Source: a virus
Strand: one strand, 5' to 3'
Virus record (IMG/VR): IMGVR_UViG_3300025897_000054
Coordinates: 1-29,033 of that record
DNA length: 29,033 bases
In this document: one piece after another, positions 1 through 29,033 of the stretch
Numbering within the stretch: the first letter of the stretch is position 1
Layout of the letters: each line of letters starts with the position of its first letter
Made by a program: the position numbers and the translations under genes
The notes under the pieces: generated by a model
Databases searched by the model: none
Told to the model about the DNA's origin: nothing
What the model saw: the letters and a program-made list of their open reading frames with translations, nothing else

Positions 1-158
1 CCACCCATAATTAGTTCTTTAATCCTTTTACCCGGACCTTCTACTATTAAATCTCTAATTTTATTTATACTTTCTTCGTATGTATATTTTTTATTCATAC
101 GTTCAATCAGTAGGTTAAAATTCTTACTATCAATACTTAATGTCTTCCTATTTTTCAT
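1..158 (-). CDS. Unknown protein, N-terminal fragment (cut by window edge)
   Basis: An ATG at 156-158 opens a minus-strand frame that stays open to the window edge, giving 52 residues that begin MKNRKTLSIDSKNF. The start lies six bases past the stop of the 285-aa gene, so the two are probably co-transcribed. The visible part is highly charged and probably helical. It includes IVEGPGKR, an I-x-E-G string like the cleavage sites of T4-type prohead proteases, which may be chance. I do not recognise the family. The AT-rich bases before the ATG carry no Shine-Dalgarno sequence, as elsewhere in this window. That the frame is a real gene is inferred from its position directly downstream of a same-strand gene. 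Confidence 0.55.
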   Translation of the reverse strand, partial: MKNRKTLSIDSKNFNLLIERMNKKYTYEESINKIRDLIVEGPGKRIKELIMG

Positions 159-164
159 ATTATT

Positions 165-1022
165 TTATAATTTATCAACCAATTTATCTATTACGAACCT
201 ATCCGTCAACCCAGTCACTTCACTAATTATATCTAATAAACCAATCGAAGAACTAAATTTTCTAGCACCAGTAGATGGACCACTTTGATTAACTAGAGGG
301 TTATAACCCTTATCCTCAATCTGATCAAAAAGAGTACTACTGAATGAAGTTTTTTTCATATCTTTATCTCTAAAATTTAAAAATTCCACATCTCTAACCT
401 TCATATTATTATAATCTAACTTTCCACTAAACTTAATATAAAAAGGTGGTTTTGATATACTACCAGGAAATAACTCTGACGTTTCTACAAACGTTCTCAT
501 TTTCATAGTTAAGTCATTAAAAGACTTTAATGCATCATTCATAGACTCTAAGTTTATTTCGTATGGTAATTGTATGTAAAAAGTTATCTGATCATCATCC
601 CAAGCAACTACTTTTTTAACTTTTAAATCCCCTAGTGTCGGACTATTAATGTCAGTCCAGTAGTAATAACAAACACCATTAGTAGCGTTAAAATTATTAC
701 GAACCCCACTATTATTAAGTAGGTTTTTATTTTTAGAGTATTTATACACCCATTTCATATTTGTTTTTTGACTACAAATATCTAAAGTAGTTACTTTTTC
801 GTCTACATCATTTGGATTAGTAACAGTGTATCCTGACGCAATTAAAAATTCCATAGCCTCATCTGTATCTATTTCATTACCAGACGCAGTAAATTCTGAA
901 GAATCTATTTTACCATCACCACTGGTATCGGGATTTGTTGCCTCATTAACCAAATTACCAAATAATCTATCTTCAGTAAAAAGGGATTTTATTCTTTTTA
1001 TTTCCTCATTTAAATTTTTCAT
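165..1022 (-). CDS. EF-hand-loop protein with shared capsid-targeting-like N-terminus
   Basis: This is a 285-aa protein with no signal peptide or membrane segment. Residues 4-25 (LNEEIKRIKSLFTEDRLFGN) are almost identical to the N-terminus of the 445-aa protein at 4767-6104, although the rest is unrelated, so the leader is a modular element. Residues 32-43 (DTSGDGKIDSSE) form a textbook EF-hand or dockerin-type calcium loop, with acidic or polar side chains at positions 1, 3, 5, 9 and 12 and glycine at 6. One clear loop is visible; a second acidic stretch (GNEIDTDEA) follows it. The remainder is mixed alpha/beta and I do not recognise it. It is the third gene of a leftward series after the 445-aa and 1214-aa genes. 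I infer a virion-internal or virion-associated protein; calcium binding is predicted only from the loop. Confidence 0.8.
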   Translation of the reverse strand: MKNLNEEIKRIKSLFTEDRLFGNLVNEATNPDTSGDGKIDSSEFTASGNEIDTDEAMEFLIASGYTVTNPNDVDEKVTTLDICSQKTNMKWVYKYSKNKNLLNNSGVRNNFNATNGVCYYYWTDINSPTLGDLKVKKVVAWDDDQITFYIQLPYEINLESMNDALKSFNDLTMKMRTFVETSELFPGSISKPPFYIKFSGKLDYNNMKVRDVEFLNFRDKDMKKTSFSSTLFDQIEDKGYNPLVNQSGPSTGARKFSSSIGLLDIISEVTGLTDRFVIDKLVDKL

Positions 1023-1036
1023 AATTACTACCTTTC

Positions 1037-1107
1037 CTAATAAATATCTACTACATCAAATATATCCATATTAATGTTATTTTTTTTACCCATTCTATAT
1101 TTTCTTC
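1037..1107 (-). repeat. Degenerate duplicate of the 3' end of the 1214-aa gene
   Basis: Just after the stop of the 1214-aa gene, the minus strand repeats that gene's last 60-70 bases in diverged form. The gene end reads DWIKTNNIDMDQFDIVY and then stop. The downstream copy reads EWVKK, then, after a one-base shift in a run of eight A, NNINMDIFDVVDIY and stop. Part of the copy is open from an internal ATG (MGKKNNINMDIFDVVDIY, 18 codons), but I see no sign that it is a functional gene. It looks like the remnant of a tandem duplication or of a lost paralogous gene. Confidence 0.65.
1040..1047 (-). promoter_or_regulatory. Putative late-promoter motif before the 285-aa gene
   Basis: On the minus strand this reads GATATTTATTAG, a variant of the ATATTTAT(A/T) motif found before other transcription units in this window. 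It ends 17 bases before the ATG. It also overlaps the end of the duplicated gene tail, so this copy is less certain than the others. Confidence 0.35.
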
Positions 1108-1108
1108 A

Positions 1109-4100
1109 TTAGTATACTATATCAAATTGATCCATATCAATATTATTTGTTTTTATCCAATCTTTAGTTGCTTCATCAGGTGGGTTCTTCTCACTCTCAC
1201 TTTTAATTTGTTTTATAACATTATCTTCTTTAGTATAACTCTCTAAATAATCAATCTCTGAATCATACATTTTTTGTAAAAAGGATTTAACCTCATCAAA
1301 ACCTAATTTTTCATCTTCTTTTTCCTCTGTTCTTTTTACTATAAGTTCTAACCTAGCCTTAAAATTATTTAAAGGTTCACCGAATAAAGAATTAACACCA
1401 TTAACAATAAAATCTTCAATATTCCCACTACTAATATCAATTTTATATTTCAATAATAACGGAGATATTCTATTTTTTAAATAGTTAGATATTTCAGTGG
1501 TTACTGTTGACCAATTTTCAAAATATCCCATCCCTCTTTGTATAGATTTAGACATGTCATCTTCAGGGTTTTTATCGGTACTTACACCCAACCATTTTTT
1601 TAATGGTACACCTGTTGCATCTTCAAATGATTGGATACCACTAAGAATTAGTTTAGCGACTGGTTCAGGATAAAATTGTGTTAATGCGAATAGTGTGCTT
1701 TGGAATAAGAAATCTGTTATTGCCCCTTTAGATAAATCTATTATAGGTTTAATTTTATATATCTTAATAATATCATTAAATGTTTTACCTTCATTTATTA
1801 ATTTAAGTACGTTATTTGAAACTTTAACGTCTTTAGATGCCAATACCATTAACTGATTTAAATCTCCAACTTTACTATAAGGAACATCATCCAATGCCGC
1901 CACTAACTTTTGGTAATCAGAGTTCTTAAGTATATTTAAAGTTTGAGTATACATTTCTTGCATTTTAGATAGTTGTGAACCACTTAAATCTTTAAAACTC
2001 TCTTGAAATGCTTCCGCAACTGCCTTACTCTTTCCCTCCTCAGACATAGACTTCCAAACAGAAGAACTATACTTTCCCTCTGCATTTTTTATTATTTTTG
2101 AAAACGTTTTTAAATCACCTGATTTTTGTATTCCCTTTAAAATTTTATAAGATTTACCAACACTTTTAAATATAACTGGCATAAAACTAAAAGCAGCATT
2201 CAATTTCCAACCATTATTTTTAGGGTTGTTAGGGTCAGTTATACCTTCATATGTATATCCTAACCCATTAATAGTATCTGCCGCAATCATTAACCTACCA
2301 CCACTAATTATACACCCAACGGCACCTGTATAGACACACCCAATTAGTGAAAGTGCTATCGACGCAATATCTACCCAACAGTGCCAATCTGATTTACATT
2401 CCTTCGCCCATTCTTTAGCTTTTGTAGAAAATGGTCTTGTATCTATTACCCCTGCGTTGCCCCACCCTTCTTCTGCGTTGGTTGTACTTAATTGGATATC
2501 TCCCCCAGCTAAAGGGTTTAACAGAAAAAATGTGTTAGGGTGTTTTTGTAAACCTTGAGGGTTACTATGTTTCATATTTACACAACCACAACCTAAGATA
2601 TAATCTTTGTTACCATATTCATCCGAACTAGGTGGGTAATATAACCAATTTCCCCCTCCTTCATAACGACAAAAATCAGACCATTTTTGTCCAATGAATT
2701 TTGTAGGTCCCTGAAAAGAAGTTACAAATCTTGACCAAGATGTTGACCCACCAGAATTAATCCATTGTTCACAAGCGCCTTTATAATATTCTTTCTTTTG
2801 ACTTAAAAACCTTTTGTTCCATTGATCAACAAATTCTAATAGGTTTAACAAACCGTTTAAAGTTTTTTCAGAATCAGATTGATTCTTATTATAGTGTTGT
2901 TGTATTAAATTCAAAGAATCTTTAGCGCAATCACCATTCTCAACCGCTATATAAGTATAATTTAATGCAGTTTTTAAATCACTTTCTGTATAATCACCAC
3001 TTAAATTTACATTTGTTAGACAACCATTTTCTTCTAAAAATTTTATTGTCCAAATTCTAGACATTATAGTATTTGGATCATAAATATAAACTTTTTCATA
3101 TATATCCCCAATAAGTTTTATAATATATGAAGGGTTAAAAATAGTAGTGGCATTATTTTCTAAAAAAGTTTCAAAAGTCCCAAAATTATAAATATCTTTA
3201 TTGTTATCGTAAATATCTTTAAATTTATAGGTATCTAAAAGTTTTTGATCCATATTAATTACCTGACCATTCCATTTAAATGTACCTTTAACACTTTTCC
3301 AATGGTTAAGACATTTATTATAGTCATTTATATAACTATTTAAATTAATTGTCGCCAAATTATCAGTTCTGGGATTCTTAACATCTCCACCATTAATATC
3401 ATTAAAAGGTAAATACAAAGAATTACCAACATCAACCTTTGATAAGGTATTCTGATCACTATATAAGGAGTTTTTTTGTTTTTCCTTTTCCCTTTCTTTT
3501 TCCCTGTCTTCATCCCTTTCTTTTTCTTTCACCCCAATTTCTTTATGGTATTCATACTCTTGTTCATAAAATGTATCGGGTACATATGACCAAAAAACAG
3601 GTGTATTAGTATCATCATCAAATCGTTTATAATTATGTTCAATTAAAGGATAAGGACTTTCAACAAACGAATACATCATCATCTGTTGAGATATTGTGTC
3701 ATTAACTATCTCATATTCACCTTGATCGTTTAAGTATTCATATGAACTAACAGGAGGAACGTAAACTGATCCACCAATTGTAGTTACCCAGTACATTTTT
3801 TTATATCCTGCCTTTTCAGGTGCACTTTTAAAACTTTTTTCCACCAACCGTACCATCGATTGAACAGTCAATTGTTCCCCCATCGATTTCGAATAACTTG
3901 TAACCCATTCACTAGTAGACCATCCACCCCTATTTCTATATTTATTTTTATCTGTCGGTTCAAAATACCAATATTCATCTGTAACTTGAATATAATCACC
4001 ATTTTCATCTTCTACAGAATTAATATCTTCTTCGATATTCCAACTATACCCATCCACAGGTATATAAAAATACTTTTCATATTCAGGAAATAACCCACTA

Positions 4101-4753
4101 TTTTTTAAATATTCACTATATAGTAAGTACCATGCAGACATAAAATATTTATTGTCTATCGGACCGACTTTACTAAATTTTTCAGAATACCCTAATTTTT
4201 TAAAAAGATTGTTAACTTTTTTTAATCTTTCATCATTTTTATAAACCCATTTTCTAAATTGTTGACCATCAGAATTTGTTTTAATATGCTTATTTAAATA
4301 TACGTTACTTATATCTAATCTTTTTTGTTCTAACCAATTAACTCCATCCTTCCAAGAATCCCATATTTTATTAAAAATACCTTTATCGGTTTTATTCTCA
4401 TTTATAATTTCAGATAAAACTTTTACCATCTTAACACCAAAAATCTTACCTGTTTTAGAACCTAAATCGTAACCATCAGATTTTAATTTATCATATAACC
4501 CCTCTATAGTTTTAATATTATTAAAATCACCGTAATAATATTTGGCAAACGCTTCCGCACTTAAATCTCCAAAATCACCATCATCATTTCTAATAGATTT
4601 ACCTTTTTCTAATCTATATGCGGGTAAATAACCATTTTTTATTAAATACTTTTGTATGTCTATTGCATTAGGATTTACATTATTATTAGTGTTTTGTTCA
4701 TTTAAAAAAACACGTTTATACTGAGATTCCGATATAACAATTTTTTTACCCAC
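1109..4753 (-). CDS. Large virion-associated protein, PG-binding-like N-terminus, hydrophobic C-terminal half
   Basis: This 1214-aa protein starts at GTG (4751-4753), the only non-ATG start I see; no better ATG lies upstream before the previous stop, 13 bases away. Residues 1-20 (ending ISESQYKRVFLNE) match the shared N-terminal element and end in L-N-E. Residues about 29-75 look like a divergent peptidoglycan-binding domain (IQKYLIKNGYL, then DGDFGDLSAEAFAKYYYG), perhaps with a second weak copy to about residue 110. A highly charged Lys/Glu/Arg segment lies mid-protein (KEKERDEDREKEREKEKQ). Hydrophobic stretches occur near 785-825 (SIALSLIGCVYTGAVGCIIS), 850-875 and 1008-1046. The region just before 785 is rich in Cys, Trp and Gly. 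The size, hydrophobic patches and tail-gene context suggest a virion protein delivered during infection. The family is not recognised. Confidence 0.75.
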   Translation of the reverse strand: MGKKIVISESQYKRVFLNEQNTNNNVNPNAIDIQKYLIKNGYLPAYRLEKGKSIRNDDGDFGDLSAEAFAKYYYGDFNNIKTIEGLYDKLKSDGYDLGSKTGKIFGVKMVKVLSEIINENKTDKGIFNKIWDSWKDGVNWLEQKRLDISNVYLNKHIKTNSDGQQFRKWVYKNDERLKKVNNLFKKLGYSEKFSKVGPIDNKYFMSAWYLLYSEYLKNSGLFPEYEKYFYIPVDGYSWNIEEDINSVEDENGDYIQVTDEYWYFEPTDKNKYRNRGGWSTSEWVTSYSKSMGEQLTVQSMVRLVEKSFKSAPEKAGYKKMYWVTTIGGSVYVPPVSSYEYLNDQGEYEIVNDTISQQMMMYSFVESPYPLIEHNYKRFDDDTNTPVFWSYVPDTFYEQEYEYHKEIGVKEKERDEDREKEREKEKQKNSLYSDQNTLSKVDVGNSLYLPFNDINGGDVKNPRTDNLATINLNSYINDYNKCLNHWKSVKGTFKWNGQVINMDQKLLDTYKFKDIYDNNKDIYNFGTFETFLENNATTIFNPSYIIKLIGDIYEKVYIYDPNTIMSRIWTIKFLEENGCLTNVNLSGDYTESDLKTALNYTYIAVENGDCAKDSLNLIQQHYNKNQSDSEKTLNGLLNLLEFVDQWNKRFLSQKKEYYKGACEQWINSGGSTSWSRFVTSFQGPTKFIGQKWSDFCRYEGGGNWLYYPPSSDEYGNKDYILGCGCVNMKHSNPQGLQKHPNTFFLLNPLAGGDIQLSTTNAEEGWGNAGVIDTRPFSTKAKEWAKECKSDWHCWVDIASIALSLIGCVYTGAVGCIISGGRLMIAADTINGLGYTYEGITDPNNPKNNGWKLNAAFSFMPVIFKSVGKSYKILKGIQKSGDLKTFSKIIKNAEGKYSSSVWKSMSEEGKSKAVAEAFQESFKDLSGSQLSKMQEMYTQTLNILKNSDYQKLVAALDDVPYSKVGDLNQLMVLASKDVKVSNNVLKLINEGKTFNDIIKIYKIKPIIDLSKGAITDFLFQSTLFALTQFYPEPVAKLILSGIQSFEDATGVPLKKWLGVSTDKNPEDDMSKSIQRGMGYFENWSTVTTEISNYLKNRISPLLLKYKIDISSGNIEDFIVNGVNSLFGEPLNNFKARLELIVKRTEEKEDEKLGFDEVKSFLQKMYDSEIDYLESYTKEDNVIKQIKSESEKNPPDEATKDWIKTNNIDMDQFDIVY

Positions 4754-4766
4754 TACGTTAGTCTAA

Positions 4767-6104
4767 TTACTTTTTTCTTATTGCGAAAAAACCATTGTTT
4801 TTACCCGTTTTTTTATGTAATGTTACAACTTTATAAGTACTAGGATCTTTTTGTAATGTCTTTAAAAAATATTCCTTAAAATCATTATTAATTTGCATTC
4901 TACCACTTTTCCTATTTTTAGATGCGATAGTATAACCCTTTCTACCATTAAACTTATACTTACCAGGCCCAACCATCTTTAACTTCGCAACTGTTAATCC
5001 ACCACTATCTTTTACTTCATATGTTTCACCCTCAACGGAAGATTCCAATTCAGGAATTTCTCTATTTAATAAATCATAAGTTTGTTCCATTTCTTCCATC
5101 CCAATACCAATACCTAATTTACCAAATCTATTTTTAAATGTACTAACACACCAATCAAGACCTTTTAATTCCTCATCAGTTAAATTCATCTCCGCATTAC
5201 CTATTTTAGTAGTTTGTTTATAAATTTCTTTCATCCCTTTTTTACAGGCTTTAACGTTATCATTAATTTCACCCTTATCTCTTTTAACACTCGCTAAAAC
5301 ACTTTTAACGGTATTTTTTCTTTTTCCTTTTTGGTAAAACTCTGTACCTTGTCTATTTGTTCCCGCTTTTTTAGGTCCGTCATCATCCTCACCCTTCTGA
5401 TCATCATATGTCCCAGTTTCTGAGTCTTTCCCACTATCAGATCCTTTGGTAACTTTAGTGGAAGAAGTTTTACCGTCTTCACCTTTGGTAACTGTAGTTT
5501 CTGTACCGTCTTCACCTTTGGTAACTTTAGTGGAAGAAGTTTTACCGTCATCTTTATCTTCCTTGTTTTTTTTCTCTAACTGACTTTTTAGATCTCCTTT
5601 CTGAGCAAATGGGTTATCTAGTGTAGCATCTCCGTCACCTGTAGACTTTTTGTTTCCGTCTGTAGGATTTGGCTTTATACCAATGCTTTTCGACAATGAC
5701 TCAACGTCAACGGTTTTGTTAGCAATTACTTTGTTTATTGTTTTAATGGCGTCCATCATACCATGTGTAGTGATGGGTCCACTTTCATTAACTAATCCAG
5801 CTTTTTTATTAAAAGCCTCTAAAGTCTTAGGTCCTGCAATACCGTCAGGTGTTAAATTATTTTCTTTTTGAAATTTCTCTAATGCTTTTTTTGTATTCGG
5901 ACCAAATTTACCATCGACTGGTTTTACACCTAGAAGGGTTTGTAGTGCTTTTACACCTTCTCCTTTAGACCCATTTTTTAATGAACCTTCTGTTATATAT
6001 TTTTCTCCTTCAGTACCAACTAGATTACCGAATAACCTTTCTTCCGTAAACAAAGACTTCATTCTTTTTATTTCTTCATTCAAAGTATTAAATCTTTTTT
6101 TCAT
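4767..6104 (-). CDS. Peptidoglycan-binding protein with capsid-targeting-like leader
   Basis: This is a 445-aa protein. Residues 8-29 (LNEEIKRMKSLFTEERLFGN) nearly duplicate the leader of the 285-aa gene. Residues about 42-100 form a PG_binding_1 domain (LKNGSKGEGVKALQTLLG, then DGKFGPNTKKALEKFQ and a second DGIAGPKTLEAF), which in other proteins binds cell-wall peptidoglycan. A KYITEGS string at 36-41 is an I-x-E-G site of the type cut by T4-like prohead proteases. Residues 187-221 are tandem KTSSTKVTKGEDG repeats in a long disordered, charged linker. The C-terminal 150 residues appear folded and unfamiliar (WCVSTFKNRFGKLGIGIG). No catalytic lysozyme or peptidase motif is evident, so a lytic role is unproven. 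It sits between the tube gene and the 1214-aa gene, which has a similar leader-plus-PG-binding layout. Confidence 0.85.
   Translation of the reverse strand: MKKRFNTLNEEIKRMKSLFTEERLFGNLVGTEGEKYITEGSLKNGSKGEGVKALQTLLGVKPVDGKFGPNTKKALEKFQKENNLTPDGIAGPKTLEAFNKKAGLVNESGPITTHGMMDAIKTINKVIANKTVDVESLSKSIGIKPNPTDGNKKSTGDGDATLDNPFAQKGDLKSQLEKKNKEDKDDGKTSSTKVTKGEDGTETTVTKGEDGKTSSTKVTKGSDSGKDSETGTYDDQKGEDDDGPKKAGTNRQGTEFYQKGKRKNTVKSVLASVKRDKGEINDNVKACKKGMKEIYKQTTKIGNAEMNLTDEELKGLDWCVSTFKNRFGKLGIGIGMEEMEQTYDLLNREIPELESSVEGETYEVKDSGGLTVAKLKMVGPGKYKFNGRKGYTIASKNRKSGRMQINNDFKEYFLKTLQKDPSTYKVVTLHKKTGKNNGFFAIRKK
5443..5549 (-). repeat. In-gene direct repeat coding a disordered linker
   Basis: A 35-base unit occurs identically at 5443-5477 and 5515-5549 with a 72-base period, and a diverged copy (coding TETTVTKGEDG) lies between them. 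Together they encode the KTSSTKVTKGEDG repeats of the 445-aa protein. The reading frame is kept throughout, so this is a protein linker repeat. It could expand or contract by slippage. Confidence 0.8.
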
Positions 6105-6140
6105 AATATCTTTTTTTTAATTTTTTTATTGTGTTTATTA

Positions 6141-6149
6141 TATAAATAT
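6141..6149 (-). promoter_or_regulatory. Putative late promoter of the 445-aa gene
   Basis: The minus strand reads ATATTTATATAATA here, a full match to the recurring motif followed by a TATAAT-like extension. It ends 36 bases before the ATG at 6104. The leader between is A-rich (AATTAAAAAAAAGA) and is nearly the same as the leader of the tail tube gene. Confidence 0.55.
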
Positions 6150-6160
6150 AAACAAAAACC

Positions 6161-6193
6161 AAAAAATCCCCACCAAACTAATGATAAGGATTT
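6161..6193 (-). terminator. Weak terminator candidate after the tail tube gene
   Basis: On the minus strand AAATCC (6188-6193) can pair with GGATTT (6164-6169) across an 18-base loop, and the run continues into six T. It falls between the tube gene stop and the promoter motif of the next gene. The stem is short and the loop large, so this is tentative. Confidence 0.35.
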
Positions 6194-6220
6194 ATTTATA
6201 AAATTAAATATTTTAATTTT

Positions 6221-6709
6221 TTAGAATACGTTAATCGCTCTATCAAAACGAAGTGTACACTGTATTTCTGCTAAATCAGAAGAATTATAATCTAACCCAC
6301 TAAAATCTGCGTCATTTAATTGTGTACCTTGTAGTATCCATTTCTGAACAACAACACCAGTTGGGTCTAACATTTCTAATTCTACGTCTTTTTTATATCC
6401 TGCAGCGTAACCTTGTCTACCTGTTACTGATTCTGAGTGTAAACGAACCCATTCCATTAACGCTTGTGTTGCAGAAGGCCCAATAGGGTCTCTAAATGTT
6501 ACGGAAATAGATTCCCACTTAAATCTACCAATAACAAAAGTAGACGTATTTAAAAATGGAATCTCTACCTCATCACTCGTATATTTAGGTCTTGATGTTG
6601 TAGAAACCCACCATTCTTGAATTCCTAATTCGTCTGGGAATCTCAAAATAAACCTATTCTTTCTTAACGGTTCGTAAGGAACAGGCATTCTCATTAATAA
6701 ATCTGCCAT
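6221..6709 (-). CDS. gp19: Tail tube protein, T4 gp19-like
   Basis: This 162-aa protein is nearly the same length as T4 gp19 (163 aa), the subunit that polymerises into the inner tube of the contractile tail. Recognisable features are the N-terminal PYEPLRKNRFILRFP, the central FKWESISVTFRDPIGPS followed by ALMEWVRLHSES, and the C-terminal DLAEIQCTLRFDRAINVF. These match the order expected for this beta-barrel family: FxLxF strand, W-x-x-I-x-V-x-F-x-D-P strand and a closing TLxFDxA strand. It is flanked by its own promoter motif and a terminator-like hairpin, which suits a single, highly expressed structural gene. It lies about 2 kb past the sheath gene; in T4 the two are adjacent. Confidence 0.93.
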   Translation of the reverse strand: MADLLMRMPVPYEPLRKNRFILRFPDELGIQEWWVSTTSRPKYTSDEVEIPFLNTSTFVIGRFKWESISVTFRDPIGPSATQALMEWVRLHSESVTGRQGYAAGYKKDVELEMLDPTGVVVQKWILQGTQLNDADFSGLDYNSSDLAEIQCTLRFDRAINVF

Positions 6710-6755
6710 TTTTTCTTTTTTTTAATTTTTTATTATAGTTATTCTTTGTATATTA

Positions 6756-6764
6756 TATAAATAT
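6756..6764 (-). promoter_or_regulatory. Putative late promoter of the tail tube gene
   Basis: The minus strand reads AATATTTATATAATA, a full match to the recurring motif. It ends 46 bases before the tube ATG. An A8/T7 inverted repeat (6774-6791) lies just upstream and could terminate the preceding 102-aa gene, though an A/T-only hairpin is weak evidence. Confidence 0.55.
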
Positions 6765-6792
6765 TCAGTTTTCAAAAAAAACTATTTTTTTA

Positions 6793-7101
6793 TTATAATT
6801 TTATATGTTTTAATATTCTAGTGACTGTTTTACCTATTTCATCCATCCCACTACTTAACCAATCAACTTGTTCTTGCAATGATTGATCCGTAAACTTCTC
6901 TCCATCCATATTACCATGTACTTCTTTTTCTAATAGTGATAGTCTTTTATCTATAGATAAAATATCTTTTTCATCTTTTTCTAATCTTTCTTTGTCTAAA
7001 TCCCATTCTACAGTTTCTTCTTTAAGTAGACTATTTTTCACAATTCGTTTTAAATCCGACTCCGTTAGATTTATAACTTCCCCATTCTTTTTAATTTTCA
7101 T
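6793..7101 (-). CDS. Small coiled-coil protein with shared N-terminal element
   Basis: This is a 102-aa protein whose first 25 residues (MKIKKNGEVINLTESDLK and onward) are almost the same as those of the 108-aa protein at 8329-8655. The element ends in SLLKEE, an L-K-E string. After it the sequence is strongly helical and charged (DLDKERLEKDEKDILSIDKR), with heptad-like Leu/Ile spacing through ILKHIKL at the C-terminus, consistent with a coiled coil. I do not recognise the family. It has its own promoter motif 16 bases upstream and is followed by the tail tube gene. I infer a small virion or scaffold-associated protein. Confidence 0.75.
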   Translation of the reverse strand: MKIKKNGEVINLTESDLKRIVKNSLLKEETVEWDLDKERLEKDEKDILSIDKRLSLLEKEVHGNMDGEKFTDQSLQEQVDWLSSGMDEIGKTVTRILKHIKL

Positions 7102-7116
7102 AATTATATATTTTTA

Positions 7117-7125
7117 TATAAATAT
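7117..7125 (-). promoter_or_regulatory. Putative late promoter of the 102-aa gene
   Basis: The minus strand reads AATATTTATATAAAA, a full match to the recurring motif, ending 16 bases before the ATG at 7101. It lies in the 42-base gap after the HAD gene. Confidence 0.5.
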
Positions 7126-7143
7126 TTAGTTTTTTATTAAAAA

Positions 7144-7995
7144 TTACTTTTTAATTATTATTCTTTTCTTTTTTGTGTCTTTTGGATCTGAAGTATCATA
7201 AACTGTAAAAGTAATTTCGGGGTGTAGTCGTTTTAATTCATTTCTAATTAAATCTTCTATAACTTCTACATTACCTTCATCATCATCACTAAACCCAACA
7301 CTAATACCCTCAAAGTCTTTGTCATCTTTAATCTTAGATATCTGACTCACAATTCTATCTACAAAACTCTTAAACGCAATTTTTTTACCTTCTTCTGGAT
7401 TTGTCCCCACACTATCTAAACCAAACTTTTGTGCGAATTCTTCTGAAGACACAGGATGATAATCTTGTAGATTTAAATATTCGTCTATTGTTAACCCATT
7501 AAGGTTCTTTTCCATCTCTTTTTGTTCACCCCAACTCATATCTCTAATTATTAACTTTATACCTTCTTTTATTGCTTGTGGGGGATTAGATCTTGCGGTA
7601 ATAATAGAAAAGTCACTACCACTTATTAAAGCTTCTTTAAACTTATTAAAACTAGGTCCGTAACTTCTATAACTTAATGCCCTTTTTGTATCTTCAATAA
7701 ATGCACCATAATCTCTAAAATCTTTAAACGCACTTAGTATATCATTGTTTGGATATCTAAAGTCTTTTCCTAATTTATGTCTAACACTTCTAAATTGTTC
7801 TGTTGATACTGATACAGGTACCCAAATTTTATTACCTTCACTACCTAAATCCGCAATATCATTACTATTAACATTATAATCTAAATGTATTCTTGTGGGC
7901 ATAATCAATATATTATCATCCCAATCAAAAGAATACGCTTTTTTCTTAAATTCCTTTAATAATTTATATTGTGACTCTGTAAGTTTAATATTCAT
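7144..7995 (-). CDS. HAD-type phosphohydrolase with shared N-terminal element
   Basis: This is a 283-aa protein. Residues 1-14 (MNIKLTESQYKLLKE) carry the shared leader, ending in L-K-E, and a haloacid-dehalogenase-like fold starts at once. Motif I is SFDWDDN (nucleophile Asp24, acid/base Asp26), motif II is SIITARS (Thr133), a basic residue near Lys205 could supply motif III, and motif IV is GFSDDDEGN (Asp237-Asp238). HAD enzymes hydrolyse phosphate esters; the substrate here is unknown. The T-A-R of motif II and the D-D-E-x-N of motif IV are typical of phage polynucleotide phosphatase-like and 5'-nucleotidase-like HADs, but I cannot choose between them. The start is four bases after the previous stop, so it is co-transcribed with the 85-aa gene. 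Confidence 0.78.
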   Translation of the reverse strand: MNIKLTESQYKLLKEFKKKAYSFDWDDNILIMPTRIHLDYNVNSNDIADLGSEGNKIWVPVSVSTEQFRSVRHKLGKDFRYPNNDILSAFKDFRDYGAFIEDTKRALSYRSYGPSFNKFKEALISGSDFSIITARSNPPQAIKEGIKLIIRDMSWGEQKEMEKNLNGLTIDEYLNLQDYHPVSSEEFAQKFGLDSVGTNPEEGKKIAFKSFVDRIVSQISKIKDDKDFEGISVGFSDDDEGNVEVIEDLIRNELKRLHPEITFTVYDTSDPKDTKKKRIIIKK

Positions 7996-7999
7996 CTAA

Positions 8000-8257
8000 T
8001 TATAATAATTTTTTTAGTAAGTTTCTTTCTATATCTGTTATCCACTCAACGGATAATGGTAATTGACAAAACATAAAAGGATCTAATGGTAAACCATCAC
8101 TTTTTAAATTTTCTTTGTCTTTTAAAAAATTGTTTTTAGATACATCGGTAAGTTCTCCCCAACGACTACAAAATTCACTTAATAATTTTAAATCTGATTC
8201 CTTATTTTCTTTTAAAATAAGTTTTTTAAATTGTTTTTCTGTAATAATTAATTTCAT
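8000..8257 (-). CDS. 85-aa protein with shared N-terminal element
   Basis: The start MKLIITEKQFKKLILKE is a clear version of the shared leader, ending in L-K-E. The remainder is a compact, probably helical domain with two cysteines and a WGELTDVSKNNFLKD stretch that I do not recognise. The gene begins five bases after a promoter motif and is followed four bases later by the HAD gene, so the two form a small operon. The overlapping plus-strand frame at 8115-8318 is a shadow. I can say only that it belongs to the leader-bearing set. Confidence 0.7.
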   Translation of the reverse strand: MKLIITEKQFKKLILKENKESDLKLLSEFCSRWGELTDVSKNNFLKDKENLKSDGLPLDPFMFCQLPLSVEWITDIERNLLKKLL

Positions 8258-8261
8258 ATAT

Positions 8262-8270
8262 TATAAATAT
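8262..8270 (-). promoter_or_regulatory. Putative late promoter of the 85-aa/HAD operon
   Basis: The minus strand reads CAATATTTATAATAT, a full match to the recurring motif, only five bases before the ATG. If it works as a -10 element, the transcript would be almost leaderless. Confidence 0.5.
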
Positions 8271-8281
8271 TGTCCGATCAT

Positions 8282-8308
8282 AAAAAAACCCCACATATGT
8301 GAGGGGTT
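8282..8308 (-). terminator. Rho-independent terminator after the 108-aa gene
   Basis: The minus strand forms a hairpin with arms AACCCC and GGGGTT, extended by ACAT/ATGT with a two-base bulge, followed by a run of seven T. It lies between the 108-aa gene and the promoter motif of the next operon, so it separates two transcription units. Confidence 0.75.
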
Positions 8309-8328
8309 AATTTATTAGATTTATAATA

Positions 8329-8655
8329 TTATGGTAATTTTTCATCCATAGGGCCACTACCACCAATCTTCTTCATAACACATTTTCCGATAGGCTCAAT
8401 TTTAGAAATAATCATCTTAGCGTCGCTTGCATCCATTTCCGTTCCACATTCTAACGCTTTAGTATAATCTTTTTCTGTTATCATTTTTATACATGATTCA
8501 GGTAAATTTGTAATATCTTTTAGTGTAGTATTTTCCATAATACAATCAATAACAATCTGTTTAGGGTCTTTATTTTCATTTAAATATCTTTTTGCAATTC
8601 TACGTAAATCACTTTCTGTTAATCTAATTACTTTTCCGTTTTTTTTAATTTTCAT
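8329..8655 (-). CDS. 108-aa protein with shared N-terminal element
   Basis: Residues 1-25 (MKIKKNGKVIRLTESDLR and onward, to YLNEN) match the 102-aa protein at 6793-7101 almost residue for residue and end in L-N-E. The rest differs: it is helical with four cysteines (38, 55, 70, 92) and a C-terminal GGSGPMDEKLP tail. I do not recognise it. It stands alone between two hairpins, with its own promoter motif 23 bases upstream, directly after the tail sheath gene. The cysteine spacing could allow two disulfides in a saposin-like helical bundle, but that is speculation. Confidence 0.72.
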   Translation of the reverse strand: MKIKKNGKVIRLTESDLRRIAKRYLNENKDPKQIVIDCIMENTTLKDITNLPESCIKMITEKDYTKALECGTEMDASDAKMIISKIEPIGKCVMKKIGGSGPMDEKLP

Positions 8656-8678
8656 CTCTTTATTATTATTATTATTAT

Positions 8679-8685
8679 TATAAAT
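8679..8685 (-). promoter_or_regulatory. Putative late promoter of the 108-aa gene
   Basis: The minus strand reads CATTTATAATAATAA, a shortened match to the recurring motif (ATTTATA), 23 bases before the ATG. It overlaps the base of the G/C hairpin that follows the sheath gene. A run of ATT/TAA triplets fills the leader. Confidence 0.4.
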
Positions 8686-8707
8686 GGGGGGAAATTAACC
8701 CCCCCAT
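8684..8707 (-). terminator. G6/C7 hairpin after the tail sheath gene
   Basis: Six G (8686-8691) face seven C (8699-8705) across a seven-base AT loop, with AT pairs at the base. It begins ten bases past the sheath stop and is the most GC-rich hairpin in the region. No long T run follows on the minus strand, so it may terminate transcription or protect the sheath mRNA 3' end. Confidence 0.6.
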
Positions 8708-8716
8708 ATTTTTATT

Positions 8717-11569
8717 TTAAATATCGTCAAAAGATGCGCCAGTGTTAGTAATATTGAACTCTATTGAAATGAATTCTAACGACCTTGTTGGTTTAATAAA
8801 GATTCTACCATTAAGTTCGTTTCTATCAATAGATTCTGGTGTGTCATCCAATACAACTCTAAAGTCTGTTAAACCTCTCTCTTTTCTAATGTTATCCAGA
8901 ATTGGATTAACTAAACTTAAGAACTGATTTCTTACAACATCATCATTTTGTTCGAATAACAATCTGATTGACACCGCTGAAATAAGTTTTCTCGCTTGTA
9001 ACAACAATCTTCTAACATTGATTCTGTTAAGTGCGGTTTCTTTAACTTGTAGTGTTTTATTACCGAAGATTACAACTCCTACATCTGAGAATGTCGCCAT
9101 TGGGTTAATTCTACCTTCGTATAAGTCATCTCTATCATCTAATTTTAGTTTCACTCTCGCTTTGATTGCGTTTGTTGTACCCCTATTTAAACCAGCCGCT
9201 GCGAACCAAGGGAACGCCACATTATCGGTAAGGGCGATGTTTCTCATAACTTCTACTGTAGGTGGTAACCATACATATCTGTTATTTTCTGTATCATTCA
9301 TCTGTAACCACGGCCAGTATGTGGCAGAATAATTAGAATCAATACCAGAATCTTCTATGGTGTCCACTGCCTCACTTGGTGATAATACGATACCACCGTC
9401 ACTAGTATCAGGAGTAGTAATCACATAAAGCGAATCCGCCCTATCAACTTCCACCATATCAACCGCATTCTCAACCAAACTAATATTATCTCTTAAGTCA
9501 ATTCCTGGTGTTGCAAATACGTTAATATTAACTGCTTCAGGATTGTTATATGTGTAAATACCATCTAAATAAGCGTAATAATCGGAATTAATCCCACTAT
9601 CACCTTCAGATGTAACAAAAGAAGAAAACGTCCCATTTGTTTCTCCAATAGAACCTCTAGAACCATTTATAGTATATCTATCGTCATTAGTTCTTTGTAG
9701 TCTATAAACGTCCCATCCATCCCATCCACCGAATGGTGTAAACGTAAATTTCCTAGCCGCTAATTTTCTATATGGTCCAGTTTGTATGCTAGTCTCTGTT
9801 GTAAATGCAGACACCCCAACTTGTAAAGAAGGTGAATATGTGTTACTACCTAAGTCTACATTTGCACCATTAGCATTAACGTCTAAATGAAAACCATCTG
9901 TTCTCCCACTATAAACACCATTATTAACTTCGTTTTTACCTTTGTAGTCAAAGAAATCTTGATCTACACCGATTTCACTATTTAAACCTAAGTATGTTTT
10001 TCTTAATTTTGACGTATTAAAATCTGTATATTGTGTTTTATACTCAATTTTTGGTGGAGAAGAAGTTCTAGAACCAATGTACGTTCTATTTAATACTCCC
10101 TCAAAACCTGCAGGAAAATGGTTACCTAAATCTGGATCTTCTAAATAAGAAGATTGTGTCTCACTATCGTAAAACTCAACCATAATATATTTACTACGTA
10201 ACGGAAACTCACCATCGTTTGTCCCAATTTTCCTACCAATAAATCCTGTTGCGTTAATATCTAAACTAAGATTAGAAAATTTCTCTACAACAGATGGGTT
10301 AGCATCAGTATCATTAAAATTTCTTATTAGTAAATCAAATGTCTTATCACCTGGTTTAATATTAATAATTGAAAATTTAACGTCTTCATTTGCTGCATTA
10401 CCATCAGATATTGTAATAAATCTAAATAGTCTTTGTAATGTTGCACCTGAACCAGTACCTTTTAGTTCTGAGAGAACCCAAGGTGATACCGCAGACTTCC
10501 ATTGTTCTTGATAATTATCTAAATCATTTGCATCTGTAGTTTGGATAGTATTAAAGTCAACGTCTAATCCTCTAACTTGATTCTTAGAGATTAAATCAAC
10601 TAATACATTTTCATAAATTTCTTCTACCCATAATTCAGTGTCTTTATCTTGTGCTGAACTACCAAATACTCTAGGGATATAATTCTTTTTAGTTCTATCT
10701 AATGAAACGTCATAACTAAATGCGTTACCATTCGTTGCGGTTCCACCTATAGTAAACGATGCCAATGCATTATTTACAATATTTGTAGTATTACTCATTG
10801 TTGCTGAAGTACCAGTAACTTCGAAAACTAACTCTTCATTTGCGTTATATGTACCTCTCGATCTCAATGTTGCGATAACACTACCATCTATGTCTGTTAA
10901 ACAAGTTGCGGTATAACTTACAACCGTACCACTTGTAGTACCAGTTACAAAACTTCCACTTGTTCCTGTTGCAGTTACTTCCATATCGAAAGTTGCACCA
11001 CTGAAGTCACATTCTGTTTTAACGTATATAGGGTCGGTTTGTGAAATAGTTTGTCCTGTATCTAATAACCCTAATGTTGATAATGTGAATTGTCCATCAT
11101 TATATAATGCCTCTAAATTGTTGTTGTTCCAATCCAACGCGACTGGTACCCCAGTAGTTTCTGCAGTATATGTTAATAACGTATCGGTAACTGTAGATGC
11201 ACTACCTACAGTGTCGGGATCTTCTGAGGAGTCCAATGTAATTGACCACGCATCGCCTGCCTTATAACCCGACAACCCTAAAACTCTACTTACATACAGT
11301 TGGTTGGTTTGTGTTAAAAACGATTTGGCGATATAATTTAATTCGTATTTTTGGAATCCCGTCCCTTTAAATTTTTCAGAGTTAAGACCACCAAAATAAC
11401 TAATAAATTCATTGTAGTCAGAGATAAATACGGGCTCAAACGCTGGACCTTTAGGGGTTTCACCTAATAATCCTAACGTTGTAACACCGACTTGTCTCGT
11501 TACGAATGTTAAGTCCTTTTCTGATGTAAATACACCTGGACTTACAAAAATTCTGTCTGTTGATGCCAT
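8717..11569 (-). CDS. gp18: Tail sheath protein, T4 gp18-like, enlarged
   Basis: This 950-aa protein would form the contractile sheath around the tail tube. The N-terminus (VSPGVFTSEKDLTFVTRQVG, then LLGETPKGPAFEPVFI) is the usual sheath start. The C-terminal third has the conserved sheath core: WLPPTVEVMRNIALTDNV, FPWFAAAGLNRG, KTLQVKETALNRINVRRLL and the closing strand SLEFISIEFNITNTGASF, which would interlock with neighbouring subunits. T4 gp18 is 659 aa, so about 290 residues are extra. Much of the excess appears to be Thr/Ser/Gly-rich beta sequence around residues 125-290, likely surface domains inserted into the N-terminal half. It has its own promoter motif 42 bases upstream and a strong hairpin downstream. 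Confidence 0.95.
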   Translation of the reverse strand: MASTDRIFVSPGVFTSEKDLTFVTRQVGVTTLGLLGETPKGPAFEPVFISDYNEFISYFGGLNSEKFKGTGFQKYELNYIAKSFLTQTNQLYVSRVLGLSGYKAGDAWSITLDSSEDPDTVGSASTVTDTLLTYTAETTGVPVALDWNNNNLEALYNDGQFTLSTLGLLDTGQTISQTDPIYVKTECDFSGATFDMEVTATGTSGSFVTGTTSGTVVSYTATCLTDIDGSVIATLRSRGTYNANEELVFEVTGTSATMSNTTNIVNNALASFTIGGTATNGNAFSYDVSLDRTKKNYIPRVFGSSAQDKDTELWVEEIYENVLVDLISKNQVRGLDVDFNTIQTTDANDLDNYQEQWKSAVSPWVLSELKGTGSGATLQRLFRFITISDGNAANEDVKFSIINIKPGDKTFDLLIRNFNDTDANPSVVEKFSNLSLDINATGFIGRKIGTNDGEFPLRSKYIMVEFYDSETQSSYLEDPDLGNHFPAGFEGVLNRTYIGSRTSSPPKIEYKTQYTDFNTSKLRKTYLGLNSEIGVDQDFFDYKGKNEVNNGVYSGRTDGFHLDVNANGANVDLGSNTYSPSLQVGVSAFTTETSIQTGPYRKLAARKFTFTPFGGWDGWDVYRLQRTNDDRYTINGSRGSIGETNGTFSSFVTSEGDSGINSDYYAYLDGIYTYNNPEAVNINVFATPGIDLRDNISLVENAVDMVEVDRADSLYVITTPDTSDGGIVLSPSEAVDTIEDSGIDSNYSATYWPWLQMNDTENNRYVWLPPTVEVMRNIALTDNVAFPWFAAAGLNRGTTNAIKARVKLKLDDRDDLYEGRINPMATFSDVGVVIFGNKTLQVKETALNRINVRRLLLQARKLISAVSIRLLFEQNDDVVRNQFLSLVNPILDNIRKERGLTDFRVVLDDTPESIDRNELNGRIFIKPTRSLEFISIEFNITNTGASFDDI

Positions 11570-11611
11570 TTAATTTTATTTTTTTGATTTTTATTATTAA
11601 TTTCTTTTAAT

Positions 11612-11620
11612 TATAAATAT
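11612..11620 (-). promoter_or_regulatory. Putative late promoter of the tail sheath gene
   Basis: The minus strand reads CATATTTATAATTAAA, a full match to the recurring motif, ending 42 bases before the sheath ATG. The leader is A/T-only and has no Shine-Dalgarno sequence. Confidence 0.55.
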
Positions 11621-11642
11621 GCGAATATTTTCGAAAAATTTC

Positions 11643-11665
11643 TTTTTGTTGTTATACAACAAAAA
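11643..11665. terminator. 10-bp perfect hairpin between sheath and RHH promoters
   Basis: TTTTTGTTGT and ACAACAAAAA form a perfect 10-bp stem with a three-base loop. It could end leftward transcripts from the SET gene before the sheath promoter, or act as a bidirectional boundary between the divergent sheath and RHH units. It is AT-rich, with the T run inside the stem. Confidence 0.5.
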
Positions 11666-11667
11666 AT

Positions 11668-11706
11668 AGTATGAATTTTATCATACTTTTGTCATACTTT
11701 CATATT
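11668..11706 (+). promoter_or_regulatory. Candidate operator: repeated TCATACT sites upstream of RHH gene
   Basis: TCATACT occurs at 11681-11687 and 11692-11698, 11 bases apart (about one helical turn). A related TCATATT lies at 11700-11706, and an inverted copy AGTATGA at 11668-11674. Ribbon-helix-helix repressors commonly bind short direct or inverted repeats of this size. The array ends at the start of the RHH gene, which suggests autoregulation. Confidence 0.5.
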
Positions 11707-11710
11707 TATA
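11702..11710 (+). promoter_or_regulatory. Putative promoter motif at the RHH gene start
   Basis: The plus strand reads CATATTTATATAATATG, a full match to the recurring motif, running almost into the ATG at 11715. It overlaps the last candidate operator half-site, so binding there could block it. Confidence 0.45.
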
Positions 11711-11714
11711 TAAT

Positions 11715-11873
11715 ATGAAAAGGGATAAAAACTTAAAAATTACACCACAAACACATAAACTATTAAAAGAATATTGTGAAAATAATGGTTTAAAAATGTT
11801 CGCATTTGTGGAAAAACTAATTAGAGAAACTTGTAAACCTAAGACTGATATCTATGGTGATGAGGTTAATTAA
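11715..11873 (+). CDS. Small ribbon-helix-helix DNA-binding protein
   Basis: This is a 52-residue frame from an ATG at 11715 to a TAA at 11871-11873, with no track longer than itself in other frames except the convergent SET gene end. The sequence LKITPQTHKLLKEYCENNGL followed by KMFAFVEKLIRETCK fits the Arc/MetJ ribbon-helix-helix pattern: a short basic beta strand (KNLKITP) for DNA contact, helix A (THKLLKEYCENNG) and helix B (KMFAFVEKLIRE). Such proteins act as dimeric repressors. It lies on the opposite strand to the structural genes around it, overlaps the SET gene end by eight bases, and follows a set of TCATACT repeats that could be its own operator. Its targets are unknown. Confidence 0.7.
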   Translation: MKRDKNLKITPQTHKLLKEYCENNGLKMFAFVEKLIRETCKPKTDIYGDEVN

Positions 11874-12270
11874 GAGTAAATAAATCCGTATTAGCTAAGA
11901 CCCTATTAAATTCATAATTTAAAAATAGTTCTTCATTTTTATCTATATCTCTTAATGTGTAGAATACTAATATTTTATTTTCATTATCCCACTTATAAAT
12001 TATATTTGGGTCGTTAGATGAATTAAATAACGCCCCATAACCAAAAGGAATAACATAAGGAAATGTACCATTATCTTCTACTCTAATAGTATTTATTCTT
12101 ATTGGTTTTAAATGGTGTGTATAGGAAGCGTCATCTTCTGTCATATATAAACAATGACATTCTTCTAATATTTCTCCCTTAGATATTTTTTCTTTTGTGA
12201 ATATACCCCAACCATGTACGTCACTTTTTCTAGGTTCAATTGATTTGTTCTTATATAAAACATTTTTCAT
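11866..12270 (-). CDS. SET-domain protein, putative lysine methyltransferase
   Basis: This 134-aa protein is close to a minimal SET domain, the fold of S-adenosylmethionine-dependent protein lysine methyltransferases. Residues 16-35 hold the N-terminal SET motif (SDVHGWGIFTKEKISKGEIL, with the HGWG cofactor loop at 19-22). Residues 79-89 (GALFNSSNDPN) correspond to the RFxNHSCxPN motif, with Ser in place of His. Residues 112-120 (NEELFLNYE) match the GEELxxxY motif, with the expected catalytic Tyr119. No post-SET cysteine cluster is seen. The substrate could be a phage structural protein or a host protein; nothing in the sequence decides. It follows the beta-helix protein gene after a 34-base hairpin and overlaps the RHH gene end. 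Confidence 0.85.
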   Translation of the reverse strand: MKNVLYKNKSIEPRKSDVHGWGIFTKEKISKGEILEECHCLYMTEDDASYTHHLKPIRINTIRVEDNGTFPYVIPFGYGALFNSSNDPNIIYKWDNENKILVFYTLRDIDKNEELFLNYEFNRVLANTDLFTLN

Positions 12271-12304
12271 TTTACAATAATACTACAAAAAAAAATATTG
12301 TAAA
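12271..12304 (-). promoter_or_regulatory. Hairpin directly abutting the SET gene start codon
   Basis: TTTACAATA (12271-12279) and TATTGTAAA (12296-12304) are a perfect 9-bp inverted repeat with a 16-base loop. It fills the gap between the stop of the beta-helix gene and the SET ATG. The usual ATATTTAT promoter motif is absent here. It could be an operator, a processing site, or an RNA structure that limits SET translation. Confidence 0.45.
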
Positions 12305-14578
12305 TTATATACCTTTACCGTCTTGATGTGATACTCCTTCTACAATTAAGGAATAAATGGCAACTTCACCTGTAGAATCTAATGTACTAACGTTAATATT
12401 TACCAAAACAATGTCCCCTTCATAAATTGATTGAACATTTACTTGACCTAAATCAATTTCAAAAATCTGGTTATCTAAATCTTCCCAAGTTGTTGTAGTA
12501 GGTACATAACCTTCAGGTAAGACAGTTACAGTATTTGAGAATGGGTTTTGAGATATAATGGTACTAGTTTGTGCAATGGTTCTTTTTATTGGTTCTGTCC
12601 CACCACTAGAATCCGCAATTAATGTACCTATTAATGGTTGTGGTAAAACACTTGTAGTTAATTGTATAGTATTACCACCATCATCTATTGCGGTGCCGCT
12701 ACCATTAGGAGCTTCCATAACTAATTTAAGTATTAATGGAAAAGCAGTACATGTACCAATAGGTAAAGGGAACTGTATACTAACACTATCTGATGCACCT
12801 TCAATCAAAGAGTCGTTAAAATAATGTGTGTAAGCATTTCCGCCAGTACCCACCGTTCTATCATAACTAGCCAATGCAGTACCCATACCTGCAGCATTAC
12901 CAGACCATATATTACCATTTAAGTTTATAGTTTTTCTAAATTGTGCCAAACCTTTTGCGGAAGGAACACCATTTTTAGAAAAAGAATAAATACTATCTAA
13001 AATTTTAAATCTTTCGAAGTTAGGTAAAGTTGTTACTAACGTATCAATTCTTATCCTTAACCAATATGCGTCTACACTATTAATAGTTTTATTTGACCAT
13101 GTAACTGCGGACACCGCAAAATCAGCAATTGGGGATTCAATAAATTCATCTAATCCTACTCTAACAAATTCATCGGTATTAGGTCTAATAAAATAATCCG
13201 TACCATATGAAAAACCCTTATCAACACTACTACACATTCCCATAGTTTCAACCCATTGAGAACCATTCCAAGATTCAAACACATAAGTTCCACCAGATGA
13301 CGCTTGTGAGCTAACAAATGTTTCTAAACCATAAAATTTTAATGGGTCACCATTTAAATCTTGTCTCCTAACACCTACTAATATTGTATGGTTAGCGCCA
13401 GCCCCTTGAAAAGTAAATGTACTACCTGTTTTACTAGTCGCCTCATCAGTTACATCAGTTAAGTTACCACCGTCTGATGTACTACTAGCGGTACTATCTG
13501 TAGTTAAAACAACCATACCTGTAGTATAAGGTGATCCTCTACCTACGGAAAGTGAAGTACCCCTTTCAGCAAACCCAACCGACATTTGATCTGCACCAAA
13601 AACATTAAAACTTGAATCAAAAATATCTGTTGATTGTTGTGTAAAGGTTAAACTAAATTCTGCCAACGCAGCAGCTTCCTTATTGTAAAGATATAATGGT
13701 TGGTGATTTGCATTTATTCTGTATGTAGATTCCTGTGCGGTACCAGCTAAATCCAAATTAACCGATAAAGTTACATTCTCAAATCTACCACCTAACATAT
13801 TTAAAGTTTCAAACTCACCGTCACCTGTGTATGCATTTGTTGCGTTAAATATATTTGGTGTAAATATTAATGCGGTTGGTATCACACCTGTAACACCACC
13901 AGTAGTTTTAACTACATTGGTTACGTTATTGTTACCTGAGTTAAAACTTAACATTTGTGCTCTACCTGCTAATGTACCTCCCGAAGTTGTAACTAATAGT
14001 ACATTTTCGATTGAACCACTAGATTGTGGTACATGAATACCTTCTAACGCTAAAACCCCTGAATCTACTTTTAAACAATCTTGTATTCCACCACCTTCTA
14101 CTCTAATACCAGTACCGATAAGTTTTCCACCACCACTTTTAAAAAGTCCAACACCTGTACTACCTGTAGTACCATTACCGTAAAAAGTTACATTGTATGC
14201 ACTATTTGTACCTGCAGCGTTACTAGCGAATATACCACTAAAACTACCTTGTGGTACGTTAACACTAACACCTTCTACATAAGCGTTTTGTTTTAGTTCT
14301 ATAATATCTGTAGTAGCGGAAGCTGGTGAAGGACCAATAGTTGTTACCTGCCAACCACCTTCACCTATTAAAGATACGTTACCATTAACTACTAAACCTT
14401 CTTCTGGGTAAACACCTGGTCTAACCACCACTGTCGAACCTGTGGTTGGTGCTACCGCTAAAGCTGCTGCGATTGTTAAGTAAGGGTATTCTTGTCTATC
14501 AGGTTGAGCCGTATTATCATTTCCATGTATACTATCTACCCATAAAACATTTCCTATAAAATCTGGTACAAATGCCAT
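12305..14578 (-). CDS. Beta-helix tail/adhesion protein
   Basis: This is a 757-aa protein. Residues about 10-60 (VLWVDSIHGNDNTAQPDRQE, then YPYLTIAAALAVA and VVVRPGVYPEEGLVV) are the classic opening of pectate-lyase-like parallel beta-helix proteins. Turns such as VSLIGEG and regular Asn/Gly/Val spacing continue to about residue 270. This fold is common in phage tailspikes and fibres that bind or degrade surface polysaccharide; no catalytic residues can be assigned. The second half is beta-rich with no obvious repeats, and the C-terminal part (YEGDIVLVNINVSTLDSTGE) looks like a jelly-roll-type attachment or trimer domain. It is the third gene of the adhesion block after the giant fibre and LamG-like genes. 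I infer a baseplate-associated or fibre-tip protein. Confidence 0.8.
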   Translation of the reverse strand: MAFVPDFIGNVLWVDSIHGNDNTAQPDRQEYPYLTIAAALAVAPTTGSTVVVRPGVYPEEGLVVNGNVSLIGEGGWQVTTIGPSPASATTDIIELKQNAYVEGVSVNVPQGSFSGIFASNAAGTNSAYNVTFYGNGTTGSTGVGLFKSGGGKLIGTGIRVEGGGIQDCLKVDSGVLALEGIHVPQSSGSIENVLLVTTSGGTLAGRAQMLSFNSGNNNVTNVVKTTGGVTGVIPTALIFTPNIFNATNAYTGDGEFETLNMLGGRFENVTLSVNLDLAGTAQESTYRINANHQPLYLYNKEAAALAEFSLTFTQQSTDIFDSSFNVFGADQMSVGFAERGTSLSVGRGSPYTTGMVVLTTDSTASSTSDGGNLTDVTDEATSKTGSTFTFQGAGANHTILVGVRRQDLNGDPLKFYGLETFVSSQASSGGTYVFESWNGSQWVETMGMCSSVDKGFSYGTDYFIRPNTDEFVRVGLDEFIESPIADFAVSAVTWSNKTINSVDAYWLRIRIDTLVTTLPNFERFKILDSIYSFSKNGVPSAKGLAQFRKTINLNGNIWSGNAAGMGTALASYDRTVGTGGNAYTHYFNDSLIEGASDSVSIQFPLPIGTCTAFPLILKLVMEAPNGSGTAIDDGGNTIQLTTSVLPQPLIGTLIADSSGGTEPIKRTIAQTSTIISQNPFSNTVTVLPEGYVPTTTTWEDLDNQIFEIDLGQVNVQSIYEGDIVLVNINVSTLDSTGEVAIYSLIVEGVSHQDGKGI

Positions 14579-14594
14579 AATAATTCTATTTTTA

Positions 14595-14603
14595 AATAAA
14601 TAT
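14595..14603 (-). promoter_or_regulatory. Putative late promoter of the beta-helix gene
   Basis: The minus strand reads GATATTTATTTAAAA, a close match to the recurring motif, ending 16 bases before the ATG at 14578. It suggests that this gene can be transcribed separately from the fibre operon upstream. Confidence 0.45.
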
Positions 14604-14628
14604 CAAAGTTTCTTAATTTGTTATTTTT

Positions 14629-15510
14629 TTATACTGTTGGTGGAGAATTTTTATATGGATGTGATACGGGTAGATTTCCTTCTAACCCCCACTTCCACGC
14701 TAAATATCCTTCCGCCTTTTCTAAATCTGTTAAATCTGTTCCTCCTGTACCTGTGATATCAGCAACTGCAAAGAATTCTGCTAATCTACCATCCAATTCT
14801 TGTGACGCTCTATTTCTCATTAATCTTAATTCTTGATTTGAACTAATAGAATTATCATAATCATTAACAGGAGTATATGCGTTATTACCATTAACTCTAT
14901 TACCTATTTGATTTCCTGTTTTATTAAACCAACAAGAAACAATCACCCAACTATCTATTGAAACACTTTGAAGATTCCAATCTTGTAAATTACCAATTGT
15001 AGAACTAATTCTATTAGATGATAATGCATCTAAGTCTAATTCACCTGGCCAAGAGTTAGAACCACCACCCGCTGAAGATATTGCGTAATCCCTTTTAGGT
15101 GATTGGTTTGTTTCATATGACCAAAAACTATCTTTATCACCATCAACAAAATCCGCTAAAAATACACCTATTGCCCAATGATTACCAGAACTAGTTTGAT
15201 TTGAATATGTAGAACTTTGTAAATATTCACCATTCCCATCAAAATCAAATACATTTAAACTATTAAGCCCCCCACTAACAACCGTTGGGGTATTACCGAT
15301 ATTCATTGTATAAGTTCCAGCCTTATCAGTTACAGATGTTAATGTCGAACCTGCGGTGGTATAACTACTAGTATCACTAGCGTCAATCCAAGCAACTACA
15401 TTAACATTTGTAGGTTCCCAATCTGATGGTGAAACATCTTGACCCAATAACTTTAAAGTAAGATTATCACTAACGATTCTACCATTATATGAAATAAACT
15501 TTCGACCCAT
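14629..15510 (-). CDS. LamG/concanavalin-like lectin-fold tail protein
   Basis: This is a 293-aa protein. From about residue 36 it shows the jelly-roll lectin pattern (NVVAWIDASDTSSYT, SVTDKAGTYTMNIG, VFDFDGNGEYLQSS, and later WVIVSCWFNKTGNQIGNRVNG). It closes with EGYLAWKWGLEGNLPVSHPY, a motif I associate with LamG-like domains in phage tail and bacterial surface proteins. Such domains usually bind glycans. The N-terminal 30 residues (MGRKFISYNGRIVSDNLTLK) may be a short attachment segment to the tail. The start is nine bases after the stop of the giant fibre, so the two genes are co-transcribed and probably assemble together. A receptor-binding or fibre-accessory role is inferred. Confidence 0.75.
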   Translation of the reverse strand: MGRKFISYNGRIVSDNLTLKLLGQDVSPSDWEPTNVNVVAWIDASDTSSYTTAGSTLTSVTDKAGTYTMNIGNTPTVVSGGLNSLNVFDFDGNGEYLQSSTYSNQTSSGNHWAIGVFLADFVDGDKDSFWSYETNQSPKRDYAISSAGGGSNSWPGELDLDALSSNRISSTIGNLQDWNLQSVSIDSWVIVSCWFNKTGNQIGNRVNGNNAYTPVNDYDNSISSNQELRLMRNRASQELDGRLAEFFAVADITGTGGTDLTDLEKAEGYLAWKWGLEGNLPVSHPYKNSPPTV

Positions 15511-15519
15511 ATTCTAATT

Positions 15520-18500
15520 TTACATTTGCCACCATTGTCCTGTTCCTGTACTAACTAATATAACCGCTCCACCATCTGCGGATAATTCAAAGGAAGAAAC
15601 TACTGATGTTGTTATTATGGTATCTGAACCTGCGGCTTGTATGGTTATAGGATTTCTTCTAGAATTAACACCAATATCTTTTACTTCATATCTTTTTGTA
15701 CCACTACTTGTAGAATCGGGTAAGAATAAAGTAGGTTCAACAGAAGAAGTGTCAAAACCAATAACATCATCACTTGTCGTTGCGGAATAAGTTGTTCCTG
15801 TAACTGATACCACACTTAATGACGATGACACATCTATCTTAATTTGATTTGTTGAAGGATTAGATAGTGTTACATTTGTACCACCAGTTAAGAATAAAAC
15901 ATCTGTACCATCGTTTCTTGTGACTGTTGCTTGATTAGAACTAAATGTCGTTCCTGTTACAAATGTATCTGTTACACCAGTGATGTCTACATTAGTGGCA
16001 TCATTTCTTGTTAAAGTAATTGTGTCTGTTGCATCACTATAAGTACCACCTGTAACATAAGTATCCATAGAAGGTGGAAGAGAAACATCAATAACAATTG
16101 TGTCATTATTTAAACTTAATGTTGTGTTAGAACCACCACTTAGGGAATAGAATTCAAAGTCATCAACATTTCTTTGTTTAAATACTCCTTGACCAACACC
16201 TACATTAGAGACTGTATTGTCTTCCGCACCTGTGGATGCAAATATCCAACCACAAATCTTATCTTTTTTGGGTATTGTACTACCTTGTTGATATTGAACA
16301 GGTATTGTAAACCATCCTGTATTATCTACAGTTGAAGCACTTACTGTAAATAAAAGTGCTCTAGTTGCATCATCATTTTGTTGAATGTAAATTACATCAC
16401 CAACATCTAATATGTTTAATAGGTTACTAGCGTCTATACTATTATTAGTTTCATCACTAACATAGACTTCTGTAATCGCACTTGCAACTGTATTATTTAA
16501 TCTAAAATGTCCTGAACCTGGGTCTGAACTAGCAGTAGGTTCTTTAAATTTCCAAGGGAATGATACCGAAGCACCACCTCCACCACCTGAAGTAACATTT
16601 AAAGTTATAGAATTATTACCATTATCTATAAATTGTGCGTTTGTACCACCACTAAGTTGTAATACTTGTTGTGAATCATTTCTTGTTAACTCTAAAACAT
16701 TTGATGTAACGGAAGAACCTGTAACAAATGTATTCGTATCGGGTGTTATACCACTAACTGGACGATATTCTACTTCACCTGTACTACTATTTCTTACTAA
16801 AATATCAGTTGCGGAATTATTAAGTGTTGGTGTGGTTGTTAAGAATGCGGTTTGTGCTGATAATACGCCATCTACAATAGTGTCACTATCTATGTATGTA
16901 TCGTATCCTGCATTACCAACGAAAACTCTATCTTGATTATCTACACCTATTAAAGAAACATTGGCGTCCGCAACCGTCCTACCTTGTAAAAAGAAAGAAT
17001 TATCCCTTATATTAATATGTCCGTTAAATACGTTAATTGCGGAATTAGATGTAACACTAGTTGCGGTTAGTGGACCAAGTGTTGTATCACCTGTAACATC
17101 TAAATCACCATTTATGTCATAATCACCTGTGAGTGTTTTACTATAATCCCAAACAGTAGTTGCGGAGTTATAAACAATTAAATCACCATTTGTTGCTCCA
17201 GTTGTTTGAATATCACTAATATCCCCTAATTTAGTTGATAAATGTCTATCTACAAATATAGAACCGTTAGCTGCTGCATTTAAAATAACACCCATCTCCA
17301 ATACTTGATTGGGAGCACTTGGTTCTACTGAGGTTAATCCTCCTGGTATTGTTGGTGAAACGTATAATACGTCACCATCAGACCAAGATTCACCATATAA
17401 TGAACCTGTGGTATCTATACCTCTAACAACACCAAATTCAGTAACTAAACCATCTTCACCATTTAATATATCTTCTGTTGCAATACCTAAAGTTTTTGCG
17501 AAAGGATATGTACCATCCGCAATCATATATTCACCTAAAATCCTACCCGATGCACCAAATGAGCCAGCGTTCCTAACAACCCTACCGTTTGATATTGTTG
17601 CCCCACTTTGATTTTTAACTATATAATATATTTCTTGTCCAATCTGTTGGGTAACGTTTCCACCACCCATACCTAAATCTAAAGTAGCATCCTCAAAGTT
17701 CCAAGATAACCTACCTTCAGCGGTCTCGCCAGTATAGTTTAAATCAAAATCAATTGTGGTAGCAGTAACCGCATTTAAGTTAGAAGTTCCTGTGACAGTT
17801 ATATCACCATTAACAGTTAAACCTGTCATTGTATTTATTGAGGTGTTTAAATCAACACCATCATTTCTACTAATTGTAAACGTATTTGTATTGTTGTAAG
17901 TGAATCCTGTGACAAATGTATCATTAACATCTATTGTTGATAAATCTAAAGTATATGTCGTACCATCATTTTTAGTAAATGTCGCTAACGCAGTTCCATT
18001 ATCGTATGTAGATCCTGTAGTAAAAGTATCTGTAACACCAGTAATGTCTACTGTAGCCGCATCATTTCTAGTTAAAGTAATTGTATCAGTAGATTCGTTA
18101 TATGTACCACCAGTAACAAATGTATTCATAGAAGATGGTAATGAAACATCTATCAATATATCATTTGTTGCCGTTTCACTTAAGGTGACATTAGAACCAC
18201 CAGATAGACTAAATATATCTACATTATCATTTCTTGTTAGTGTTAGTTGATTGGATGCGAATGTTGTTCCAGTGACAAATGTATTGTTATCTGTAATACC
18301 TGTTAACCCACTACCATCACCAACAAAAGTTCCATTAAACGTACCACCATTAAATGTTGTTGCGGATATACTACCAGATGTACCAATATCAAAAGTAACT
18401 GCACTTAGTACAGTCGCTAAGTCTATTGTATCTGCGGTAGCGACAAATGAGGTACCATCGTTTTGTGAAATAGTAAATGTATTTGAACTTATACTAAAAT

Positions 18501-21500
18501 CATTTACAAACGTATCTGTAAGTCCTGTAATGTTATATGGTGTAAAACCTGAATTACCTACAATTTGCACAATAACTTCACTATCACCACTTGTTGCGGA
18601 TTGTGTTACCGTACCACCAGTACTAAATGAGTTAGTATCAGTAGTATCCAAAACTTCTAAATTGACTGTTGTACTATCATTAGTAATTGTGACAGTACCA
18701 CCAGTAGATGTTAAACCTTTAAATTCTAAATTATCACCATTCTTTTGTGCAAATAATCCTGTGGTAGACAAATTAGTTGCCCCACTTACTTTTGAGTTTA
18801 ATATTGTTTCAGTATTAGATGTATAACTATTAAATGTTAAATTATCTGTTTTACCACTTAACACAGGACTTAAACTAACATTATAATAATTGGTACCTAA
18901 TATATTACTATCGAATTGAATCGTCTCACCAACCAAAGTAGAACCAGTGGTAAAGGTATCTGTTATACCTGTAACAAAACCACAAACATCGAAAGTTGTC
19001 CCACTATTTGTGGTGAATGTGACACATCCTGATGATGGGTTATAAGTACCACCAGTTACGTTAATATCATTGTCTGAGAATAACGCTGCAGAATTTGTTA
19101 CAGTAAATGTACCTCCAGTATTATATGTAAATGTTAATTGTGAAGTTGCAACATCCGCGTTACCACTAACAACAAAAGTATCTCCACTAACCGAACTGAT
19201 TAAAGAACTTAAACCAACATCAAAAGTAGTTACTACATTGTTACCACTAAAATTAATATTATTTGTTCCCACATCATAGGAACCACCACTAACATAAAAA
19301 TTATCAGTAGATATCCCAGTTAAATTCGATCCATCCCCAAAATAAGTTGTCGCTGATATTGTTGTTGCAGTTAAAACATTACTAACAAAAACATTACTAC
19401 TAAAATTTTGGTTGTCATTAAAAGATATTTCACCTGATAATTCAGGTGTAGATGTTGTAGTATCAATAGATATTTTATCATTCCCACCATTATCTTGTAT
19501 AGTAATACCATCACCTTTAATCTTAAAGTCATCACTAATAATAGTTAATTCTCCACCATCGTCTTGTATTGTACTTACACCAGATAATGATGTAACAGTA
19601 AGTGCAGACATTATATTAATAGAGGTAGTTAAATCAACACCATCATTTCTAGTGATAGTTAAATTATTAGAATTGTCATAAGTAAATCCAGTGACAAACG
19701 TATCTGCTGATGTTGCTGCACTTATAATAGAATTAACATCTCTATATTCTACATCTCCAGTTGTAGAATTTCTTCCTAATATTTCTGTTAATGAATTATC
19801 ATTTGTCGGTGTATTATATATTACTAAATCACCTACATTTGTTGTTCCCGTATAGTTAAACAACCCAGTTGTTGTTATGTTGGAATTGATAGGTTTATTT
19901 ACATTTAAAGAATGTAAAATTTCCACCGTCTGAGACGCGGTAGACGTTATAGATTCAGTATTAACATTAATATCGAAATTACCAATTTTTAAATCTGTTG
20001 GGTCTGAAGTTATAGAAACACCATTAGTGTTACCAGTAAAAGTGTTATTTGTTAAAGAGCCATTTAAAATAGTTGTACCACCCTTAAGTAATATAGAACC
20101 GTTACCGTTATCCCCATTTGAAATGATATTACCATTATAAAAAAAAGTATTACCATTATGTGGACCAGTAAAAGAGTTAAGAATAGGGTATTCGTTTACA
20201 ATTATATCACCATTATAATTAAACTCACCACCAGTACATGTTTGCCCATAAACAATACCTCTTTGTGCTTCTATATTACCGTTAAGTGTTATCTTACCAC
20301 CTTTTTGGTTGCTATTATTGATAACAAATTGGGTACCCACTGGTTCATGAGATAGCTTGTTGAAATTAACAACAATTTCAGCCCCATCTTCAGTGTCACT
20401 AAATCCTATAGGTTGAAATGATGGTTTTCCTAATATTTCTGAAATATTTACTAAAGACGTTCCCGAATAATTACTATAATGGAACCCCCAATGACCACTA
20501 CCACCTACTACTTTATTTACATTTATAATATGTTTAGAACCATCTTGCATTGCAATACAGTCTGCACTAATGTCTACATTTATATCATTACCCTCTAAAT
20601 GTAATGTAGACACATCTTTTGAGTTAATACCTAATCCGTTTTCGATATTAATAATATCGAATTCAAAAGACGAAACAGAATTGCTTTCCAAATCTAAAAC
20701 AGTACCACCAACACTACCATCTGTACTTGCTGAAACCACAAATATACCATAACCATAAACATTACAAGTTGTTGCGGAATAAATATTAGAAACTTTAGTT
20801 GGTGTTGAACCTAATTTAAATAGTGCACTTGCGTTAGCAACAAGGGTTGGCGTCATTGTTACAATAGAATTTGGTTCAAAATAAAAGTTACCATTTTCAT
20901 ATTGAATTTCTTCTTCTTCATAACTACCAGGGTAAACATGAATAAGCGTGTCACCAGTTACTGTTGAAGCTGACAATTCAGAAACCACTTTATTCCTAGC
21001 TGCAGTTATTGTTTTAAATGGATTATGTAAATCACCCCTAACCGCAGTTGAGTCATCACCTGTTGGTGAGACGAAGTAAGTATTATAAATATCGATATTA
21101 GAACTGATACCACTTAATGAAACACTAAATGTAGTCTCAATACTATTACCACTAAAATCTATTGATGTCGTACCTTCATTATATGTGCCACCACTAACAA
21201 ATGTGTCTTGTGATGTTGCTGCACTTATAATAGAACTAACATCTCTGTATTCTACATCTCCAGTTGTAGAATTTCTCCCTAAAATTTGAGTTAATGAATT
21301 GTCGTTTGTTGGTGTATTATAAACTACTAAATCACCAACATTTGTTGTTCCTGTATAATTAAACAACCCAGTTGTTGTAATGCCAGAACTCATTGGTTTA
21401 TTAATATTCAATGAATGTTTTATGTTTACAACATTAGATGATGAAGTTCCTATAGTATTACCACTAGCAACATTAATATCAAAATTATCTATAGATAATA

Positions 21501-23154
21501 TAGAATCACCATCAATGTTAATACCGTTAGATAAATCACCTAAAGACAAATTAGTTAATGAACCATTTAAGTTAGCGGTTATTTTATTTAATTCGATACC
21601 ACCATTAGAATTAAGGGGGGGCGGCTCTGATGTTACACCACTCGTAACAATATCTCCATTATAATTTAAAACAAAATCATTACTAGGTGATAAAACACCT
21701 ACAGATAATAACGCTGTATCTCTACAAGTTATATTACCATTTATATTATATTCACCAGCATCATGATATAACAATATACCATTACCATAAGGTGCGTAAA
21801 AATCACCATTTAATGTAACTTTCGCCCCTAAATTATCTCCTGAGTTTATTATATATCGAGAACCTCCAGTGTGTTCAATTAAGTTAAAGTTCATTGTGAT
21901 TTCAGCCGTAGGTTGCATAAACCTATCAAATCCAATAAGTTGGTCCGAACCAATTAGCTTATTAAAATTAACCACAGATTTACCAGCAAAAGATTGTCTA
22001 TAATGTATATTATAATGACTATTGCCACCAACAATATCATTTACATTAATTAGCGTAGTTGATGTGTCACTAAAATCTAAACCATCACTACCACTAGGGT
22101 CTAGTAAGATATCATGACCTTCTAAAGTTAGTATAGAATTACCTCCAGCCCAAAATGCTTCACCACTATGTACATAGGCATCATTAAACTCAAAATAAGA
22201 ATTAGAGTCACCTAACATACTTAAAATAAAACCACCAAAAGAATCTGTATCCGTTGTAGCTGATACTGAAAAATCACCATAACCATAAACATTACAAGTG
22301 TTAGCTGAATATGTGTTTGATTCATAAACTAAAGTTTGACCTAATCTAAAAATAGATGTAGTACCACCACTAGCCGTTCTTTGTGTGGTAACCTTAGAGT
22401 TTGGTTCGAAGTAAAAATTACCATTTTCATATTGAATCTCATCTTCTAAATACTCACCAGAATAAACATGAATCAATGAATTTGAATACCCATCTACAAC
22501 GGCTTGATTTCTAGCTTCTGTGATTGTTTTCCAAGGATTATTTATGTCACCGACTAAGGCAGTAGAATTATCACCACTTAATGAGGAAACAAAATATGTG
22601 TTTTGTAATTTTGCTGCTGGAGCAATGGAACTAACATCTCTATATTTAACCTCACCCGTACCACTATCACGAGCTAATATTTCTGTTAAACCATTGTCTT
22701 GGGATATACTACTTAGAGTTAGTCCACTTAAAAATATTAACTCATCGTGTACTGTTATTGGTGAACATCCATATATGTTAGTTGTATATACACCAGTACA
22801 AGCACTTAATACACCATTAATGGTTAAACCACTAAACTCACTAATATTAACTCCAAAAGAGACGCCATCATTTCTACCAATACTTAGGTTATTAGAGTTA
22901 TCGTATGTCATACCCGTAACAAAAGTGTTTGTGTCCATACTACCGAATATATCCAATAGATTTGTACCACCACTTAAAAATACAGATGAATTAATTGTGT
23001 TCGCAGATAATATATCACTATGTACGATTATAGTATCACCAGTACAAGGATAAATGTCATTCGTATAGAATCCAGTACAAGCACTTAAAATGTCTTGTTC
23101 TACACCAGATACTATATAATTTTTTCTTATGTTAGAATTGTCGCAACTACTCAT
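15520..23154 (-). CDS. Giant modular tail fibre/adhesin, 2544 aa
   Basis: The start overlaps the gp15-like stop as ATGA, so translation is probably coupled. Residues about 185-650 and 690-1148 are two copies of a beta-helix module, each opening with NTYFVS, then NPxKTITxARN, then HVYxGxYxxxEIQYENGNFY, and each closing with ILGRNSTTGDVEYRDV. From about 1150 to 2490 there are roughly a dozen short beta repeats of the form TFVTGxTYxxxxxTLTRNDG, and FGDGSNLTGI-type fibre motifs. Residues about 1830-1990 (IGQEIYYIVKNQSGATI through DVLYVSPTIPGGL) form a distinct domain seen in other phage tail proteins. The C-terminus (RYEVKDIGVNSRRNPITIQA, ending GTGQWWQM) resembles fibre tips. A trimeric fibre for host recognition is inferred. 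The plus-strand frames within it are shadows. Confidence 0.88.
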   Translation of the reverse strand: MSSCDNSNIRKNYIVSGVEQDILSACTGFYTNDIYPCTGDTIIVHSDILSANTINSSVFLSGGTNLLDIFGSMDTNTFVTGMTYDNSNNLSIGRNDGVSFGVNISEFSGLTINGVLSACTGVYTTNIYGCSPITVHDELIFLSGLTLSSISQDNGLTEILARDSGTGEVKYRDVSSIAPAAKLQNTYFVSSLSGDNSTALVGDINNPWKTITEARNQAVVDGYSNSLIHVYSGEYLEDEIQYENGNFYFEPNSKVTTQRTASGGTTSIFRLGQTLVYESNTYSANTCNVYGYGDFSVSATTDTDSFGGFILSMLGDSNSYFEFNDAYVHSGEAFWAGGNSILTLEGHDILLDPSGSDGLDFSDTSTTLINVNDIVGGNSHYNIHYRQSFAGKSVVNFNKLIGSDQLIGFDRFMQPTAEITMNFNLIEHTGGSRYIINSGDNLGAKVTLNGDFYAPYGNGILLYHDAGEYNINGNITCRDTALLSVGVLSPSNDFVLNYNGDIVTSGVTSEPPPLNSNGGIELNKITANLNGSLTNLSLGDLSNGINIDGDSILSIDNFDINVASGNTIGTSSSNVVNIKHSLNINKPMSSGITTTGLFNYTGTTNVGDLVVYNTPTNDNSLTQILGRNSTTGDVEYRDVSSIISAATSQDTFVSGGTYNEGTTSIDFSGNSIETTFSVSLSGISSNIDIYNTYFVSPTGDDSTAVRGDLHNPFKTITAARNKVVSELSASTVTGDTLIHVYPGSYEEEEIQYENGNFYFEPNSIVTMTPTLVANASALFKLGSTPTKVSNIYSATTCNVYGYGIFVVSASTDGSVGGTVLDLESNSVSSFEFDIINIENGLGINSKDVSTLHLEGNDINVDISADCIAMQDGSKHIINVNKVVGGSGHWGFHYSNYSGTSLVNISEILGKPSFQPIGFSDTEDGAEIVVNFNKLSHEPVGTQFVINNSNQKGGKITLNGNIEAQRGIVYGQTCTGGEFNYNGDIIVNEYPILNSFTGPHNGNTFFYNGNIISNGDNGNGSILLKGGTTILNGSLTNNTFTGNTNGVSITSDPTDLKIGNFDINVNTESITSTASQTVEILHSLNVNKPINSNITTTGLFNYTGTTNVGDLVIYNTPTNDNSLTEILGRNSTTGDVEYRDVNSIISAATSADTFVTGFTYDNSNNLTITRNDGVDLTTSINIMSALTVTSLSGVSTIQDDGGELTIISDDFKIKGDGITIQDNGGNDKISIDTTTSTPELSGEISFNDNQNFSSNVFVSNVLTATTISATTYFGDGSNLTGISTDNFYVSGGSYDVGTNNINFSGNNVVTTFDVGLSSLISSVSGDTFVVSGNADVATSQLTFTYNTGGTFTVTNSAALFSDNDINVTGGTYNPSSGCVTFTTNSGTTFDVCGFVTGITDTFTTGSTLVGETIQFDSNILGTNYYNVSLSPVLSGKTDNLTFNSYTSNTETILNSKVSGATNLSTTGLFAQKNGDNLEFKGLTSTGGTVTITNDSTTVNLEVLDTTDTNSFSTGGTVTQSATSGDSEVIVQIVGNSGFTPYNITGLTDTFVNDFSISSNTFTISQNDGTSFVATADTIDLATVLSAVTFDIGTSGSISATTFNGGTFNGTFVGDGSGLTGITDNNTFVTGTTFASNQLTLTRNDNVDIFSLSGGSNVTLSETATNDILIDVSLPSSMNTFVTGGTYNESTDTITLTRNDAATVDITGVTDTFTTGSTYDNGTALATFTKNDGTTYTLDLSTIDVNDTFVTGFTYNNTNTFTISRNDGVDLNTSINTMTGLTVNGDITVTGTSNLNAVTATTIDFDLNYTGETAEGRLSWNFEDATLDLGMGGGNVTQQIGQEIYYIVKNQSGATISNGRVVRNAGSFGASGRILGEYMIADGTYPFAKTLGIATEDILNGEDGLVTEFGVVRGIDTTGSLYGESWSDGDVLYVSPTIPGGLTSVEPSAPNQVLEMGVILNAAANGSIFVDRHLSTKLGDISDIQTTGATNGDLIVYNSATTVWDYSKTLTGDYDINGDLDVTGDTTLGPLTATSVTSNSAINVFNGHINIRDNSFFLQGRTVADANVSLIGVDNQDRVFVGNAGYDTYIDSDTIVDGVLSAQTAFLTTTPTLNNSATDILVRNSSTGEVEYRPVSGITPDTNTFVTGSSVTSNVLELTRNDSQQVLQLSGGTNAQFIDNGNNSITLNVTSGGGGGASVSFPWKFKEPTASSDPGSGHFRLNNTVASAITEVYVSDETNNSIDASNLLNILDVGDVIYIQQNDDATRALLFTVSASTVDNTGWFTIPVQYQQGSTIPKKDKICGWIFASTGAEDNTVSNVGVGQGVFKQRNVDDFEFYSLSGGSNTTLSLNNDTIVIDVSLPPSMDTYVTGGTYSDATDTITLTRNDATNVDITGVTDTFVTGTTFSSNQATVTRNDGTDVLFLTGGTNVTLSNPSTNQIKIDVSSSLSVVSVTGTTYSATTSDDVIGFDTSSVEPTLFLPDSTSSGTKRYEVKDIGVNSRRNPITIQAAGSDTIITTSVVSSFELSADGGAVILVSTGTGQWWQM
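19710..22602 (-). repeat. Tandem duplication of a ~1.4-kb beta-helix module in the giant fibre
   Basis: Module 1 is coded by about 21204-22602 and module 2 by about 19710-21084. The copies are diverged in the middle but closely similar at their edges: DNA around 19715-19880 and 21205-21370 is nearly the same, and the opening and closing peptide motifs match. Edge conservation with core divergence suggests duplication followed by change of the binding face, or recombination at the module edges. Confidence 0.75.
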
Positions 23155-24182
23155 AATATCGTACCAGTTATTTTCACATCAGATGATAAATTACCATCTA
23201 CTTTATTTACTTTTATGTATAATTCATCACCATTACTTACTGTAAATGGTAATGTTTTATCAACACCATTGACTTTTAATATTACAGAACTTGCGTTTGT
23301 GAAATTAGAATCGTTATAAGTCGCATCTATCTCTATAGGTATAGTTACACTACTTACCCCACTATTAAATAGTACGTTGATACAGATTGTTTTATCTTGA
23401 TCATCAACATTGATTTGATATTGAGCCCTATATAATTCTTCACTAATTTCATAAAATTGTATTCCCCTACTAATTGCAGGTGTAACAACAAAGTCTTCTT
23501 CGTCTAATAAATATCCCATCATTTTAATAGTAAACGTCTGAACGTAATATTTTCTTTCATCTAAATTAGTAATTTGACTTTCATCACTAATACCATCTAA
23601 TAATAATGGTATTGGATGACCATTAACCCTAATATATTTTTCTAATGCAGAAAAAGAAGTTAGCATTTTCCTGTTCATCACATTTAAGTCCCTCATTCTA
23701 TTACAAAACAACCTTACTTCGTACATAATATCTACAGATATAGGTTGGGGTATTTTATATATATCATACCCCTTTCTGTTACCATCCCATGTTGGTATTT
23801 TCATATAAGTAAATGTTGGTCTTCCTGGTATATTAAAAGACCCTGCGTAGTTTGTACCTTGTTGTGGATCTGGTTTTCTAACAATAGTGATGAAAGGTAG
23901 TGTAATATTTTTATCTATATCTGAATATTGCCATGTTTTTGAAAACTCTGCCCACCTTTGGGTTGTTAAAAATATTACGGGTACTTTTTCACCCGCCAAA
24001 GACAAGTCAATATCATTTTTAACATAATTTATTAACTCACCATCCATATCTTCATGTAGTATCCCCTTTGGTAAATAGGTACCTTTATTAGCGATATCGT
24101 CTAAGATACTTTGTCTTTGCTCAAACCCCTGTTTATGTGGGGTAATTTTTAAATCTTTTCTATAGTTTTTTGGTAATCCCAT
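23151..24182 (-). CDS. gp15: Tail terminator / sheath stabiliser, T4 gp15-like
   Basis: This 343-aa protein aligns by eye with T4 gp15 (272 aa), which caps the tail tube and sheath and joins the tail to the head. Supporting parts are EKVPVIFLTTQRWAEFSKTW, comparable to the gp15 VPITYAS region; ISVDIMYEVRLFCNRMRDLN, comparable to its P-I-x-M-I-Y-E-L-x-I-F segment; then VNGHPIPLLLDGIS and a YVQTFTIKMMGYLLDEED strand, comparable to the gp15 L-T-F-E-V-N-G-W-M-Y region. The C-terminal 90 residues after TPAISRGIQFYE are extra and look like a small Ig-like beta domain (PFTVSNGDELYIKVNKVDGN). The start is two bases after the gp14-like stop, and its stop overlaps the fibre start. The order gp14-gp15 agrees with T4. 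Confidence 0.68.
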   Translation of the reverse strand: MGLPKNYRKDLKITPHKQGFEQRQSILDDIANKGTYLPKGILHEDMDGELINYVKNDIDLSLAGEKVPVIFLTTQRWAEFSKTWQYSDIDKNITLPFITIVRKPDPQQGTNYAGSFNIPGRPTFTYMKIPTWDGNRKGYDIYKIPQPISVDIMYEVRLFCNRMRDLNVMNRKMLTSFSALEKYIRVNGHPIPLLLDGISDESQITNLDERKYYVQTFTIKMMGYLLDEEDFVVTPAISRGIQFYEISEELYRAQYQINVDDQDKTICINVLFNSGVSSVTIPIEIDATYNDSNFTNASSVILKVNGVDKTLPFTVSNGDELYIKVNKVDGNLSSDVKITGTIL

Positions 24183-24184
24183 AT

Positions 24185-24706
24185 TTATTTTCCGTCAAAT
24201 TCGTCTAAGTCAGTAGGTACACAAGTTATAGTTCTATAAAAACCTTTATACCCAACCATTGTATGGGCATTATCTGAATTTATCCTACCATCATTTGATA
24301 CTGTGAAATATTTTATTTTTGTTTCAGTTTCTGCATAACCAATATAATCACCATAACTAATATCTACACCTAATTCGTCCAACTGATCTTGGTACACCCC
24401 TATTGTTATATTACCACGCTCTAAATACCTCATAGACCCATCAGAATTGTAGTTTTTATTAGTGGGTGCAGCATAGTTAAAATTAACTGGTATTTCTATT
24501 GGTGGTTTAAATCTTATTTCATCTTTACCTGCCTCACCATAAATGTTATCTATAGTAGTCTCCACCCTATCAACCTGATAAAGAATAACTTTTATATTTA
24601 TATCACCTTCTAACCATTCCCTACCAAAACCTATTTCTAATTCAAAATCTTCAGCAGAAAAAAACTTGTTTAATCTTTCTATTGGGACTTTTCTTTGTTG
24701 CGACAT
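24185..24706 (-). CDS. Neck protein, possibly T4 gp14-like
   Basis: This 173-aa protein is the first gene of the leftward structural operon. The sequence is beta-rich, with a conserved-looking segment ELGVDISYGDYIGYAETETK followed by IKYFTVSNDGRI, comparable to the gp14 region where a P-x-x-G-D-L-I-Y-F loop precedes a F-x-I strand. It is shorter than T4 gp14 (256 aa), and the match is weak, so the call rests mainly on its position directly before the gp15-like gene and on the presence of gp13 nearby. No membrane segment or signal peptide is seen. The alternative is an unrelated head-tail connector of similar fold. Confidence 0.5.
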   Translation of the reverse strand: MSQQRKVPIERLNKFFSAEDFELEIGFGREWLEGDINIKVILYQVDRVETTIDNIYGEAGKDEIRFKPPIEIPVNFNYAAPTNKNYNSDGSMRYLERGNITIGVYQDQLDELGVDISYGDYIGYAETETKIKYFTVSNDGRINSDNAHTMVGYKGFYRTITCVPTDLDEFDGK

Positions 24707-24719
24707 ATTTCTTTTATAG

Positions 24720-24731
24720 ATAAATATTTAT
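24720..24731. promoter_or_regulatory. Palindromic divergent promoter motif (neck operon / SNF2 operon)
   Basis: ATAAATATTTAT is a perfect 12-base palindrome that contains the ATATTTAT motif in both directions. It lies 13 bases from the ATG of the gp14-like gene (minus) and 31 bases from the ATG of the SNF2 gene (plus). One element could serve both genes. Confidence 0.5.
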
Positions 24732-24762
24732 TTTTAGGAAAAAAATCCTTATTATTATAAAT

Positions 24763-26556
24763 ATGTTAGATATTAAAGATATAAAAAATCTAGATGGTGA
24801 AGATTTACTTGCTACATATAAGGGTAATAACCCTTATATAAAATATATGAAGAAAAAAATAGAGACAGAAAAAAAATACTTCCTAACTAATAATCAATCT
24901 AAATACGTAAAAAAATATTTACATTTTGAACCAATTATTTTAAATAAAGTGGTAGAACTAACAGACTATTTTTCTAATGAATTAAAAGAAGAGCACAATT
25001 TAAAAATTTTACCTAAAAAAATATTTGTAGAAACTTTATTAGCAGAATCTGATAAAGCTATTCACATTATTTGTAAACTATATAAAAATCAAAAAGATGT
25101 TAAACTGATTTGGGTACCTAAAACACAGATTTTAGATGACATACATTATGAAGAAATTGATGTTGATGTTGATTTTGAAAAGTATAGTAAATTAGATAAG
25201 AGAGGTTGGCGCGCATTTAAACATCAAGAAGACGGAATTAAATTTTTATTAAAAAATAAAAAATGTATTTTAGCGGATGATATGGGATTGGGTAAAACAT
25301 ATCAGTCCATTGTTGCTGCATTAGAATGTAACGCAGAAAGAGTCTTAATTATATGCCCTTCCTCACTTAAAATTAACTGGATGAGAGAAGTCCAAAACTT
25401 TTGTGAGGACGTTTCTATCATAAGCGGTACTCATTGGGACCCATCTAGATTTACCATAATTAATTATGATATATTAAAAAATTTCCACACAGTTGCGGAA
25501 AAAAATAAAAATTATGAAGAATGGGAACTTATGAGAGACATAGTAAATTTTAATCCTGATTTGTTAATTTTAGATGAGGCTCACTATGTTAAAAATCATA
25601 AAAGTAAAAGAGGTGCGATATTAAAAGATTTATCTAAGAATTTTGGGTGTGAGAGGGTGTGGTTACTTACAGGTACACCTATTGCTAATAGGCCTATGGA
25701 TTATTATAATCTACTATCAATAATTGATTCTCCGATTACAAATAATTGGGTACATTTCGCAAAAACATATTGTGAGGGCGTTAGATTCAGAAAAGGTGGT
25801 AGATACGTTTGGGTAACTAAAGGTGCATCTAATTTAGATGAATTGGCTTCAAAAACAAAAAGAACTATTCTTAGAAGAAAAAAAGAAAATGTGTTAGACT
25901 TACCCGAAAAATTAATTACACCAGTTTATTTAGAATTAGAAAATGTAGATGGTTATAAAAATGTGTGGAATGAGTATATTGAACAACGTAAATTAGATGG
26001 TAAAAAAGGGAACCCATCTAAAGATTTAGTAGAAATGACACTTTTAAGAACTTTTATATCTATGGAGACAGTGCCTTATACTATAGAAAAAACAGAAGAA
26101 GCGTTAGAATTAAATAAAAAAACAATTATATTTTGTAATTTTAATGAAGAAATGGACACATTTATTAACCATTTCGGTGATAAATGCGTATGTGTTAGGG
26201 GAGGAATGACTGATAAACAAAAACAACATGCAGTAGATAGATTTCAAGAAGATGATAGTTGTATGGTGTTTGTTGGACAAATTAAGGCGGCAGGTGTAGG
26301 GTTAACCTTAACTAAGGCGGAAATTGTGATTATGAACTCTTTGGATTGGGTGCCTGGTAATCATGAACAAGCGGAAGATAGAGCTTATAGAATTGGGCAA
26401 AGTGAAACTGTTAATATTTATTATATGTTAATGGATGAAACTATAGATACATTAGTATGGGATATATTAAATGAAAAAAAGAAAGTGATCGGAACCATAA
26501 TGGGTGAAGATGATATAATAAATGAATTTTTAAAAAAAGTAGATAATGGAAGTTAA
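24763..26556 (+). CDS. SNF2-family DNA helicase/translocase
   Basis: This 597-aa superfamily 2 ATPase would use ATP to translocate on or remodel DNA. Motifs in order are the Q-like GWRAFKHQEDGI (148-159), Walker A ADDMGLGKT (171-179), ICPSSLKINW (Ia), DEAH (271-274), LLTGTPIANRP (motif III, TGTP at 303-306), then in the second lobe IIFCNFNEEMD, AAGVGLTLTKA (V) and DRAYRIGQ (VI, ending at 546). The DMGLGKT and AYRIGQ signatures place it in the SNF2 group, closest in layout to SMARCAL1-type annealing helicases and other phage homologues. A role in replication-fork or recombination processing, like T4 UvsW, is inferred. Residues 1-145 are an unfamiliar N-terminal domain. The glutaredoxin gene overlaps its end by 11 bases. 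Confidence 0.92.
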   Translation: MLDIKDIKNLDGEDLLATYKGNNPYIKYMKKKIETEKKYFLTNNQSKYVKKYLHFEPIILNKVVELTDYFSNELKEEHNLKILPKKIFVETLLAESDKAIHIICKLYKNQKDVKLIWVPKTQILDDIHYEEIDVDVDFEKYSKLDKRGWRAFKHQEDGIKFLLKNKKCILADDMGLGKTYQSIVAALECNAERVLIICPSSLKINWMREVQNFCEDVSIISGTHWDPSRFTIINYDILKNFHTVAEKNKNYEEWELMRDIVNFNPDLLILDEAHYVKNHKSKRGAILKDLSKNFGCERVWLLTGTPIANRPMDYYNLLSIIDSPITNNWVHFAKTYCEGVRFRKGGRYVWVTKGASNLDELASKTKRTILRRKKENVLDLPEKLITPVYLELENVDGYKNVWNEYIEQRKLDGKKGNPSKDLVEMTLLRTFISMETVPYTIEKTEEALELNKKTIIFCNFNEEMDTFINHFGDKCVCVRGGMTDKQKQHAVDRFQEDDSCMVFVGQIKAAGVGLTLTKAEIVIMNSLDWVPGNHEQAEDRAYRIGQSETVNIYYMLMDETIDTLVWDILNEKKKVIGTIMGEDDIINEFLKKVDNGS

Positions 26557-26803
26557 AGTATTTTCAATGAAAGGTTGTCCCCACTGCGACAACTTAAAAA
26601 AACAATTAAGTGAGAACAATATTGATTTTATTGTTTTAGACGTAGATAAACATGAAAAATTGTACGATCAATTTTCTAAAAAAGTAGATAGTGAGTTTCT
26701 ACCCGCAATTATGGTAGGTAAAACCGCATTTCTTCCTGATAGGTCTTTTAATACGATTAATGAAGCGGTAGATTTAATTAAATCTCACCTTCAGGTGCTT
26801 TAG
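26546..26803 (+). CDS. grx: Glutaredoxin
   Basis: This 85-aa protein has the glutaredoxin fold: first strand KVFSMKG, active site CPHC (Cys11, Cys14) at the start of helix 1, DNIDFIVLDVD-like second strand, and the FLPAIMVG segment (Pro53), which supplies the cis-proline loop facing the active site, where many family members have TVP. It ends in a helix (EAVDLIKSHL). In T4-like phages glutaredoxin or thioredoxin-type proteins reduce phage ribonucleotide reductase; no reductase gene is in this window. The start overlaps the SNF2 stop by 11 bases, so translation is coupled. The gene end overlaps the convergent 126-aa gene by 26 bases. Confidence 0.9.
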   Translation: MEVKVFSMKGCPHCDNLKKQLSENNIDFIVLDVDKHEKLYDQFSKKVDSEFLPAIMVGKTAFLPDRSFNTINEAVDLIKSHLQVL

Positions 26804-27158
26804 GTCCGGGACCATTTAAATTAAAATTAACGTTATCCTGTTTTTTACCATCTATCATATCCCCTAAAACATTTATAATGTTATCATATTCAGTATCGTG
26901 TTCTGCTGCAAAACCTTCTTGTCTACCACCATCACTCAACAAAGACATTCGTATACTATTTAAAACCTTTTCCATATTTTTATCATCTACGTTTTCTAAC
27001 GCTGATTCAATATCTCTAAGTGCATCTATTAAATGTTGCATCGCTTTATAGGATAATCCTAACGCAATCTCATCTTGTGTTTCATAAACATCGGTTCCAT
27101 TAAAACCTATTCTATTAGTTTCCTCTTTTAATATTTTTTTAATCACATTTTTCATCAT
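26778..27158 (-). CDS. 126-aa protein with a short L-K-E leader
   Basis: Two ATG codons are adjacent (27153-27158), giving MMKNVIKKILKEETNRIG. This is a short basic amphipathic start ending in ILKEE, similar to the shared leader of the 165-8655 block but lacking the Thr/Ser-Glu part. The body is helical (YKAMQHLIDALRDIESALEN, then KVLNSIRMSLLSDGG), and the tail is Asn/Gly/Pro-rich (NFNLNGPGPKAPEGEI). The family is not recognised. It sits between convergent glutaredoxin and divergent gp13-like genes, with its promoter motif in the shared palindrome at 27162-27181. I infer a small virion or head-internal protein with low certainty. Confidence 0.68.
   Translation of the reverse strand: MMKNVIKKILKEETNRIGFNGTDVYETQDEIALGLSYKAMQHLIDALRDIESALENVDDKNMEKVLNSIRMSLLSDGGRQEGFAAEHDTEYDNIINVLGDMIDGKKQDNVNFNLNGPGPKAPEGEI
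26786..26813. terminator. Paired hairpins in the convergent gene ends
   Basis: CACCT-TC-AGGTG (26786-26797) and GGTCC-G-GGACC (26803-26813) are two perfect 5-bp stems. They lie where the glutaredoxin gene and the minus-strand 126-aa gene overlap. They may terminate both transcripts. No T run follows on either side, so this is uncertain. Confidence 0.35.
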
Positions 27159-27161
27159 TTA

Positions 27162-27181
27162 ATAAATATTGCAATATTTAT
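27162..27181. promoter_or_regulatory. 20-bp palindromic divergent promoter motif (126-aa gene / gp13)
   Basis: ATAAATATTGCAATATTTAT is a perfect 20-base palindrome with one ATATTTAT motif pointing each way. It lies four bases from the minus ATG at 27158 and 16 bases before the plus ATG at 27198. It is the longest perfect palindrome I noticed in the window. Confidence 0.55.
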
Positions 27182-27197
27182 AAATAAACAATAGATT

Positions 27198-28343
27198 ATG
27201 CCAAATTCTTTAAACGATAATTTAAAAGAAGATTTATTTACTCAGATAAAACATAGATTAGGTGCACCAATTAGAAAAATAGAATTGGATTGGGATCAAA
27301 TGAACTCTCTTTTGGAGACTGCCGTTGAGGATTATGCTCAAAGAGTACAAGATTGGTTAATTGAAAACCAATGGTCTTCTTTATTAGATAAAGATGCTAA
27401 TAAAGTAGATATCGCATTTGCATTAACTACTAGATCTTTAGACTTTGAAAGTAACTTTTCATATGCATATTCTAAACAAGTTGGTTTACAAACTAGGGGA
27501 CCTTGGGAATTAAAAAAAGATTATGTTAGTATAGTTGCGAACCAACAAGTATATCAGATACCTAAAGGAAGAGAAATAAATGAAATATTGTGGATTACCC
27601 CTAATTCTACTGATCATGCACTTTACTCATTTGCGGGTTTTGGTGATTATGGGTTTGGTGGTGGATTCGGACAAGTCCCATACGCAGGTTGGGGTCAAGG
27701 CGGTGGTTTAGGAAATGGTGGATTTTATGTGGCACCCGCTTTTGATGTGTTATTAAGGGCACAAGATTTTAGTCTTAAATCTAAATTACTGAGGAGTGAA
27801 TTATCTTATAAAGTAACTGCAGGACCCAACGGTACGAGATTGTTACATCTTCTACCTATACCAGGAAGTAGATTATCTTTCGCAGGTGCAGGGTTAGTGA
27901 ATAGTCAGATTGGACTTGCAGGGACTAAAGTATGGTACCATTATTACGATGTTACAGACGAAAATAGAGATGAATGTTTAGCAGATAATCCAGATATTAT
28001 TAAACTACCTAATGACGTACCATTATCTAAAATACAATATTCACAGTTAAACGAACCAACAAGGGTGTGGATAAGAAGATATCTTACGTCTTTATTTAAA
28101 GAAGCTTTAGGTAGGGTAAGGGGTAAATTTCAGGGGTCATTAAAAGTACCAGACGCAGAACTGACAATGGATTATGATAGTCTATTAAGTGAAGGTAAAG
28201 AAGAACAAGTTAAATTGTTAGAACAATTAGACCTAAGATTAGAAAGATTAAGTAATGTTAAACAATTAGAAAATAAAGGATTAGAAGCGGAAAACCTTAA
28301 TAAATCATTGGGTTACCGTCCTTTGGGTTTTTACGTCATATGA
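27198..28343 (+). CDS. gp13: Neck / head completion protein, T4 gp13-like
   Basis: This 381-aa protein has the gp13 signature near its N-terminus: IKHRLGAPIRKIELDWDQMN followed by LLETAVEDYAQRV, which lines up with T4 gp13 [20 protein letters not shown] and its following helix. The C-terminal region VWIRRYLTSLFKEALGRVRG, then KFQGSLKVPDAELTMDYDSL and a Glu/Leu-rich helix, also matches the gp13 C-terminal layout. gp13 and gp14 of T4 seal the portal after DNA packaging. It is longer than T4 gp13 (309 aa); part of the excess is a Gly-rich loop (FGDYGFGGGFGQVPYAGWGQ) around residues 150-180. It is on the strand opposite to the gp14-like and gp15-like genes and overlaps the convergent polymerase-like gene by 39 bases. 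Confidence 0.85.
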   Translation: MPNSLNDNLKEDLFTQIKHRLGAPIRKIELDWDQMNSLLETAVEDYAQRVQDWLIENQWSSLLDKDANKVDIAFALTTRSLDFESNFSYAYSKQVGLQTRGPWELKKDYVSIVANQQVYQIPKGREINEILWITPNSTDHALYSFAGFGDYGFGGGFGQVPYAGWGQGGGLGNGGFYVAPAFDVLLRAQDFSLKSKLLRSELSYKVTAGPNGTRLLHLLPIPGSRLSFAGAGLVNSQIGLAGTKVWYHYYDVTDENRDECLADNPDIIKLPNDVPLSKIQYSQLNEPTRVWIRRYLTSLFKEALGRVRGKFQGSLKVPDAELTMDYDSLLSEGKEEQVKLLEQLDLRLERLSNVKQLENKGLEAENLNKSLGYRPLGFYVI

Positions 28344-29033
28344 GAATTCATCATCTATTCCATAATCTTCAAACATATATGTAGGAGAAACACCTATCTT
28401 ATTCCAAAATTCTAATTCCTCATCAGTAATAGTTAACAATTCATCTAACTTATCTTGATCACCATCTTTAAATGGTTGTCCTGATGTTAATTCTAATTCT
28501 TGTCTAGTATAGTATTTTCTATCAGAAGGATTAGAAACTAAAATATCATCTCTTAATGAAGGGTCGAAACAAACTAATAATGGTTTAACTCTTTTATTAA
28601 ATGCGTCTAAGTATCTGTCTATATTGTATTCTCCTGTCACATCTGGTTCATTTTCTATAATATTATTAGGGATTAGTTTACAATTAAGTGCGACTACAGA
28701 CTCTCCTAAAGATTGTCTATACGCCATATCTGTAGGTATACCTGTATTCGCCTCCTTATTTTTTGCGTCTTTACGAACCCAATTATCATCTGACCAAGAC
28801 ATTTCCCACCCATTTTTAAGTAAGAAATTCTTTTTCTTTTCGTAATCTTCCCCTTTAGAAAAATACATTTGTATTTGATTATCATTCCACCCCTTCTTAG
28901 GTTTATTAATTTTTTGTACGTCACCATGTGATTTCTTTGTACCTGTATTCACATAATATATCGTATCACCTAAATCCACATTTAATCCCTCACTAATAAT
29001 AAGTTCCATATGTGCTTGTTTCGCCATTGCACC
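28305..29033 (-). CDS. Probable family B DNA polymerase, C-terminal part (cut by window edge)
   Basis: The frame is open to the right edge (Gly-Ala precede the first visible Met at 29027), so the gene very likely continues outside the window. AHMELIISEGLNVDLGDTIY resembles the thumb-domain start of family B polymerases, where a His-containing helix is followed by a G-D-x-I-x-Y-V strand. YNIDRYLDAFNKRVKPLLVC, then FDPSLRDDILV and YYTRQELELTSGQPFKDGDQ, resembles C-terminal segments of phage replicative polymerases as I remember them. None of the catalytic motifs (exonuclease, DTDS) are in view, so the call depends on the thumb region alone. The stop lies inside the end of the gp13-like gene. 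Confidence 0.6.
   Translation of the reverse strand, partial: GAMAKQAHMELIISEGLNVDLGDTIYYVNTGTKKSHGDVQKINKPKKGWNDNQIQMYFSKGEDYEKKKNFLLKNGWEMSWSDDNWVRKDAKNKEANTGIPTDMAYRQSLGESVVALNCKLIPNNIIENEPDVTGEYNIDRYLDAFNKRVKPLLVCFDPSLRDDILVSNPSDRKYYTRQELELTSGQPFKDGDQDKLDELLTITDEELEFWNKIGVSPTYMFEDYGIDDEFSYDVKTQRTVTQ

Follow-up and report, generated by a model that had tools for sequence, protein, structure and literature searches.

Exchangeable N-terminal leaders on unrelated phage proteins: candidate cleavable loading tags resembling the T4 capsid targeting sequence

Introduction

Why should proteins that differ in everything else begin with related N-terminal segments? The question is raised by the window, that is, the whole 29,033-nucleotide stretch of viral DNA analysed here (IMG/VR record IMGVR_UViG_3300025897_000054, positions 1 to 29,033), in which eight proteins carry such leaders. 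A precedent exists in phage T4, where, as described in PMC9026906, a capsid targeting sequence (CTS) of 10–19 residues directs proteins to the core and L/I-X-E is the site cut by gp21; T4 IPII and IPIII start with MKTYQEFIAEA. A preliminary description of this DNA read the leaders as a longer analogue of T4 capsid targeting, and that reading is supported by the many further carriers reported below, together with the S77 protease and the capsid [LI]xE site found in relatives.

Leader-bearing proteins of the window

The eight open reading frames and their related leaders were all found as the preliminary description had claimed, all on the minus strand, and the leaders take three related forms rather than one sequence. 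NEE-type leaders open the 285-aa protein (165..1022; leader MKNLNEEIKRIKSLFTE at 972..1022, predicted to be cut after E17) and the 445-aa protein (4767..6104; leader MKKRFNTLNEEIKRMKSLFTE at 6042..6104), which contains a PG_binding_1 domain at residues 51–97; with the profiles described below, these leaders score 42.3 and 44.2 bits (profile D). The 1214-aa protein (1109..4753, start codon GTG), for which a family search of its sequence gave no match, bears the TESQ-type leader MGKKIVISESQYKRVFLNE (4697..4753; profile A, 35.5 bits). Profile A also matches the TESDL-type leader MKIKKNGEVINLTESDLKRIVKNSLLKE (7018..7101; 21.1 bits) of the 102-aa protein (6793..7101), the leader MKLIITEKQFKKLILKE (8207..8257; 20.3 bits) of the 85-aa protein (8000..8257) and, at 15.8 bits, the leader MNIKLTESQYKLLKE (7951..7995) of a 283-aa HAD-like protein (7144..7995). 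The 108-aa protein (8329..8655) starts with MKIKKNGKVIRLTESDLRRIAKRYLNE (8575..8655; 24.9 bits), and the distant 126-aa protein (26778..27158) with the short-type leader MMKNVIKKILKE (27123..27158; profile C, 25.0 bits).

In an AlphaFold2 model of the HAD-like protein, residues 1–16 mostly have pLDDT below 50 and the confident fold begins at about residue 18, while the leader's glutamate is residue 15. HAD-superfamily structures occupied ranks 3, 4, 5, 7 and 8 when this model was searched against the PDB, but no match reached an E value of 0.001 or better, and the HAD name therefore remains based on motifs.

Extent of the leader family

Three profiles (A, C and D) were built without the window and without the near-identical contig G001, although their seeds included orthologues of some window proteins. 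They recovered all eight window leaders, at 15.8 to 44.2 bits, whereas the best-scoring internal pieces reached 18.2 and then 9.9 bits for type A, 10.9 for C and 8.8 for D. The HAD-like leader consequently ranks below one internal piece. The 18.2- and 9.9-bit pieces, however, look like leaders inside proteins, one of them within a fusion, the other either within a fusion as well or downstream of a wrongly called start. Regular expressions, composed by inspecting some of these same phages, matched 50 of 1,517 N-termini (window and G001 left out) versus none of 5,917 internal 60-aa pieces.

Further leader-bearing genes, which the preliminary description had predicted, are numerous: leaders stand on 107 of 1,590 N-termini across eleven contigs, with up to 29 carriers in a single contig, and the 90 carriers outside the window and the near-identical contig fall into 64 body groups. 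As with the T4 CTS, a short N-terminal element is thus common to otherwise unrelated proteins. The same separation was seen in 77 loci picked by their capsid protein only, none near-identical to a joined contig, where a cut-off of 12 bits gave 42 of 1,470 N-termini versus none of 4,756 internal pieces, and a cut-off of 10 bits gave 52 N-termini versus one internal piece. The peptide MKIKLTESQ is written in 23 distinct DNA codings; conservation of the leader acts at the protein level. Leaders run for 11 to 44 residues to P1 (median 19) and are rich in lysine and arginine (24% together). Early K/R combined with [LIV][KRTSN]E, a generic feature, separated poorly and was not used as a detector; it occurred in 16/218 ORFs of immuto, 7/119 of phi14:2, 4/81 of phiST, 1/111 of crAss001 and 0/29 of the T4 stretches, and in 128/5,917 internal pieces.

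A modular boundary at the closing motif

Of 48 non-seed leader matches, 42 have an [LI]xE motif close to the profile end, versus 459 of 2,400 (19%) matched control windows, an enrichment that is partly built in because the profiles themselves contain the motif; six of the 48 lack it there. In the family of the HAD-like protein, [LIVMF]xE was found in 49 of 50 distinct segments upstream of the body. The leaders themselves vary between orthologues. The 108-aa body occurs with three different leaders, two of them other than that in the window, and HAD-like orthologues bear TESQ leaders, MKKNLTE before a glycine, or MKLLRKIISEYVEEKILSE before a glycine. Leaders are swapped between orthologues at [LI]xE, and the boundary is modular.

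Natural fusions preserve the same element. A metallopeptidase-like protein with a HELTHV motif and a leader of its own is joined to the HAD-like protein (L007, L052, L055–L058), and a second fusion occurs in contig G016, its stand-alone counterpart being encoded in G008; the leader and its [LI]xE site persist internally in such fusions. To ask if the internal leader serves as a linker, the 917-aa HAD-like fusion was modelled with AlphaFold2; with a mean pLDDT of 45.5, the model was discarded.

Prohead protease and capsid cleavage site in relatives

If the closing motif were a processing site, a gp21-like protease would be expected, as the preliminary description had proposed. Such a protease (S77, PF03420) scored over the cut-off in 9 of 20 relative contigs. 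Among the ten joined contigs and the window, six include the neighbouring head genes, and every one of these encodes a protease of the T4 gp21 type (S77); the other five are without terminase, portal and scaffold genes, one of them starting inside the capsid gene. S77 was absent from the window and from the near-identical 71-kb contig, neither of which contains head genes. The relatives' protease aligns with T4 gp21; the invariant columns include H85, and in seven of eight rows (the eighth is truncated) an SSRG segment lines up with that of T4. This H and S are catalytic residues. The capsid protein has [LIV]xE at the T4 gp23 cleavage site in all eight aligned sequences, T4 included. In a broader set of relatives' capsid proteins, this site has E in 80/80 and L or I at P3 in 79/80, but P3 and P1 are not distinctive alone because P4 (L in 78/80) and P2' (T in 75/80) are nearly fixed too.

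S77 was present in 22 of 33 leader-first contigs of at least 40 kb, and 19 of the 33 had a gp23-type capsid gene; each of the two genes occurred in 4 of 17 control contigs (p 0.007 for S77, the 33 including near-duplicates). Since S77 was present in all contigs with gp23 over the cut-off, leader (19/19) and control (4/4) alike, what this comparison shows is that leaders reside in T4-like phages; it does not link them to the protease itself. Head maturation also depends on a protease in phages with HK97-type capsids. A search for this capsid type (PF05065) in the 11 leader-first contigs that lack S77 found none, which sets the leaders apart from HK97-type maturation. This HK97 negative is weak, since all 11 also lack a gp23 match and are possibly pieces from which the head genes are missing.

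Upstream motif and occurrence of leaders

Leader genes and structural genes have the upstream motif ATATTTAT in common. In the window it stands 25, 45, 24, 13 and 11 bases upstream of the genes for the 285-, 445-, 102-, 85- and 126-aa proteins, respectively, and also upstream of the leaderless tail sheath (8717..11569, minus strand) and tail tube (6221..6709, minus strand) genes and before a helicase gene. Across the contigs it precedes 43 of 99 leader genes and 80 of 195 structural genes, compared with none of 67 homologues of a sugar/metabolism block and 152 of 939 other genes; these data also served to choose the motif, and the groups compared were hand-picked.

The ATG-initiated pattern MKIKLTE-x-Q matched 75 stretches of viral contigs (scrambled order, none) and had four matches in 84,980 cellular genomes, of which at most one is real and that one probably a phage fragment. 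The pattern is essentially absent from cellular genomes, and the wide occurrence on non-phage proteins that would have spoken against capsid targeting was not observed. Among phages the distribution is uneven. The metagenomic huge phage LR756508 had matches on 8 of 119 N-termini in 100 of its 484 kb, with a top internal piece of 6.3 bits. No leader profile match was found in contig G017, where S77 and gp23 are present, nor at 8 bits among 208 ORFs (150 of 190 kb) of Mel-JY01, which has an annotated prohead protease and a T4-like capsid protein. The isolate immuto had none among 218 ORFs at 8 bits (150 of 160 kb scanned); its top score of 7.5 bits, under the threshold, lies above those of three Bacteroidota phages that are not T4-like (at most 3.8). 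These three, used as negative controls, gave no match at 8 bits: crAss001 (0/111 ORFs, 100 of 103 kb), phi14:2 (0/119, 100 of 100.4 kb) and phiST (0/81, first 50 of 79 kb). Two leader peptides (28 and 27 aa) were unmatched in a GenBank phage collection, which we do not count as evidence because queries that short are probably below the sensitivity of the search.

Discussion

We consider it probable that the leaders are cleavable N-terminal loading tags that work like the CTS of T4. The observations behind this reading, made by sequence comparison, are a tag family nearly confined to phages and with a modular [LI]xE boundary, an S77 protease in relatives whose capsid protein has the matching site, and the upstream motif in common with structural genes; core binding, cleavage, virion location and injection of the leader proteins are what we infer from them. 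Late in infection, the tag would attach to the prohead core through its lysine-rich and helix-prone part and bring in the protein it carries while the shell is still open. The S77 (gp21-type) prohead protease would then cleave the closing [LI]-x-E behind its glutamate, as in the capsid protein, and the cargo, freed inside the head, would be injected with the DNA into the next bacterium.

Gene order in the window invites another reading, namely that the leader is a virion assembly tag for proteins of the tail or baseplate lumen rather than the head core, cut or uncut by the same protease. Seven window leader genes flank the tail sheath and tube genes, one of them encoding the peptidoglycan-binding domain; ATATTTAT is common to leader and tail genes; and the listed PHROG matches of 61 leader proteins (25 of 65 families) include families named tail length tape measure and endolysin, and also minor head protein. 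However, contig G005 has a further leader-gene group directly before the terminase and head genes, leader genes are dispersed along G003, and the closing motif is that of the capsid cleavage site, the T4 analogue acting on head proteins. A tail address is therefore unlikely in our judgement.

The high lysine and arginine content could also suit membrane or nucleic acid binding, and cleavage is itself an inferred element of the loading-tag reading, so the leader might instead be an uncleaved localization or stability signal in the infected cell (e.g. for membrane, nucleoid or chaperone binding), with [LI]xE as a helix-cap by-product. We regard this as quite unlikely; it would leave unexplained the match of the ending to the capsid site, the exchange at the motif, the retention in fusions and the near-absence from cells. 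Very improbable, finally, is shared ancestry only, in which one duplicated N-terminus acquired new bodies time and again and the leader now serves no function. Some cargo genes are indeed recent duplicates, obviously so in a five-member leader-protein family of contig G010, but 64 body groups among 90 proteins, 23 codings of a nine-residue peptide and several leader types on one body argue for continuing selection on the peptide.

Taken as loading tags, the leaders resemble the CTS of T4 (IPI, IPII, IPIII and the Alt propeptide) in being short N-terminal segments on unrelated proteins that close with [LI]-x-E, in a lineage that encodes a gp21-type protease and whose gp23-type capsid protein has the cleavage site in the aligned position. 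They differ in having no detectable sequence relation to MKTYQEFIAE: the leader profiles gave no match at 8 bits in the T4 stretches, ipII and ipIII included (top of 29 ORFs, 1.7 bits). The leaders are also often longer, at up to 44 residues to P1, than the 10–19 residues given for T4 internal proteins (PMC9026906), they come in at least three related forms, and their carriers in a single contig far outnumber the few named for T4. Unlike in T4, the cargo includes recognizable enzymes, and fusions contain internal leader copies. We conclude that the system follows the known CTS principle and that its tags are unrelated to those of T4, longer and present in far larger numbers. In the giant phage SPN3US, N-terminal propeptides on head and ejected proteins are similarly removed by a phage protease, gp245 (PMC10052503), cleavage being predicted for the leaders; however, most of those propeptides have 111–254 residues, while two are short (20 and 24), and the description in that source presents no common tag of the leader kind. 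The literature matches listed do not describe the leader family in their titles or abstract openings, but most subscription journals were outside the search, so priority is not established.

The cargo is varied and includes a superoxide dismutase, an M23 peptidase, SprT-like, zeta-toxin/AAA and PG_binding_1 proteins. More tentatively, the exchangeable leader classes (TESQ/TESDL, RKILKE and NEEIxRIKSLF) may form a general cargo-loading code by which dozens of different enzymes and inhibitors enter the head, among them superoxide dismutase, peptidases, and kinase- or toxin-like, peptidoglycan-active and HAD-like proteins; some would arrive as polyproteins and be cut apart in the prohead, and the classes may address different parts of the core.

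Injected proteins have usually been found by proteomics, phage by phage. If the leaders are loading tags, the injected candidates of a large group of environmental T4-like and huge phages could be read from sequence, and this cargo, mostly of unknown function, would offer good candidates for counter-defence or host take-over. The CTS principle of T4 would then have been expanded or re-invented at a far larger scale, and the leaders would provide new tags for putting proteins into phage heads.

Leader-bearing proteins in the window and its relatives

The 29-kb record is part of a myovirus genome whose tail genes are T4-type: both the sheath and the tube have matches among the PHROG tail families. 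Searches with its HAD-like protein (283 aa, named from motifs) and tail-tube protein found G001, a 71-kb contig nearly identical to it, together with many other relatives; ten relative contigs were read, their genes being called mechanically. The eight leaders claimed in the preliminary description, short N-terminal tags that mostly close in [LI]xE, were all found where it had placed them. Regular expressions written by eye matched 50 of the 1,517 N-termini that belong to neither the window nor G001, versus 0 of 5,917 internal pieces. The preliminary description had also proposed a profile search, and profiles of three leader types recovered all eight; the window and G001 were left out of profile building, and orthologues of some window proteins were among the seeds. 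Further leader-bearing genes were also present: at thresholds of 10, 9 and 9 bits, 107 of 1,590 N-termini were called across the ten joined contigs and the window, which overlaps G001: G003 29/343, G005 18/120, G010 11/117, G001 9/51, G016 8/118, G019 8/306, G008 7/126, G002 5/115, G020 4/165, G017 0/107 and the window 8/22. The 90 carriers outside the window and G001 fall into 64 body groups, 54 of them single, a count possibly too high because blastp may overlook relations between short bodies. One short leader-bearing gene, starting MKNLIRKILKEEFDDF or MKNLIRKILREEFDDF, occurs in five near-identical, dispersed copies on the 108-kb contig G010 (L180-L185).

At 12 bits, 42 of 1,470 N-termini versus 0 of 4,756 internal pieces passed in 77 loci chosen by capsid protein only (after removal of three near-identical to the joined contigs), the passing N-termini being spread over 28 of the 77. 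The GenBank phages heading the list for the G005 capsid protein are immuto (Flavobacterium), uncultured LR756508 and Mel-JY01 (Microcystis). LR756508 has 8 leader matches in the 100 kb read and immuto weak candidates only. Mel-JY01 and G017 have no leader profile match although head machinery is present, so the tag set is lineage-specific.

Across 2.9 million viral contigs, the ATG-initiated, back-translated pattern MKIKLTE-x-Q was found at 79 places on 75 stretches, and a scrambled-order control had no match. The translations continue in many different ways; one frame (L315, 22 aa) is apparently spurious and two are truncated by locus ends. The peptide MKIKLTESQ has 23 distinct DNA codings, so selection acts at the protein level. 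Wide occurrence of the leader on non-phage proteins, considered in the preliminary description, was not found: among 84,980 genomes of bacteria and archaea, there are four occurrences of the pattern. Two of these are an internal methionine and a 12-codon frame, and the third lies on a transposase-like protein without the closing motif. The fourth, on a Prochlorococcus single-cell contig, resembles a phage leader at its start, is truncated by the locus end and is probably a phage fragment. Distant HAD-like relatives (31-37% identity) occur in the uncultured phages LR745206 and LR756501-LR756504 (634-735 kb), the LR745206 frame starting MIKKFNQFLEN.

A putative cleavage site and its candidate protease

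PMC9026906 states that T4 gp21 cleaves after L/I-X-E and that a 65-residue propeptide is removed from gp23, which places the cut in the T4 sequence between FLTE and A. [LIV]xE stands at this position in 8/8 capsid proteins (T4, immuto and six contigs). Across the capsid proteins of 80 relatives, the E never changes and 79 have L or I at P3; positions P2 and P1' vary, and P4 and P2' are nearly fixed as well. The leaders end in this pair too: 78 of the 106 scored have L at P3 and 17 have I, an outcome that the choice of seeds partly builds in; in non-seed matches [LI]xE lies near the profile end in 42/48, versus 459/2,400 control windows.

Leaders also behave as exchangeable modules. In different phages the 108-aa body follows one of three distinct leaders, each closing in L-x-E, and [LIVMF]xE occurs in 49 of 50 distinct stretches (up to 40 residues) preceding the HAD-like fold, the lone exception being a spurious 41-aa frame. 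Some HAD-like genes start with the seven-residue MKKNLTE before GFK; another has a long leader ending in ILSE before GF. A HELTHV metallopeptidase-like protein with its own leader-like start precedes the HAD-like protein in fusions in L007, L052 and L055-L058. In L007 the internal TESQ leader is still complete; in the others, L-x-E stands at the junction. A second fusion, in G016, also contains an internal leader; that leader has a stand-alone counterpart in G008, where sequence of the same type follows it. Such retention is as would be expected of a cut site, and a drifting linker could also account for it.

A gp21-like protease, as sought by the preliminary description, was present in relatives: of 20 contigs, 9 have an S77 (PF03420) match above the cut-off, head genes having been looked for in some of the other 11. 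When the window is counted with the ten joined contigs, all six sequences with neighbouring head genes have S77, and the five S77-less ones are without terminase, portal and scaffold, one starting within the capsid gene. Leader-first contigs of at least 40 kb (n = 33, one entry each, G005 excluded, spurious L315 retained) had S77 in 22 and a gp23-type capsid gene in 19, versus 4 and 4 in 17 control contigs selected by an epimerase-like start, a comparison that is approximate because of near-duplicate contigs. Since S77 is present in 19/19 leader-first and 4/4 control contigs that have gp23, the comparison shows that leaders belong to T4-like phages, and does not by itself tie them to the protease. 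In L261, L290, L299 and L302 (contigs G028, G044, G045 and G047), one 632-aa frame has a full and a partial S77 match ~900 bases apart, apparently a duplication or in-frame insertion in the protease gene.

Cargo and upstream motif

Most cargo is without assigned function. A Pfam scan of 61 leader proteins at 0.01 gave, among others, PG_binding_1 in two and single matches to iron/manganese superoxide dismutase, M23 peptidase, SprT-like, zeta toxin or AAA kinase, Phage_L5_gp82 and DUF4314; the PHROG families matched (25 of 65 listed) include ones named endolysin, peptidase, tail length tape measure and minor head protein. By a motif check, the superoxide dismutase belongs to G019, and four carriers contain HExxH. 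The superoxide dismutase carrier (G019:16211-16870, L186) would be unusual phage-head cargo. The 25 Pfam families of cargo include no DNA-replication or nucleotide-metabolism family save a weak DNA-alkylation-repair match, and in the joined contigs and window no leader was called on homologues of terminase, portal, protease, scaffold, capsid, sheath or tube. Between the window's fibre-like and sheath genes lies a 134-aa protein (11866-12270, minus strand), by eye a SET-domain candidate.

The motif ATATTTAT precedes 43/99 leader genes and 80/195 structural-gene homologues by no more than 60 bases, versus 0/67 sugar/metabolism-block homologues and 152/939 other genes (opposite strand: 6/99 leader and 17/195 structural genes); it was chosen from the same data as tested, and the gene groups were hand-picked. 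In the window it lies within 80 bases upstream of 5/8 leader genes, sheath, tube, and also a helicase gene and some others, with examples upstream of structural and leader genes at 6757, 7118, 8263, 11613 and 27162 (minus strand); the remaining three leader genes lie at most 61 bases behind a neighbour. In this phage group, ATATTTAT may be a late promoter.

The T4 capsid targeting sequence (CTS) was not detectable with these leader profiles, so we limit our claim to function and do not propose membership in the CTS family by sequence. The presence of leader proteins in the virion and their cutting are predicted, and we claim that the leader family would work like a CTS.
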